Part shown: positions 1 through 61,645 of the stretch, piece by piece
Numbering within the stretch: the first letter of the stretch is position 1
Layout: each line of letters begins with the position of its first letter
Assembly (NCBI GenBank): GCA_019748195.1
Contig: JAIEPW010000089.1
Span: 1 to 61,645, forward strand
Source: Bryobacteraceae bacterium
Lineage (GTDB): Bacteria > Acidobacteriota > Terriglobia > Bryobacterales > Bryobacteraceae
Length of the DNA: 61,645 nt
Direction: 5' to 3'
Position numbers and translations under genes: made by a program
Notes under the pieces: model-generated
The model's input: only the letters and a program-made list of their open reading frames with translations
The model's database searches: none
Told to the model about the DNA's origin: nothing

Positions 1-1122
<1,122 letters not shown>

Positions 1123-1275
1123 GAGTAGCCTAATAATAGCCGATTCGGACGGGTGGCAGCTTATTGTCGTTTCGAAGCCGCCGCGTGGATCTAGGACCGA
1201 TCCAGTCCGATATGCTATCCTGCGAAAGTCCGGCAACCGATTGCAGTCCCGGATTCGCTCGAACGAACTCGTTTT

Positions 1276-1494
1276 ATGTCGCTGATCATGGTCAGGACGG
1301 CCTGCTGCGAGACCTACAAATGCCGCGGCTCGCGATGCTCCAACTGCCCCGAACTGCCGGAGAACCGGCAGGCGGTGGAGGAGTTTGAGCGGCGAATGGC
1401 GGAGCTCGGCGGCGGCCGGAGCGACGCGGCGGGGCTTCCGGCGCGCCGGGAAACAGGTCCAGCCGCCACGCCCGGGCTGGCCACCACCGCCTGA
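1276..1494 (+). CDS. small Cys-rich protein, unknown function
   Basis: A 72-residue product with five Cys near the N-terminus (CCETYKCRGSRCSNC, residues 10-24), a short acidic helix-like stretch, then a low-complexity Ala/Gly/Pro tail. Third codon positions are almost all G or C, as in neighbouring true genes, which supports coding. The Cys spacing suggests metal binding or disulfides, but I recognise no family. Start could be 1276 or the internal ATG at 1288. No convincing ribosome binding site is visible. It sits alone between fic and ppiD. Confidence 0.5.
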   Translation: MSLIMVRTACCETYKCRGSRCSNCPELPENRQAVEEFERRMAELGGGRSDAAGLPARRETGPAATPGLATTA

Positions 1495-1540
1495 GAAATG
1501 GTTCCAGCTCCGGTGCGTGGCGGCTGGGGCCGATCCTCGG

Positions 1541-1546
1541 TATAAT
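1541..1546 (+). promoter_or_regulatory. -10 box TATAAT for ppiD
   Basis: A perfect TATAAT lies 39 nt before the ppiD start. The region 17 nt upstream has only a weak -35 (TGGCGG). The predicted leader of ~33 nt carries TAGGAG and AGGA, the latter 5 nt before the ATG, so this gene has an ordinary leader, unlike several others in the window. Confidence 0.55.
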
Positions 1547-1585
1547 AAGAACTTCCGCTCAAGGTAGGAGATCCACAGGACAGTT

Positions 1586-3517
1586 ATGTTTCAACTCTTC
1601 CGCAGCCGCGCCAAGGCAACGCGTTATCTGCTCGGCGGCTTCCTCATGCTCGTGGCGCTTTCGATGGTGGTGACGCTGATTCCGGGCTTCGGCTCCGGTC
1701 CCGCGCCCGATAACGAGCAGGTAGTGGCCGAAATCGGCAGTGAGAAGCTCACCCTGCGGCAGGTGCAGGAGTTCATGCAAGGCCAGATCCGCGGCGGGCG
1801 CATTTCGCCCGAGTTGTTGCAGGTGTACGCGCCGCAGATGGTGGACCAGATGATCATGGACCGCGCGCTGGCATATCAGGCTCGGCGGATGGGCATTCGC
1901 ATCACCGACGAGGAAGTCCGGAACGCCTTCATCTCCACGTTTCCGATGTTCTATCAGAACGGCCAACTGGTGGCCAAGGAGCAACTGGAGCAGACGCTGG
2001 CGCAATCCGGGCAGAGCATCACGTCGGCCATCGAAGAGATGCGCAAGATGCTCGCCGTCCGCCAGTTGCAGAACATCGTGCTGGAAGGCATCGTGGTGAC
2101 GCCGAAGGAAGTGGAAGAGGAAGTGGCTCGCCGCAGCCAGCGTGCGAAGGTGGACTACGTGGCTTTCGAGCCCGCCAAGTTCACCTCCAAGGTGACGATC
2201 ACTCCCGAGGAGATCAAGAGCTACTATGAGCGCAACATGGCTCAATTTACAGACCCCGCCAAACGGTCGCTCGATCTGATCGTCGCCGACGGGGAGAAGA
2301 CCGCGGCGGGCATCCAGGTGCCGGACGCGACGCTCCGCCAGGCTTACCAGGCGCGGCTGGACAACTACCGCACGCCGGAGCGCGTGCGGGTGCGGCACAT
2401 CTTGATCAAGACTCAGGGCAAGCCGGAGTCCGAGCATGCCAAGGCCAAGACTCAGATCGAGGACGTGCTGAAGCAGTTGAAGGCGGGCGGCGATTTCGCC
2501 GCGCTCGCCAAGAAGGTCTCGGAAGACACGGGTTCCGGCGCCAAGGGAGGAGACCTGGACTGGGTGACCCGCGGCCAGACCGTGAAGAACTTCGAGGATG
2601 CGGCGTTTTCGCTGAAGCCGAACGATCTGAGCGGCGTAGTGACCACCGAGTACGGGTATCACATCCTGCAGGTGACCGCCAAGGAACAGGCGCGCGTGAA
2701 GCCGCTCGAGGAAGTGCGCGCGGAACTGATTCAGGAAGTGAGCCAGCAGGCGATCGCCGACAAGATGCAGGAGTCGATCGAGAAGGCGCGCGCCGCCCTG
2801 GCGAAGGAACCCGGACGGGCCGAGGGGATCGCCGCCGAGAACAACCTGCAGTTCGCCCGGGTGGCGGAGGCCGCTCCCAACGCCGCGCTGCCTCTGGTGG
2901 GCGTGAGTCCGGAGCTGGATGCCGCGCTGAATGCCGTCAAGAAAGGCGAAGTGACGCAGATCGTGCAACTGCCGGCCAATCGCCTGGCGTTCGCCGTGTA
3001 CACCAACGATATTCCGGCGAAATCGAAGCCCCTGGCGGCGGTGGAAGGCGAGATCCGTACGAAGCTCGCCAACGATAAAGCGGCGTTTTATGCCCAGGAC
3101 AAGGCGCGCGAAGCCTCCCAGAAGGCGCAGGCGGGCGAGAGCCTGGAATCGATCGCCAAGCAGCACGGGCTGACCGTGACCTCGCCGGCCGAGTTCGGGC
3201 GCACGGATGTGGTGGAAGGCGTGGGTTCGGCGGCTTATCTCGAGGATGCCTTCAAGAAGCCCGCCGGCTCCGTTTTCGGACCGGTCAATGTGCAGGGGCG
3301 GAATCTTGTGGCGCGGGTGGTGTCCAAGACCGAACCGAATCTCGCGCAGTTGGAAACCATGCGGGACGAGATCGTGCTCGCCTTGAAGCAGAAGAAGGCG
3401 CAGGAGCGCCGGGACCTGCTCTACGACAGCGTGCTGACCAAGCTGGTGGCCGACGGCAAGGTCAAGATCAACCGCGAAGTGATTCAAAGGTACGTAGGCA
3501 CCCTGATCCGCGGCTGA
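1586..3517 (+). CDS. ppiD: PpiD/SurA-like membrane-anchored peptidyl-prolyl isomerase
   Basis: A periplasmic foldase anchored in the inner membrane that helps envelope proteins fold. The 643-residue product has one N-terminal transmembrane segment (about 13-33), a SurA_N-like helical region (about 40-235), then a PpiC/parvulin rotamase domain at about 266-367 (RVRHILIK ... GGDLDWVTRG ... GYHILQV). A second, degenerate parvulin-like and helical region follows. This order and length match PpiD (about 620 residues in E. coli). It has its own promoter at 1541 and is followed after 7 nt by a DedA gene, probably co-transcribed. Confidence 0.88.
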   Translation: MFQLFRSRAKATRYLLGGFLMLVALSMVVTLIPGFGSGPAPDNEQVVAEIGSEKLTLRQVQEFMQGQIRGGRISPELLQVYAPQMVDQMIMDRALAYQARRMGIRITDEEVRNAFISTFPMFYQNGQLVAKEQLEQTLAQSGQSITSAIEEMRKMLAVRQLQNIVLEGIVVTPKEVEEEVARRSQRAKVDYVAFEPAKFTSKVTITPEEIKSYYERNMAQFTDPAKRSLDLIVADGEKTAAGIQVPDATLRQAYQARLDNYRTPERVRVRHILIKTQGKPESEHAKAKTQIEDVLKQLKAGGDFAALAKKVSEDTGSGAKGGDLDWVTRGQTVKNFEDAAFSLKPNDLSGVVTTEYGYHILQVTAKEQARVKPLEEVRAELIQEVSQQAIADKMQESIEKARAALAKEPGRAEGIAAENNLQFARVAEAAPNAALPLVGVSPELDAALNAVKKGEVTQIVQLPANRLAFAVYTNDIPAKSKPLAAVEGEIRTKLANDKAAFYAQDKAREASQKAQAGESLESIAKQHGLTVTSPAEFGRTDVVEGVGSAAYLEDAFKKPAGSVFGPVNVQGRNLVARVVSKTEPNLAQLETMRDEIVLALKQKKAQERRDLLYDSVLTKLVADGKVKINREVIQRYVGTLIRG

Positions 3518-3524
3518 ACCCCGC

Positions 3525-4172
3525 ATGGATCTTCTTCTGGAAATCTGGCGGGCTCTCACCAATCCCGATCGCCTGATCCACCTGCTCAGCACCGTGCTGG
3601 AAGGCTGGCTGGCGTACGTGCTGCTGTTCGGCATCGTGTTCGCCGAAACCGGACTGCTGGTCGGGTTCTTCTTCCCCGGCGACTCCCTGCTGTTCACCAT
3701 CGGCGTGGTGGCGGGAGCGGGCAAGCTGGATGTCGCGTTCATCATCCTGCTGCTGACCGTGGCGGCGATCGCGGGCGATCAGACGGGGTTCATGCTCGGC
3801 CGGCGCACGGGACCGCGGATTTTTGACCGTCCCGATTCGCGCTTTTTCAAGCGCGATCACCTGATGAAGACCCAGATGTTTTACGAGAAGCACGGCGGCA
3901 AGACCATCATTTATGCGCGCTTTGTGCCGATCATCCGGACGTTCGCGCCGTTTATCGCCGGCGTCGCCGGCATGCGCTACGGACGCTTCGTGGCGTTCAA
4001 TGTGTTCGGCGGCATCGGCTGGGTGGTTTCGATGGTGCTGGCAGGTTACTTCCTGGGGGGCATCCCGCTGATCCGTCAGCATTTCGAGAAGGTGGTCCTG
4101 GGGATCGTGCTGGTTTCCGTCCTTCCCATCGGGATCGAGTACCTGCGGCACCGCGCCCGGAAGAAGAACTAG
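3525..4172 (+). CDS. DedA family (SNARE-associated/VTT) membrane protein
   Basis: A 215-residue inner-membrane protein. DedA proteins are linked to lipid scrambling and undecaprenyl-phosphate recycling and to membrane homeostasis. The signature FAETGLLVGFFFPGDSLLF (about 46-64) with acidic residues in membrane segments is typical. The Arg-rich stretch GKTIIYARFVPIIRTF marks the second half of the fold. It starts 7 nt after ppiD. The 3' end overlaps the convergent motB stop by 4 nt. The exact substrate cannot be told from the sequence. Confidence 0.88.
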   Translation: MDLLLEIWRALTNPDRLIHLLSTVLEGWLAYVLLFGIVFAETGLLVGFFFPGDSLLFTIGVVAGAGKLDVAFIILLLTVAAIAGDQTGFMLGRRTGPRIFDRPDSRFFKRDHLMKTQMFYEKHGGKTIIYARFVPIIRTFAPFIAGVAGMRYGRFVAFNVFGGIGWVVSMVLAGYFLGGIPLIRQHFEKVVLGIVLVSVLPIGIEYLRHRARKKN

Positions 4173-4954
4173 CGCTTGCCCGGTTCGGCGAGCACTCCGC
4201 GCTCGTTCAGCAGGATGATATCGGCGCGGCGGTTGCGGGAGCGGCCTTCCTCGGTGTCGTTGGAAGCGAGGGGCGCGGAATCGGCGTAGCCTCCGATGGA
4301 CATGCGAGCGCGGCCGACGCCGAATCGGGTGGCCATCAATTCGAGCAAGGCGATCGCCCGTGCCGCGGACAGTTCCCAGTTGTTGCGGAATCGGCCGGTG
4401 TGGATGGGAACGGAATCGGTATGGCCTTCCAGGCGCACGGGATTCGGTACGCGTTGAATGGCTCGCGCGACTTTCTCCAGGCTCTCGTAGGCGGCCGCCG
4501 CGATTCCGTCTTCACCCGAGGGGAACAGCGCGGCCTGCTTGAAGCTGACCACCAGCCCGCGCGCCTCCATGCGGACGTCGATGCGGCCCGCCTCGATTTC
4601 GGATTTCAGCTCGTCGGACAGCACCTTCATGGAGGGGAACAACTCGGCGAGCTGGCCTGGTTTGGCGCCCTCGGGGATGGCGCCTCCGGGGCCTTTCCGG
4701 GCGGCATTGCCGGGTCCGCGCTGGTCGGCCGCGCCTCCCAGGATCGCCGCCAGCGCGGCGGTGGCGTGGCCCACGCGCCCTTCCTCGAGCGCTCGCTTCA
4801 CCGAGTCGGAGACCTGCTGCGCCTTTCCCTTGTCGGCATGGGAGCTGGCGAACATCACCACGAAGAATGCGAACAACAGCGTAATGAAATCGGCGTAGGA
4901 GACCAGCCAGCGGTCGTGGTTCTCATGCTCGGGATGTTTCTTGCGGCGGTGCAT
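4169..4954 (-). CDS. motB: flagellar motor stator protein MotB (OmpA-like)
   Basis: A stator subunit that anchors the proton channel to peptidoglycan. The 261-residue product has a single N-terminal membrane helix in VSYADFITLLFAFFVVMFAS, with the Asp of SYAD being the expected proton-carrying residue. A linker follows, then a C-terminal OmpA-like peptidoglycan-binding domain (LEGHTDSVPIH ... NWELSAARA ... NRRADI). It lies 4 nt after motA on the same strand, so stator subunits are co-expressed. No other flagellar structural genes are in the window. Confidence 0.9.
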   Translation of the reverse strand: MHRRKKHPEHENHDRWLVSYADFITLLFAFFVVMFASSHADKGKAQQVSDSVKRALEEGRVGHATAALAAILGGAADQRGPGNAARKGPGGAIPEGAKPGQLAELFPSMKVLSDELKSEIEAGRIDVRMEARGLVVSFKQAALFPSGEDGIAAAAYESLEKVARAIQRVPNPVRLEGHTDSVPIHTGRFRNNWELSAARAIALLELMATRFGVGRARMSIGGYADSAPLASNDTEEGRSRNRRADIILLNERGVLAEPGKR

Positions 4955-4958
4955 GAGT

Positions 4959-5774
4959 TCAGGCGGGAACGCGGGCGTTCCCGGATGCGTTCTTCGTTCG
5001 AGGCTCGGGCGTGGGGCGGCCGGCGGCGAAGGCTTCCAGCTTGCTTTGGATCAATTTCGGGTTCATCCCCTCAATGATGCCGGCGACGCCTTCGACGATC
5101 AGCTCCTTACGCTGCATTTCCATTCGCGTGCGGGTTTTGATCTTGGCCGCCGCGGGGAGGAACAGCAGGTTGGCGGCCGCGACTCCGTAGACGGTGGCTA
5201 CGAACGCGACGGCGATGCCGTGGCCGACGGCATCGATGTCGGCCAGGTTTTTCATTACCTGAATCAGCCCGAGCACGGCTCCGATGATGCCGATGGTGGG
5301 GGCGAAGCCGCCGGCGGACTCCCACACCCGTGCTTCCGCCTCGGCGTGGTGCTCCTCGATCATCATGTCGAGTTCCAGCATGCGGCGGATCTCCTGCAGT
5401 TCGGTGCCGTCGACGGCGAGGTTCAGAGCCTTGCCCAGGAAGGGATCCGTCGCCGCCAGGGCGTCTTCCTCCAGGGAAACCAGGCCGTTGCGCCGGGCCT
5501 TGGTGGCCAGTTGGATGATTGTTTCCATCAAGGCGGCGGGATCGTTATGGACGGGATACACCACTTCGCCCAGCCGGGCGAGCGCTCCGCGCACGATGGG
5601 CAGGGGAGAGCTGATCAGCACCGCTCCGAAGGTCCCGCCCAGGACGATCAGTCCCGCGGTCAGTTGGGAGATGTCGCGAAGCTCTCCGCCTTCCAGCAGC
5701 AGGCCGCCGACAATCCCAGCGAAGGCGGCGGCGACGCCCGCGATGGAACCGTAGTCAATCGTTCGTCGCGCCAC
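4959..5774 (-). CDS. motA: flagellar motor stator protein MotA
   Basis: The four-helix stator subunit that forms the ion channel with MotB. The 271-residue product reads MARRTIDYGSIAGVAAAF at the start and carries TAGLIVLGGTFGAVLIS and a C-terminal membrane pair (GFAPTIGIIGAVLGLI). I chose the GTG start at 5774 because GGAGGAG lies 8 nt upstream and because the sequence before it is not MotA-like. This start overlaps the end of flbD by 20 nt, so translation is probably coupled. Order flbD-motA-motB is common in spirochaetes, Firmicutes and Acidobacteria. Confidence 0.88.
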   Translation of the reverse strand: MARRTIDYGSIAGVAAAFAGIVGGLLLEGGELRDISQLTAGLIVLGGTFGAVLISSPLPIVRGALARLGEVVYPVHNDPAALMETIIQLATKARRNGLVSLEEDALAATDPFLGKALNLAVDGTELQEIRRMLELDMMIEEHHAEAEARVWESAGGFAPTIGIIGAVLGLIQVMKNLADIDAVGHGIAVAFVATVYGVAAANLLFLPAAAKIKTRTRMEMQRKELIVEGVAGIIEGMNPKLIQSKLEAFAAGRPTPEPRTKNASGNARVPA

Positions 5775-5982
5775 CGGCGTGCTCCTCCCGCACCTCCGGA
5801 ATCCCGCTGACCGAGCGCCGGAAGCCCACAATCCGCCGAACCACCTCGTCCGCGGTTTCGAGCACCAGGTATTTCTGGCCGTTGGTGAGGCAAACGATCG
5901 TGTCCGGAGTTACTTCAATGTGCTCAATCAGATCCGCGTTGAGGACGAAGGGCACATGATTGATGCGCGTCAGCCGGATCAT
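5755..5982 (-). CDS. flbD: FlbD family flagellar protein (SwrD-like)
   Basis: A 75-residue protein with the FlbD signature: N-terminal MIRLTRINHVPFVLNADLIE, then TPDTIVCLTNGQKYLV. Homologues (SwrD in Bacillus) raise stator power for swarming and are encoded beside motAB, as here. The C-terminal ~20 residues are beyond the conserved core and are read through the motA ribosome binding site, so motA translation probably depends on this gene. Confidence 0.87.
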   Translation of the reverse strand: MIRLTRINHVPFVLNADLIEHIEVTPDTIVCLTNGQKYLVLETADEVVRRIVGFRRSVSGIPEVREEHAGGATND

Positions 5983-6045
5983 GGGATTTTCGAGAGCTAC
6001 GCTTTCCCTTATCGGCGGCAGGAGCGGCGCCGTGAGCTTCGGCGG

Positions 6046-6486
6046 CTACTTGAGCAGCGATACGATCTCGCGCAGTTCCTTGCGGATGGCCTCGAAGGCG
6101 GCGGGTATTCCAGCGTCGGGAAACAGCAGCGCCTGAGGCTCCCGCTGCGCCCCCGGCAACGCCTTGCCGGTCTTGGGCTGGCGCTTGGAAGGCGCCTTGG
6201 GAGTCTCCGGCTTCACGCGCGTTTCCATGAACTTGCGCGCGCCCTCGATGGTGAACCGCTTCTCGTACAGCAGGTGCTTGATTTCGAGCACCATCTCCAC
6301 GTCCTTGCGGCGGTACAAGCGATGTCCGGAGCCCGACTTCTTGGGGCCGAGTCCCGGGAACTCGCTTTCCCAGAAACGCAGCACATAAGGCTTGATCCCG
6401 GCCAGGCGCGCCACTTCGCCGATGCGGAAATAGAGCTTATCGGGAATTTCCGGCGGCGTTGTCGGCGTGAATGCTAACTCGGACAT
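6046..6486 (-). CDS. MerR family transcriptional regulator
   Basis: A 146-residue DNA-binding protein with a MerR-type winged helix at about 19-90: LYFRIGEVARLAGIKPYVLRFWE, then GSGHRLYRRKDVEMVLEIKHLL. The C-terminal part is short, Lys/Pro-rich, and ends in a small helix; there is no Cys pattern for metal binding. This short MerR type is found near housekeeping genes in Acidobacteria and Deltaproteobacteria. It is divergent from rlmB with 39 nt between them and 63 nt upstream of flbD, so it might control either. Confidence 0.85.
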   Translation of the reverse strand: MSELAFTPTTPPEIPDKLYFRIGEVARLAGIKPYVLRFWESEFPGLGPKKSGSGHRLYRRKDVEMVLEIKHLLYEKRFTIEGARKFMETRVKPETPKAPSKRQPKTGKALPGAQREPQALLFPDAGIPAAFEAIRKELREIVSLLK

Positions 6487-6525
6487 ACTTCGGGTCCAAC
6501 CCTTTCAGGGTACTCTGATATTGTA

Positions 6526-7248
6526 GTGTCCGTTCTCGCCGGAATCCATCCCGTCCGCGAAGCCTTGCAAGCCGGCCAGACGCTGGACCGGGTGCTGATC
6601 GCCAAGGGCGCCGGGGGCGTCCGCCTCCAGGAAATTATCGACCTGTGCCGTGACCGGAAAATCCCGATCCGGTTCGAGAGCCGCGACCAGATGGACCGGG
6701 CGGCGGCGGGGGCGGTTCACCAGGGCGTGGTTGCGTTCCCGGCCGCGGGCGCCTACGCTCCGGCGGGCGAGCTGAAAGGCGACCTGATCGTGGTGCTGGA
6801 CGGAGTCGAGGATCCACACAACCTGGGAGCGATCGTTCGCACCGCTCACGCCGCCGGGGCCAGCGCCGTGCTGATTCCGGAGCGGCGCGCCGCGGGGATC
6901 ACCGAAACCGTGGTTCGCGCTTCCGCGGGCGCAACCGCCTACCTGCCGGTCATCCGCGCGAAGAACCTGAATCGCGAGCTGGAAGAGCTGAAAGCGCGAG
7001 GTTATTGGATTTACGGACTGGATGAACGAGGCGGGATCGATTACACCGAAGCGGACTTCACCATGCCCTGCGCGATCGTGCTGGGCGGCGAGGGTCACGG
7101 GCTGCACGAGCAGGTGGCGAAGAAGTGCGACTTCCTGCTGCGCATTCCCATGGCGGGCAAGGTGGCATCGCTGAATGTTTCGGTGGCCGCGGGAGTGGTG
7201 CTGTTCGAATTGCGGCGGAAACAATCCCCCATTTCGAAAACATTCTGA
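6526..7248 (+). CDS. rlmB: TrmH/SpoU family rRNA 2'-O-methyltransferase (RlmB-like)
   Basis: Likely methylates the 2'-O of G2251 (E. coli numbering) in 23S rRNA using SAM. The 240-residue product has the N-terminal SpoU substrate-binding domain (VLAGIHPVREAL ... VHQGVVAF) and a SPOUT catalytic domain with LDGVEDPHNLGAIVRTAHAAG, IVLGGEGHGLHEQVAKKCD and IPMAGKVASLNVSVAAGVVLFE. These are the three motifs of the family knot. The start is GTG at 6526; GATATT sits 3 nt before it and TACTCT 9 nt before it, so the transcript may be nearly leaderless. Confidence 0.9.
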   Translation: MSVLAGIHPVREALQAGQTLDRVLIAKGAGGVRLQEIIDLCRDRKIPIRFESRDQMDRAAAGAVHQGVVAFPAAGAYAPAGELKGDLIVVLDGVEDPHNLGAIVRTAHAAGASAVLIPERRAAGITETVVRASAGATAYLPVIRAKNLNRELEELKARGYWIYGLDERGGIDYTEADFTMPCAIVLGGEGHGLHEQVAKKCDFLLRIPMAGKVASLNVSVAAGVVLFELRRKQSPISKTF

Positions 7249-7442
7249 AGCAGTGGCCGATGGGATTGACCAGGCGCGACCGGCCTGATACTCTTCTGGC
7301 AGGAGGGAGACACGCATGGCGTTAAGCCGCTTTTTCTTCGCGATTTCTTCCCTGTTTCCAGGACAAATACCAACTGGTCGCCGATCGATTCACAAGCGAC
7401 GATGGTAAACGGGTTCGGCGTCTGCACCGGCACCCGGAAGCG

Positions 7443-8237
7443 TTGACTCATGGGGACAACGTCTACCGCGCCGGCAATCATAGGAATTCGGCGGGATCGG
7501 CGCTGATCGTGCTGACTTCCATCGATGGAAAAGCGACCGGGACGTCAGCAGTGGGGGAGAAAATCAACGCGGTATTTGCATTGGGAGACCGCGTGCTTCT
7601 CGAGTTCCAGAACCGGAGGGAAGGCGCGATTTTGCATTCGGACGGGCGGGTGGAGAGGATCGGTTTGCGTCCGCAAGCGCAATTAGCGCGCGGCGCGGGC
7701 CGGAAGGTGTTCGAGATCGCGGACGGCAAGGCCGTGGCTCTCGATGCAAACGGACAGCCGGACGGGTCGCCCGCGATTCTGCTCCCGCTGGAGAATCCAG
7801 CGTCCGGCGATCTGATGGAAGTGAACGGGAAATGGATGCAGTTGGACCGCGCCGAGGGCGCGCTCGGCTCGGCCTCCGGTTATGTGTTCCGCCTCACGTC
7901 GCCAACAGTTGACGCCGCCCGTGCGCGTGCGCAAGCCGCTCATCAGGCAGCGGCCGCCCGGGATCCTCTCTCCCGCCATGGGACGCCGCTGCTCATGGGG
8001 GACGTCGCGGAGAGCCCAAGGGGATTCCTGGCGTCCCTGGCCGGAATCCGGATCAGCGAGGGTGCGCTGCTGGTCGAGTTCAACGAGCAAGGGGAAGTGC
8101 TTCGCGAGATCCGCGCGGACCTGCCCAACCTGGGCGAAAAAGGCAGGCGCATGGTTCCATCTGAAGTTGTCGTGGTTGGAAACTGGATCTTCGTCGTGGA
8201 CCCGGCCGGAGAAGTTACCCGATACCCGTACCGGTGA
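7443..8237 (+). CDS. hypothetical exported protein, 5' end uncertain
   Basis: The open frame from a TTG at 7443 gives 264 residues with alternating beta-strand-like repeats (for example SGDLMEVNGKWMQLD and VVVGNWIFVVDPAGEVTRYPYR), suggesting a partial beta-propeller of the NHL/PQQ kind; no family is certain. A better start exists at 7316 (ATG with GGAGGGAGA upstream, encoding MALSRFFFAISSLFP, a signal peptide), but it is in another frame and stops at about 7411. The 7443 frame stays open back to a stop at 7323 and encodes sensible residues there. One base lost or gained near 7350-7362 would join the two. Confidence 0.55.
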   Translation: MTHGDNVYRAGNHRNSAGSALIVLTSIDGKATGTSAVGEKINAVFALGDRVLLEFQNRREGAILHSDGRVERIGLRPQAQLARGAGRKVFEIADGKAVALDANGQPDGSPAILLPLENPASGDLMEVNGKWMQLDRAEGALGSASGYVFRLTSPTVDAARARAQAAHQAAAARDPLSRHGTPLLMGDVAESPRGFLASLAGIRISEGALLVEFNEQGEVLREIRADLPNLGEKGRRMVPSEVVVVGNWIFVVDPAGEVTRYPYR

Positions 8238-8243
8238 GCCCGA

Positions 8244-9662
8244 CTACCGCGCGATCGATTTGATCTGCAGGTACTCTTCGAGCCCGTAAAGCCCCAGCTC
8301 GCGGCCGATGCCGGACTGCTTATAGCCGCCGAACGGGGCGAGCGCGTTGTACTTCCCGCCGTTCACGTCCACCTGGCCGGTACGCATGCGCCGCGCGACC
8401 TTCATGGCGCGAGCCGGATCGCCGGACCATACGCCGCCGGCCAGGCCATAGATGGTGTCATTAGCGATGCGCACCGCGTCGTCCTCGCTGTCGTAAGGGA
8501 GGATGGAAAGAACGGGACCGAAGATCTCCTCCTGCGCGATCACCATCCGCGAGTCGACGTCGGCGAAGATAGTGGGCTCGACGTAGTAACCGCGATCGAA
8601 CGCGGGCGGACGGCCTCCGCCGGTGACGAGCCGCGCGCCTTCGCTTCGTCCGCGATCGATATATCCTTCGACGCGCTCGCGCTGCGTGGCGGAAATCAGC
8701 GGGCCGAGGCGGGTACCCGAATCCATGGGATCGCCCAGCTTCAGCGATTCGATGGCCTGGCGCGCCAGCGCGACCGCCTCCTGCTGCCGGGATCGCGGCA
8801 CAACCATGCGAGTCCAGGCCGAGCATGTTTGTCCGGAGTTGAGCATGGCGTTGCGCGCCCCGGCGGGGATCGCTTTTTCGAATGGCGCGTCGTCGAGAAC
8901 GACGAACGCCGATTTGCCGCCGAGCTCCAGCGTCACCTTCTTGATGGACTCGGCGGCCAGCGCGCCCACGCGCTTGCCCGCGCGCAGCGATCCGGTGAAG
9001 CTGACCATGTCCACGCCGGGGTGCGCGACCATGGCCTCGCCCACCAGCGGGCCGTAACCGGTGACGATGTTCAGGACGCCGGCCGGGAGGCCGATGGCCA
9101 TCGCGGTTTCGGCGAGGATAAACGCATTCAGCGGCGCGACCTCGCTGGGCTTCAGCACCACAGTGCAGCCGGCGGCCAGGGCGGGCGCGACCTTGGCCAT
9201 GATCTGGTGCAGCGGGTAGTTCCAGGGCGTGATGGCGGCAACGACGCCGATGGGCTCGCGCACCACCAGCGAGTTTCCGATTTCATGCTCGAGTTTCGCT
9301 TCCCGGATCAATTTGGCGTAGCTCTGGGTGACGGCCACCGGCAGTCCTGCCTGAATGGAGGTGGCCATGGACATGGGAGAGCCGACTTCCTGGGCGATGG
9401 TGCTGGCGACACGCTCGGCGCGTTCCTTCAATCCCGCCGCCAGTTTGTCGATCCAATGCGCCCGTTCTTCCACGGTGGTCTCGCCCCACGGGCCGTGGAA
9501 CGCCTTTTGAGCGGCTGCGACGGCGGCATGGACGTCCTCGGGCCGCCCCTCGGGAACGGCGCCCATCACTTCCTCGGTGGAGGCGGAGAGAACGTCAATC
9601 AAGCCGGGCCCGGCGGGCTGTCGCCAGGCGCCGTCGATGTAAAGATTCTGATAGGCAAGCAT
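8244..9662 (-). CDS. NAD(P)-dependent aldehyde dehydrogenase
   Basis: A 472-residue ALDH superfamily enzyme that oxidises aldehydes to acids. It shows the cofactor-binding region ([22 protein letters not shown], then [11 protein letters not shown]), VSFTGSL, the general base Glu in LELGGKSAF (about 245) and the catalytic Cys in [12 protein letters not shown] (about 280). The substrate cannot be told from the motifs. It ends 6 nt from the convergent upstream gene and starts 39 nt downstream of the response regulator on the same strand, so it may be read with the two-component pair. Confidence 0.92.
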
Positions 9663-9701
9663 AGGGAAACTTCGATTATCGCAGGCGCATGGGCAGGCCA
9701 G

Positions 9702-10142
9702 TCACGAGCGGGAGCCGGATGCGCCGGAGTCCTTCTCGAGCAAGCCCCTCGCCACGGCGCCCAGCTTCATGAACGAATCGAAGTCCGATGGCTTACGGAA
9801 ATAGGCGTTGGCGCCGAGGCCCAGCACCAAGGCGCGATCCTCTTGCAGGTCCGAGGAGGTCACGACGATGACCGGGACTTCATGGCAGACGGCTCCGGAT
9901 CGAAGGAGCCGAAGCACTTCGCCGCCGGCGAGGCCGGGGAGATTCAAGTCCAGAATCACGAGATCCGGGCAGGAGGGCGAGCCGCCGGCGGACCGCAACA
10001 GGCCGGCCGCCTCCGCGCCATTGCGGAGCACGACGAAATGAGCGTTCATGGCGGCGGAAAGAGCTTCCCGGATCAGGAAGACATCCGCATCGTGGTCTTC
10101 CACAATCCAGACGCGACGTCCGGTTTCGGAAGGTTCAGACAG
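9702..10142 (-). CDS. single-domain response regulator (Rcp1-like)
   Basis: A stand-alone receiver of 146 residues. Acidic pocket EDHDAD (about 15-20), phospho-acceptor Asp about 65 in VILDLNLPG, Thr in VIVVTSSD and Lys in YFRKPSDFD are all present; the YFRKP and C-terminal pattern resemble Rcp1-like regulators partnered with phytochrome-type kinases. No output domain is present. No ATG/GTG gives a full receiver, so the best start is a CTG at 10142, which overlaps the end of the kinase gene by 8 nt. This implies translational coupling to the kinase. Confidence 0.82.
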   Translation of the reverse strand: MSEPSETGRRVWIVEDHDADVFLIREALSAAMNAHFVVLRNGAEAAGLLRSAGGSPSCPDLVILDLNLPGLAGGEVLRLLRSGAVCHEVPVIVVTSSDLQEDRALVLGLGANAYFRKPSDFDSFMKLGAVARGLLEKDSGASGSRS

Positions 10143-12102
10143 GGATGGTGAATCGGAACGTGGCTCCCTCTCCGGGCCGGGATTCCACCCAGATTCTTCC
10201 CCCATACCGTTCCACGATTCGCTGGCAAATGGCCAGCCCGATGCCGGTCCCGGAATATTCACTGGCGTTGTGCAGGCGTTTAAATAGGCCAAAGATACGC
10301 TCCTTGTGGATGGGATCGATCCCGATGCCGTTGTCGGCGACGGAGAACTGCCACGTTGCATCGCGCGGCTCCGCGCTGACGTGAATCACGGGGGGCCGCG
10401 AAGGTTCGCGATACTTGATCGCATTGCCGATCAGGTTCTGAAAAAGCTGCTGGAGATGAACGGGATCCATGCGGACTTCGGGAAGCTGGTCCGCCCGGAT
10501 GGAGACATTCGCGCTCCGGATAGCGCCCGCGAGGTTTTCCAGCGCGGCTTCGAGGGCGGCGGAAGCGGGGGCCGGCTGGGCCGAGATCCGCAAGGCGCCG
10601 ATGCGGGTGTATTCGAGCAGATCGCGGATGAGCGCTTCCATGCGGAGCGCGCCGCCGCGCACCCGCTCCAGGAACTCCGCGGCCTGGCCATCGAGGCGGT
10701 GCGAATGGCGGCGGATCAGCAATTCACTGAAGATGCTGACGGTACGGATGGGCTCCTGCAAGTCGTGAGTGGCGGTGTAGACGAACTGTTCGAGCTCGCG
10801 GTTGAGGCGGCGGAGTTCATTCTCGATGTTCTTGCGGGCGGAGTAATCCATCAATGCGCAGACCGATCCGCGAACCGCGCCGCTGGGATCGCGAAGGGGC
10901 AGCGCGCTGCCGACCAGCGCGACTTTCCGGCCATCCCAGGTGAGGGCTTCGAGGTCAAAATCGAGCTGCGGTTCGCCCGACGCGGCCGCCAATTGCAAGG
11001 GCATTTCCGAAGGGTCGAGTTCCCGCCCATCCCGCAGAAGCGTGAGATTCATCCCGCTGGACGGCGATGCCCCCGGCCCACCGGCGGTTTCCTGCAGTAG
11101 TTGAGCCGCCCGGTTGCTCTGAACCTGGGAACAGCGCTCGTCGAGGGCGATCCACACCGGCATCGGGACCAGGTTCAGGATGGTCTCCAGCTCTTCGGTG
11201 CGTCTCCGCAGATTCTCGAGAATCCGTTTCTGCTCCGTGATGTCGATTACTTCGATCACGGTGCCGTTGATTCCCTTGGCATCGCGCAGCGGGCTGGCGG
11301 TGTAGGCGACGTTGTAGAAGCTCCCGTCCTTGTGGACAAAGATTTCCTCGCCCTGCATGCGGTCGTTCTCCGGGAACGCCCGATCGATGGGGCATTCCGA
11401 GAGCGGATACGGGGAGCCGTCGGGCCGGGTGTGGTGAACGACATCGTGCAACGGCCTGCCTTGAGCCTCGGCGAGCGTGTAGCCCGTGAGCTTTTCGGCG
11501 GCGGGGTTCATGAAGACGCAGTGCTGCCGGTCATCCATGATGAAGAGGCTGGTGCTTGCGTTATCGGTGATCGCGCGGGTCAGGCGGGCTTGATTTTCCA
11601 GCGCCTGTTCCATGGAGCGGCGCTCCGTGATGTCCGTGGTGATGCCAACCAGGCGGGCGAAGGTCCCTTCTTCGGCTACGGCACGGCCGCGGCCCGCAAG
11701 CCACCGCTTACCCTTGGAGGGGTGGCGGATGCGGAAATCGAACTGGAAGTCGCCGGTTTGCCGCGCCCTCTCGAGCGCCTTCGCCGCGGGCTCACGATCG
11801 TCGGGATGCAGGGATTCGATCCATTGTCCGGGGCTGACGCGGGTGGCAGGGTCCAACCCGTAGAGCGCGTAATATTCCGGAGTTACCTCAAACTCGTGGG
11901 ATCTCAGGTCCAGGCTCCAGACGGCAGCTTCGCCGTGGAGCTGAGAAAGGCGGAGCAACTCGTAATGCTGGGACAAGCTGTAGGGGGGAATGCTCGACGG
12001 CGTCTGTTTCTGAAGCCGCGCCTCCAGTTCGGCGACACGGCTTCTCAGGTCTTCGAGTTCCCGTCGGGTTTCGTCCGGTGGCGCTTGCTCGCGTGCGGTC
12101 AC
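10135..12102 (-). CDS. PAS-domain sensor histidine kinase
   Basis: A soluble 655-residue kinase with no membrane segment. In order it has a short coiled coil (about 10-35), three PAS/PAC modules (about 50-165, 170-295, 300-425), a HisKA domain with His about 446 in TATHDLQEPIRTV, and an HATPase with NLIGNAIKYRE (N box), VADNGIGID (G1), FGLFKRLH (F box) and GTGIGLAICQRIVE (G2). The DLQEP form is typical of phytochrome-like kinases that pair with single-domain regulators, and the next gene is one. The PAS signal is unknown; no chromophore Cys context is evident. Confidence 0.9.
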   Translation of the reverse strand: MTAREQAPPDETRRELEDLRSRVAELEARLQKQTPSSIPPYSLSQHYELLRLSQLHGEAAVWSLDLRSHEFEVTPEYYALYGLDPATRVSPGQWIESLHPDDREPAAKALERARQTGDFQFDFRIRHPSKGKRWLAGRGRAVAEEGTFARLVGITTDITERRSMEQALENQARLTRAITDNASTSLFIMDDRQHCVFMNPAAEKLTGYTLAEAQGRPLHDVVHHTRPDGSPYPLSECPIDRAFPENDRMQGEEIFVHKDGSFYNVAYTASPLRDAKGINGTVIEVIDITEQKRILENLRRRTEELETILNLVPMPVWIALDERCSQVQSNRAAQLLQETAGGPGASPSSGMNLTLLRDGRELDPSEMPLQLAAASGEPQLDFDLEALTWDGRKVALVGSALPLRDPSGAVRGSVCALMDYSARKNIENELRRLNRELEQFVYTATHDLQEPIRTVSIFSELLIRRHSHRLDGQAAEFLERVRGGALRMEALIRDLLEYTRIGALRISAQPAPASAALEAALENLAGAIRSANVSIRADQLPEVRMDPVHLQQLFQNLIGNAIKYREPSRPPVIHVSAEPRDATWQFSVADNGIGIDPIHKERIFGLFKRLHNASEYSGTGIGLAICQRIVERYGGRIWVESRPGEGATFRFTIPV

Positions 12103-12346
12103 GCTAGCGGCCTCCCGAGCGTTTGACCTGATCGGAACACGTCCGCGGGGTCATTCCGTCGCATTTTAATGGTACGAAATCTCACATCTCACAACGCTGC
12201 GATGTCCCGCTTGCCGGGCGGTGGTTGTAGCCACTGTACACCAGCGAAGTTCGCCGGGTCAAAGAGTGAGACGCGTGTGAGCTGTGAGCCCGCACGGACC
12301 CCCGCCGCGCCGGCGATGTCCAAGGCGGGCTCTCCAGGCGAATGAT

Positions 12347-14472
12347 TTACGCCGCGGCAGTCTGAGCTTTTTCCTTGTCCCACTGGGCGAAATTCTTGCC
12401 CTGGGCCGCAAGCTCCTTCAGCAGCGGCGCGGGAGTCCACCAGGCGCCATGCTCCTTCTCGAACTCGCAGATCCGCTCGTAGACCTTTTGCAGGCCGACG
12501 GTGTCGGCGTACCACATGGGGCCTCCACGATGCGCCGGATACCCGTAGCCCATGATGTAAATGATGTCGATATCGACGGCGCGCAGCGCGATGCCTTCTT
12601 GCAGAATGCGCGCGCCTTCGTTAACCAGGGCATACTGCGTTCGTTCGATGATTTCCTGGTTCGAGATTGCGCGGCGCTGCATCCCGCGCTTGGCGGTCTC
12701 GCGCTCGATCATTTCCGCGACGGCGGGGTCCGGCACCGGGCGGCGGTTGGCATCGTACTGATACCAGCCGGCGCCGGTCTTCTGACCGTAGCGGCCCATC
12801 TCGTACAGAACATCGGCGAGGAAGGGATAGCGGCGGCCGGGAATCTCGGTGTCCTTGAACTCCTGCCGGATGCGCCAGCCGACATCGATGCCGGCGAGGT
12901 CGGACATCGCGAGCGGGCCCATCGCCAGGCCGAAGCCGTAGAGGGCCTGATCCACCTGCTCCGCCGAGGCGCCTTCCTCCACCAGGAACTGGGCCTCGCG
13001 GCCGTAAGGCGCCACCATGCGATTCCCGACGAAGCCGCGGCAGTTCCCGACGAGAACGCCCACCTTGGACAGTGTTTTCGAGAGATTCATCGAGGTGGCG
13101 ATGACTTCGAGCGAGGTGTGCCTGCCGCGCACGATCTCGAGCAGCCGCATGACGTTCGCGGGACTGAAGAAGTGATGCCCGATGACGAACTCCGGCCGCG
13201 AGGTAGCGGAGGCGATCTCGTCGATATCCAGGGTGGAGGTGTTCGAGGCGAGAATACAGCCCGGCTTGCAAATGCGGTCGAGTTCGCCGAAGATCTCCTT
13301 CTTCAGGGCCATGCCCTCGAAGACCGCTTCCACGACGATGTCCACCTGCTCAAAGCCGGAGTAGTCGAGCTGCGGCGTGATCAACGCCATGCGCTTGTCC
13401 ATCACGTCCTCGGGGAAGCGGCCTTTGTTGACGGAGTTCTGGTAGTTCTTGCGGATGGTGCTCATGCCGCGATCCAGGGCTTCCCGGGTGGTCTCGCGGA
13501 GGCGCACCGGGATGCCGGCATTGGCGTAAACCATGGCGATGCCGCCGCCCATGGTGCCCGCGCCGATGACGCCGGCGGCGCGGATGTCCAGGGTGCGGGT
13601 GTCCTTGCCGACGCCGGGAACCTTGGCGACTTCCCGCTCGCCGAAAAAGGCGTGAATCAGAGCCCGGGACTGATCGGAGAACAGGCAGGTACGGAACAAC
13701 TCGGCTTCCGTTTCGCAGCCGCGAGCGAAGTCCGCGGTTGTGGCGGCTTCGACGGCGTCGACGGCGGCCAGGGGCGCCATCAAGCCGCGGCGCTCCTTGC
13801 GGCAGCGTTCGCGCCAGCCGGCGAAGAACGCCGCATCGACGCCGCCGAGCTTATCGTTGCGATCGCGGGTTTTGGGATACGGGCCACCGGCGGCGATCTT
13901 TTCGCGGCAGAACGCCACCGCGCCTTCCAGCAGATCGCCGTCCACAATGCGGTCCAGGATTCCGGCTTGGAGCGCCTTGGGCGCTTTCACGGGATCTCCG
14001 AGCGCGCACATTTCGGTGGCGAGTTCGACGCCACAGAGGCGGGGAAGCCGCTGCGTGCCGGCCGCGCCGGGAATCAAGCCCAGTTTCACTTCGGGCTGGC
14101 CCACCTGAGCCGAAGCGACCGCCACGCGGTAATGACCCGCCATCGCGGTTTCCAGCCCGCCGCCGAACGCCGTGCCGTGGATCGCCATCACCACCGGCTT
14201 GGCGGAATCCTCAATTTTCAGCAGGGTGGGCAGCAGGGCTACGCCGCGCTTTCCGCTGGCGACCATCTTGCCGAACTCGCGGATGTCGGCGCCGGCTATG
14301 AAGGTGCGGCCTCCGCCGATGATGACGACGCCCTTCGCTTCGGGGTCGGCTGCGGCCCGGTCGATGCCCTCCGCGATTCCTTCCGGCACGCCGGGGCTGA
14401 GGGCGTTCACGGGCGGGTTGTCGATCGTGATCACGAACACTTCGCCCTGTTTGGAATACTTGACCAGTTCGC

Positions 14473-14476
<4 letters not shown>
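12347..14476 (-). CDS. fadJ: FadJ/FadB-like enoyl-CoA hydratase / 3-hydroxyacyl-CoA dehydrogenase
   Basis: A 709-residue multifunctional beta-oxidation enzyme. The N-terminal crotonase domain (about 1-190) has the oxyanion GTAFGGGLE and catalytic Glu residues in GGGLETAM and [20 protein letters not shown]. The Rossmann domain of 3-hydroxyacyl-CoA dehydrogenase begins at about 297 ([16 protein letters not shown]), followed by [28 protein letters not shown] and two C-terminal dehydrogenase domains. It overlaps the upstream acyl-CoA ligase by 4 nt, so activation and oxidation of fatty acids are made together. No thiolase or acyl-CoA dehydrogenase is in the window. An alternative role in aromatic or other acyl-CoA breakdown is possible. 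Confidence 0.92.
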
Positions 14477-16140
<1,664 letters not shown>

Positions 16141-16242
16141 CTGGACATCCTCGCGATCGGGGACTGAAGGGCGGGCGCGCGGGCCTTCCGGCCCTGCATC
16201 CCCATTGAGTATATCCGCAGACTCGCGCGCCGGGGTGAGCCT

Positions 16243-17142
16243 CTACTTCTGTGCCAGCAGCAACTGTCGAGCTTCACTTAACAACCGGCGCTGTTCATCG
16301 GTGACGTTCGGATAGCGCAGATCCAAGCCTTCGAGCGTGTGATACAGAATCGCGGCCACGGCGAGGCGGGTGAACCATTTCGCGTCGGCTGGGATGACGT
16401 GCCACGGCGCCCACCGGGTGCTGGTCGCGTTCAGGCAGTCCTGATACGCCTGCATGTATTCGTCCCAGTGCTCCCGTTCACGAACATCGGCGTGGGAGAA
16501 CTTCCAATTCTTCTCGGGTTCCTCCAGGCGTTCCAGGAAACGCTTCTTCTGTTCCTGCCTGGAAACGTTCAGGAAGAACTTGACGATCTTGACGCCGTTG
16601 TTGGAGAGGTACTTCTCGAAATTGTTGATCTCCTCGTAACGGCGCTCGTAAATCCGCTTGTCCTTGAACTGGTCTGGAAGCTTCTGCCCGCGGATGATCT
16701 CCGGGTGGACCTTCGTGATCAGTACTTCTTCGTAATAGGAGCGATTGAAGATGCCGATGCGCCCGCGTTCGGGCAGCGCTTTTGAGCAGCGCCACAGGTA
16801 GTCGTGGTCAAGCTCCTCGCTGGTGGGGGCCTTAAAGCTGAACACCTGGCAGCCCTGGGGATTAATGCCGCTCATGACGTGCTTGATGGTTCCGTCCTTG
16901 CCGGCGGCGTCCATCGCCTGGAAGATCACCAGGACGGACCAGCGATCCTGGGCATAAAGCATCTCCTGCAGCTCGGCGAGCCTGGCGACACCTCCGCGCA
17001 GGAGTTCCGCGGCGTCTTTCTTCTGGATGTCGCGTGGCTCCGCGCCGGGATCGAAATCCCGTTTGAGTGAGATCTTCTTCCCGGGGGGAACCACGCACTG
17101 GTCGAGAAGCCGCTCGATCTTTTTCGCAGTAGCCTTGTCCAT
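16243..17142 (-). CDS. ppk2: PPK2 family polyphosphate:nucleotide phosphotransferase
   Basis: A cytoplasmic 299-residue kinase that moves phosphate between polyphosphate and nucleotides. Walker A is MDAAGKDGTIKHVMSGINPQG and Walker B/lid GRIGIFNRSYYEEVLITKVHPE, with RRYEEINNFEKYL and RWAPWHVIPADAKWFTR downstream, all typical of single-domain PPK2. The sequence resembles class III or I enzymes; which nucleotides are used (AMP, ADP) is not decidable here. It is a single-gene unit, divergent from the PQQ-propeller gene, with a TATACG-like -10 in the 121-nt gap. Confidence 0.9.
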   Translation of the reverse strand: MDKATAKKIERLLDQCVVPPGKKISLKRDFDPGAEPRDIQKKDAAELLRGGVARLAELQEMLYAQDRWSVLVIFQAMDAAGKDGTIKHVMSGINPQGCQVFSFKAPTSEELDHDYLWRCSKALPERGRIGIFNRSYYEEVLITKVHPEIIRGQKLPDQFKDKRIYERRYEEINNFEKYLSNNGVKIVKFFLNVSRQEQKKRFLERLEEPEKNWKFSHADVREREHWDEYMQAYQDCLNATSTRWAPWHVIPADAKWFTRLAVAAILYHTLEGLDLRYPNVTDEQRRLLSEARQLLLAQK

Positions 17143-17263
17143 GAATGTGAGATTCTCTCCTAACGGGAACCGTGCCGCAACGCCACCAAAGTCGTATAGA
17201 GTGGTAGCCTGCGCGGAGGAGCCCGTAACCTAGGGTCCGCCGGCCGCGCCCTCAAATGAAACC

Positions 17264-18568
17264 ATGCGCAAGCTCCTATTAATTCCAGTTCTGGCGATTT
17301 GCGCCGATGCGGAAGACTGGCCGCAGTGGCGCGGTGTGAACAACGGTGTCGCGGGCGCATCCAAGGCGCCGATGGCCTGGGACTCAACCCGGAATATCGC
17401 CTGGAAGGCTCCCATCGAAGGCGCGGGTCATTCCTCCCCCGTGATCTCGGGCGGACTCATTTTCCTGACGACATCGGTGGAAGGCGCGGTGATCGAGGGT
17501 CACGCGCCGGTGAAGCATACGCGCCGCGATCAGCCCTATCTGCACCCGGACAGCGTCGCGGGCAACCGCAGCCATGAACTGAAGGTGATGGCGCTTGACG
17601 CCAAGACCGGAAAGGTGGTCTGGTCCCGGACAGCTTACGAAGGCAAGATGTTCGATGACCGGCACCGCAAGAATACCTACGCGTCATCCACCCCGGTGAC
17701 CGATGGCAAGCATCTGTTCGTCCATTTCGGATCGGAAGGGATCTATTGCTACAGCCTGGACGGGAAGCAGGTCTGGAAGACGTCTCTAGGACCGATGCCG
17801 AACTGGGGCCTGGGACCGGGCACCTCACCCGTGCTGTTCGAGGATCTGGTGATCATCCAGGGCGACAACGACGGGGGCGAGACATCGTTTATCGCGGCGC
17901 TTTCCAAGAAGGACGGCAAGGTGGTCTGGAAGACGAAGCGCACGAACTGGACCAGTTGGGCCACGCCGATCCTGGTGAAGCACGAGAACGACTGGCAACT
18001 GATCACCGCGGCCCGCGAGGCCACCATTTCCTACGATCCGAAAACCGGCAAGGAACTTTGGGCGGGGCCCGGAGTGGAAGGCAACGCCTGCCCCAGTCCG
18101 GTGGCGGCCAAGGGCCTGGTGATCGTCAGTTCCGGCTATCCCGTGAAGCGGGTGTTCGCGCTGCGGCTGGATGTGAACGCGGCCGAGCGCGTGGCCTGGA
18201 AGTATGACAAGGGCACGGCCTATGTCCCTTCGCCGGTGATTTACGGCGATCACCTGTACTTGATGACCGACAAGGGAATCCTGACCTGCGTGGAGGTGGA
18301 GACCGGAAGGATCGTCTACGACTCGGGCCGGCCTCCGGTGGCCGCGCAGTTTAACTCCTCCCTGGTGGTGGTGGACGGCAAGATCCTGCAGACCAGCGTG
18401 GAGGGAGACACCTTCGTGATCCAGGCGGGACCCGAGCACAAGGTTCTCGGCACCAATTCGCTGGGCGAACCGGTATGGTCCTCGCTCGCCGTCGTGAACG
18501 ATTCGATTTACCTGAGAACTGAGAAGCACCTCTACCAGATTCGGAATGGCGACAACAAAGCCCGCTGA
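17264..18568 (+). CDS. exported PQQ-like beta-propeller protein (BamB-like)
   Basis: A 434-residue exported protein: signal peptide (about 1-16, MRKLLLIPVLAICADA) followed by DWPQWRG, the opening motif of many planctomycete and acidobacterial PQQ-repeat proteins. Several blades follow with the TGKVVWS/DGKQVWK/TGKELWA pattern that marks PQQ-like propellers. There are no quinoprotein dehydrogenase catalytic residues I can point to, so a binding or scaffold role, as in BamB, is more likely than PQQ catalysis. Its 3' end overlaps the start of the downstream permease gene by 23 nt. Confidence 0.82.
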   Translation: MRKLLLIPVLAICADAEDWPQWRGVNNGVAGASKAPMAWDSTRNIAWKAPIEGAGHSSPVISGGLIFLTTSVEGAVIEGHAPVKHTRRDQPYLHPDSVAGNRSHELKVMALDAKTGKVVWSRTAYEGKMFDDRHRKNTYASSTPVTDGKHLFVHFGSEGIYCYSLDGKQVWKTSLGPMPNWGLGPGTSPVLFEDLVIIQGDNDGGETSFIAALSKKDGKVVWKTKRTNWTSWATPILVKHENDWQLITAAREATISYDPKTGKELWAGPGVEGNACPSPVAAKGLVIVSSGYPVKRVFALRLDVNAAERVAWKYDKGTAYVPSPVIYGDHLYLMTDKGILTCVEVETGRIVYDSGRPPVAAQFNSSLVVVDGKILQTSVEGDTFVIQAGPEHKVLGTNSLGEPVWSSLAVVNDSIYLRTEKHLYQIRNGDNKAR

Positions 18569-19949
18569 TCCCGGCCTGATTCGCGGCCTGTCGCTGAACG
18601 CGACCGTGGCGCTGGTGGCCGGTTCGATCATCGGAACGGGCGTCTTCTTCAAGGCCGCGCCGATGGCGCAACTGGTGGGATCGCCGTGGCTGGTGATGCT
18701 GGCGTGGGTGGTGGCAGGCTTCATGTCCCTGGCTGGAGCGCTGACGTACGCCGAGCTCGGGGCGATGATGCCGGAGGCGGGCGGCGAGTATATCTACACG
18801 CGCAACGCCTACGGCCGCCTGGCCGGATTTCTGAGCGGCTGGATGCGCTTCGTGGTTGCCACGGCGGGAGTAGGAGCGCTGGGCGTCGGCTTCGCCACGT
18901 TTCTGAACGCCATCGTCCCCCTGGGCGGATCCTGGATGTCGGCGAAGTACACGATGTTCGGCCGCGAGATGATCTGGCAACTGGGGCCGCGTGAGATCGC
19001 CGCAAGTCTCACGCTGATCGGCTTCGGGTTTCTGAATACGCTGGGGATTGTATTCGGCGGCCGTGTGCAGACTCTGCTGACGGTGCTGAAGTGCGGCGGC
19101 ATCCTGTTCATTGTGGTGGGAGCGTTTCTGATTTCGCCGGGCGGATCGGCGGCCAACTTCCAGGCGCCCCCCGCGCAAGCGGCCGTGGGGCTGGGCGCGT
19201 TCGGCGCGGCCGTGCTTTCCGCGCTCTGGGCTTGCAACGGCTGGGCATTCATGCCGATGGTGGCGGGCGAAGTTTCCAACCCCGGCCGCAACGTCCCGCG
19301 CGGCCTGATCTACGGCGTGCTGATCGTGCTGGCATTGTATGGGCTCGCGAACCTGGCTTACTTCTACGCGCTGCCGTGGAACGAAGTGATCACCTCGAAC
19401 TCCACGGCGTATCGCGACGCGCTGCCGGTGGCTTCGAAGACGGCGCAAACGTTCATGGGTGATCTCGGTCCGAAAATCATTTCCATCGTTTTTCTGATTT
19501 CCGCCGCGGGCGCGATCAACGGGGTGGTGATCTCGAAGGCGCGGGTCCCGTTCGCGATGGCGCGGGATGGATTGTTCCTGCCCAAGCTTGCCGAAGTCAG
19601 TTCCGGGTCGCGCGTGCCGGCCGCTTCGGTGATGGCGGTGAGCGTGTGGGGCAGCATCCTGGCGCTTTCGGGAACGTTCGATCAGCTCACCGACATGACT
19701 ATTTTCGCGGAGTGGATCTTCTACGGGCTTGCCGGTGGAAGCGTTTTCGTGTTCCGGCGCAAGTGGCCGGATCGGCCGCGCCCGTACCGGACCTTCGGCT
19801 ATCCGGTTGTGCCGGTCTTGTTCCTGATCCTGGCCGGATGGCTGGTAGTCAACAGCGTGGTGCAGAAACCCATCGAATCGAGCGTCGGGCTGGCGCTGAT
19901 CGCCTGCGGTCTGCCGGTTTACTTCTACTACACGCGGCGCAGGCCTTGA
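18546..19949 (+). CDS. APC family amino acid permease
   Basis: A 467-residue inner-membrane transporter with about 12 predicted helices. The first helix carries GSIIGTGVFFKAAPMA, the unwound-helix motif GxxIGxG of the amino acid-polyamine-organocation family, and ALTYAELGAMMPEAGGEYIYTRNAYG follows, also diagnostic. It most resembles LAT/SteT-like exchangers (WACNGWAFMPMVAGEVSNPGRNVPRG). Substrate is unknown. The start lies inside the 3' end of the propeller gene, and the gene ends 1 nt from the convergent SDR gene. Confidence 0.9.
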   Translation: MATTKPADPGLIRGLSLNATVALVAGSIIGTGVFFKAAPMAQLVGSPWLVMLAWVVAGFMSLAGALTYAELGAMMPEAGGEYIYTRNAYGRLAGFLSGWMRFVVATAGVGALGVGFATFLNAIVPLGGSWMSAKYTMFGREMIWQLGPREIAASLTLIGFGFLNTLGIVFGGRVQTLLTVLKCGGILFIVVGAFLISPGGSAANFQAPPAQAAVGLGAFGAAVLSALWACNGWAFMPMVAGEVSNPGRNVPRGLIYGVLIVLALYGLANLAYFYALPWNEVITSNSTAYRDALPVASKTAQTFMGDLGPKIISIVFLISAAGAINGVVISKARVPFAMARDGLFLPKLAEVSSGSRVPAASVMAVSVWGSILALSGTFDQLTDMTIFAEWIFYGLAGGSVFVFRRKWPDRPRPYRTFGYPVVPVLFLILAGWLVVNSVVQKPIESSVGLALIACGLPVYFYYTRRRP

Positions 19950-19950
19950 A

Positions 19951-20724
19951 TCAGCCCGCGCTGGTGACGCCGCCATCCACCACAATCATCTGTCCCGTGG
20001 TCCAGGCGCCGGCCCGCGAGGCAAGATACACCGCGGCGCCGGCCAGGTCCTCGGGCTCGCCGATGCGGCGCAGGGGCGTGTGAGACTCGGTCCTCTTCAG
20101 CAGTTCCGGATTGGTCCACAGGGCGGACGCGAAATCGGTGCGGACCAGCCCCGGCGCGATGCAGTTCACGCGAATGTTGTGCGGCCCGTACTCCATGGCG
20201 AGGTTGCGCGCGAGCTGGAAATCCGCCGCCTTGGAGATGCAGTATATGCCCAGCGTGGTGGAGCCCTTCAGCCCGCCAATAGAGGACACGATGATAATGG
20301 AGCCGTCCTTGCGTTCCATCATCTCGGGCGCCACCAGGTTGCACAGCCACCAGTTGGAGCGGACGTTTGTGTCCATTACCTTGCTGAAAGCGTCGTCGCT
20401 CAACTGCGCCATGGGGCCGTAGTAGGGATTCACGGCTGCGTTGCACACCAGCACGTCGGCGGGTCCGAACTCCGCGCGGGTTTTCGACACGAGGTTTTCC
20501 AGGTCTTCCTTCTTGCCGATGTGGGCGGCGATGCCGATGGCCGCGTGGCCCTCGTCGCGAATGGCCTTGGCGACTTCCTGGCACTTGTCTGCCTTACGTG
20601 AGGAAATGACGACCTTGGCTCCGTGGCGGGCAAGTTCCTCGGCGATCGCCTTGCCGATTCCCTTGGTGGATCCGGTGACGATCGCGGTCTTGCCGGAAAG
20701 GTCGAAGAGCGTAGATTTGATCAT
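19951..20724 (-). CDS. short-chain dehydrogenase/reductase
   Basis: A 257-residue classical SDR. The cofactor motif VTGSTKGIGKAIAEEL, NAAVNPYYGP, the catalytic Ser (SSIGGLKGST), and Tyr/Lys in YCISKAADF are in place. VDGGVTSAG at the end is typical of the family. It resembles the DHRS4-like carbonyl reductase group. As the last gene of a five-gene operon with 4-nt overlaps, it probably acts on a ketone or alcohol made by the neighbouring hydrolases. The real substrate is unknown. Confidence 0.9.
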   Translation of the reverse strand: MIKSTLFDLSGKTAIVTGSTKGIGKAIAEELARHGAKVVISSRKADKCQEVAKAIRDEGHAAIGIAAHIGKKEDLENLVSKTRAEFGPADVLVCNAAVNPYYGPMAQLSDDAFSKVMDTNVRSNWWLCNLVAPEMMERKDGSIIIVSSIGGLKGSTTLGIYCISKAADFQLARNLAMEYGPHNIRVNCIAPGLVRTDFASALWTNPELLKRTESHTPLRRIGEPEDLAGAAVYLASRAGAWTTGQMIVVDGGVTSAG

Positions 20725-21998
20725 GGCTGTCCTTTTGCGTTTGCTTTGGTCTGGCCCAACCAGCGGGCGATGTGCGCGGCCACTTCCTCGCCCGCGTCTT
20801 CCTGGATGAAGTGTCCCGCGCCGGGGATCAGAATGAGCGGCGCGACGTCGCGGAAGTAAGAACGCAGCACCGGCTCACCTGCCAGCGTAATGGCGTCCTC
20901 CGCGCCCCAGATCAGCAGCGCCGGGATATCGAGCGCCTTGATGATCTCGATCGCCACGCGATTGTCGTACGCACCGGGGTGATCCAGACGCACCGGCACA
21001 AGCCGGGGGAATACGAGCGCCGCGGCCTGGTGTTGCTTATCGGGGTACGGCGCCTGATAGGCCGCCAATTCGGTATCCGTTGCCGGCTTGCGGAGCGAGT
21101 TCTTCATCAGTTGCGGGATGTCCAGCATGTCGACGCGCTGCGAGAACGAGCGCCACTTGTAGAACGCCGGACTCGCCCCCTTGCCGTCGGGGATGCCGGT
21201 GTTCATGGCGACAACCCTGCCGAAGCGTTCCGGACGCTGCGAAAGCACGCGCAACCCAAGCAGCCCGCCCCAATCCTGGCAAACCAGCGTGATGTTCTTC
21301 AGGTCCAGGGCGTCCACGAACTTCCGCAGCCAGCGGGCGTGCGATCTGTATGTATACGCGTTGGCGGCCGCGGGCTTGTCGGAGCGGCCGAAGCCGACCA
21401 GATCCGGCACGATCACGCGTCCCGAACGGGCGAGCGGCGGGATCATTCGCCGGTACAGATATCCCCATGTCGGCTCTCCGTGCAGCATCAGAATCGGATC
21501 GCCTTCACCCGCTTCCACGTAGGCGATGCGGAGCCCTTCCACCTCGACGTACTTCGGCTCGTAGTGGAAGTCGGGGAGGGTCTCAAAGCGGCTATCGGGA
21601 GTCCGCAACACGGAGCCTTCCGGCCAACCGGGGCGGAGGCCCGCGAACTGGGCGACCTTCGCCACGTCGGCGGGATTCAATCCTTCCGCAATTTCGGCAA
21701 CCCACAGGCTGAAATCGAGCAGATCGGCCGTGATCTCGTGTTCGGGAGGGCGCGGCTCGAACCGGTCCCAATGGCCGAAGACCTTGGCCATCGAAGGGCG
21801 TCCGCGGCCCAGGTCGGCGAGCTCCAGGGCGTAAAGGTGGTCGTGCGCGGATTCCCAGTAGACGCGGCCGGCGCGCATGCCGCAGGCCTTTTCGATGGAC
21901 TCCGCCACTCGCGGCCGGACGTCCAGCTCCTGCTCCCAGAGCAGCGGATCGGGGCGAAGATACGCCAGGCGCTCGGGCGGCGGGGTGAGAAATTTCAT
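20721..21998 (-). CDS. haloalkane dehalogenase-like alpha/beta hydrolase with N-terminal extension
   Basis: A 425-residue protein. Residues ~150-415 form an alpha/beta hydrolase of the haloalkane dehalogenase group: LMLHGEPTWGYLYRRMIPPL (oxyanion region about 173-176), nucleophile Asp about 242 in VCQDWGG with the halide-contacting Trp next to it, and base His in GAGHFIQED. Residues 1-130 are an extra region, not part of the dehalogenase fold, with KVFGHWDRFEPRPP and GLNPADVAKVAQFAG, which I do not recognise. It overlaps its neighbours by 4 nt on both sides. It could be an epoxide hydrolase or a general hydrolase with the same fold. Confidence 0.8.
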   Translation of the reverse strand: MKFLTPPPERLAYLRPDPLLWEQELDVRPRVAESIEKACGMRAGRVYWESAHDHLYALELADLGRGRPSMAKVFGHWDRFEPRPPEHEITADLLDFSLWVAEIAEGLNPADVAKVAQFAGLRPGWPEGSVLRTPDSRFETLPDFHYEPKYVEVEGLRIAYVEAGEGDPILMLHGEPTWGYLYRRMIPPLARSGRVIVPDLVGFGRSDKPAAANAYTYRSHARWLRKFVDALDLKNITLVCQDWGGLLGLRVLSQRPERFGRVVAMNTGIPDGKGASPAFYKWRSFSQRVDMLDIPQLMKNSLRKPATDTELAAYQAPYPDKQHQAAALVFPRLVPVRLDHPGAYDNRVAIEIIKALDIPALLIWGAEDAITLAGEPVLRSYFRDVAPLILIPGAGHFIQEDAGEEVAAHIARWLGQTKANAKGQP

Positions 21999-22912
21999 TT
22001 GCGCCCCCTTCCGAGAACGCGGCCGAGGAAGGGCAGGATCTCCTTCACCAGGTCGGGTCCGCGGTCGTCCTGCAGGAAGTGCCGGGCGCGATCAAACTCG
22101 ACGGGTCCTTCCGCGTGAGGCAGCAACTCCTTGAAGCGGTGCGCGAACTCGATGGGGAATACCTCATCGCCGGGCGCCCACAACAGCAGCACCGGTGTGT
22201 TCTGCAACTCCGGCAGCCGCCGCTCGAGGGCGGTCATGTCCGCCCATCCGCGATCGCCTTCCTGCATCGGAATCGTGCGCGGCCAGGTGAGCACGACGCT
22301 GTCGGAATCCGGCTCGTCGAATACATGGTGGTAAGCGCGCGCTTCTTCCGCGGACATCCCGCGCGCCGTCGTGACAGACGGCCCATGGTGCGATAGCACC
22401 TTAATCCGCTTCATGAAGAACGGCCCGATCAGCGGGGCGTGCCACGTGGTCCAGGGCTTGGGCGATGCGTGAAACTTGCTCACCAGGCCGGTGAAGCACC
22501 AGGTATTCATGATCACCAGCGAGCCCAGGCGTTCGATGCGCTGCAGCGCGGCCCCGATGCCCTGCGGGCCGCCCCAATCCTGGCAGACAACGGTGAACCC
22601 GCGTAGATCCAACTGATCGAGGAGGCTCACCAGGTCGGCGATATGATGCGCCAGGGTCAGGGCGGAGTCGTCGCGCGGATGATCGGAGTAGCCGGCGCCG
22701 ATCCAGTCCGGGGCGATCGCGCGGTAGCCGGCGGCGCTCAGGGGTTGGATGAAGTCGCGGTAAAGAAAGCCCCACGTCGGATTGCCGGAAAGCAGCAGCA
22801 CGGGGGGGCCCGCGGGCGGACCTTCATCGATGTAGGACATCCGCCGTCCGTTTACGACGGCCGAATGTTGCTCCCAGGGAAACAGCGGTTGCAGCCAGGC
22901 TGGCTTGGTCAT
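21995..22912 (-). CDS. haloalkane dehalogenase-like alpha/beta hydrolase
   Basis: A 305-residue single-domain hydrolase of the haloalkane dehalogenase family. The oxyanion region is SGNPTWGFLYRDFI (Asn about 44), the nucleophile Asp about 112 in VCQDWGGPQG with the adjacent Trp, the cap region follows, and the base His is in ARHFLQDD. The D-W pair is the family hallmark. The Asn after SG (rather than HGNP) and the long cap suggest a substrate other than simple haloalkanes. Sequence divergence from the second copy (next gene) is large, so they are not a recent duplication. Confidence 0.82.
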   Translation of the reverse strand: MTKPAWLQPLFPWEQHSAVVNGRRMSYIDEGPPAGPPVLLLSGNPTWGFLYRDFIQPLSAAGYRAIAPDWIGAGYSDHPRDDSALTLAHHIADLVSLLDQLDLRGFTVVCQDWGGPQGIGAALQRIERLGSLVIMNTWCFTGLVSKFHASPKPWTTWHAPLIGPFFMKRIKVLSHHGPSVTTARGMSAEEARAYHHVFDEPDSDSVVLTWPRTIPMQEGDRGWADMTALERRLPELQNTPVLLLWAPGDEVFPIEFAHRFKELLPHAEGPVEFDRARHFLQDDRGPDLVKEILPFLGRVLGRGRK

Positions 22913-22913
22913 G

Positions 22914-23282
22914 TCAATCCCTCGGGTCGATCGCGTAAAGAACCGTGCGCTCCAGGCCGGCTTCGCGGAAGACGCCGATCTCCTTCACTTCGGGCAGCGT
23001 GACCACGTGGGCGAACACCAACCGGGACGGATACTCCACCAGCGCGATCGCGTCCCAGTCCTCGCCGCCGGCGAGCTTTTCCGCGCACCGGCCAAGGAAC
23101 AGGAAGCGGCCGCCATGCGCGTTCAGGATCTTTTCGAAAGCCCGCGCATACTTGCCGTACTCCTTCGATCCCCCGCCGCGCTTGAACTTCAGCAGGTTCA
23201 GCATCACCACGCGTCCGGTGTTGGGCGAGCCGCGGAGAGCCGCCAGCATCGCGGGGGAAGGATGCAGGTGATCGGCGCTCAT
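22914..23282 (-). CDS. DUF1330 family protein
   Basis: A 122-residue ferredoxin-like dimeric alpha/beta-barrel protein of unknown function. VVMLNLLKFK near the N-terminus and DWDAIALVEYPSRLVFAHVVTLPE are typical DUF1330 strands and helices. The start at 23282 overlaps the MaoC stop by 4 nt (ATGA), and the gene ends 1 nt before the next start, so all five genes are one transcript. Related proteins bind small hydrophobic molecules or act as monooxygenase-like folds, but no catalytic residues are evident. Confidence 0.8.
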   Translation of the reverse strand: MSADHLHPSPAMLAALRGSPNTGRVVMLNLLKFKRGGGSKEYGKYARAFEKILNAHGGRFLFLGRCAEKLAGGEDWDAIALVEYPSRLVFAHVVTLPEVKEIGVFREAGLERTVLYAIDPRD

Positions 23283-23749
23283 TTGGGTGATCCCTCGTAG
23301 TAGCGGGAGACGGTTTCGGCCACGCAAGCGGGTTTTTGGTGGCCCTCGATCTCGATGGTGATCTGCCAGTTCGCCTGGTACCCCCCGCTGACTTCAGCGA
23401 CTTCGAGCAATTTCATGCGCGGGCGGATGCGCGCGCCGGCCGGCACCGGGCTCATGAAGCGGACTTTGTTCAGGCCGTAGTTGACGCTCAGGTGGAAGGG
23501 CTGTTGGATCTTGAACGTGTCCCAGCTCAGCCGCGGAATCAGGGACAGCGTGAGAAACCCGTGGGCGATCGGCCCGCCGAAGGGAGACTCGCGGCGCGCG
23601 CGCTCCACGTCCACATGGATCCACTGATGATCGCCCGTGGCGTCCGCGAACTGTTGGATCCGCTGCTGGCTGATCTCGAACCAATCTCCCACCGCCACTT
23701 CCTGGCCGGCGAGCGTTTTCAACTCCTGAATGTCGGCGACTTCGCGCAT
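23279..23749 (-). CDS. MaoC-like (R)-enoyl-CoA hydratase / dehydratase
   Basis: A 156-residue hotdog-fold protein. The hydratase signature is present: FADATGDHQWIHVDVERA (Asp and His of the catalytic pair) and SPFGGPIAHGFLTLSLIPRL. The start at 23749 was chosen because the preceding 100 codons in the same frame are low-complexity Ala/Ser. CACAAT lies 10 nt before it, so the transcript may start almost at the ATG. It opens the operon with DUF1330, two dehalogenase-like hydrolases and an SDR. It probably hydrates an enoyl-CoA or enoyl-ester intermediate. Confidence 0.88.
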   Translation of the reverse strand: MREVADIQELKTLAGQEVAVGDWFEISQQRIQQFADATGDHQWIHVDVERARRESPFGGPIAHGFLTLSLIPRLSWDTFKIQQPFHLSVNYGLNKVRFMSPVPAGARIRPRMKLLEVAEVSGGYQANWQITIEIEGHQKPACVAETVSRYYEGSPK

Positions 23750-23759
23750 AGCGCCCGCT

Positions 23760-23765
23760 ATTGTG
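23760..23765 (-). promoter_or_regulatory. -10-like CACAAT upstream of the MaoC operon
   Basis: On the minus strand CACAAT is followed by 10 nt and the MaoC start codon. That would place transcription start within a few bases of the ATG. No clear -35 is visible. One of several such sites here. Confidence 0.35.
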
Positions 23766-23857
23766 TCATGAGCGGCGGCGTCTTCGGAGAGCTGTCTAGC
23801 AGGGCTGAACGGCGCGGTTACCGCGGTGGCCCCGGGGTGATGCCCGCCGGCTGGAGC

Positions 23858-23863
23858 TATAAT
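23858..23863 (+). promoter_or_regulatory. -10 box TATAAT for the TPR-like exported protein
   Basis: A perfect TATAAT lies 19 nt before the GTG start at 23883, inside the inverted repeat CTGGA-N8-TCCAG (23851-23868). GGAGG at 23870-23874 serves as the ribosome binding site, so the leader would be only ~13 nt. Confidence 0.5.
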
Positions 23864-23882
23864 TCCAGCGGAGGATTTTCCC

Positions 23883-24797
23883 GTGAGAATCGCAGCCGCA
23901 CTGATGCTTGCACTGCTGCCCTTATGCGGAGCCGACGAACTGGAAACCGCATACAACAACCTGAAAGCGGCGGAGGCGAAAAAGGACGCCGCGGATGTGG
24001 TGAAGTGGGCCGCGGAAACGTCAAGGCTGGCCCGCGAGGCGGCCGCCAAGCCGGAGCCTGCCTCCGAGGCGGAGAAGAGTAGCTGGAAGTCGCGCGTCGA
24101 CTGGGCGAAGCAGGTGGATACCTATTCCGAGTACGCGCTGTACGCGCTTGCGCTGCAGCCCGTGGGCGCGGGCAATATCGCGTTATTGGTGGAGGCATTG
24201 GAAAAGCAGAATCCGCGCAGCCAGTACCTGAACCAGCTCGCCGCCCCATACCTGATGGCGCTGAATCAGAGTAACCGCGCGGCGGATATTGTTCCCGCGG
24301 CGCAGCGCCGCCTGGAGCATGATCCGGAGAATGAAGATCTGCTGCTGGTGCTGGCGGACGGTTACCTTTCCTCCAAGCAACCGGACAAGGCTTTGGCGAT
24401 GGCTCAGAAGCTCACCGCGGTGATGGAGGCAAAAGCGAGGCCGGAAGCGGTCCCGGCCGATGTCTGGGAGAAGAAGAAGGCCGGCGCGTTGGGGCGCGGC
24501 TACTGGATTGCGGGCATCGTGTACGCGGATCAGAAGAAACACGCCGAAGCGGACAAGGTCTTGCGGGCAGCGCTTCCCTATCTCGCCAACGACGCCGCGA
24601 TGATGGGTCCGGCGGCTTTTTACCTGGGGATCGCCAACTACGAGATGGGGAAGGCATCCAAGAACCGGGCCAAGCTGGCCGACGCGTTGAAGTTCTCCGA
24701 ACAATCGGGCGCCATCGCCGGACCTTATCAGGCGGCGGCGCAGAAGAACGCGAAGTCGATCCGGGCGGAGCTGCCGCCGGCCTCAAAGGCGCGGTAG
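23883..24797 (+). CDS. exported TPR-like protein, unknown function
   Basis: A 304-residue product with a signal peptide (MRIAAALMLALLPLCGADE) and helical hairpins consistent with tetratricopeptide-like repeats, the clearest being NEDLLLVLADGYLSSKQPDKALAMAQKL and the stretch WIAGIVYADQKKHAEADKVLRAALPYL. The start is GTG with GGAGG eight nt before it. TPR proteins usually assemble protein complexes; no partner is obvious. It lies 62 nt upstream of the CpaE-like ATPase and may be co-transcribed. Confidence 0.7.
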   Translation: MRIAAALMLALLPLCGADELETAYNNLKAAEAKKDAADVVKWAAETSRLAREAAAKPEPASEAEKSSWKSRVDWAKQVDTYSEYALYALALQPVGAGNIALLVEALEKQNPRSQYLNQLAAPYLMALNQSNRAADIVPAAQRRLEHDPENEDLLLVLADGYLSSKQPDKALAMAQKLTAVMEAKARPEAVPADVWEKKKAGALGRGYWIAGIVYADQKKHAEADKVLRAALPYLANDAAMMGPAAFYLGIANYEMGKASKNRAKLADALKFSEQSGAIAGPYQAAAQKNAKSIRAELPPASKAR

Positions 24798-24859
24798 TCC
24801 CCGCTCAAGTTTTGGCAACTGTCGGCCGATACTGCGCGTGGGAGCGCTACGCGGCCCCA

Positions 24860-26017
24860 ATGCTCACGGTAATCCTGCTTACTAACGACGCGACTGCCGC
24901 GGAAATGATCGGCCACATGGCCGAACAGCTCGGTTCGTTGAACATCGCGATGCTGGGGTATCCGATGCCCGAAGCCGAGGAGGTTGTCCGAGCCATCCGC
25001 TGCACGGACCCGCACGTGATCCTGGTGGATGCTTCGGATTGGAGCGCGATCGCTTCGCTGGCGGCGCGGATCGCCAGGGAGCAGAACGTGGGAGTTCGGA
25101 TTGCGTTTGCGTCAACCTGGACCGCTTTGGACCGGGGCCGCGCCGAAGACGCCGGGTTTCACGCGATTCTCACGGCGCCGTTCACTGCCGGTGAGCTGGA
25201 AGCCACCGTGTACGCCGCGCTGCGCGACGCCACGCCCGCCGTCTTTGGCAACCTGTTCGCCTTCCTGCCGGCGAAAGCGGGCGGCGGCTGTTCCACCGTG
25301 GCCCTGAACGTCGCCGGCGCGCTGGCGCGGCAGGGCGAGAGCAAAGTCCTGATGATCGACGCTGACCGCCGCTCCGGTGTCATCGGAACGCTGCTGAACC
25401 TCGATCACCAGACCGGCGTTGCCGGCGCGCTGGAGCAAGCCTCGTCACTCACGCCGCTGAAATGGAACGAGTTCTACGCCAAAGCCGCGGGCATGGATCT
25501 TCTGCTCGCCGATCCGGCCAAGCCCGGCCGCGTACCCACCTGGGCCGACTATTACCTGCTGCTGAGGTTCGTCGAACCGCGATACACGTTCGTTGTCGCC
25601 GACTTGCCCGAGGTCGTGAACCCGGCCACCTCGGAAGTGGTCCGCTCCGCGCAATCCGTCTTTGTTGTTTGCACGCCCGAAGTGCTTTCGCTCCGCCTCG
25701 CCGCGCAGCGCTGCGCGGAGCTGGAAACGTGCGGGCTGCCGCCCGGCCGCGTTCACATCCTTGTCAACCGCTGGGAGAAGCAGGTTCCGATCGCGGACAT
25801 CGAGGCAACGCTGGCGCGCCCCGTGTACGCAACACTCCCGAATGATTACGCAGGGATCCGCAGGGCGGTTTTGAACTCGAGCCTCGTCGATCCGTCCAGC
25901 CGCTTTCAGGAAGGTTGCGTGGCGCTGGCGCGGAAGCTCGCCCGGACTCCCGAAGCTCCCCCCTCAGCCGGGAAGCTGCACCTGCTGCGACGGCTGAGCC
26001 GCATCGCCAGTTACTAA
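24860..26017 (+). CDS. CpaE/TadZ-like ATPase (receiver-like plus MinD-like)
   Basis: A 385-residue protein with an N-terminal pseudo-receiver domain (about 1-120, HVILVDASDWSAI) and a ParA/MinD-type ATPase. The P-loop is AKAGGGCSTVALN: the signature Lys is kept, but the P-loop Lys is replaced by Cys, as CpaE/TadZ proteins often replace it with Thr. VLMIDADRRSGVI and FVVADLPEV follow. In known systems TadZ localises Tad pili or other polar machines. No tad/cpa genes are nearby, so the role is open. The ATG at 24860 was chosen over an earlier frame start because the 16 codons before it lack conservation. The gene ends in a 4-nt convergent overlap. Confidence 0.75.
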   Translation: MLTVILLTNDATAAEMIGHMAEQLGSLNIAMLGYPMPEAEEVVRAIRCTDPHVILVDASDWSAIASLAARIAREQNVGVRIAFASTWTALDRGRAEDAGFHAILTAPFTAGELEATVYAALRDATPAVFGNLFAFLPAKAGGGCSTVALNVAGALARQGESKVLMIDADRRSGVIGTLLNLDHQTGVAGALEQASSLTPLKWNEFYAKAAGMDLLLADPAKPGRVPTWADYYLLLRFVEPRYTFVVADLPEVVNPATSEVVRSAQSVFVVCTPEVLSLRLAAQRCAELETCGLPPGRVHILVNRWEKQVPIADIEATLARPVYATLPNDYAGIRRAVLNSSLVDPSSRFQEGCVALARKLARTPEAPPSAGKLHLLRRLSRIASY

Positions 26018-28443
26018 CCGGCCCGGCGCGGCATCACCCGCACATTCTCGTACCTGCCGGTTTCCCGCTCCCAGCGCTGGCCGTCCTTCACCTGATACAT
26101 ACTGCGATCCGCCGCCGCCAGCAACTCCTCCGCGTTTTGCCCGTCCGCCGGGAAGAAGGCTACGCCGAAACTGGCATCCAGCACCGGCTGGTGACACATA
26201 CCCTGTCCGATTGTGATCACCATGTCGCGCAACTGATCCAATCGGCCGTTCACGTTGGCCCGCGTCATGCCGTAGAACACCAGCACGAACTCATCGCCGC
26301 CCATGCGCGCGACGTAATCGTAGTCGCGGCAGCAATCGCGGAGGCCCTCGCCGAGGGCCCGCAGCACGTCGTTCCCCGTCAGGTGCCCGAAGCGGTCGTT
26401 CACCTGCTTGAAGCCATCCAGGTCGCACACTACAACCGCAAGCTGTGTTTCCAGGCAGCGGCTGAGCGCCAGTTCGCGCTCCAGGTGCCGGAACAGTGAC
26501 TGTGCGTTGGGCAGCCCCGTCAGATAGTCGGTCGTGGAGGAATTCTCGGCCACCTTGAACTTCAGGCCGTTTTCGATCGCGGGTCCCAGCTTGGGCGCAA
26601 TGGCGTTCAGCACGCGAAGGTGCTCGGTGGAGAAGGCCTCCGGCAGCCGCCCGTAGAGCGTCAGGGCTCCGCGGAAGCTGTCCGTGCCCGCCAGTGGGAC
26701 CGAGATCGCGGACGCAAAAACGCTGGACCGGAGAGCCGGGCTTTGCAACCCGAATTCCAGCGAAGGATCGCCGTTCAGGATCGGCTTGCCGGCCGCGGCC
26801 ACCCAACCGGACAGTCCCTTGCCCATTGGGGATTGGATCGACGCGCACAGCGAAAGGTGATCGCCGCATACGTGCTGCGGAACCAGAACATCGCCGCGCT
26901 GAATATACAGGGCCATCGTGTCGAACGGCACCAGCGACTTCAGCCCGCTCTCCAGTGCGGAGCAGGTGTCATGCAAGTCCAGCGAGGCGCCCAGCCGCTG
27001 CGTCAGGTCGAACAGGGATTGCGCTTCCTGGCGGGCGGCGTTGATCGTCATCAGGAAGCGGCCGGTGGATTCGAAACCGTTGGCGGGCATCGAGCCACGC
27101 TCAACCCGCACCTGGCCGAGCCCGCGCCCGGTTCCGTTTTGCGGCTGCGACGTTCGGATGATCTCCTCCCAGTCCTGGTAATTGCGGCGAACCAGGTCCA
27201 CGAGCTGCGGGTCGAAGGCGACGCCGGAAAGCGAGGAAACATGATCGATGGCGCGGTCAATCGGCATCGCCGCGCGATACGGGCGATCCGAGGTCAATGC
27301 GTCGATTGTATCCGCGACGGCGAGAATCCTGGCGCCGGCGGGGATATCCGCTCCCTTACGGCCCTCCGGGTATCCCGATCCGTCCCAGCGTTCGTGATGG
27401 AAGCGGACGATAGGCACCACCGGATAGGGGAACTGGACATGTTCCAGAATGTCGGCGCCGACTCCGGGGTGAATCTTGATCTTGTCGTACTCTTCCGGAG
27501 TCAGCCGGCCCGGCTTGGAGCGGATGTGCTCCGGAACCGCCAGCTTGCCGATGTCGTAGAGCAGCGCCGCCGCGCGCAGGGCTTCCCGTGCTTCATCCTG
27601 CAGCCGCAACGCCTTGCCGAGTTCCTCGCAGTACACCTGAACGCGACGCACCGGATTGGGCGCGCCGTCCCGCGCTTCAATAGCCAGCGACAACGCTTCG
27701 ATGGTCCGCAGATGCAGGTTGCCCACCTGATCGGAGTGCCGCCGCTCCCGGGAGAGGCGCTCCACGTACAAGCGATAGGAACAGTAGATGCCGTAGGTCA
27801 GCGGAAGGATCAGCAGCGTCTTCGCCCAGGTGAGCGGCGGCGCCGGCCAGCGGAACGCCGCGGCCAGCGCGGCCGCCACCAGATAGTACGGATACGACCA
27901 GAAGTGGCACGCATGCAGCGCCTTGCGGCGCCCATCCTTATCGGTGATCGCGTAGATCAGCGCCAGCGGAAGGTGATTCGCGAACAGGCACGCGGTCGCC
28001 GCCAGCACCAGGCGCACCGGCACTTCCACCTTCATCTCCGTAAGGACCGGCGCGGTGTATACCAGTTGGCTCACCAGAATCGCCGTGCCGGTGCTCAACA
28101 GCGCCGACAGGAGCTGAACGGTATCGGAGTCGTCGCCATGCAGCTTGCGCAGGGTGCGGTGGCTGGGCAGAACGGATTGAATCAGAATTACCGATCCGCA
28201 GATTTGCAAGCATTCCCGCAGCGTCAGCTCATTCAGCGCAACCACCACGAACACGAAGCCCATGGACAGGCTGTGCCCGGCAATCGGGCTCGGAAGGCGC
28301 AGCGCGAACGCCAGCCAGGCAAACGCCGCGTAGCAGAGATACTGGAGCGGATCGTCCAGTTCCCAGTCACCCCGCTGAGTGCTCAATGCCGTCCCGGTAA
28401 GAACGAGGACGCTGACGAGATGAAGTACCACGCGCAGGGGCAT
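26014..28443 (-). CDS. membrane-anchored HD-GYP / GAF / GGDEF cyclic-di-GMP protein
   Basis: An 809-residue c-di-GMP signalling protein. Residues ~5-225 form about six to eight membrane helices, then an HD-GYP domain (~240-400), a GAF domain (~470-620) and a GGDEF domain (~640-800). GGDEF is intact (RMGGDEF, about 715-719) and has the RxxD inhibitory site RDYD five residues before it, so it is probably an active diguanylate cyclase. The HD-GYP part keeps HHERWDGSGYPEG but has YD (about 296-297) where HD is expected, and the first His ligand of the family (GHSxRV) reads NPVRRV. It is thus probably not a phosphodiesterase. HD-GYP before GGDEF is a less common order. Confidence 0.88.
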   Translation of the reverse strand: MPLRVVLHLVSVLVLTGTALSTQRGDWELDDPLQYLCYAAFAWLAFALRLPSPIAGHSLSMGFVFVVVALNELTLRECLQICGSVILIQSVLPSHRTLRKLHGDDSDTVQLLSALLSTGTAILVSQLVYTAPVLTEMKVEVPVRLVLAATACLFANHLPLALIYAITDKDGRRKALHACHFWSYPYYLVAAALAAAFRWPAPPLTWAKTLLILPLTYGIYCSYRLYVERLSRERRHSDQVGNLHLRTIEALSLAIEARDGAPNPVRRVQVYCEELGKALRLQDEAREALRAAALLYDIGKLAVPEHIRSKPGRLTPEEYDKIKIHPGVGADILEHVQFPYPVVPIVRFHHERWDGSGYPEGRKGADIPAGARILAVADTIDALTSDRPYRAAMPIDRAIDHVSSLSGVAFDPQLVDLVRRNYQDWEEIIRTSQPQNGTGRGLGQVRVERGSMPANGFESTGRFLMTINAARQEAQSLFDLTQRLGASLDLHDTCSALESGLKSLVPFDTMALYIQRGDVLVPQHVCGDHLSLCASIQSPMGKGLSGWVAAAGKPILNGDPSLEFGLQSPALRSSVFASAISVPLAGTDSFRGALTLYGRLPEAFSTEHLRVLNAIAPKLGPAIENGLKFKVAENSSTTDYLTGLPNAQSLFRHLERELALSRCLETQLAVVVCDLDGFKQVNDRFGHLTGNDVLRALGEGLRDCCRDYDYVARMGGDEFVLVFYGMTRANVNGRLDQLRDMVITIGQGMCHQPVLDASFGVAFFPADGQNAEELLAAADRSMYQVKDGQRWERETGRYENVRVMPRRAG

Positions 28444-28598
28444 AGGTCTTGGCGGAGGCTTATGCAGGCGCGTTGCCGCAGTTCAAGTGATTGATTCTAA
28501 AGCAGGATTTTCGTCACCGGCGACAAACTGTCACAGCGTCTCCGGGCCGCCGTGCGCCAATCTGTCGCAGCACTGCCTGCAGCCAGGTACCAGAAGGG

Positions 28599-30821
28599 TC
28601 AGAAGCGAAGCGTGACGCCGAGGTTCACCTGCCGCATCTGCGCAGGACCGTAAATGTACCGGGAATCCCGGTTGGGGCCCTGATCGAAATCGCGTTGGTA
28701 ATCGTCGGTCAGATTGAGAGCGGCGGCAAACAGGCGGATACTGCGGCGGTCCGTAAGCTCCCAGGTCCGGCTGGCGATCACGTTGAACACCGCGAAGCGC
28801 TGCGAACGCGCCAGGCGATCGCTCTCGATGTATCCGGCGAAGTGCGGAACCACCATGCGTCCGGTGAAATCGCCGGATGTGATGATGTCGAGTCCGCCCG
28901 GGAGATCCAGATCCACAGCGGCGAAGCCGTAAGCGTTTGGCGTGCGGAAGAACCGGAGGGAACCGAACTGCGGTTCGGGCTGGCGGAATCGCGCGAGCTG
29001 GAAGGTGGCGCCGCCGCGCAGTCCCACCCGCCGGTTCACCTGCACGTTGCCGCTGAACTCGACGCCCCGGACGTAGGAACCTGCTCCGTTCACCCGCTCG
29101 AACAAGCGGAAGCCGTCCCGCTCGGCTTCCCGCAACTGGAAGTTGTCGCGTAGGGAAGTATGGAAGAAACCGGCCCCCAGTTGAATCCGTTTGCCGTTGA
29201 TCTGGGCGTTGTAATCCAGCGATCCACTGAAGCTCAAGGAGCGCTCCTTGCGCAGGCCCGGCGCGGGAGCGATGAGAAAGCCTTCGCCGCCCACGGCTGC
29301 CACGTGGAGGTCCTCATCGAAGATGGCGGGGGCGCGGAATCCCGTGGACACGCCGGCTCGCAGATTCCAATTCTGGCCGATTCCGTACCGGACATTGGCC
29401 CGCGGGCTCCAAACCCAACCGTTCACGATATTGGACCGGTCACCGCGCGCGCCGCCGACTACGACGAGGTTGGGGCGGATGCGGTATTCGTCCTGTACGT
29501 AGAGCCCGCGATTGGTAAACCGGCTGTCGAAGCGCCGATCGTAAGCCGGAATCCGGTCGTCCACGCGCTCGCTCCAGTATTGAAAACCGCCCAGAAGGGT
29601 GTGACGGCCGAGTTGATGTCCAATCTGTGCGTCGGAGGCGAACAGCGGGTTGCGGGTGACTCCATAGGCGTTCGGATCGAAGCCCGCCCCGTAGTAACTG
29701 TCGCGAACAAAATGACTGTAGCTGGCGTTCAGGCTGTAGAACGTAGCCGGCGTGGCCGCGTGCTGGAAGCGCGCGAAACCGGCTCGCCGCAGGGACTGGA
29801 TTTGCTCGGTGACGTAGGTGTCTTCGGGACGCGCATCCAACTGGCTCCCTCCCCGGCGGAACTCGCTTCCGGCGCTACCGCCGAATGCGAGTGTCGCCTG
29901 GCCGTCGAAGAACTTGCGGTACAGGGAAACGCCTCCCGCCCGCAGATCCCGGCGCGGCAGCTCAGTGAATCCATCGCGGTCGCGGTCGATGTGCGTTTTT
30001 CGGATGGACCGGAAATAGAAATCGCCGCTGAGCCCTCCCGGCAGGGCGATCAACTGCGCCGCGGCCCCGGTTTGCTGTTCTGGCCGGCCCCTCTGCCAGC
30101 CGCTGAGCCCGTCGATCTGGAAGAAGTTCTCGCGCGGCTGCCGGCGCACCAGATTGATGACCCCGGCAACCGCGTTCGGCCCGTACAGCGCCGAATTGCC
30201 GCCCTTCACCACTTCGAGTTGTTCCAGAAATTCGGTGGGAATCTGATCCAATCCGTAAACCGTCGATACACCTGACAGCGTCGGAAGCCCGTCTTCCAGG
30301 ATCTGGGTGTACGGCCCTTCCAGGCCATTCAGGCGGATCGCGGAAAATCCGCAGTTTGAGCAATTGTTCTCGATCCGCAGCCCCGGCACGGTGGCGGTCA
30401 ACGCCTCACCCAGGGTGCGTTTTACCAGCGCTTCGGTCAGCTCGTGCGATACCAGCTCCGTGCGGACGGGGGCGTCCACCAAAAGGTGCGGTGTGCTGGT
30501 GCCCGTCACCACGATCGACTGCTCCAGAGTCCCCGCTTCCGTCAGCCGGATCTCGATGCTCGGCTCTTCCGCCGGATCCACCTGGATGTCTCTGGATTCA
30601 AAATAGCCCTGGGCGGCGACACTCAACCGGATGAGTCCAGCGGGCAGACCCGTCAACCGGAACAAACCGTTGGCCGCGGTTACCGTTGTCGCGGGTACGC
30701 CGGCCACGGTCACGCGCGCCGAGGCAACCGGCTTTCCTTCCACGCCGGTCACGCGTCCGCTAAGCTCGGCGGCGCGCGAGCAGGCGCCAAGCAACACCGT
30801 CACCATTAGCAGTCGCAGCAT
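28599..30821 (-). CDS. TonB-dependent outer membrane receptor
   Basis: A 740-residue receptor that imports a ligand across the outer membrane with TonB energy. It has a signal sequence with a possible lipobox (LLGAC), a carboxypeptidase-regulatory-like domain (about 17-92), a TonB-box-like segment near 98-109, a plug (about 115-235; LGEALTATVPGL, YGPNAVAGVINLVRR) and a 22-strand barrel ending in VNLGVTLRF with terminal Phe. The plug has a Cys pair, NNCSNCGFSAIRLNGLEG (Cys154 and Cys157), found in a subset of receptors. The start at 30821 has AAGGGG about 12 nt upstream. It is divergent from a TlpA-like thioredoxin. The ligand is unknown. Confidence 0.88.
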   Translation of the reverse strand: MLRLLMVTVLLGACSRAAELSGRVTGVEGKPVASARVTVAGVPATTVTAANGLFRLTGLPAGLIRLSVAAQGYFESRDIQVDPAEEPSIEIRLTEAGTLEQSIVVTGTSTPHLLVDAPVRTELVSHELTEALVKRTLGEALTATVPGLRIENNCSNCGFSAIRLNGLEGPYTQILEDGLPTLSGVSTVYGLDQIPTEFLEQLEVVKGGNSALYGPNAVAGVINLVRRQPRENFFQIDGLSGWQRGRPEQQTGAAAQLIALPGGLSGDFYFRSIRKTHIDRDRDGFTELPRRDLRAGGVSLYRKFFDGQATLAFGGSAGSEFRRGGSQLDARPEDTYVTEQIQSLRRAGFARFQHAATPATFYSLNASYSHFVRDSYYGAGFDPNAYGVTRNPLFASDAQIGHQLGRHTLLGGFQYWSERVDDRIPAYDRRFDSRFTNRGLYVQDEYRIRPNLVVVGGARGDRSNIVNGWVWSPRANVRYGIGQNWNLRAGVSTGFRAPAIFDEDLHVAAVGGEGFLIAPAPGLRKERSLSFSGSLDYNAQINGKRIQLGAGFFHTSLRDNFQLREAERDGFRLFERVNGAGSYVRGVEFSGNVQVNRRVGLRGGATFQLARFRQPEPQFGSLRFFRTPNAYGFAAVDLDLPGGLDIITSGDFTGRMVVPHFAGYIESDRLARSQRFAVFNVIASRTWELTDRRSIRLFAAALNLTDDYQRDFDQGPNRDSRYIYGPAQMRQVNLGVTLRF

Positions 30822-30856
30822 CACCGGATCACCCCTTAGCATCAGACCACGGTACA

Positions 30857-31336
30857 ATGTTAACCGTGATTAAGTTCGCTGTCAAACTTGTGTTAGCAAG
30901 CTCGATTTTGCTGGGGCAAACTGCCCGTCCCGCGGCGCCCTCCTTCCAGCTTCGCGATCAGCAGGGCAGGACGCGTACTCTCGCCGACTTCCACGGCAGA
31001 CCGTTGATCCTGAACTTCTGGGCCACCTGGTGCCGTCCCTGCCGGACGGAGATGCCATGGCTGGATCAGGTGCAGCGGAATATGCCCGGCGTCGCCGTTG
31101 TGGGGGTCGCCATGGATGAGCAGGGCTGGCGCGTGGTAACGCCCTTCCTGGCGCAATACCGCGTAAGTTACACGATTCTGCTGGGCGCGCCCGAGATCGC
31201 CCGTGCGTACGGCGGCTTGAAAACGCTGCCCGAGACGGTTTTCATCGACCGCGAAGGACGTGTTGTCGCGGCTCACAAGGGTTTGTTGAGCCGCGCGCAG
31301 TTGGAGAAGATCGCCGCCGCGTTGGCCCGCGAGTAA
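30857..31336 (+). CDS. TlpA-like periplasmic thiol-disulfide oxidoreductase
   Basis: A 159-residue exported thioredoxin-fold protein: signal peptide (about 1-21), then APSFQLRDQQGRTRTLADFHGRPLILNFW and active site WCRPC (Cys59 and Cys62) with the cis-Pro in TLPETVFIDREG. It would reduce or oxidise protein disulfides in the periplasm, as in cytochrome maturation or copper handling. The start could also be the GTG at 30866, 8 nt after TACAAT (30853-30858). The divergent receptor has a CxxC in its plug, a possible substrate. M16 peptidase genes start 47 nt downstream. Confidence 0.88.
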   Translation: MLTVIKFAVKLVLASSILLGQTARPAAPSFQLRDQQGRTRTLADFHGRPLILNFWATWCRPCRTEMPWLDQVQRNMPGVAVVGVAMDEQGWRVVTPFLAQYRVSYTILLGAPEIARAYGGLKTLPETVFIDREGRVVAAHKGLLSRAQLEKIAAALARE

Positions 31337-31382
31337 GGGCGGGATTTCGCGGAGGGAAGCCGCCGCGGTAAGGTGGGATCAG

Positions 31383-32870
31383 ATGCGGATTCCCCTGCTT
31401 GTCCTGGCGCTGCCCCTGGCGGTGGCGGCGCAGTCACTCAGCGACTTCGAGAAGAAAGTTACCGGATTCACGCTGCCCAACGGAATGCACTTCATCGTGG
31501 TCCAGCGTCCCAGCGCCCCGGTAGTCTCCATGCACACTTACGTGAACGTGGGTTCCGTGGACGATCCCAAGGGTCAGACCGGCATGGCCCACATGTTCGA
31601 GCATATGGCGTTCAAGGGCACCCCCCGGATCGGGACGCGCAACGGCGCGGCGGAGAAGGCCGCCCTCGCCGAAGTGGAGCGCATTTACGACCAACTGGAG
31701 CAGGAGCGCCGCAAGGGGCGCGCCGCCTCCCAGGCCAGGCTCGCGGACTTGGAAAAGACCCTGCGAGCGGCGATCGAAAAAGCCAACAGCTTCGTGGAGC
31801 CGAACGAATTTGATCGCATCATTGAGGAAAGCGGCGGCGTGGGGTTGAACGCGTCCACCGGCATGGACGCCACCGAGTATTACTACAGCCTTCCATCGAA
31901 CCGCATCGAGCTATGGTTTCTGATGGAGTCGCAGCGCTTCTTGAACCCCGTTCTGCGCGAGTTCTACAAGGAGCGCGACGTCGTGCGCGAGGAACGGCGG
32001 ATGCGCATCGAGTCCAGCCCGCAAGGAAAGCTGGTGGAGGCTCTGATCTCGGTAGCCTTCAGCGCGCACCCGTACCGGAACATGCCGGGCGGCTGGGCCA
32101 GCGATATCGAGAACCTGCGCGCCCGGGACGCCGTGCCCTTCTACCGCAACTACTACACGCCGGGCAATATCACCATCGGCATCGCCGGTGATGTGGATCC
32201 CGCACGGATCAAGGCGCTCGCCGCCCGGTACTTCGGCCCGCTGCCGCCGGGTCCCCTGCCGGACCCGGTGGTGACCGTGGAACCCCCGCAGGAGGGCGAG
32301 CGTCGAGTAACGATAGAGACGGCCGCCCAGCCGCTGATGCTGATCGGATACAAGACACCGGCCGAAACACACCCGGATTCGCCCGCCATCGACGTGCTCA
32401 GCCTGATCCTGAGCGGCGGCCGCACCAGCCTGATGTACCGCGAAATGGTGCAGGACAAGAAGATCGCCCTTGCCGCGCAAACCCAGCCGGATTTCCCGGA
32501 CGGCAAGTATCCGGGGTTGTTCCTGGTATTCCTGGTCCCGGCGATGGGCCACTCGCTGGAAGAAAACGAGAAGGCGGCGTACGCGATCATCGAACGCTTG
32601 CAGAAGGAACCGGTGGACGCCGCAACACTCAATCGCGTGAAAACGCAGATCCGGGCGGGGTTGGTCCGGAGGCTCGCCAGCAACTCCGGGTTGGCCGCGC
32701 AGTTGCCCGCCTACCACGTGGCCTATGGAGATTGGCGCAAACTCTTTACCGCGATCGAGGACATCGACAAAGTGACAGCCGAGGATGTACAGCGGGTGGC
32801 GAAAACCTATCTGACTAAGAATCGGCGGACCGTGGCGCACACCGTTGCGCCGGAAGGCGGTGCGAAGTGA
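31383..32870 (+). CDS. M16 family zinc metallopeptidase, active subunit
   Basis: A 495-residue periplasmic peptidase of the pitrilysin/processing-peptidase family. The signal peptide (MRIPLLVLALPLAVAAQ) is followed by FTLPNGMHFIVVQ and the inverted zinc motif HMFEH (His70, Glu73, His74) in MAHMFEHMAFKG. It is the catalytic partner of a split M16 pair, since the next gene lacks the motif, which is the usual arrangement. The insertion with a coiled-coil-like charged stretch after the motif (about 85-140) is seen in this exported subgroup. Overlap with the next gene is 4 nt. Confidence 0.9.
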   Translation: MRIPLLVLALPLAVAAQSLSDFEKKVTGFTLPNGMHFIVVQRPSAPVVSMHTYVNVGSVDDPKGQTGMAHMFEHMAFKGTPRIGTRNGAAEKAALAEVERIYDQLEQERRKGRAASQARLADLEKTLRAAIEKANSFVEPNEFDRIIEESGGVGLNASTGMDATEYYYSLPSNRIELWFLMESQRFLNPVLREFYKERDVVREERRMRIESSPQGKLVEALISVAFSAHPYRNMPGGWASDIENLRARDAVPFYRNYYTPGNITIGIAGDVDPARIKALAARYFGPLPPGPLPDPVVTVEPPQEGERRVTIETAAQPLMLIGYKTPAETHPDSPAIDVLSLILSGGRTSLMYREMVQDKKIALAAQTQPDFPDGKYPGLFLVFLVPAMGHSLEENEKAAYAIIERLQKEPVDAATLNRVKTQIRAGLVRRLASNSGLAAQLPAYHVAYGDWRKLFTAIEDIDKVTAEDVQRVAKTYLTKNRRTVAHTVAPEGGAK

Positions 32871-34972
32871 AACTTCTGCCGATCACGTGCATGCTGACGT
32901 CCGTGTGCCTGGCGCAGGCGCCGGCGGCACGCCAGGCCACCCCCGCAATGCCGATGCCCGCCGGGCTCAAGTATCCTCCGCTGAAACCGGTCGTCATCCC
33001 CGAGCCGGCCGTGGTGAAGCTGTCGAACGGCATGCGCGTGTACCTGCTCGAGAATCATGAGTTGCCGCTGGTCAGCGGCGTGGCGCTGGTGCGGACCGGC
33101 AATCTCTTCGATCCCGCGGACAAGCGAGGACTCGCGGACATGACCGGTACGGTGATGCGCTCCGGCGGCGCCAAGTCCAAGAGCGGCGAGCAGATCGATC
33201 TGGAACTCGAGAATATCGCCGCAAGTGTCGAAAGTTCCATCGGCGAGACCAGCGGCTCGGTCTCCTTCTCCAGCCTTCGCGAGAACGCCGGCCGCGTGCT
33301 CGAACTCATGCGGGACATCATGCAGGATCCCGAGTTCCGCGCCGACAAGGTCGACCTCGCCAAGCGCCAATACCGCGGCGCCATCTCCCGCCGCAACGAC
33401 GAAGCCTCGGATATCGCCGGCCGCGAATTCGCCTCCATCGTGTACGGGCGCGACAATCCCTACGGGTGGCAGATCGAGTATGAACACATCGATCGCATCC
33501 GTCGCGAGGACCTGCAGGCTTTCCACCAGCGCTATTTCTTCCCGGCCAACGTCATGCTCGCCGTGTACGGCGATTTTGACACCGCGGCCATGAAGCAGCA
33601 GCTCGAGAAGATCTTTGGAGAATGGAAGGCCCAGCAGCCGCCCGTTCCGCCCTTTCCCAAACCGCCGGACGCTTTCTCGCCCGGCGTGTACCTCGCGGTG
33701 AAGCCGGATGTGACCCAGAGCTTCCTGCAATTGGGACACTGGGGCGGCACTCTGCGGGACCCGGACTACCCCGCGCTCGAAGTCGCCGCCAACATCCTCG
33801 GTTCCGGATTCAGCAGCCGCCTGGTGAACCGCGTCCGCACCCAACTGGGGTACGCCTACAACGTCGGCGCCGCGTGGGGCGCGAACTACAATCATCGCGG
33901 GCTGTTCCAGATCTCCGGAAGCACCAAGTCCGCCACCACTGTCGAAACACTGCAGGTGATCCGCGAGGAAGTGGAGAAGATGCGCGCCTTGGAGGTGACC
34001 CCGCGAGAGCTGGAAACGGCCAAGCAGACCATTTTGAACGGCTTCGTTTTCAACTTCGACAGCCCCTCCAAGACCCTCAGCCGGCTGCTGCAATACGAAT
34101 ATCACGGCTATCCCAAGGATTTCCTGTTCCAGTATCAGAAGGCGGTTGCGGCCGTGACCCGGGCCGATGTCCTTCGCGTCGCCAAACAGTACTGGAGCCC
34201 CGACAAGCTGACGATTCTGGCCGTCGGCAATCCCAAGGAATTCGGAAAGCCGCTGAATACGTTGGGTCCCGTGCGCGCGATCGACCTGACCATCCCGGAG
34301 CCGCCCCGCGAAACGAAGGCCACGCCGGACTCTCTGAAGCAGGGCGCCGCGCTGCGCGAACGCATGCGGGAGGCCATGGGGAGCCTGGCGAAATTGAGCG
34401 CCGTTCGGGATCTCTCGCGCTCCGTGGAGATGGCCGTGGCCGGCGGACCCGCTCCCGGAATGAAGATCCGCCAGCGGACCCTGCTGCTCCGCCCGAACAT
34501 TCTCCGTCAAGAGCAGGAGCTGCCGTTCGGCAAGGTGATCGTGTACTCGGACGGACAGACGGGCTGGCTCTCGGCGCCGCAGGGAATGCAGCCGATGTCG
34601 CCTCCCGTGCTCGAGCAGGTTCGCGGGGAGATGTTTCGAACCTTGCCCTGGCTGCTGAGTGAGGAGGGGCTTCAGGCGAACCTCGTCGGGCCAGGCGCCA
34701 TCGAAATTTCCAGCGCCGCCGGCGCCGCGCGCCTGGAAATCGATGACTTGAGCGGGTTGCCGAAGCGTATGATTTACAGCGCTCCTGGAGCGTCCGCGGC
34801 CCCCGATGCCCGCATCGTCGAAACGTTTTCCGACTGGCGGGACGTCGGCGGCATCCAGCTCCCGTTCGCCATCACCGTGGAACAGGGCGGCAAGAAGTTC
34901 GGCGACATGACCGTGTCCGAGCTTCGCATCAACTCGGACCTGAAAGCGGAGGAACTCGCGAAGAAACCATGA
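32867..34972 (+). CDS. M16-like peptidase, inactive subunit with LolA-like C-terminal domain
   Basis: A 701-residue exported protein whose first ~450 residues are an M16 fold. Where HxxEH is expected it reads LADMTGTVMRSGG, so zinc cannot be bound and it is a non-catalytic partner. It retains the M16 glycine-rich and R/Y regions (NRVRTQLGYAYNVGAAWG). Residues ~520-701 form a beta-rich domain with FSDWRDVGGIQLPFAI and FGDMTVSELRINSDL, resembling lipoprotein-carrier (LolA/LppX) folds. That fusion hints at binding a hydrophobic or extended substrate. It overlaps both neighbours by 4 nt. Confidence 0.82.
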   Translation: MKLLPITCMLTSVCLAQAPAARQATPAMPMPAGLKYPPLKPVVIPEPAVVKLSNGMRVYLLENHELPLVSGVALVRTGNLFDPADKRGLADMTGTVMRSGGAKSKSGEQIDLELENIAASVESSIGETSGSVSFSSLRENAGRVLELMRDIMQDPEFRADKVDLAKRQYRGAISRRNDEASDIAGREFASIVYGRDNPYGWQIEYEHIDRIRREDLQAFHQRYFFPANVMLAVYGDFDTAAMKQQLEKIFGEWKAQQPPVPPFPKPPDAFSPGVYLAVKPDVTQSFLQLGHWGGTLRDPDYPALEVAANILGSGFSSRLVNRVRTQLGYAYNVGAAWGANYNHRGLFQISGSTKSATTVETLQVIREEVEKMRALEVTPRELETAKQTILNGFVFNFDSPSKTLSRLLQYEYHGYPKDFLFQYQKAVAAVTRADVLRVAKQYWSPDKLTILAVGNPKEFGKPLNTLGPVRAIDLTIPEPPRETKATPDSLKQGAALRERMREAMGSLAKLSAVRDLSRSVEMAVAGGPAPGMKIRQRTLLLRPNILRQEQELPFGKVIVYSDGQTGWLSAPQGMQPMSPPVLEQVRGEMFRTLPWLLSEEGLQANLVGPGAIEISSAAGAARLEIDDLSGLPKRMIYSAPGASAAPDARIVETFSDWRDVGGIQLPFAITVEQGGKKFGDMTVSELRINSDLKAEELAKKP

Positions 34973-35757
34973 ACCGGATGATGTTGATGTGCGCGGCGGC
35001 GGCCCTGTTGCCGGCGCAGGGGATTGACCAGAAGGCGAAGCAGGTGGTGGAACAAGCCATCGCCGCCCTGGGCGGCGAGGCGTTTCTCAAGGTCCAGGAC
35101 CGTGTCGAGGAAGGCCGCGCCTACTCCTTTTACAACGACCGCTTGACCGGGCTGTCCCGCACCACCATCTACACCCGTTACACCACCACGCCCGATTCCA
35201 TCGCCGAGATCGGCCAGCGCGAACGGCAGGCGTTCGGCAAAAAAGAAGAAAGCGCGATCCTCCTTTCCGGCGAGGAAGCCTGGGACGTTACCTTCCGCGG
35301 AGCGCGCCCCCTGCCCAAGGCGTCACATGACCGCTGGCGCGAATCGACACTGAACAACGTCTTCTACATCCTGGCGAAGCGCTTGGATGAGAAGGGTTTC
35401 AGCTACGAGTTCCGCGGCTCCGACGTGGTCGACAACCAGCCGGTGAACAAAGTCGAATTCTTCGATCGCGAAAACCGCGGCGTGCTCGTATTCTTCCATT
35501 CCTCCACGCACCTTCCGGTACGCCAGGTTTGGGTGCGGCGCGATCCCGCGCAGCATCGCCAGATTGAGGAGATCACCATCTTTTCCAAGTACCGCGACGC
35601 CGGAAACGGAGCCAAGTGGCCGTTCGCCATCCGTCGGGAACGCGACGGCGAAAAAGTCTTCGAGATGTTCGCGGAATCGGTGCGGGTGAACCAGGATCTG
35701 GCGGATAACTTGTTCCTGCTTCCGGGCGGCATCAAGCGCCTGCCTCCCGCGCGCTGA
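34969..35757 (+). CDS. exported protein, LolA-like fold suspected
   Basis: A 262-residue exported protein (signal peptide MNRMMLMCAAAALLPAQG). It has alternating strands, a helix near the N-terminus (KQVVEQAIAALGGEAFLKV) and NGAKWPFAIRRERDGEKVFEMFAESVRVNQDLADNLF, which parallels the C-terminal domain of the upstream M16 subunit (both have a WxxxGGxQLPFAI- or KWPFAI-like strand and a closing SxLRINSDL/SVRVNQDL). The parallel suggests a shared LolA/LppX-like fold. The gene starts in a 4-nt overlap and is probably the third gene of the M16 operon. Confidence 0.6.
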   Translation: MNRMMLMCAAAALLPAQGIDQKAKQVVEQAIAALGGEAFLKVQDRVEEGRAYSFYNDRLTGLSRTTIYTRYTTTPDSIAEIGQRERQAFGKKEESAILLSGEEAWDVTFRGARPLPKASHDRWRESTLNNVFYILAKRLDEKGFSYEFRGSDVVDNQPVNKVEFFDRENRGVLVFFHSSTHLPVRQVWVRRDPAQHRQIEEITIFSKYRDAGNGAKWPFAIRRERDGEKVFEMFAESVRVNQDLADNLFLLPGGIKRLPPAR

Positions 35758-36723
35758 TTACTGCTGTTGCGGCTGCCCGGATTGGAGCGCCGGAGGCTGC
35801 GGCGGACCCGCCGCCGTTTCCGTCCAATGCTCCCGGCCCTCATCGTCGAGCACCGGGCGAACCAGGACATCCACCGAAAGACGCTGCCCGGCGTGGCCGC
35901 GGTATACGCCCCGGACCGGCGCGACATCGCCGTAGTCGCGGCCTAGCGCCAGCCGGACGTGCTGCGTCGATACCGGAGCCCCCAGCGTGGGATCGAGCGC
36001 CATCCAGCCCGCGCCCGCAACGTAAACCTCCACCCAGGCATGCGACGCCTGCCCGCCGATCACTTCTTCCATGGACCGCTCGGCGGCGTCCACGGCCCGC
36101 TTCGGCACCAGGTACCCCGATACGTAATACGCCGGAAACCCGCGCATCCGGAGAATCGCCAGCAGGATGTGCGCGAAGTCCTGGCAAACGCCGGCCCGGG
36201 TTTCCAGCGAATCCCCAATGGAGGAGTGAACATGCGTCGCGCCCTGCTCATAGCGAAATCGCCCGTGCACCAGTTCCGACGCCGCCCTGGCGAAGCCGGG
36301 CGCCATGCCGGAGCTCCGCTCCTCGGCCTCGCGCACGAACTCCCGCAGCGCGTCCGGATGCGGCACGTAGTTGGTGGCCGCCACCAGGTCGAAGTATTCC
36401 TCGCGAAGTTCCTCGCGCATGGCGTCGAACTCGGCCAGCGTCAATGTGTCCGGCGGCGCCGGCGGGGAGTCATGGATGAGAACGACGCTTTCCGCTTCCA
36501 CCTTCAGGTACCGGTGCTCGCCCAGGACGTTGAACTGGTGTACCAGGTTTTCGAACATGTCGCGATGGGCCACCGTGGGCGCCTGCGGCGTCGTCGTCAG
36601 GCGGAAGGAGATGCAGCTTTGGCGGTCGTCATGCCGCGGCCGCAGCCGGACCTCGTTGTAGCTCTCCGATACCGGGCCGTCGTAGTGAAACTCGGTCACG
36701 TGTACCAGGCGGTAGCGATTCAT
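35758..36723 (-). CDS. transglutaminase-like cysteine peptidase (COG1305 type)
   Basis: A 321-residue protein with a transglutaminase-like core. The catalytic triad is visible: Cys180 in TRAGVCQDFAHILLAILRMRG, His in SHAWVEVYVAGAGW and Asp in MALDPTLGAP. An N-terminal beta-rich Bact_transglu_N domain (YRLVHVTEFHYDGPVSES) is typical. The start at 36723 overlaps alpha-E by 4 nt. In known ATP-grasp cassettes this enzyme is a peptidase or amidase acting on peptide conjugates. It is cytoplasmic by sequence (no signal peptide). Confidence 0.87.
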   Translation of the reverse strand: MNRYRLVHVTEFHYDGPVSESYNEVRLRPRHDDRQSCISFRLTTTPQAPTVAHRDMFENLVHQFNVLGEHRYLKVEAESVVLIHDSPPAPPDTLTLAEFDAMREELREEYFDLVAATNYVPHPDALREFVREAEERSSGMAPGFARAASELVHGRFRYEQGATHVHSSIGDSLETRAGVCQDFAHILLAILRMRGFPAYYVSGYLVPKRAVDAAERSMEEVIGGQASHAWVEVYVAGAGWMALDPTLGAPVSTQHVRLALGRDYGDVAPVRGVYRGHAGQRLSVDVLVRPVLDDEGREHWTETAAGPPQPPALQSGQPQQQ

Positions 36724-37661
36724 CCCGCCACCCCGTAATGGAAGTATGTCCGCCCGATCTGCTCTCCGATCTCGCAGCAGGTCTTCTGCAGATCTGTCAG
36801 GTATTCGTGCAGCCCCAATCCGAAAACATCGGACATGCGGCCGTAGCGCAAGCTCTCCAGCAGCTTCCCCGTCAGGCGCTCGGCCTCGTTGGCGTAAGCG
36901 CCCACCCCCGTTCCGCTGATCGCCCGCAAGCCCCCTTGCAGTTCGGTCATGTTGAAACGGATGGATCGCGGATGGTCGGGATGCAGGATCAGCAGTTCCG
37001 CCACCGCCTGCGGTTCGATGCGGGAGCGGTGCAGGCGGCAATAGGCCTCGAATGCCCCTACCGATTTCAGCACCGCCATCCACTGATGATGATCGTCCGT
37101 ATCCACATCCGGGCGGTCCACCAGACGGTGGTACTGAACATCCACGATCCGCGCCGTCATTTCCGCGCGTTCCAGCGCCCAGCCGGTCCGCAGAAACTGC
37201 CAGGATTCGTCATGCGTCAGAGTCGCGTCCGTGACCCCGCGGAAGCGGTGACTTCCGAACTTCACGATGTTGCAGAAGCGGTGAACCTCCTCGTCCGCGC
37301 CGAAGCTCCTCACCTGGTGGTACAGCCCGTTGATGTCCTCCCACATCTCGCGCGAGATCCGTTCGCGGATCGTGCGCGCGTTCTCCCGCGCGCGCTCCAG
37401 GCACCTGGTGATCGAGTTCGGATTGTCCTCCCGCAGCGCGAGGAATTCGAACACCGTTTGCGCGTTGGCCTCCGCGTAAGCGCCCGAAAAGCGATCCTGT
37501 TCGCCCGCGATCGCCACCAGCGGCTCCCACCGCAGCCGGTAGGATTGCGGCGACTGGTCCAGGAACATGTGATAGTTGACGTCCAGAATGCGCGCGGTCT
37601 CTTCCGCCCGCTCCATGTAGCGGGCGATCCAGAACATGGAATCGGCGATGCGGGACAGCAT
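36720..37661 (-). CDS. alpha-E domain protein (COG2307)
   Basis: A 313-residue all-helical protein of the alpha-E family. It begins [29 protein letters not shown], the family's N-terminal signature, and includes NPNSITRCLERARENARTIRERIS. No enzymatic motif is known. The family is nearly always encoded with circularly permuted ATP-grasp and transglutaminase-like genes, as here. The start was set at 37661, where the ATG overlaps the preceding stop by one base (TAATG), instead of an upstream frame start. Confidence 0.87.
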   Translation of the reverse strand: MLSRIADSMFWIARYMERAEETARILDVNYHMFLDQSPQSYRLRWEPLVAIAGEQDRFSGAYAEANAQTVFEFLALREDNPNSITRCLERARENARTIRERISREMWEDINGLYHQVRSFGADEEVHRFCNIVKFGSHRFRGVTDATLTHDESWQFLRTGWALERAEMTARIVDVQYHRLVDRPDVDTDDHHQWMAVLKSVGAFEAYCRLHRSRIEPQAVAELLILHPDHPRSIRFNMTELQGGLRAISGTGVGAYANEAERLTGKLLESLRYGRMSDVFGLGLHEYLTDLQKTCCEIGEQIGRTYFHYGVAG

Positions 37662-39139
37662 TACGATTCTCCCCGCAACACCCACGTATCCTTGCTGCCG
37701 CCCCCCTGCGACGAGTTCACCACCAGGGAGCCCGCCTGCAGCGCCACCCGCGTCAACCCGCCCGGCGCCACCGTGACCTTGTGCCCGTCGAACAGGCAGT
37801 AAGGACGCAGGTCCACGTGCCGCCCGGCGAACCTCCCCGTCGCGGAATCGAACGCCGGCACTCGCGACAGCGCCACCACCGGCTGCGCGATCCAGTTTCT
37901 TGGGTCCGATTTCAGACGCTGCCGCAGGGATTCAATCGTCGCCCGGTCCGCCGACGGACCGATCACCATTCCGTAACCGCCGGATTCACCCACCGGCTTC
38001 ACCACCATCTCCTGCAGATGTTCCAGAACGTAGCGGCAGTCGGCCGGGCGGTCGCACACATACGTCTCCACATTCTTCAAAATCGGATCCTGGCCCAGAT
38101 AGTAGCGGATAAACTCCGGGACGAAGGCATAGACCGCCTTGTCGTCGGCGACCCCGTTGCCCACCGCGTTCGCGATCGCCACCTGGCCCAGGCGGAAGGC
38201 GGTCATCAGTCCGGGGACGCCGAGCTCGGAGTCCGGGCGGAAGGCGAGCGGATCCAGGAAGTCGTCGTCCACGCGGCGATAAATCACGTCGACGCGCTTC
38301 AAGCCGTGAATCGTCTTCATGAAGACGATGCCCGCGTCTGTCACCAGGTCGCGGCCTTCCACCAGTTCGATTCCCATCTGCTGCGCCAGGAAGGAGTGCT
38401 CGAAGTAAGCGCTGTTGTAGATGCCCGGCGTCAGCAGCACGACGACGGCGTCGCCGCCGCGGGGCGACAGGCTCCGCAAAATGCGGCCCAGATGCGAAGG
38501 GTAATCGTCCACCGGGAGAACGGCGTATTGTTGGAACGCCTGCGGCAAAGCCCGGATTGTCACCAGACGATTCTCCAGCACATAGGAAACACCGGACGGC
38601 GTGCGGACGTTATCCTCCAGAACCATGAACTCCCCCGTCCGCGAGTCCCGCACCAGGTCGATTCCGGAGATGTGCGTGTGGATGCTCCCCGGAACTTCCA
38701 GCCCCATCATCTCCCGCCGGAAATGACGGCAGGAGAAGACCAGCGAGCGCGGGACCTTTCGATCCTTCAGGATTTGCTGGCTCCCGTAAACGTCCTGCAG
38801 GAACAGGTTCAAGGCGATGACGCGCTGGCTCAGCCCCTTCTCGATCTGGTCCCATTCGGCGCGAGGCAGGATGCGCGGCAGCAGATCGAACGGGAATAAC
38901 CGTTCCGTGCCGCGGCCGTCGCTGTATACAGTGAACGTGATGCCCTGCACCAGGAACGACAGGTCCGCCACCTCGCGGCGTTCCTGGAATTCCGCCGGCC
39001 CCATATAGGAAAGCTGCCGGTACAGACGCTGGTAATGCGGGCGCGGCACGCCCGGCGATTCGAACATCTCGTCGTAGAATCCGCCGGTGTCATATCCCGA
39101 GAACAAAGCCGGCAGTTCGGACTCCGGTTTCGGGGTCAT
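37661..39139 (-). CDS. circularly permuted type 2 ATP-grasp protein (COG2308)
   Basis: A 492-residue amidoligase-like enzyme. It starts with [28 protein letters not shown], then has [34 protein letters not shown] and [19 protein letters not shown] (nucleotide-binding loop), typical of the circularly permuted ATP-grasp family predicted to make peptide or amide bonds. It heads the cassette ATP-grasp/alpha-E/transglutaminase. TATACT lies 8 nt before the ATG, so the operon has its own promoter despite following the UGSC gene by 79 nt. The product is unknown. Confidence 0.87.
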
Positions 39140-39147
39140 GGATTCGG

Positions 39148-39153
39148 AGTATA
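39148..39153 (-). promoter_or_regulatory. -10 box TATACT for the ATP-grasp cassette
   Basis: TATACT on the minus strand is followed by 8 nt and then the ATG of the ATP-grasp gene, consistent with a leaderless transcript. There is no Shine-Dalgarno in the 8 nt. The 79-nt gap to the UGSC gene supports a separate promoter. Confidence 0.5.
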
Positions 39154-39218
39154 CAACTTCCCAGGGAATCGACGGCGCCAGGAATTCGTGATCGGCCCGA
39201 TCGAAAATTCCGATAGCG

Positions 39219-39752
39219 CTAGGAGGGTGTTCCGGTTAATCGCGCCGCGATTTCGGCCATCGCCTGGTCGGCCCGGTCTTCGATCTCAGTCGGGGTCTGA
39301 TCCTGAATGGGATGCGCCACGTAGATCGCATCGAAGTCCGGACGGCCCAGGTATGCTGCTTGCGCGCGTGCCGCGGTCATGAACTCATGCGTCGCCACCG
39401 GCACCGCGGGGATCCCCAACTTCTCCAACCTGGTCGTGTCGTGCAAACTGCACGTTGTGCAGGACCCTCAATCGGCCAGGCCTTCCACCACCGCGTCCGG
39501 CTTCCATTGCGTGATCTTGCCGATCACCGCCTCGGGAGCGGGCTTGGTGAAGGTCGGCTTGCGTTCGCGCAACACGTCGGCGACGCCGTAGGTCCGGCGA
39601 AGCAGCGCCTCCACGCGATCCAGGAATACGCTGCCGCCCGGCTTGGAGATATCCAGCAGCGCGATTCGCTTTCCGCTCAGCGTGGCCAGCCGCGGCGCGG
39701 GTTGCCCCGCCTCGCGTGAGGCTTCGTTCATCGGGTTGATCAGCGTGGTCAT
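39219..39752 (-). CDS. UGSC family selenoprotein (in-frame UGA read as Sec)
   Basis: A 177-residue protein when the in-frame TGA at 39468-39470 is read as selenocysteine (residue 95). The centre reads [17 protein letters not shown], exactly the UGSC motif that names this family. The frame continues without a break on both sides, with family-like sequence ([23 protein letters not shown] before; [24 protein letters not shown] after). A SECIS-like hairpin follows the UGA directly. Function is unknown; the U/CxxC-like centre suggests a redox or reductase role. It lies 12 nt after the beta-CASP nuclease gene on the same strand; GATATT at 39761-39766 might be its own -10. Confidence 0.87.
39429..39470 (-). 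promoter_or_regulatory. putative bacterial SECIS element in the UGSC gene
   Basis: Starting at the UGA, the minus strand can fold with an outer stem GGTC/GACC (2-5 and 33-36 nt after the UGA) and an apical stem CGTGCA/TGCACG (14-19 and 23-28) closed by a GTT loop. A G at the first loop base about 20 nt after the UGA is what bacterial SECIS elements show for SelB binding. The competing hairpin CTGCAC-AAC-GTGCAG also exists, so folding should be checked. Confidence 0.6.
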
Positions 39753-39764
39753 GCGGTCAAAATA

Positions 39765-41198
39765 TCACGCCGCGCGGCCCGGGGAAAGCTCGAACTCATC
39801 GCCTCGCGCGGGCTGGCTTGCCGGGATCCCATACCGCTCTTCAATCGCCCGAGCCAGCGCCGCGCCTTGCGTTTCTTCTCCGTGCACCAGAAACACGCGC
39901 CTCAACGACGTCGCCAGCGGTTTCATCCACTCCAGCAGTTCGTGCTGATCCGCGTGCCCGCTCAGTTCGTTCAGCTTCACCACCTCCGCCCGCAGCCGGT
40001 ACGGTTCGCCGAAAATCGGCACCTCCGGCAGCTTGTCCACCAGCTTGCGCCCCAGCGTGTGCTGAGCCTGGAATCCTGTGATCAGGACCGTGTTCCGCGG
40101 ATCCTCAACCGAGTTCTTCAAGTGATGCAGAATGCGTCCCGCCTCGCACATCCCGGACGCCGAGATCACCAGGTAAGGGCCGCGCAGGTCGTTCAGCGCC
40201 TTGGATTCGGCGGCGGTGCGGATGTAACGCAGGCGGTGGAAGCCGAACGGATCGTTGCCGTCCTCCAGGATGCTCCGCGTCTCGGCGTCGTAGCTGTCCT
40301 CGTGCCGCCGGAACACCTCCGTGACGTTCACCGCCAGCGGGCTGTCCACGAACATCGGAATTGAAGGTATGCGCTCTTCCCGCATCAACTGAGTCAGCAG
40401 CAACACCAGTTGCTGCGTGCGGCCCACCGCGAACGCGGGCACGACAATCCGCCCGCCGCGCGCGCACGTGCGGTTGATCGTGGCCTCCAGTTTCTGCTTC
40501 ACCGGGCCCAGATCCTGATGCAGGCGGTCGCCATAGGTGCTTTCCAGAATCAGGTAGTCCACCGGCGGCGTTGGCGGCTCCGGATCGCGGATGATCGGCA
40601 GTCCCTTTCGCCCGACATCGCCCGAAAACGCGACCCGGAGATCGTGGCCCGCCTCCCGCGCCTCGAGGATCAAGGCGGCCGAGCCGAGCATGTGCCCCGC
40701 GTCGATCATGCGATAGCGCAACCCGCCGCCCAGGTCCTGGATTTCGCCCAGCTTCACGGAACGAAATAGGGGGAACGTTCGCTCCGCGTCCGCCATCGTG
40801 TAGAGCGGCCGAATGTCGCCGTTGCCGCCGTCCATTCCGATGGCCCTGCGCCGCGCGAGCCGCTTGTTCAGAAACTCGGCGTCTTTCTCCTGCAGGTATG
40901 CGGAATCCGCCAGCATGGCCTCGCACAGGTCGATCGTGGGCGGAGTGGCGTAGATCGCGCCCGAGAATCCGTTCTTCACCAGATTCGGCAGGTTGCCCGA
41001 GTGGTCGATGTGCGCGTGCGAGAGCAGCACCGCCTCCACACTCGTCGCGGGAAAAGGAAACTCGCTGTTTCGCGCGAACGCTTCCTTGCGGCGTCCCTGG
41101 TACAGCCCGCAATCAAGAAGCAGCCTTCGCCCTTCGAACGACACCTCATGCATGGAGCCGGTTACGGTGCGCGCGGCCCCCCAGAATCGAAGCTTCAT
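39765..41198 (-). CDS. MBL-fold beta-CASP ribonuclease-like hydrolase
   Basis: A 477-residue metallo-beta-lactamase-fold protein with a beta-CASP insertion, like RNA-processing nucleases and YSH1-type proteins. Metal motif HAHIDHSG at about 60-67, DAGHMLGSA, SGDVGRKG, ESTYGDRLH and the C-terminal beta-CASP motifs (PAFAVGRTQ, ASGMCEAGRI, SGHADQHELLEW) are present. It is likely a cytoplasmic RNA 5'/endo-nuclease. The start is divergent from the DPP IV gene across only 20 nt, with TATAGT 12 nt before its ATG. Confidence 0.9.
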   Translation of the reverse strand: MKLRFWGAARTVTGSMHEVSFEGRRLLLDCGLYQGRRKEAFARNSEFPFPATSVEAVLLSHAHIDHSGNLPNLVKNGFSGAIYATPPTIDLCEAMLADSAYLQEKDAEFLNKRLARRRAIGMDGGNGDIRPLYTMADAERTFPLFRSVKLGEIQDLGGGLRYRMIDAGHMLGSAALILEAREAGHDLRVAFSGDVGRKGLPIIRDPEPPTPPVDYLILESTYGDRLHQDLGPVKQKLEATINRTCARGGRIVVPAFAVGRTQQLVLLLTQLMREERIPSIPMFVDSPLAVNVTEVFRRHEDSYDAETRSILEDGNDPFGFHRLRYIRTAAESKALNDLRGPYLVISASGMCEAGRILHHLKNSVEDPRNTVLITGFQAQHTLGRKLVDKLPEVPIFGEPYRLRAEVVKLNELSGHADQHELLEWMKPLATSLRRVFLVHGEETQGAALARAIEERYGIPASQPARGDEFELSPGRAA

Positions 41199-41203
41199 AA
41201 CGG

Positions 41204-41216
41204 TACAATCACTATA
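41204..41216. promoter_or_regulatory. overlapping divergent -10 boxes of the nuclease and S9 peptidase genes
   Basis: In the 20-nt gap, TACAAT on the plus strand (41204-41209) lies 9 nt before the S9 peptidase ATG, and TATAGT on the minus strand (complement of 41211-41216) lies 12 nt before the nuclease ATG. Each promoter's -35 region would fall inside the other gene. Both transcripts would start at or near the start codon. Confidence 0.45.
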
Positions 41217-41218
41217 CG

Positions 41219-43399
41219 ATGTGGACCCGTCCCGCGATTCTCGCCGCTTCCCTGCTCGTTTGTCTCAGCGCCGGCGCGCAAAAGAACGCGATTACCCTGA
41301 AAGACATCCCGGAGCAGCGCCGCGCCGGTTTGGGCGCGAAAATGCCGGCCGCGTGGCTCCCTGGAGGCAAGCAATTTGTTTACATCGAGGACGACTCCGT
41401 TCATGTTTATGACCTCACTTCTCAGTCCGCGCGCGAGCTGTTTTCCCTCACCCCGCTGAAGGCGATGGCCGCGCCCGTTTCCCGTCCGGAACGATTCGGA
41501 TGGGAAAATCGCCGGGAACGCCGGGCCACACTCGACGTCTCCGGCGACGGCCGCGATTTCGTTGTGCTCGCCGGCGGCGATCTCTTCGCCTGGAATTCGG
41601 ACGCCCGGAAGGCCGTCCAACTCACCCGGACCGCGGCGTCTGAAAAGGATTTCAAGATTTCCCCCGATGGAAAACACGTCTCCTTTATTCGCGGCTACGA
41701 CATCTACTCCGTGGACATCGCCACGCAAAAGGAAACACCCGTCACGCGAAACGGGCGCGAAGATCTGCGGAACGGGGTGCTCGATTGGGTCTATCCCGAA
41801 GAGCTGGACCTGGGGACCGCACACTGGTGGTCGCCCGATTCCCGCTCCATCGCATATCTCCAATTCGATGTCAGCAACGTTCCGCTTTACCCCCACGCCG
41901 ATCTCTTGAAGAAACGCGCTGTTGCCGAGCCCGAACGGTATCCCCAGGCGGGTGAGCCCAACGCGATGGTGCGCCTCGGCGTTACGCCGGCGTCCGGCGG
42001 CCTCACCCGCTGGATGAACCTGGGCGACACCCAGAACCAATACCTCATCGCGCGCGTCGGCTGGATTCCCAACTCCAGCGACCTTTGGGTCCAGCGCGCC
42101 ACGCGCGTTCAGAACCGCCTGGAACTACTGCGCGTGAACCCCGCCACCGGCGATCCGCAAACCATCCTTTCCGAATCCGACCCCCACTGGATCAACCTGG
42201 CCGACGACTTCCGGTTCCTGGAAGGCGGCCGCAAGTTTCTCTGGTCCAGCGAGCGCGACGGCGGGTTCCGCCACTTGTATCTATACACCGCCGACGGCCG
42301 CGACGCCCGCCAGCTCACCCGGGGCGATTGGGAAGTTTCCAAGGTGGAAGGCGTTAACGAGCAGACCGGCGCTGTTTACTTCACCTCCACGGAAGCCGGT
42401 CCGCTCGAGCGCCAGCTCTATTCGGTGGGACTGAACGGCCGTGACAGGAAACGCCTCACCTCGGAGCCGGGCACCCACGCGATCACCATGAACCCCGAGG
42501 CCACCCACTACCTCGATCGCTTCTCCTCCGCCGGCAGCCCGCCGCAAGTCACGCTGCACGAGGCTTCCGGCAGGCAACTCGGCATCCACCAGCCCGCCAA
42601 TACCAAACCGATCGAGCAGTTCGACATCCTGCCCACCGAGTTCCATCAGGTGAAAGGACCCGAAGGCGTCACCTTCCACGCCCGGCTGATCAAGCCCGCG
42701 GGCTTTCAGCCCGGCCGCAAGTACCCGGCCATCGTGATGGTTTATGGTGGACCCGGCGCGCAGAACGTCCGCGATCAATGGTCCGGCATCACCTGGGAGC
42801 AGGCGCTCGCGCACCGCGGCTTCGTCATCTGGCAGATGGACAACCGCGGCACCGCGGGTCGCGGGCACAAGTTCGAAACGCCCATTTATCGCCAACTCGG
42901 CGTGGTCGAACTCGAGGACCAGCTCACTGGCGTGCAGCATCTTCTCAAACTCGGCTTCGTCGACGAGAAGCGGCTCGGAGTTTACGGCTGGAGCTACGGC
43001 GGCTTCATGGCGGTGAACGCCATGCTGAATGCGCCGGGCGTGTTCGCCGCGGGAGCCGGCGGCGCTCCCGTCACCGATTACCTGAACTACGACACCATCT
43101 ACACCGAGCGCTACATGGGATTACCTTCGGAAAACGAAGCTGGATACAAGAAGACCGCGCTGCCCCTTCAGGCCGCCAACCTGAAGGGCAAGTTGATGCT
43201 GATCCACGCCTTCGAGGACGACAACGTGCTCTTCCAGAACACCATGCAGTTGAATGACGCCCTCCAGCGCGCCGGCAAGCAGTTTGAACTGATGCTCTAT
43301 CCGCAGAAAGCCCACGGCGTCACCGGCGTCCACAACCGGCAGATGCTGGAATCCATCACCAACTTCTTCGAACGCAACCTGAAGGGTGAGGATCGCTAG
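41219..43399 (+). CDS. exported dipeptidyl-peptidase IV-like S9 peptidase
   Basis: A 726-residue serine peptidase that removes N-terminal dipeptides, usually after Pro or Ala, in the periplasm. Signal peptide MWTRPAILAASLLVCLSAGAQ, then a DPP IV-type N-terminal propeller (GVLDWVYPEELDLGTAHWWSPDSRSIAY includes the double-Glu EEL motif that binds the substrate amine), then the alpha/beta hydrolase with Ser592 in YGWSYGGFM, Asp in HAFEDDNVLFQN and His in KAHGVTG. The EE pair distinguishes DPP IV from other S9 enzymes. It has a leaderless-type promoter (TACAAT at 41204). The 3' end overlaps the convergent symporter by 4 nt. Confidence 0.92.
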   Translation: MWTRPAILAASLLVCLSAGAQKNAITLKDIPEQRRAGLGAKMPAAWLPGGKQFVYIEDDSVHVYDLTSQSARELFSLTPLKAMAAPVSRPERFGWENRRERRATLDVSGDGRDFVVLAGGDLFAWNSDARKAVQLTRTAASEKDFKISPDGKHVSFIRGYDIYSVDIATQKETPVTRNGREDLRNGVLDWVYPEELDLGTAHWWSPDSRSIAYLQFDVSNVPLYPHADLLKKRAVAEPERYPQAGEPNAMVRLGVTPASGGLTRWMNLGDTQNQYLIARVGWIPNSSDLWVQRATRVQNRLELLRVNPATGDPQTILSESDPHWINLADDFRFLEGGRKFLWSSERDGGFRHLYLYTADGRDARQLTRGDWEVSKVEGVNEQTGAVYFTSTEAGPLERQLYSVGLNGRDRKRLTSEPGTHAITMNPEATHYLDRFSSAGSPPQVTLHEASGRQLGIHQPANTKPIEQFDILPTEFHQVKGPEGVTFHARLIKPAGFQPGRKYPAIVMVYGGPGAQNVRDQWSGITWEQALAHRGFVIWQMDNRGTAGRGHKFETPIYRQLGVVELEDQLTGVQHLLKLGFVDEKRLGVYGWSYGGFMAVNAMLNAPGVFAAGAGGAPVTDYLNYDTIYTERYMGLPSENEAGYKKTALPLQAANLKGKLMLIHAFEDDNVLFQNTMQLNDALQRAGKQFELMLYPQKAHGVTGVHNRQMLESITNFFERNLKGEDR

Positions 43400-44571
43400 T
43401 CTTCAGCGGTGAAGCCTTCCCACCGCGCGATCACAACCGAGGCAACGCAGTTGCCCAGAATGTTCGTCGACGTTCGGATCATGTCCACGATCGCGTCCAC
43501 GGCCAGCAGCAGCGCCAGCGATTCCAGGGGAAATCCGAACATCGTAAACAGGCTCGCCAGGATCACCATGCCCGCGCGCGGGATGCCGGCCACGCCCTTG
43601 CTCGTCAGCTTCAGGGTCGCCAGCATGAGCACCACGTCCCCGGCTCCCATCGCAGCATTCGACGCCTGGGCGACGAAAGTCGCCGCCAGCGCCAGGTGAA
43701 TCACCGAACCGTCGAGATTGAAGCTGAGCCCCAGCGGAAGAGTCACGCTCAGAATCCGGCGGGGCACGCCGAACGTCTCCAGGTTCTCGAACGCCTTCGG
43801 CAGAGCGGCGCCGCTGGACGTGGTCGCGAAAGCGATGAGAAACGGCTCGCGGACGCATTTCAGAAAACGCCGCCAGGGCACCCGCGCCAGCACCAGCAGG
43901 CCGCCGAGCACAACCACGATAAAAAAAGTCTGTGCCAGGTACGACACCGCAACAAACTTCCCCAAGCCCACCAGCGCACCGCGCCCGCGCGACCCGAGCG
44001 TCGCCGCCAGCGCCGCTCCCACCCCCAGCGGCGCCAGCCACATCACGAATCGCATGTACTGGAACGAGATGTCCGCGATCGCTTCCGCGAACGCCACCAC
44101 CGGCCGGGCGCGATCGCCGATCGCATTCGCCGCCGCGCCGAACAGGAAAGAGAAAACGACGATCTGCAGCACGTTGCCGGTCGCCATCGCCTCAAAGATG
44201 CTCGCCGGAACCGCGTTTTCCAGGGCGGCCCCCGCGCTCGCCCGCGGCGCCGCCACCGGTTCGCCTCCCATCGCCACCCCCGCGCCCGGTTCCATCAAGG
44301 TCGCGAATCCCCAACCGATCAACAGCGCCGCCGTGGTGACCACTTCGAAGTACACCACCGACTTCAGCCCCACGCGCCCCATCTCCCGCAGGCTGCCTGC
44401 GTTCGCCAGCCCCGACACCAGCACCGAAAACAGCAGCGGCGCGACAATCGACTGAATCAGCCGCAGGAATACGTTGCTCACCGGCGTGAGCTCCCGGCTC
44501 CACTCCGGCAACCACCAGCCCGCCGCCGCTCCGGCGGCGATGCCTAGAAACATCGCCCGTGTCTGCGTCAC
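43396..44571 (-). CDS. dicarboxylate/amino acid:cation symporter (DAACS family)
   Basis: A 391-residue inner-membrane transporter of the GltP/DctA type. It has the hairpin motif ATTSSGAALPKAFEN and the substrate-cation motif GLSFNLDGSVIH (NxDG), and RTSTNILGNCVASVVIARWEG at the C-terminus, all diagnostic. The start is a GTG at 44571 overlapping the acetamidase stop (GTGA). The earlier frame upstream would run through the acetamidase gene and is not real. It probably imports a carboxylate or amino acid, perhaps the acid released by the acetamidase. Confidence 0.9.
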   Translation of the reverse strand: MTQTRAMFLGIAAGAAAGWWLPEWSRELTPVSNVFLRLIQSIVAPLLFSVLVSGLANAGSLREMGRVGLKSVVYFEVVTTAALLIGWGFATLMEPGAGVAMGGEPVAAPRASAGAALENAVPASIFEAMATGNVLQIVVFSFLFGAAANAIGDRARPVVAFAEAIADISFQYMRFVMWLAPLGVGAALAATLGSRGRGALVGLGKFVAVSYLAQTFFIVVVLGGLLVLARVPWRRFLKCVREPFLIAFATTSSGAALPKAFENLETFGVPRRILSVTLPLGLSFNLDGSVIHLALAATFVAQASNAAMGAGDVVLMLATLKLTSKGVAGIPRAGMVILASLFTMFGFPLESLALLLAVDAIVDMIRTSTNILGNCVASVVIARWEGFTAED

Positions 44572-45557
44572 TTCGCGAACAGCGACTTCGGAATCATGGC
44601 GTGCACGCCCTTGGTCCCGTCCACCAGTTGCGTGATCGCCAGGTCCACCGCCACGCTGGTCAGCATGTACGCGTCGTCGCGGCTGATACCCTTCTCGGTC
44701 ATCAGAAAGTCGATCGCCTCCCGCACGGCCAGCCGGGTCGCCTCCGTCAGGTCCGGGTGCAGCCCCATCGCGATGTAGTGCGTCGGCGTTTCCGCCCGCG
44801 GCCAGCGCAAACGCTTGTTCTTGTGCACCACGAACTGAAACCGGCCGTCCAGCGAGGTCTCGAGCGCCGTGATGCACACTTCCCCGTCGCCCTGCGCCGC
44901 GTGACCGTCGCCCGCCTGGAACAAGGCGCCCTTCACGTGCACCGGAATCAGCAGCTTCGTTCCAGCCACCAGCCGCTTGTTGTCCAGATTTCCGGCGTGC
45001 ATCCACGGCGGCGCCGAATCGATCCTCCCGTTCGCCTCCGGCGGCGCCACCCCCATTGATCCGAAGAACGGCGCCAGCGGAACGTTCACTCCCTCCCCGA
45101 ACCGCGCGACATTCTTTTCGCGATCGAGCGGGACTACCTTCATCCGGTAGTAAGGGAAGTCGTCCGGCAGAAATCCCGCGCCTGGCCGGAACACCGTGTA
45201 CGCGTAATCCACCGGCAGCGTGATCTCCAGAATGCGCACCTCCAGGACGTCGCCCGGCTCCGCTTCCTCGATGTAGATCGGCCCCGTTAACAGATGGCCG
45301 CCCGGTCCACGATCTTTCACCTGCTCGTACACCGCCCGCAGCTCCGGCTGGATCTGCCCCCCGGCCAGCCCCGCCTGTTCCAGGCGCGCGGGGTTTCCCG
45401 AAACCGTCCGGATCGCCACCGTATCTCCCGGCCGCACGCGCAGCACGGGCTTGGTCCCCGCCGAATAATGGCCCCACGCGATATTGCCGGGCGTCGCGTC
45501 CAGTTTGTGTTCCGCGGCAAAGGCTGCCGCCGCCAGCAAGAAGCACGGTAAACGCAT
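44568..45557 (-). CDS. exported acetamidase/formamidase family protein
   Basis: A 329-residue FmdA/AmdA family amidase preceded by a signal peptide (MRLPCFLLAAAAFAA), so it should act in the periplasm. Family motifs include HLLTGPIYIEEAEPGDVLEV, the metal and substrate region WMHAGNLDNKRLVAGTKLLIPVHVKGALFQAGDGHAAQGDGEVCITALE and MLTSVAVDLAITQLVDG. It would hydrolyse short amides to acid and ammonia. It is co-transcribed with the downstream symporter by a 4-nt overlap. Confidence 0.88.
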   Translation of the reverse strand: MRLPCFLLAAAAFAAEHKLDATPGNIAWGHYSAGTKPVLRVRPGDTVAIRTVSGNPARLEQAGLAGGQIQPELRAVYEQVKDRGPGGHLLTGPIYIEEAEPGDVLEVRILEITLPVDYAYTVFRPGAGFLPDDFPYYRMKVVPLDREKNVARFGEGVNVPLAPFFGSMGVAPPEANGRIDSAPPWMHAGNLDNKRLVAGTKLLIPVHVKGALFQAGDGHAAQGDGEVCITALETSLDGRFQFVVHKNKRLRWPRAETPTHYIAMGLHPDLTEATRLAVREAIDFLMTEKGISRDDAYMLTSVAVDLAITQLVDGTKGVHAMIPKSLFAK

Positions 45558-45579
45558 AGAGGGAACGATTGTACACTGC

Positions 45580-45585
45580 TATACT
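45580..45585 (+). promoter_or_regulatory. -10 box TATACT for the DUF2203 gene
   Basis: TATACT is followed by 10 nt and the ATG at 45596, so transcription would start at or next to the ATG. The divergent acetamidase starts 38 nt away. Confidence 0.45.
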
Positions 45586-45595
45586 TCGGTTTCTG

Positions 45596-46036
45596 ATGTC
45601 GCGCCGCTTCACCGTTCCCGAGGCCGAGCAGCTCCTCCCCGAAATCGAAGAGAAGCTCCGCTTGGCTATTCGCTTGAAAAACGACCACCAGGAGGCCGAG
45701 GCCGAGCTCAGCCGCTCCAACCATCGCATCCACATGATGGGCGGCACGCGCGTCCACCCCGGCGAAGTGCTGGCGCTCCGCGCCCGCCGCGATACCTCAG
45801 CCGCCGGCCTGAAGGAAGCCGTCGAACAGATTCACGCCCTCGGCTGCTTTATCAAGGACCTCGACCTCGGGCTCATCGATTTCCTCACCACCTTCGCCGG
45901 TCATGATGTCTACCTGTGCTGGCGTCTGGGCGAGCCTGCCATCGAGTTTTGGCACGGCATGGAAGAAGGATTCGCCGGACGCAAGCCTATCGATGAAGAC
46001 TTCCTGGAACGCCACCGTGGCGACTCGGAAAATTGA
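45596..46036 (+). CDS. DUF2203 family protein
   Basis: A 146-residue cytoplasmic protein of the DUF2203 family: RRFTVPEAEQLLPEIEEKLRLAI at the N-terminus, a long charged helix, then LGCFIKDLDLGLIDFLTTFAGHDVYLCWRLGEPAIEFWHGMEEGFAGRKPID. The final motif is the family hallmark. Function is unknown. The ATG at 45596 is used because TATACT lies 10 nt before it and the codons before it are not conserved. DUF507 follows 57 nt later. Confidence 0.88.
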   Translation: MSRRFTVPEAEQLLPEIEEKLRLAIRLKNDHQEAEAELSRSNHRIHMMGGTRVHPGEVLALRARRDTSAAGLKEAVEQIHALGCFIKDLDLGLIDFLTTFAGHDVYLCWRLGEPAIEFWHGMEEGFAGRKPIDEDFLERHRGDSEN

Positions 46037-46093
46037 CACTGGCGAAAGCAGCCCGATACACTGATTCCTGAACTTGTTTTCACCCGAAACAGG

Positions 46094-46681
46094 ATGCTGC
46101 TCGCCAGAGAGTTCATAGGATATCTGTCCCGCCAGTTGGTGAAGCGGCTGACGCCCCAGGTCGTGGAGACCAGCGACGTCAACGGAACCGCCGACGCCAT
46201 CGCCCTGCTTATTGAGGAAGAGCTTGCCGTGGAGGACCAGCTCAACGACGAGGTCCGCGACCTTCTCAGCCAGTACAGCGAGTACATGCGCAAGGAAGGC
46301 GTCAGCTATCAAGAGATGTTCCGCCGCATCAAGAACACCCTGATCAGCCAGCGCAAGGTGATCCGCGCCTCCGGCCGCGATTCCGGCGACAACATGAAGC
46401 TCTCGCGCGATAAGATCACCGACATCTCACACAAGATCGTCACCTCCCTGCGCAAATCCCGTAGCGTCCGCCTGAAGCGCGATCCGAACGATGTCCGCCT
46501 GGAGATCGTCAAGCAGATCACCGATATCCTGCAGATGGAGGACCGGGTGGACAAAGCCGCCCGCCAGAAGATCCGCACCATCAAGCGCGACATCGCCGAA
46601 GGCGGCGAGGAGTACGATCTGCTCCACCGCCGCTACTATGCCGAGGAACTCAAGAAGCTCGGCATCGATCTCGCCAAGTAA
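46094..46681 (+). CDS. DUF507 family protein, duplicated
   Basis: A 195-residue cytoplasmic helical protein of the DUF507 family. It appears to hold two copies of the unit: residues ~1-100 (EFIGYLSRQLVKRL, IALLIEEELAVEDQLNDEVRDLL, YQEMFRRIKNTLISQRK) and ~105-195 (RDKITDISHKIVTSL, IVKQITDILQMEDRVDKAARQKI, YDLLHRRYYAEELKKLG). Function unknown. The gene is followed after 4 nt by the convergent TPR gene. Confidence 0.85.
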   Translation: MLLAREFIGYLSRQLVKRLTPQVVETSDVNGTADAIALLIEEELAVEDQLNDEVRDLLSQYSEYMRKEGVSYQEMFRRIKNTLISQRKVIRASGRDSGDNMKLSRDKITDISHKIVTSLRKSRSVRLKRDPNDVRLEIVKQITDILQMEDRVDKAARQKIRTIKRDIAEGGEEYDLLHRRYYAEELKKLGIDLAK

Positions 46682-46685
46682 ACCG

Positions 46686-47390
46686 CTACTGCGCCGGCGT
46701 CTTGTCCAACTGCTGCTTGGCCCACACGCGAGCCGGATTCAGCTTCAGCGCCGTCTCAAACGCCTTCCGCGCCTCCGCGTTGCGATTCGCCTTGCGTAGC
46801 GCGACCCCGTACCAGACATGAGCATCGGATGACTTCGGATTCAACTGGATCGCTTTCTCAATATCTCCGATGGCCTTGTTCACGCCCCCGCCGAAGCTCT
46901 CCGGCAGGTAGTAGTTGCCCACGCCTCGCGCCAGGTAGTTGTCGCCCGACTTGGGATTCAGCTCGATCGCCTTGTTCACGCTCTCCAGAGCGCAGCGCCC
47001 ATACTTCAGACCCGCCAGTACGTTGGCCGGAATCACCTGGCCGCACAGCGTGCCCAGCAACCGGTGATACTCCGAGTTCTTGCCGTCCAGCGCCACCGCC
47101 TTTTCCGCCGCCGCGATCCCCGTCTCCGCCGCGCTCTTTCCCGCCGCTTTGTCCCGCTGTTCGATGGCGACTTCGGCAAGCAGCGAGTTGGCGTACGCCA
47201 ACTGATACTGCGCGGCCGCGTTTTGCGGAGCCGCCTTCGCCTTGCCGCTCAGGCCCTCGATCAGGCGCGCCAGCGCCGCGCGATCCTGGGCGTCTCGCGC
47301 CTTTTCCAGGTCCCCCGCCGCCAGCGCCACGGGAAGCAGATACAGAAAACAACGAAGCATCCCTTTCAATTTATCGCGTTTGCGCGTCAT
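46686..47390 (-). CDS. exported TPR-repeat protein
   Basis: A 234-residue protein with a signal sequence (MTRKRDKLKGMLRCFLYLLPVALAAG) and tetratricopeptide repeats; the clearest are IELNPKSGDNYLARGVGNYYL, AIQLNPKSSDAHVWYGVALRKANRNAEARKAFETALKLNP. The start could also be 47360, but 47390 keeps the basic n-region of the signal sequence. It is divergent from ruvA with 12 nt between the starts. Partners are unknown. Confidence 0.75.
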   Translation of the reverse strand: MTRKRDKLKGMLRCFLYLLPVALAAGDLEKARDAQDRAALARLIEGLSGKAKAAPQNAAAQYQLAYANSLLAEVAIEQRDKAAGKSAAETGIAAAEKAVALDGKNSEYHRLLGTLCGQVIPANVLAGLKYGRCALESVNKAIELNPKSGDNYLARGVGNYYLPESFGGGVNKAIGDIEKAIQLNPKSSDAHVWYGVALRKANRNAEARKAFETALKLNPARVWAKQQLDKTPAQ

Positions 47391-47393
47391 ACT
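47388..47393 (+). promoter_or_regulatory. -10-like CATACT for ruvA
   Basis: CATACT lies 9 nt before the ruvA ATG and overlaps the start codon of the divergent TPR gene. A leaderless ruvA transcript is suggested. Confidence 0.35.
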
Positions 47394-47402
47394 GATCTCT
47401 TC

Positions 47403-47996
47403 ATGATCGCTTTCCTCCGCGGGCTGATTCTGGAGAAACATCCGAACCAGGTCATCGTCGACGTCGGCGGCGTCGGCTACGATGTCGCCATCTCGGTGTC
47501 CACCTTCGCCTCCCTCGCCGAGACCGGCCGCGAAACACGGCTTCACATCTACACCAACGTTCGCGAGGACGCCTTGCAGTTGTTCGGTTTCCTCTCGGCG
47601 GACGAAAAGTTCCTGTTCGAAAAACTCATTTCCGTATCCGGCATCGGTCCCAAGCTCGCCATCACCGCGCTCAGCGGTCTGCCCCCGGCCGACCTCGTCG
47701 GCGCCATCCGCTCCGGCGCCGTCGAACAGATCGTGCGCATCCCCGGAATCGGCAAGAAGACCGCCGAGCGCCTGATCGTGGAACTCCGCGACAAGCTCGA
47801 CCTGCTGCCCGCCTCCGCCGCCAAAACCCAGGAGAAACCGAAGAGCGCTTTCAACCCGGCGGAAGAGGACGTCATCAGCGCCCTGATGAACTTCGGTTCC
47901 ACCCGAGCCCAGGCCGAAGCGGCCGTCGTCAAGGCCCGCGGCGAGGACAATTCCTTCGAAGCGCTGTTCCGCCGCGCCCTGAAGCTGGTCCGCTAG
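47403..47996 (+). CDS. ruvA: Holliday junction branch-migration protein RuvA
   Basis: A 197-residue DNA-binding subunit that grips Holliday junctions and loads RuvB. It begins MIAFLRGLILEKHPNQVIVDVGGVGYDV (OB fold), has two helix-hairpin-helix motifs (SVSGIGPKLAITALS and IPGIGKKTAERLIVEL) and a C-terminal three-helix RuvB-contact domain (EEDVISALMNFGSTRAQAEAAVVKA). No ruvB or ruvC is in the window. The ATG at 47403 gives the standard RuvA N-terminus. The 3' end overlaps the convergent methyltransferase by 4 nt. Confidence 0.95.
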   Translation: MIAFLRGLILEKHPNQVIVDVGGVGYDVAISVSTFASLAETGRETRLHIYTNVREDALQLFGFLSADEKFLFEKLISVSGIGPKLAITALSGLPPADLVGAIRSGAVEQIVRIPGIGKKTAERLIVELRDKLDLLPASAAKTQEKPKSAFNPAEEDVISALMNFGSTRAQAEAAVVKARGEDNSFEALFRRALKLVR

Positions 47997-48958
47997 ACCT
48001 TGCGGGCAAGCACTGCGTCCCGCACCGTGCCCGTCACCTTCCACCGCACGTCGCCGAATCCGGCTGCTTCCAGCAGCTCCCGGTATTGCTCCGCTGTCCG
48101 CTCCCGGCCTTCCGTGCAGACCAGCATGTTCAGCGATTGCATGTGCGCCGCTACCGCCCCGGGCTCCAGCAGCCGCTCCGCGATCAACAGTCCGCCGCGC
48201 GGGGGCAGGCGCTCCCAAATGCGCCTCAACAGCAGCGCGATTTTGTCCGCGGACCAATCGTGCAGGATCTGCCCCAGCGCGAACAGGTCCGCCTCTGGCA
48301 GCTCATCCTCAAAGAAATCTCCCGCCAGGAACTCCAGCCCCGCCCGCGCCAGCTCGCGCGCCACCGCCACCACCTCGGGCAGGTCGAATACCGCGGCGGA
48401 CAGACCGGGATAGCCCTCCATAGCCGCCTCCACCAGGTGCCCCGTGCCCCCTCCCAGGTCCACCATCCGCCGGAACCCGCTCAGATCGAACGCGCGCACC
48501 ACCGCGGGCGAGCTCAGCACGCCGAACCCGTGCATCCCCTGCAGAAAAGTACGCGTGGCCTGCGGCGTCGCGAAGAAGGAAGAGAACAGCGGACCTTCGC
48601 TTCCGAACGTCTGGCTCCAGCGATGTCCGCCCTCGCGCACCGCATCCTCCAGGTGAGCCCACATCGGATACAAGGCGCGATTCGAATACAGAACGTAGCC
48701 CGCCAGCGTCCGCGGGCTCGCCAGGGTAAGATACTCCTCGCTCACCGCCGTGTTGACGTAAGCCCCGCCCTCGCGGCGCAACAGCCCCAGCGCGACGCAC
48801 GCATCCAGCAGGCGATCCCCGGCGGCGCCCAGATCGCGGTTGCCTTCGAAAACACCCAGCGACACCGCCGCGAACATCGTCTTCGACCGCCGGAACGCCT
48901 CGATCAATTCAATGACGGGAGCCGGATCTGCGGAAATGGTCGTACCCTCCGGGCGCAA
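47993..48958 (-). CDS. SAM-dependent O-methyltransferase (acetylserotonin OMT-like)
   Basis: A 321-residue class I methyltransferase with an N-terminal winged-helix dimerisation domain (FRRSKTMFAAVSLGVFEG ... LLDACVALGLLRREGG) and a Rossmann core beginning RRMVDLGGGTGHLVEAAMEGYP and continuing FDLPEVVAVA. This is the plant-OMT/TcmN-like family, often in secondary metabolism or tyrosine/hydroxy-indole methylation. The first in-frame start (TTG at 48958) lies inside thiL, giving a 50-nt overlap. An ATT at 48937 has GGAGGG seven nt before it and might be the true start. Confidence 0.82.
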   Translation of the reverse strand: MRPEGTTISADPAPVIELIEAFRRSKTMFAAVSLGVFEGNRDLGAAGDRLLDACVALGLLRREGGAYVNTAVSEEYLTLASPRTLAGYVLYSNRALYPMWAHLEDAVREGGHRWSQTFGSEGPLFSSFFATPQATRTFLQGMHGFGVLSSPAVVRAFDLSGFRRMVDLGGGTGHLVEAAMEGYPGLSAAVFDLPEVVAVARELARAGLEFLAGDFFEDELPEADLFALGQILHDWSADKIALLLRRIWERLPPRGGLLIAERLLEPGAVAAHMQSLNMLVCTEGRERTAEQYRELLEAAGFGDVRWKVTGTVRDAVLARKV

Positions 48959-49763
48959 GCGGCGCTCCCAGCAGCTTCACGGCCCCAGGCTCGCCCTCCA
49001 CCATCCTACCGATGCGAATTGTCCCCGCGGGCGCCGCCTTCCTCGGGGGCAATGTGAACAGCAGTTCGTAATCCTCGCCCCCGTGCAGCGCCAGCTCCGG
49101 CGTCGCGCCCCGCCGCGCCGGTACGCGATCCAGTTCCGCCGCCACGCCGGACGCCAGGCACAGCCGGTGCAGGTCCAGCGAAAGACCGTCGCTTAAGTCC
49201 ATGCAGGACGTGGCTCGTCCGGCGATCTTCCGGGCCAGCTTGATTCGCGGCTCCGGCTTTTGATGCCGTTGCCACGCTCTCCCCAGCCGTCCCGATACGA
49301 AAATTGAGTCCCCCGGCCGCGCTCCGTCGCGCCGCAACGCCTTGCCCGATCGCACTGCGCCGCAGACCGTCACGTCGCAAACGATTTTGTCGCTCCGGGA
49401 AAGATCACCGCCCGCGAGCGTCGTATCGTAACGCCGGGCCAGCTTGTGAAAGCCGCGGAAGAAACTTCGCATCCACTTCTCGCCGCAACTCGCCGGGACG
49501 CCCAGCGACAGCAACGCAAACTTGGGAACAGCTCCCATCGCCGCGATATCGCTCAAGCTCACCGCCAGCGCCTTGTGCCCGATCGCCTCGGGCCGGAACA
49601 ACTCGCTGGTGAAATGGACATCCTCGATCAGCAGGTCGGAGGTGAACACCAGGTCCTCGCCGGGCTTCGGGCGGTAGACGGCGCAATCGTCGCCGATTCC
49701 CAGTACCAGGCCCCGGCTGCCCGAATCCCGGCGAAGAAGCTCCACCAGCGATCGCTCGTCCAT
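48909..49763 (-). CDS. thiL: thiamine-monophosphate kinase
   Basis: The last step of thiamine pyrophosphate synthesis: phosphorylates TMP with ATP. The 284-residue product has GIGDDCAVYRP, TSDLLIEDVHF (Mg/ATP Asp residues), KALAVSLSDIAAMGAVP, AGGDLSRSD and CMDLSDGLSLDLHRLC, the family signatures. It lies 1 nt after the Hsp70 gene on the same strand, so it shares the transcript with the DUF2760/Hsp70 genes. This link between a vitamin kinase and the chaperone operon has no evident reason beyond co-expression. Confidence 0.92.
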   Translation of the reverse strand: MDERSLVELLRRDSGSRGLVLGIGDDCAVYRPKPGEDLVFTSDLLIEDVHFTSELFRPEAIGHKALAVSLSDIAAMGAVPKFALLSLGVPASCGEKWMRSFFRGFHKLARRYDTTLAGGDLSRSDKIVCDVTVCGAVRSGKALRRDGARPGDSIFVSGRLGRAWQRHQKPEPRIKLARKIAGRATSCMDLSDGLSLDLHRLCLASGVAAELDRVPARRGATPELALHGGEDYELLFTLPPRKAAPAGTIRIGRMVEGEPGAVKLLGAPLAPGGYDHFRRSGSRH

Positions 49764-49764
49764 G

Positions 49765-52368
49765 CTAGGACTCCGCGAAAATCAGCCCGCTCGGCAGTTC
49801 TTCGCCGAAGATCCGTCCCATCGCGGCCAGATCGCCCGACGGCTCGGCATGAAGATCGCGATCCGGGAACGCGCGGCGAACCAGGTCCAGCGTTGCCGCG
49901 GGCAGATCGCGCGTCGAATCTCCCGTCACCCGGGCGATCGCCAGAACCGCGTCCTCCGCGCGGGGAAGTTTCAGCAGCGCCTCCACCCATCGGGCGCCCG
50001 TGGATGCCGGTACCACCTGGTTGATCGGACCGTAGAACAGCCTCCGTGCGCCCAACCGCGACAGGCACCAGAGCGCCGTCTCCACGAACTCGCCCTTCTT
50101 CACCCGCGCCATCAATTCCTCGCCGAGTTGTGTTTTTGTCGCTACCGGCAGCAACTCCAGGCTGCACGCCGTCCGCCACATCTCGCGGCGCAGGCTTTCA
50201 TTCAGCCGCGGCGGCTTCTTCTGATTGCGCGGCAGCAGGAACGGCGACAGCCGCTGGAAAATGTCCGTCTGCTGGTTGCGATTCAGCCCGCCCGCGACGC
50301 GGCCCCAGAAGATCCACCATTCCACTTCGTTCTGCACCTGATTCCCGAACGTGATCCCCTCCGCGTACACGCGCCGCGCCCGCTCGATCCGGAAATCGTC
50401 TCCCGGGAATCCGAATCCCGGACGCAGGCAAAAACCCGTCAGGCTCAACCACCGCTGCTCGAACGCCGCGCCCGCCTTTCGCCCTTCGGCATTCTCCAAT
50501 AGCGTCTCGCCCATCCGCCGGATCGCCGAAAGCGGCCACGAGTTGCGGCCCAGTCCCAGCGCCTGCTCCAGACGCGACGGCAGTTCAGCGGGCGGCAGCG
50601 ACAAGGTCCGGAACGTCTCCTCGATCAACCGCCCCGCGTTCCCCACCGCCTCGTGGCTCAGCACCGCGGCGGGCTTCGACAATGGCGCGGATGCCTGCTT
50701 CCGCAGTTCGAACTGCAGCCGCCAGCGATTCTCGCTGATCTTGGAATCCACCCAGATCTCCAGCGTGCCCACTTCCGTCAGCCGCGCGCCAAGTTTCACC
50801 GGAACCTGGCGCTCGCCCGTCTTGCCGAAGCGCAATACAGCGTTCAATGGCGCATGTGGATGTAGCTCGGCGGCAGCGTCCGCCGTGAATTCCACCACGT
50901 CCCCCACCAGATCGTCCGGACGCGTCAAGGAACTGTACAGGCGGAACGACACCGGCTTGTTGGCGATCAGCTCCAGGTTCCGGTCCACCTCGAAGGTCGC
51001 GCCTTCTTCCGCCCCGCGCGGAACCAGACACACCGTCCGCAGCTTCTCATCCATGGTTCCCAGCCCGATGAAGTATGTGCGCGGCAGGCCTCCCCGCACC
51101 AGCAAGCCCGCGCCGGTGGAGCGAACGTATGCGTAGTACGCCGCTCCCACTGACACCGCCAGATCCAGGTCGCGGTTCTCAAGGATCGCCGGACGCTTCC
51201 CCACCCAATGCTCGATTACGTCGGCGACGCGCTGCCGCAGAATCTCCGGAATGAAGAAGCCGCCGTTGAACAGAATCGCGTCCGGCTTCGCCCCCGCCGC
51301 ATGAAGGAAGGCCGCCAGGTGCCGTGTGATCGCCGGGTCCGAGACATACGGCAGCCCCAGTTCCCGGAACAAGGATCGATCCTCCTCTTTCGGCTTGTCC
51401 TCAAACGAGCAGAAAGGCAAAAAGCCCTCCAGCGCAAGCTCCAGCACTTCCTCGCGCAACACCTCGGTCTTCAGCGTGCCGCCGATCAGCGTCGACCCCG
51501 CGCCCAAAACCGTGATCTCCACCTTGCCGAGATCGGACTCGCCCAGCAGCCGTTCCTTCGCCGACGCGCACTGCCGCCGCAGCGCGCTTCGCTGCCGCAG
51601 GGAAAGCGGCTTGTTCAGCTTCGATTCCACCAGCCAGGCGATCGTGAGATCCAGGTTGTCGCCGCCCAGCAGCAGATGCTTGCCCACTGCCGTGCGCGTG
51701 AAGTCGACCTTGTCGCCCTCGCGCCGCACCTGGATCAGCGTGAAATCGCTGGTCCCCCCGCCGACGTCGCACACCAGCACCGTCTGCCCGTCGAACAACG
51801 CCTTCTGCGATCGCGCCAGGTCATTCGCGATCCAGGAATAAAACGCCGCCGCCGGTTCTTCCAGCAGCGTCAGGTTCGCCATCCCCGCCTGCCGCGCCGC
51901 CTCCACCGTCAGTTCGCGCGCTTCCTCGTCGAAACTCGCCGGAACCGTCAGCACCACGTTCTCGCCCGTCAGCGGCGATCCCATGCGCGACTGATAAGCC
52001 GACGCCAGATGCCCCAGAATCTTGGCGCTCACCTCCACCGGCGACAACACCCGGCCCCCTTCCTGCGCATCCCACGGCAGGATCTTCGCTGTCCGGTCTA
52101 CCTCCGGATTCGACAGCCAGCTCTTGGCGGAGTGCACCGTCTTCGTTGGAACCAGGGCGCCCTGTTCGCGCGCGTAAACGCCCACGTACTCCAGGTCTCC
52201 CAGGTACACGAAGGAGGGCAGCGTCCGCCGCTCCTCCATCTGGCCCGGCGCGACATACTGCGGAATCGGCAGAACGTGGATCGGCGGAAAATCCGCCTCC
52301 AAGGCTTCCGCCGGGTCGATGTACGACAACGCGGAATTGGTGGTGCCCAGGTCGATGCCGACGTTCAT
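49765..52368 (-). CDS. divergent large Hsp70 family protein
   Basis: An 867-residue Hsp70-like protein. The actin-like ATPase is intact: GIDLGTTNSALSYID (phosphate 1), LVCDVGGGTSDFTLIQV (phosphate 2), FNGGFFIPEIL (adenosine) and KERLLGESDLGKVEI. After the ATPase (about residue 400) there is a beta-rich region (VEFTADAAAELHPHAPLNAVLRFG) and a long helical C-terminal part, not the classic DnaK lid. This long form resembles DUF3731-containing Hsp70s. It starts directly at the stop of the second Hsp70 (TAGATG). No J-protein or GrpE is nearby. Substrate unknown. Confidence 0.88.
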   Translation of the reverse strand: MNVGIDLGTTNSALSYIDPAEALEADFPPIHVLPIPQYVAPGQMEERRTLPSFVYLGDLEYVGVYAREQGALVPTKTVHSAKSWLSNPEVDRTAKILPWDAQEGGRVLSPVEVSAKILGHLASAYQSRMGSPLTGENVVLTVPASFDEEARELTVEAARQAGMANLTLLEEPAAAFYSWIANDLARSQKALFDGQTVLVCDVGGGTSDFTLIQVRREGDKVDFTRTAVGKHLLLGGDNLDLTIAWLVESKLNKPLSLRQRSALRRQCASAKERLLGESDLGKVEITVLGAGSTLIGGTLKTEVLREEVLELALEGFLPFCSFEDKPKEEDRSLFRELGLPYVSDPAITRHLAAFLHAAGAKPDAILFNGGFFIPEILRQRVADVIEHWVGKRPAILENRDLDLAVSVGAAYYAYVRSTGAGLLVRGGLPRTYFIGLGTMDEKLRTVCLVPRGAEEGATFEVDRNLELIANKPVSFRLYSSLTRPDDLVGDVVEFTADAAAELHPHAPLNAVLRFGKTGERQVPVKLGARLTEVGTLEIWVDSKISENRWRLQFELRKQASAPLSKPAAVLSHEAVGNAGRLIEETFRTLSLPPAELPSRLEQALGLGRNSWPLSAIRRMGETLLENAEGRKAGAAFEQRWLSLTGFCLRPGFGFPGDDFRIERARRVYAEGITFGNQVQNEVEWWIFWGRVAGGLNRNQQTDIFQRLSPFLLPRNQKKPPRLNESLRREMWRTACSLELLPVATKTQLGEELMARVKKGEFVETALWCLSRLGARRLFYGPINQVVPASTGARWVEALLKLPRAEDAVLAIARVTGDSTRDLPAATLDLVRRAFPDRDLHAEPSGDLAAMGRIFGEELPSGLIFAES

Positions 52369-54207
52369 CTATTTACTGGCGCTCCGGACATTGAACTCGA
52401 GCTTCCATCGCCGCGCTTCCTTGGCGTTCTTCTTCCCCGCGGGCCGCGGCCCGTCCGCGGCCACGCACCAAAGCTGCAGAACGCCGGTCTCGGTGACATT
52501 CGCCTCCAGCGTCACCGGAACCGTCTCCCCGCCCGCCCCCTCCAGCGTCACCTCGATCGGCGACAACGCCTCCAGTTCCTCGTCCAGTTCCGCGATCAAC
52601 ACCCCCGCTTCATCGTTCTTGCGGACGCTCGACACCAAAAAGCGGAACTGCGCCGGCTCTCCCACTACCAGCCGGAACTGCCGGTTCGGGATCGCCACGC
52701 TGCTGCCTTCCTCCATCCCGAACGGCGCCACCGCCAAAGCCTTCAACGGCGGCCGCATCCCCGGCACCGCCGGCATCGCCGACTCCACCCCGATGTAATA
52801 TGTCCGCGGCACGCCGCCGCGGATCCGCACCCCCCGGCCTTGCCGCGCGAGCCCGTAATACGCCGCCCCGCGCGCCACCGCATGCGTCAGATCCTCGCCC
52901 GTCAGGATCGCCGCCTCCGCCATCCCTTCCTCTCGCAGCCAGCCGTTCAGCACTTCCACAATCCGATCCCGCACCAGATCCGCGCGCAACACCCCGCCAT
53001 TGAACAGCACATGTGTCGGCGCCGCCAGCCCGCTCTGGGACCGCCGCACCGATCCGTGCTCCGCTTGCGCCGCCTGCTGCCGCAGAAACCGCGCCAGATG
53101 CCGCGTGATCGCAGCGTCCGCCGCATACGGCAGACCTTCCTCCATCAAACCCCCGCGCCGCCGCTCCGGCATCTCCTGGCTGCTGACCTTGGGCAGGAAC
53201 CCGTCCAGGATCACGGCTTCCACCTCCGATCGCTTCAGCGATGCCCGGATCGTACCCCCCACCAGCCCCGTGCCCCGGCCCAGAATCGTCACCGGATGCT
53301 CCGCATCCGCCGCCGATCCCGCTTCCAGCAGCTTCTCCTTCGCCGCCCGGCACTGCTGCCACAGCGCGTTTAACTGCGCCGCGTCCAGCCGCGTCTTCTT
53401 CGCCGCGAGCTGCGCTTCCACGTGACGCGCCAGCGCCAGGTCGATGTTATCCCCGCCCAGCAGAATGTGATCGCCCACCGCCACCCGTTCCAGGCCCAAC
53501 TCGCCTTCGCGCTCCGTCACCGCGATCAGCGTGAAGTCCGTTGTTCCGCCGCCGATATCGACCACCAGGATCAAATCGCCCGGCTCCACCCGCTCCCGCC
53601 AGTCCGGATGCCGCTCGATCCACGCGTAAAACGCCGCTTGCGGCTCCTCCAGCAGAATCACGTTGCGATATCCCGCCGCTTCCGCCGCTTCCTGCGTCAG
53701 CTCGCGAGCCACCGCGTCGAACGACGCCGGTACCGTGATCAACACCTGCTGCTGCTCGAAGGGAACTTCCGGATTCGCGTGATCCCACGCCCGCCGCAAG
53801 TGCTCCAGGTACCGCCGCGACGCCTCCACCGGCGACACTCGCGATACGCCATCCGGCGCCGAAACGGGAAGCAGCGCCGCCGTCCGGTTCACCCCGCTGT
53901 GGCTCAGCCAGCTCTTGGCCGACGCCACCAGCCGCGTCGCGTTCTCCGCGCCGCGCTTCTGCGCCAGCTCCCCCACCACCCACTGCCCATCCGAGTCCCA
54001 CGGCAACTCCAGCGATCCCTCCGGAAAATCCGTCGGACCCGCCAGGTACAAAAACGACGGCAGCAGCGGCTGCGGACGCACCTCGCCCGGATTCACCAGT
54101 TGCGGCACGTCCACAAACCGGACTTCGCCCGCATCGTTCGGATGCCGGCCCGCGCGCGCCACCGCCAGCGCGCAATTCGTCGTGCCGAGATCGATTCCGA
54201 TGACCAT
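52369..54207 (-). CDS. divergent Hsp70 family protein
   Basis: A 612-residue Hsp70-like protein. The ATPase shows GIDLGTTNCALAVAR, VVDIGGGTTDFTLIAV, LFNGGVLRADLV and the connect regions, but the C-terminal ~130 residues form a short beta domain (IEVTLEGAGGETVPVTLEANVTETGVLQL) with no helical lid. It is thus a truncated-lid type, related to HscC/YegD-like groups. It abuts both neighbours (TAGATG junctions), so all three chaperone genes are made in fixed ratio. Together with the larger Hsp70 it may form a heteromeric pair. Confidence 0.87.
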   Translation of the reverse strand: MVIGIDLGTTNCALAVARAGRHPNDAGEVRFVDVPQLVNPGEVRPQPLLPSFLYLAGPTDFPEGSLELPWDSDGQWVVGELAQKRGAENATRLVASAKSWLSHSGVNRTAALLPVSAPDGVSRVSPVEASRRYLEHLRRAWDHANPEVPFEQQQVLITVPASFDAVARELTQEAAEAAGYRNVILLEEPQAAFYAWIERHPDWRERVEPGDLILVVDIGGGTTDFTLIAVTEREGELGLERVAVGDHILLGGDNIDLALARHVEAQLAAKKTRLDAAQLNALWQQCRAAKEKLLEAGSAADAEHPVTILGRGTGLVGGTIRASLKRSEVEAVILDGFLPKVSSQEMPERRRGGLMEEGLPYAADAAITRHLARFLRQQAAQAEHGSVRRSQSGLAAPTHVLFNGGVLRADLVRDRIVEVLNGWLREEGMAEAAILTGEDLTHAVARGAAYYGLARQGRGVRIRGGVPRTYYIGVESAMPAVPGMRPPLKALAVAPFGMEEGSSVAIPNRQFRLVVGEPAQFRFLVSSVRKNDEAGVLIAELDEELEALSPIEVTLEGAGGETVPVTLEANVTETGVLQLWCVAADGPRPAGKKNAKEARRWKLEFNVRSASK

Positions 54208-54732
54208 CTAGTCGATCTGAACCTCGGCCGGCGCCACGATCTCCGCGCTGCCGGCGATGTTCGGCAGATCCACCGACTGCGCCCGCCAGCCCCGGTGCAC
54301 CAGCGTCCCCCCCGCGGCCTTGCCGCTCGCCGGTACGTTGCCCACCAGTTTCACCGCCTTCGGATCCACTAGATCCAGCTTCGTGAACGTGTTCTCCACC
54401 CCGTCGATCACCGGCGCGAGCTTTACGTAGCGGTCCAGCGTCGCCCGGCTCTGCTCATGCAATTGCCGCACCGCCGCCCCCACCTGATCGTCCGCGTATC
54501 CGGAGATGTCCTCCATCAGAAAATCGACGAAGCGCGCGTCCCGCTGCAACAGCCCCAGCAATTGCAGCGCTCCCTCCTTCGGACCCAGCTTGGGTGGCTC
54601 CGGCTTCGGCTTGCCCTCCGGCTTGGTGATGGTCGGCTTCACATATCCGTAATGCTGGGCGATGTCCTCCGCCAGCGTCCCGGCGAAGAGAATGGAAAAG
54701 AAACTGCGAAAAGCGTCTGCAATGCGGCTCAA
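54208..54732 (-). CDS. DUF2760 domain protein
   Basis: A 174-residue cytoplasmic protein of the DUF2760 family. It has a helical N-terminus (MSRIADAFRSFFSILFAGTLAEDIAQHYG), a Pro/Lys-rich linker, a helical central region (EGALQLLGLLQRDARFVDFLMEDISGYADDQVGAAVRQLH) and a beta-rich end. In many Proteobacteria and Acidobacteria the DUF2760 gene directly precedes two Hsp70 genes, as here. It may act as a cofactor or adaptor of the Hsp70 pair (inference). TATCCT about 30 nt upstream might be its -10. Confidence 0.87.
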   Translation of the reverse strand: MSRIADAFRSFFSILFAGTLAEDIAQHYGYVKPTITKPEGKPKPEPPKLGPKEGALQLLGLLQRDARFVDFLMEDISGYADDQVGAAVRQLHEQSRATLDRYVKLAPVIDGVENTFTKLDLVDPKAVKLVGNVPASGKAAGGTLVHRGWRAQSVDLPNIAGSAEIVAPAEVQID

Positions 54733-54836
54733 TGGTTAAAACCTCAGAAACTAACAGGATAGCGTGCCGGACCGCCCCGGCCAAGCGACCCCGCGCTTCC
54801 GCCCCAAATGCACCCTAAGGCAATGCACGGATCGCG

Positions 54837-54842
54837 CATAAT
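54837..54842 (+). promoter_or_regulatory. -10 box CATAAT for the serine hydrolase
   Basis: CATAAT is followed by 7 nt and ATG at 54850 (a second ATG is at 54856). There is no Shine-Dalgarno between, so a leaderless transcript is likely. Confidence 0.45.
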
Positions 54843-54849
54843 ATCTGCT

Positions 54850-55956
54850 ATGCCCATGCGAGCCTTGGCCCTCCACCTCCTGTTCGCAGTCACTCTGCTG
54901 GCCCGGCCCCCCATTTCCTTCCCCGGCGACGCTTGGGAACAGGCCAAACCCGAGTCCGTCAACTACTCCACCCCCCGCCTGAATGCCCTGAAGGCCTGGC
55001 TCGAATCCACCGACACCACCGCGATGCTGGTTTCCGTCCGCGGCCGCGCCATCTTCGAATATGGCGACCTCAAGCACGTCAGCTACATCGCCAGTTGCCG
55101 CAAGAGCGTCCTGGCCATGATGTACGGCAAGTACGTCGAAAACAAAACCATCGATCTCAACAAAAACCTGGAGCAGATCGCGCTCGACGACGTGGGCGGG
55201 CTGCTGCCCCGGGAGCGCGCCGCCACCATCCAGGATCTCATCAGCGCCCGCTCCGGCATCTATCACGCCGCTTCCAACCCCGGCGATGATACCGCCAGCG
55301 CGCCCCCCCGCGGCTCCCAGCAGCCCGGAACCTACTTCCTTTACAACAACTGGGACTTCAACGCCGCCGGAACCGTCTTCGAGAAGCTCACCGGCAAGGA
55401 CCTCTATGACGCCTTCCAGGAGGACATCGGCCGCCGCATCGGCTTGCAGGACTTTGACCGCTCCCTTCACCGGCGAAGCGGTGACGCCGCGCGCTCCCAG
55501 CATCTGGCCTATCACTTCCACTTCTCCACCCGCGACATGGCCCGCATCGGCCTCCTGATGCTGCGTTCCGGCGACTGGAACGGGACGCAGGTGATTCCCC
55601 GCGATTGGGCCAGGCGGATCGCCAGTCTGGTTACCCCCATGCACGACATGAATCCCCCTTCGCAGCGTTCCAATGCCCGCGGCGCCCGCTGGGGCTACGG
55701 CTATATGTGGTGGGTCTGGGATGCGTCGCAGGCCGACGGCCCCTTCCACGGCGCCTACTCCGCGATGGGGGCCGGCGGCCAGTTCATCACCGTCCTGCCG
55801 CGCCTCGATATGGTGATCGCGCACAAGACCGACATGGAGCAGCCGTCCCGCCACGCCCGGCGGTCGCGCCGCGTGACTCCGGGCGAATACCTCACCACCC
55901 TGCACCTGCTCATCAACGCGCGCTGCGGCGGCCCCTGCGAGGCTCCTTCCAACTAA
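54850..55956 (+). CDS. exported serine hydrolase, class C beta-lactamase fold
   Basis: A 368-residue exported hydrolase with a signal peptide (ALALHLLFAVTLLA) and the serine-beta-lactamase/esterase fold. The SxxK motif is SCRK in YIASCRKSVLAM and the YxN motif is in FLYNNWDFNAAG; a third motif near the C-terminus is HGAYSAMGAGGQ. These proteins include beta-lactamases, D-aminopeptidases and esterases; which one is not clear. The start at 54850 was chosen because the ATG at 54808 lies before the -10 box. Confidence 0.83.
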   Translation: MPMRALALHLLFAVTLLARPPISFPGDAWEQAKPESVNYSTPRLNALKAWLESTDTTAMLVSVRGRAIFEYGDLKHVSYIASCRKSVLAMMYGKYVENKTIDLNKNLEQIALDDVGGLLPRERAATIQDLISARSGIYHAASNPGDDTASAPPRGSQQPGTYFLYNNWDFNAAGTVFEKLTGKDLYDAFQEDIGRRIGLQDFDRSLHRRSGDAARSQHLAYHFHFSTRDMARIGLLMLRSGDWNGTQVIPRDWARRIASLVTPMHDMNPPSQRSNARGARWGYGYMWWVWDASQADGPFHGAYSAMGAGGQFITVLPRLDMVIAHKTDMEQPSRHARRSRRVTPGEYLTTLHLLINARCGGPCEAPSN

Positions 55957-56047
55957 CTGCAGCGAAAGGCAATAAGATTCTGGAACTTTCCCTTGCCGGA
56001 CGGTGAATCTGAAGCAACGACAGACCGAATCGTCGGTTGATCTGATA

Positions 56048-56623
56048 ATGACCCTTGAACTGACGGACGAACTCCTGCTGCGCCGGATGCTGGAAGGTGA
56101 CGAGACTGCCTTCACGGCTCTCTACCGGCGCAGGCAGGGGGGCGTTTACAGGTTTGCGTTGCAAATGTCGGGATCGGTGGAAATCGCGGAGGAGATCACC
56201 CAGGATACCTTCATGCTGCTGATGCGCCAGGGATCGCGTTTCGATCCCGCCAAAGGCAGCGTGTCCGGCTTTCTCTTCGGAATCGCCCGCAATCTGGTCC
56301 GCCGTCACCTGGAAAAGGTCCGCAACGAAAGCTGGGCCGAATTAGCCGCGGACGATCCGGTCGCCGATTCCCGGGAAAATGTCTTGGACGAGATGACGCG
56401 CCGCGAAACCATCAACGCGGTCCGGCGCGCCGTGCTCAGCTTGCCTCCCGTCTATCGCGAGGCATTGGTCTTGTGCGAACTGCAGGGGTTGAGTTACTTG
56501 GATGCGGCGGCCGTGCTCGATTGTCCCGTAGGCACGGTCCGTTCGCGCCTGAACCGGGGGCGGACGCTGCTGGCGGACAAATTTCGTGCGCCGGCGATGA
56601 AAGCGGGAGCGGTTGCGATATGA
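56048..56623 (+). CDS. ECF-type RNA polymerase sigma factor
   Basis: A 191-residue extracytoplasmic-function sigma factor that directs RNA polymerase to stress or envelope genes. Region 2 includes DETAFTALYRRRQGGVYRFALQMSGSVEIAEEITQDTFMLLM, and region 4 has LPPVYREALVLCELQGLSYLDAAAVLDCPVGTVRSRLNRGR. GGAACTTT at 55982-55989 looks like the -35 of an ECF promoter, so it may be autoregulated. The ATG at 56048 is used because a start at 56003 would lie inside that promoter. It overlaps the anti-sigma gene by 4 nt (ATGA). Confidence 0.92.
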   Translation: MTLELTDELLLRRMLEGDETAFTALYRRRQGGVYRFALQMSGSVEIAEEITQDTFMLLMRQGSRFDPAKGSVSGFLFGIARNLVRRHLEKVRNESWAELAADDPVADSRENVLDEMTRRETINAVRRAVLSLPPVYREALVLCELQGLSYLDAAAVLDCPVGTVRSRLNRGRTLLADKFRAPAMKAGAVAI

Positions 56624-57369
56624 CGTGCGCTGAATTTCAATCCAAAGTGGCGGAGCTGGGGCGCGAGGGGATCGCGGATGCCGCGGGTCTTCACCACGCT
56701 GAGCTGTGCGGCGGCTGCGGCGCGCTGCTGAACGAGCAGCGCCGGCTCACCGCCGCCCTCGCCGCGCTTGCCGGGGACGACCGCGAGTTCGAATCCAGCG
56801 CCGGAATGGAGCACCGGCTGCTGCTTGCCTTCCGCGAAAATCGAGCCGCCGCCCGCCGCGCCCACGCCTCCGCGAAACGAATCTGGCTGGCGGTTTCCGC
56901 CGCCGTCGCCGCCGGCGTCCTCATCCTGATGATCGCCTCCGAGCCTTCGCGCCCACAGGCCGAAATCGCCGGATCGCCGGCGCCCCGGCCCGCCATCGTG
57001 GAAACACCGGCGCCCCCGCGAGCCCAACCGCCCCGGCCCCAAATCGCCAGCGTCGAGCCGCCCAAGACCGTCGTCGAGGATTCCGGCGTCCGCCGCCCGC
57101 TGCCGCGCCGCGGCGCCCCAGCTTCCAGTGACGCGACCCTCGCCTCGCAGACCTTGTCCACCGAATTCCTGCCCTTGGGCGCCGGCTACATCGATCGCAA
57201 TGAACGCACCCAGCTCCTGCGCGTCAGCATCCCGCGATCGGCCCTGCTGTCCATGGGAATCCCCGTGCGGGCCGACCGCATGGATGAACGCGTTCAAGCC
57301 GATGTTCTTCTCGGCGAAGACGGAACGGCCCGCGCGATCCGTTTCGTAACTACTGCTCAATACCGATAA
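56620..57369 (+). CDS. zinc-binding anti-sigma factor (ZAS-like), membrane protein
   Basis: A 249-residue anti-sigma factor. The N-terminal domain has HHAELCGGC, the HxxxCxxC zinc-binding motif of ZAS proteins, so it binds the co-encoded sigma factor in the cytoplasm. One membrane helix (about residues 89-107, IWLAVSAAVAAGVLILMIA) follows, then a Pro-rich linker and a periplasmic domain ending VQADVLLGEDGTARAIRF. Release is probably triggered in the envelope. It starts inside the sigma gene stop. 17 nt separate it from the next gene. Confidence 0.87.
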   Translation: MTCAEFQSKVAELGREGIADAAGLHHAELCGGCGALLNEQRRLTAALAALAGDDREFESSAGMEHRLLLAFRENRAAARRAHASAKRIWLAVSAAVAAGVLILMIASEPSRPQAEIAGSPAPRPAIVETPAPPRAQPPRPQIASVEPPKTVVEDSGVRRPLPRRGAPASSDATLASQTLSTEFLPLGAGYIDRNERTQLLRVSIPRSALLSMGIPVRADRMDERVQADVLLGEDGTARAIRFVTTAQYR

Positions 57370-57386
57370 ACGAGGGAGATAGACAA

Positions 57387-58412
57387 ATGAAGAAACTGTT
57401 GATTTGCTCCGCGGCCTTCGCCCTGACCGGAGCCGCCGTTGCCCAAACCATCGCCACCCGGCCTCGCGCGCAGGCGCTGGAGCTGGCGCCGCCGGATATC
57501 CTCATCGAGCGCGGAACGGCGGCTTCCGCCGGCATCATGTTCGAAGTCATCGCCGGCGGTATGGGCGGCCGCGCCATGAAAGGCGCTCCCTACTCCGCCG
57601 AGGCGGTCACGGAAACCGTTCAGACCCTCGCCGACGGCAACCGCATCGTCCGCAAACACACCTCTCTCATCTATCGCGATAGCGAAGGCCGCGAACGCCG
57701 CGAGCAATCGCTCCGCTCCATCGGCCCCTGGCAGACCGGCGAAGCCGGCCATCGCAGCATCACGATTAACGACCCCGTCGCCAAACTGAGCTACACGCTG
57801 GATCCCGATAAGAAGGTCGCGCACAAGGTCCCCTCCCGCCTCTTCAGCTACCCGGCCGAACGCGTCGCGGAATGGAAGGCCGCCGAGCCCGGCAAGTCCG
57901 GGGAGCAGCGCAAACAGGCGGAGCGCGAAGCCGTCACCGCCACTCTCGGCCAGCGCGTCGAGGTCCACACCTTCGAACGCGGCGTCGCCGCCGGAGGCAT
58001 CGGCGGTTCCATGGTCGTCTTCAACGACAGCGTCCATGGAGTCTCGAATAACGTGAAGTCGGAAAACCTCGGCGCCCGCAACATCGAAGGCGTCATGGCC
58101 GAAGGCACCCGCACCACCATCACGCTCCCCGCCGGCTCCATCGGCAACGAACGCGACATCCAGACTGTGACGGAACGCTGGTTTTCGAAGGAACTCGGGC
58201 TGCTCGTGATGAGCAAGACCAGCGATCCGCGCTCCGGCGAAACCACCTACCGCTTGACCAACATCAGCCGCCAGGAGCCGCTGCGGAGCCTCTTCGAGAT
58301 CCCCTCCGATTACACCGTCGACGAGCTCAAGAGCAAAGTCCCGGATGCCCAGCTCATGGACAAACTGATGCAGGAGCGCAAGGCAGTGATCAAGCAGCGC
58401 GAAATGATCTGA
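57387..58412 (+). CDS. exported protein of the ECF sigma operon
   Basis: A 341-residue exported protein (signal peptide MKKLLICSAAFALTGAAVA) of no recognised family. It has repeated beta segments such as ETVQTLADGNRIVRKHTSLIYRDSEGRERREQ and TVTERWFSKELGLLVMSKTSDPRSGETTYRLTNI, a pattern I associate with exported acidobacterial proteins of unknown role. It has GGGAGA about 8 nt before the ATG and lies in the sigma/anti-sigma operon, so it is likely the system's effector or sensor. A terminator follows at 58441. Confidence 0.72.
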   Translation: MKKLLICSAAFALTGAAVAQTIATRPRAQALELAPPDILIERGTAASAGIMFEVIAGGMGGRAMKGAPYSAEAVTETVQTLADGNRIVRKHTSLIYRDSEGRERREQSLRSIGPWQTGEAGHRSITINDPVAKLSYTLDPDKKVAHKVPSRLFSYPAERVAEWKAAEPGKSGEQRKQAEREAVTATLGQRVEVHTFERGVAAGGIGGSMVVFNDSVHGVSNNVKSENLGARNIEGVMAEGTRTTITLPAGSIGNERDIQTVTERWFSKELGLLVMSKTSDPRSGETTYRLTNISRQEPLRSLFEIPSDYTVDELKSKVPDAQLMDKLMQERKAVIKQREMI

Positions 58413-58440
58413 GCTCCACCGTCCACTCTCCGGAAACCTC

Positions 58441-58468
58441 AAGCCGCCGGAACATTCCGGCGGCTTTC
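58441..58468 (+). terminator. Rho-independent terminator after the ECF operon
   Basis: GCCGCCGGA/TCCGGCGGC forms a 9-bp GC-rich stem with a 4-nt loop (ACAT), followed by TTTCTGCTTCC. It lies 29 nt after the stop of the exported protein gene, before the promoter of the acyl synthetase gene. Confidence 0.7.
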
Positions 58469-58481
58469 TGCTTCCGTGCCC

Positions 58482-58487
58482 CATAAT
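58482..58487 (+). promoter_or_regulatory. -10 box CATAAT for the acyl synthetase fusion
   Basis: CATAAT lies 8 nt before the ATG at 58496. AGGAA precedes the ATG closely but may be part of the transcript start region. It lies just after the terminator at 58441-58468. Confidence 0.45.
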
Positions 58488-58495
58488 GGTAGGAA

Positions 58496-60952
58496 ATGTT
58501 GCGGCGCGAAACGCTGCTCGACTTCTTCCGCGATCACTCCCGTTCCTCCAAGGAGTTCCTCATCTATGACGACGGCGCTCGGAGCTGGCGGTACACCTAC
58601 GCCCAGGTAGCCGGCGCCGCCGCCGCGTTCGCCCTCCGTCTCCGCGCCGCCGGCGCCGCCCCCGGCGACAAGGTCATCCTCTGGAGCGAAAACCGCCCCG
58701 AATGGGTCGTCGTCCTCTGGGGTTGCCTGCTCGAAGGCGTCACCCTCGTTCCCATCGACTACCGCGCCTCCTCGGACATGCTGCTGCGCGTTCACGACAT
58801 CGTCCACGCCAAGGCGGTTCTTGCCGGCGAACAGGTCCCCGAACTCGACATCGCCATCCCCGTCTGGAAGCTCGACGGCTGGGACTGGACCCCCGCCCCT
58901 GTCGAAATCCGCGCCGGCGCTTCCCGCGACGAGCTCGCCGAGATCATCTTCACCTCCGGCGCTACCTCCCAGCCCAAGGGCGTCACCATCACCCACCGCA
59001 ACGTGCTCGCCAACATCGTGCCGGTGGAAAACGAAGTCGCCAAATACCGCAGGTACGCCCGGCCGTTCTCCCCCATCCGCTTCCTCAACCTGCTTCCCCT
59101 CAGCCACCTCTTCGGGCAGGCGATGGCCGCCTTCATCCCCCCCATGCTCGAAGGCACGGTCGTCTTCCTCCACGGCTACAACCCTCGTGAAATCGTCCGC
59201 CAGATCAAGAACCGCCGCATCTCGCTTCTGGTCGCCGTCCCCAAGATCCTCGAAGTCCTGCGCGAGCATCTTCTGCAGCTCGATCCCTCCCTCGCCAATC
59301 CCGCGCCCCCTGGCCTGAAATGGTGGCGGCGCTGGTGGCATTACCGCCACGTTCACAACCTGTTCGGATGGAAGTTCTGGGCCTTCATCGTAGGCGCCGC
59401 GCCGCTCCCTCCTGACCTCGAGGAGTTCTTCTCCAAGCTCGGCTTTCTCGTGATCCAGGGCTACGGCCTCACCGAAACCGCGCCCATCGTCACCCTGAAT
59501 CATCCGCTGCATGCCCGCAAAGGCACCGTCGGAAAGCCAATAGCCGGTGTCGAAGTGAAGATCGCCGAGGACGGCGAGATCCTGGTCCGCGGCGAAAACG
59601 TCACCATGGGCTACTACGGCCAGGGCGAAACCGGCGCCTTCGAAACCGACTCCGCCGGCCAGCGCTGGTTGCACACCGGCGACATCGGCGGCTTCGATTC
59701 CGAAGGCCGCCTCCACGTCCGCGGCCGCAAAAAGGAAATGATCGTCACGCCCGAAGGGCTGAATATCTTTCCCGAGGATGTCGAACAGGTTCTCAACCGC
59801 CTGCCTGGCGTCCGCGATTCCGCCGCCGTCGGCCGTGACCGCGTTCACGCCGTCCTGCTGCTCGAACCCGGCGTCGAACCGCAGGCCGTCATCCGCCAGG
59901 CCAACCACGCCCTCGAAGATCACCAGAGGATTCGTGGCTTCTCCCTCTGGACCGCGGAGTCGCTGCCGCGCACCGAAGGCACCGCCAAGCTGAAGCGCGG
60001 CGAGATCCTCAAATGGGTGGAGGAGGGCGGCGCCGCGCCCGAGGTCCGCCGCGCCGGCTCTGACGCGGAAAAGGTGCTCGCCAGGCTCGCCGCCGGGCGC
60101 GACATCACTCCCTCCACGTCACTCGACGAACTCGGCTTATCGTCGCTCGAACGCGTCGAACTCATGGTCGCCCTGGACCTCGACGAGAGCCAGATGTCCT
60201 CCGCCCGCACCGTCGCCGACCTCGCCGCCCCCAAAGTCAGCAAGACCGCCGAAGATTCGCTCGAACCCCAGGATTGGCCGCATTGGGCCCGCTCCTGGTG
60301 GGCTCGTGCCTTCCGCCGCGCTTTCCTGCCCGTCGTGGTCTTCTCCCTCACCCGCCTGTTCGCCTGGGCCAGGGTCGAGGGCCGCGAGCACCTCCGCGAT
60401 CTCCGCGGACCCGTGATCTTCGCGCCCAATCACCAGAGCTACATGGACACCCCCGCCATCATGCTCGCGCTGCCGGTCTCTTACCGCTACCGCGTCGTGC
60501 CCACCATGTCCAAGAACTTCTTCGAGGCGCACTTCGCTCCCGCCGGATTCAGCCTCGCCAAGCGGCTGCGCAACGGCCTCGCGTACTACTTGTCCACTCT
60601 GGTCTTCCATGCCTTCGCGCTGCCGCAAAAGCAATCCGGACAGGCGGACGCGCTCCGTTACGCGGGCGACTTGGTCAGCGAAGGCTACTCCATCCTCATC
60701 TTCCCCGAAGGACAGCACACCGAAACCGGCGAGATCCGCCCCTTCCGCGCCGGCGTCGGCATGATGGCCGCGAAACTCGAGGTCCCCGTCGTGCCCATCC
60801 GCATCGAAGGCTTCGATCGCGTCCTGCACCGCACCTGGAAAATGGCCCGCCCCGGCCGCGTCAGCATCCGCTTCGGCAAGCCGATGCTGCTGCGCGGCGA
60901 CAACTACGCCGCGCTCGCCCGCCAGGTCGAAGACGCCGTGCGATCGCTCTAG
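58496..60952 (+). CDS. fused acyl synthetase / ACP / PlsC acyltransferase
   Basis: An 818-residue three-part enzyme. Residues ~1-510 are an AMP-forming acyl ligase (IFTSGATSQPKGVT at about 152-165, GYGLTETAP, HTGDIGGFDSEGRLHVRGRKKEMIV). Residues ~525-575 are an acyl carrier domain (LGLSSLERVEL; phosphopantetheine Ser about 550). Residues ~600-815 are a PlsC-type acyltransferase (NHQSYMD with His646 and Asp651, then FPEGQHTETGE). It would activate a fatty acid, hold it on its own ACP and pass it to a lysophospholipid or glycerol phosphate. Similar activities exist in E. coli Aas, but in reverse order and without the ACP. Confidence 0.88.
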   Translation: MLRRETLLDFFRDHSRSSKEFLIYDDGARSWRYTYAQVAGAAAAFALRLRAAGAAPGDKVILWSENRPEWVVVLWGCLLEGVTLVPIDYRASSDMLLRVHDIVHAKAVLAGEQVPELDIAIPVWKLDGWDWTPAPVEIRAGASRDELAEIIFTSGATSQPKGVTITHRNVLANIVPVENEVAKYRRYARPFSPIRFLNLLPLSHLFGQAMAAFIPPMLEGTVVFLHGYNPREIVRQIKNRRISLLVAVPKILEVLREHLLQLDPSLANPAPPGLKWWRRWWHYRHVHNLFGWKFWAFIVGAAPLPPDLEEFFSKLGFLVIQGYGLTETAPIVTLNHPLHARKGTVGKPIAGVEVKIAEDGEILVRGENVTMGYYGQGETGAFETDSAGQRWLHTGDIGGFDSEGRLHVRGRKKEMIVTPEGLNIFPEDVEQVLNRLPGVRDSAAVGRDRVHAVLLLEPGVEPQAVIRQANHALEDHQRIRGFSLWTAESLPRTEGTAKLKRGEILKWVEEGGAAPEVRRAGSDAEKVLARLAAGRDITPSTSLDELGLSSLERVELMVALDLDESQMSSARTVADLAAPKVSKTAEDSLEPQDWPHWARSWWARAFRRAFLPVVVFSLTRLFAWARVEGREHLRDLRGPVIFAPNHQSYMDTPAIMLALPVSYRYRVVPTMSKNFFEAHFAPAGFSLAKRLRNGLAYYLSTLVFHAFALPQKQSGQADALRYAGDLVSEGYSILIFPEGQHTETGEIRPFRAGVGMMAAKLEVPVVPIRIEGFDRVLHRTWKMARPGRVSIRFGKPMLLRGDNYAALARQVEDAVRSL

Positions 60953-61046
60953 CAAGGTCGCCTTGGCGGCGGTGCGACGCAGCCAAGTAGAACCGCCTTC
61001 AGGCCCCGTCGAATCAACCTGCATCGCGCACTCAACTGGCAGCGTT
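60953..61046. other. short gap before the repeat array
   Basis: Ninety-four bases with no supported gene. It contains GGCGGCGGTGCGACGC and a Cys-poor open frame that continues into the repeats; I see no promoter, RNA gene or terminator that I would defend. Confidence 0.5.
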
Positions 61047-61645
61047 CCCCAACCATCGCGCGCCGCGCAAACGCGGCACTACCGCAAGCGCCCATCCACG
61101 CGTGTTACCCAGATGCAACGCTTCATTGTGCCCCGTAGTGCCGCCTTCAGGCTGGCCAAGTCCCCAAACATCGCGCGCCTCGGAAACGCGGCACTACCGC
61201 AAGCGCCCATCCACGCGTGTTACCCAGATGCAACGCTTTCATTGTGCCCCGTAGTGCCGCCTTCAGGCTGGCCAAGTCCCAAAACATCGCGCGCCTCGGA
61301 AACGCGGCACTACCGCGAGCGCCCATCCACGCGTGTTACCCAGATGCAACGCCTTCATTGTGCCCCGTAGTGCCGCCTTCAGGCTCGCCAAGTCCCAAAA
61401 CATCGCGCGCCGCGTAAACGCGGCACTACCGCAAGCGCCCATCCACGCGTGTTACCCAGCGGCAACGCTTCATTCTGCCCCGTAGTGCCGCCTTCAGGCG
61501 GCGCGAGCCTTCAGGCTCGCCAAGTCCCAAAACACCGCGCGCCGCGTAAACGCGGCGCTACCGCAAGCGCCCATCCACGCGTGTTACCCAGCGGCAACGC
61601 TTCATTGTGCCCCGTAGTGCCGCCTTCAGGCGGCGCGAGCCTTCA
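61047..61645. repeat. tandem array of ~116-bp repeats, continues past the window
   Basis: The core GCGCCCATCCACGCGTGTT recurs at 61088, 61203, 61319, 61435 and 61567, giving spacings of 115, 116, 116 and 132 nt. A partial unit precedes the first. Each unit also has an inverted repeat GTAGTGCCGC ... GCGGCACTAC (for example 61135-61144 and 61188-61197) enclosing CTTCAGG. The last spacing is longer because a 16-nt segment (GGCGCGAGCCTTCAGG) was added. Frames inside the array are repetitive and not protein-like. The array is cut by the window end. Confidence 0.9.

Follow-up and report, generated by a model that had tools for sequence, protein, structure and literature searches.

The UGSC family and its closest described relatives

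The closest described system to the locus reported here is the UGSC-containing selenoprotein family (Pfam PF24696, NCBIfam NF041046), a family already known and functionally uncharacterised, for which passages of two papers (PMC2398784, PMC13188914) propose a thioredoxin-like fold. A passage of the first also reports a fusion, in ocean metagenomes, of UGSC with a domain termed Unknown_1. The passages available to us from PMC2398784, PMC13188914, PMC9312934, PMC5330540 and PMC5029168 describe neither a constant partner of UGSC nor a relationship to GrdB; subscription journals lay mostly outside this search, and the partner may already have been published there.

A second point of comparison is the selenol-bearing GrdB/PrdB group (PF07355) of glycine and proline reductases. 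Glycine reductase uses thioredoxin. UGSC and GrdB/PrdB have in common a U-x-x-C motif that follows a strand and a similarity of profile in the selenocysteine (Sec) region, and the thioredoxin system that lies near UGSC in some organisms adds to this likeness. UGSC differs in covering only the C-terminal Sec region of GrdB/PrdB, and in lacking a HMMER match to PF07355.

A new member of the family with an in-frame TGA

The window, by which we mean the whole stretch of DNA analysed, is an entire contig of 61,645 bases (C123) from a 5.83-Mb genome of 154 contigs that is 99.67% complete. The features at the centre of the analysis are as follows.

39219 to 39752, minus strand: gene for a UGSC family selenoprotein of 177 residues, Sec at position 95, closed by a stop codon (translation with TGA as U; PF24696, NF041046)
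39468 to 39470, minus strand: in-frame TGA, the predicted Sec codon of residue 95 (TGA or a Cys codon at the aligned position in 34/36 and 16/16 loci)

Read through the TGA, the minus strand from 39752 to 39219 encodes 177 residues with a single in-frame TGA at 39470-39468. Standard reading gives two open reading frames instead, one of 94 residues (39752-39468) and one of 75 residues with a TTG start (39446-39219), in agreement with the sequence-only reading, which had expected the TGA, taken as a stop, to cut the protein at 94 residues and to split the gene in two. With Cys in place of Sec, the read-through protein matched PF24696 over residues 4-173 (6.1e-47; 160.4 bits, cut-off 25) and NF041046, the UGSC_fam model (147.4 bits, cut-off 125), so that its earlier assignment to the UGSC family, with an in-frame UGA, is borne out by two models above their cut-offs and by the 177-residue frame. 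The motif UGSC is present, and its first position exchanges Sec and Cys among relatives. In motif, length, Sec/Cys alternation and scores the window protein is like the described family; no difference lies within the protein, and only the placement of a partner gene on another contig sets this locus apart. Judged by these sequence features, the gene very probably adds one more member to a selenoprotein family already described, and is not a pseudogene.

The split of such genes in annotation is a wider matter. The UGSC gene of Paracoccus ferrooxidans plasmid pFER4 (6977-7546 of the fetched locus, L142) is annotated as two hypothetical proteins, and the record still carries the gene in this form; pFER4 also has an annotated selB, some 4.4 kb downstream of the UGSC gene.

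Selenocysteine and cysteine at residue 95

UGSC was found in 16 of 101 genomes, the window's own included, and 17 of the 18 matches contained exactly one TGA, the 18th both TGA and TAG. Scanning genome contigs gave 36 UGSC loci, which by their titles come mainly from Acidobacteriota, with three from Gemmatimonadetes, one from Sumerlaeota and one from Actinophytocola; DCGSC, one of the two scan patterns, corresponds to Cys codons on back-translation, and selection against Cys forms would not be expected. The aligned Sec position held TGA at 33 of these loci and TGC at one (Actinophytocola), and two (L082 and L084) could not be read in one frame, a separate alignment piece of L084 showing TGA. 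Plasmid records gave 19 matches, 16 of which were fetched (H8, H15 and H17 were left out), with Cys codons at 13 and TGA at three. TGA or Cys occupied the position in 49 of the 52 loci examined (36 genome and 16 plasmid). The alternation of Sec and Cys anticipated at residue 95 was therefore seen in the alignments; homologues that ended at the TGA would have meant a pseudogene, and the homologues run past that position.

Two departures from this pattern were observed outside these sets. One UGSC copy (L048, also fetched as L190, 2774-3271 on G075:C229) carries TAG where Sec aligns, preceded by a TGA three codons upstream; the contig is short and is possibly foreign to the genome. A passage of PMC5330540 reports UGSC proteins of Geodermatophilaceae in which UAG encodes Sec. 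In a UGSC-domain paralogue (L191 7341-7853, G211:C100) from the expanded set of another acidobacterial genus, described below, Ser replaces both Sec (codon TCG) and the second Cys of the motif, and by this sequence the protein probably has no redox centre. Among viral contigs, seven stretches matched a pattern and none encodes a relative.

Decoding machinery of the host genome

The sequence-only reading had placed the Sec machinery elsewhere in the genome, and genome-wide searches recovered all four components on other contigs, C146, C92 and C106. The tRNA-Sec on C146 scored 72.8 bits against an Rfam gathering score of 47 and was called as tRNA-SeC(tca) by ARAGORN, which found no tRNA in the window. 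On C146, at a distance of about 2 kb from the tRNA-Sec, lies SelB (361.3 bits, cut-off 242), with SelA on C92 (484.9 bits) and SelD on C106 (369 bits), and Pfam confirmed the SelA and SelB domains, including the winged helices of SelB. By these matches, the Sec machinery of the host genome is complete. Its SelD (L026 1501-2406, G000:C106) is likewise predicted to be a selenoprotein, as its frame contains one TGA in a context read as KAAG-U-ASK. The association of UGSC with selA across relatives was uninformative, a selA match occurring in 97 of 101 genomes (E <= 0.001; 89 over the cut-off), all 16 UGSC carriers included.

A conserved hairpin downstream of the TGA

Bacterial SECIS elements are hairpins required downstream of UGA, and the conservation observed at the following feature fits such behaviour.

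39440 to 39454, minus strand: SECIS-like hairpin CGTGCA-GTT-TGCACG, starting 13 nt after the TGA, with GU at the start of the loop

All six pairs and the GU of the loop were present at 52 of 53 TGA loci, equivalent to 31 of 32 distinct 36-nt stretches, several genomes having been fetched twice; this set excludes L082, where the alignment breaks across residue 95, L084, whose first piece lies in a different frame, and L048, which has TAG. In two distinct TGA sequences from plasmids the stem is preserved by an exchange of C-G for G-C, in two sequences one pair is maintained as G-U, and the loop varies at its third base. The one exception, L046, has no common hairpin and is predicted to form an alternative with a 4-nt loop read as GGUC. 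Among 14 Cys homologues, all six pairs were found in one and five pairs in four, and the GU loop in none.

The codons that form this region are nearly frozen. Across 34 distinct orthologue sequences, ACG at +5, TGC at +6, AGT at +7 and CAC at +9 are invariant, and TTG at +8 is replaced by CTG in one sequence and by a Met codon in another; several codons are in use at most other conserved residues, although Cys at +3 is TGC in 33 of 34. This set predates the plasmid loci and excludes L031 and L046 (both TGA) and L048, L083 and L084 (first aligned piece not TGA). In four window genes AGT makes up only 2 of 108 Ser codons and TTG 22 of 204 Leu codons, and TGC and CAC are common there; AGT is therefore the telling frozen codon. 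Together, the comparative sequence evidence strongly supports a reading in which the UGA at residue 95 is decoded as Sec by SelB and tRNA-Sec, directed by the downstream hairpin.

The same evidence bears on whether the TGA might be a real stop or a damaged codon, that is, a pseudogene or a sequencing error. Such an explanation would account for the truncation at 94 residues under standard gene calling, but it would have to coexist with a TGA at the same position in 33 of 36 separately assembled loci, a conserved hairpin, a complete Sec machinery and a family-like open frame after the TGA. We consider its probability negligible, and reject it on the grounds of conservation, hairpin and machinery.

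Neighbouring genes in the window

The genes on either side of the UGSC gene are those that had been named from the sequence, as confirmed by Pfam, with a beta-CASP metallo-beta-lactamase on one side and ATP-grasp, Alpha-E and transglutaminase proteins on the other.

39765 to 41198, minus strand: beta-CASP metallo-beta-lactamase, RNase-like, a neighbour only and outside the module (PF10996, 2.5e-39)
37661 to 39139, minus strand: circularly permuted ATP-grasp protein, a neighbour only and outside the module (PF14403, 3.3e-162)
36720 to 37685: Alpha-E protein, after the ATP-grasp gene (PF04168, 4.9e-100)
35758 to 37083: open reading frame containing a transglutaminase-like protein (PF01841, 3.8e-19)

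The possibility that UGSC works with the beta-CASP RNase-like protein, or with the ATP-grasp/Alpha-E/transglutaminase cassette, draws on their shared strand and on the short gap, 12 nt, that separates the RNase gene from the start of UGSC. However, rough clustering of open reading frames over up to 6 kb on each side (less at contig ends) found none of these four genes near UGSC at any of 33 related loci. Because they are not conserved beside UGSC, the window neighbours provide no clue to its role; the earlier suggestion that the RNase and ATP-grasp cassette might do so was not upheld, and a functional link of this kind now seems very improbable. We therefore rejected the assignment of function from window neighbours.

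The beta-CASP protein itself scored 360 bits against the NCBIfam model of type VII CRISPR Cas14 (cut-off 800) and 260 bits against that of archaeal aCPSF1 (cut-off 580), and is likelier an ordinary beta-CASP nuclease than either of these.

A near-constant partner protein

Our analysis of related loci revealed a different recurrent neighbour, a protein of about 530 residues. At 31 of 33 loci, as seen by a rough gene caller, its gene is the one directly upstream of UGSC and has the same orientation. By tblastn, its C-terminal domain is present at 35 of the 36 genome loci, the exception being L084, where the match starts at the contig end. The N-terminus of the copy in L054 is a redoxin domain (AhpC/TSA, 1.3e-19) with the motif CPTC; a redoxin match was obtained for the partner at 33 of 36 genome loci and for the copy in the window's own genome, with CPTC, CPAC or CPSC in every match but one that is truncated. 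The remaining 350 or so residues matched no Pfam or NCBIfam family over its cut-off. The own-genome copy, on contig C151, is 60% identical, has its redoxin domain, and is unlinked to UGSC. In one copy (L066 4933-5970) the partner domain contains a single in-frame stop.

Co-occurrence of the two proteins was close. Among the 101 genomes searched, the partner domain occurred in 16, exactly the 16 UGSC carriers, with matching copy numbers (two of each in G075 and G097), and UGSC and partner were adjacent in 17 of 18 pairs, the exception being the window's genome. Across 396 genomes of the phylum, 41 had UGSC and 40 the partner: 39 had both, two UGSC only, one the partner only and 354 neither, so that both proteins were present in 39 of the 42 carriers of either. 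This survey scored up to eight UGSC and up to five partner candidates per genome. Fisher's test gave 2e-50, a value uncorrected for relatedness; by genus, carriers were 18 of 211 for each protein. The UGSC-only genomes (G232 and G249) have weak matches without TGA, and the partner-only genome (G219) a 57-position match at a contig end. Copy numbers were mismatched in G282, with two UGSC matches (one partial) and one partner, and in G439, with one UGSC and two partners. Since non-adjacent pairs also occur in some other genomes (for example, G187), the unlinked arrangement in the window's genome is not unique.

This linkage extends beyond the phylum. At all 16 plasmid loci, from haloarchaea, actinobacteria and proteobacteria, the partner domain lies beside UGSC on the same strand, with UGSC proteins that are 26-38% identical to the window protein. 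At five of these loci (L143, L146, L148, L152 and L153), UGSC and partner domain share one frame with no stop between them, the fusion in L153 covering the first part of the partner only, after which the partner shifts frame. Fused frames without an intervening stop can also be read in one acidobacterial genus. The fusion of UGSC to an unnamed conserved domain is a likeness to the UGSC/Unknown_1 fusion in the passage of PMC2398784, and Unknown_1, judged by this architecture, may be the same domain as our partner domain.

The genus with fused frames (g126) was also unusual in copy number. Ten of its genomes (G135, G183, G211, G220, G278, G293, G347, G355, G371 and G403) have at least eight UGSC matches each, out of 16-46 UGSC candidates per genome; most of the listed matches have one TGA and several have none. 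Frames in four of the six loci fetched (L191, L192, L193 and L195 of L191-L196) join UGSC and partner domain, and those in L192, L193 and L195 seem, by eye, to start with a signal-peptide-like stretch.

Thioredoxin genes and metabolic context on plasmids

On an Arthrobacter plasmid the gene order is trxB, trxA, partner, UGSC, with both the thioredoxin reductase and the thioredoxin above NCBIfam cut-offs; trxB follows the pair in Roseovarius and precedes it in Variovorax SRS16. A thioredoxin reductase over the cut-off lies near the pair at three of 12 annotated plasmid loci and a TrxB-like protein under the cut-off at two more; the remaining seven have no gene annotated as TrxB, in gene tables that are incomplete. 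The proteins scanned were five neighbouring flavoprotein reductases, one thioredoxin and one hypothetical protein. Other annotations that recur on the plasmids are CoA transferases, parts of TRAP and tripartite tricarboxylate transporters, and isocitrate lyase/PEP mutase family proteins, and these neighbours are only a hint of catabolism of an imported small organic acid.

Predicted fold and probable kinship with GrdB

The thioredoxin fold has the order beta-alpha-beta-alpha-beta-beta-alpha. The AlphaFold2 model of UGSC, computed with Cys for Sec from 17 sequences (pLDDT 89.7, pTM 0.86), consists of five alternating beta-alpha units, with residue 95 between the strand at 87-93 and the helix at 96-111. 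As modelled, this layout would be Rossmann-like, unlike the published thioredoxin-fold guess. Two structure comparisons returned only generic beta-alpha relatives, with no thioredoxin among the best 50 rows of each. A sequence search of solved structures gave no dependable match for UGSC, GRDB or the partner. The partner domain was modelled with similar quality (pLDDT 91.2) and had no clear match among solved structures (best Z 4.9; best Foldseek E 7.2e-3); fumarate hydratase and cyclic amide hydrolases were among the weak rows. The partner alignment comprised 32 rows from 39 stretches, leaving out L057, L066 (stop in frame), L072, L073, L075, L077, L078 and L082 and adding a second copy from L083.

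These models bear on a reading in which UGSC is a real selenoprotein that acts alone, as a thiol/selenol oxidoreductase of thioredoxin fold, and the partner merely co-travels. The UxxC motif would suit such an enzyme, and a passage of PMC13188914 names UGSC in a sentence on proteins of thioredoxin-like fold. The five beta-alpha units of the model and the lack of a thioredoxin among the best 50 rows of both comparisons point the other way, as does the partner, whose occurrence closely follows that of UGSC and which is fused to it at some loci. We regard a stand-alone oxidoreductase as unlikely, though as the most plausible of the alternatives considered.

Profile comparison instead related UGSC to GRDB (E 4.4e-7), with Sec aligned on Sec and the UxxC of both in register. 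A wider UGSC alignment scored 56.2 against GRDB, again with Sec on Sec, compared with 28.3 or less for 200 column-shuffled controls, and a narrower one scored 46.0 (E 6.1e-6) by the same procedure. The UGSC alignment left out L034, the window itself, and L048, and the GRDB alignment used 17 of 30 loci fetched from acidobacterial genomes and extended past the Pfam match, since matches to the PF07355 model end before the Sec motif. HMMER found no PF07355 match for the window protein (E <= 0.001) or for 17 UGSC members (E <= 10, filters on), nor is there a PF07355 match in the host genome, and the partner domain shows no similarity to GrdB. UGSC therefore looks like a distant relative of the Sec region of GrdB, a resemblance that comes from one profile method over about 70 columns and on which we do not file it as a member.

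Most GRDB matches in the phylum (L085-L114) are confined to the C-terminal part of the model. The 17 loci extended past it include 14 with an in-frame TGA, as UxxC in 12 and UxxxC in two. The full-length acidobacterial GrdB in L085 shares with UGSC a third Cys (UATCSRC), GIP and an HP motif.

A proposed two-subunit selenoenzyme

The explanation that best combines these results is that UGSC is a genuine selenoprotein, the selenol subunit of a two-subunit enzyme with a redoxin-fused partner and a GrdB/PrdB-like chemistry, to which we assign a probability of roughly 0.6. In this enzyme, the selenol-bearing UGSC would be joined by a partner composed of an N-terminal CPTC redoxin and the domain of about 350 residues. 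By analogy with GrdB and PrdB, the partner domain would hold a small-molecule substrate for attack by Sec95, the intermediate would be resolved by Cys98, and electrons would be supplied again by the fused redoxin domain or, in some other organisms, by TrxA/TrxB. The substrate-holding role of the partner domain is a guess, as the partner resembles no part of GrdB and no clear solved fold. Co-occurrence, adjacency and fusions of UGSC and partner are observed, and from them we infer that the two may form one physical complex. The most likely role for UGSC would then be that of the selenol subunit of a thioredoxin-fed reductase.

Counted against this explanation are the unlinked pair in the window's own genome, the copy-number mismatches in G282 and G439, the Ser paralogue and the sparse linkage to trxB; our confidence was lowered slightly because of the Ser paralogue and the copy-number mismatches. 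A broader and more tentative proposal, which we hold to be slightly less probable than even, is that UGSC and its partner constitute an undescribed Sec-dependent reductase system of bacteria and haloarchaea, a distant cousin of glycine and proline reductase that draws on its fused redoxin or on TrxA/TrxB. In one acidobacterial genus this system would have expanded to many fused and perhaps exported paralogues per genome, which may differ in substrate.

Beyond what the sequence-only reading held, the present analysis adds the near-constant partner, the probable fold and kinship of UGSC, and the reason why its neighbours in the window mislead. The evidence from partner and fold weighs against labelling UGSC a thioredoxin-fold protein and points to a chemistry like that of glycine reductase, and a near-constant, sometimes fused partner with a redox domain offers a concrete route to the function of the UGSC family.
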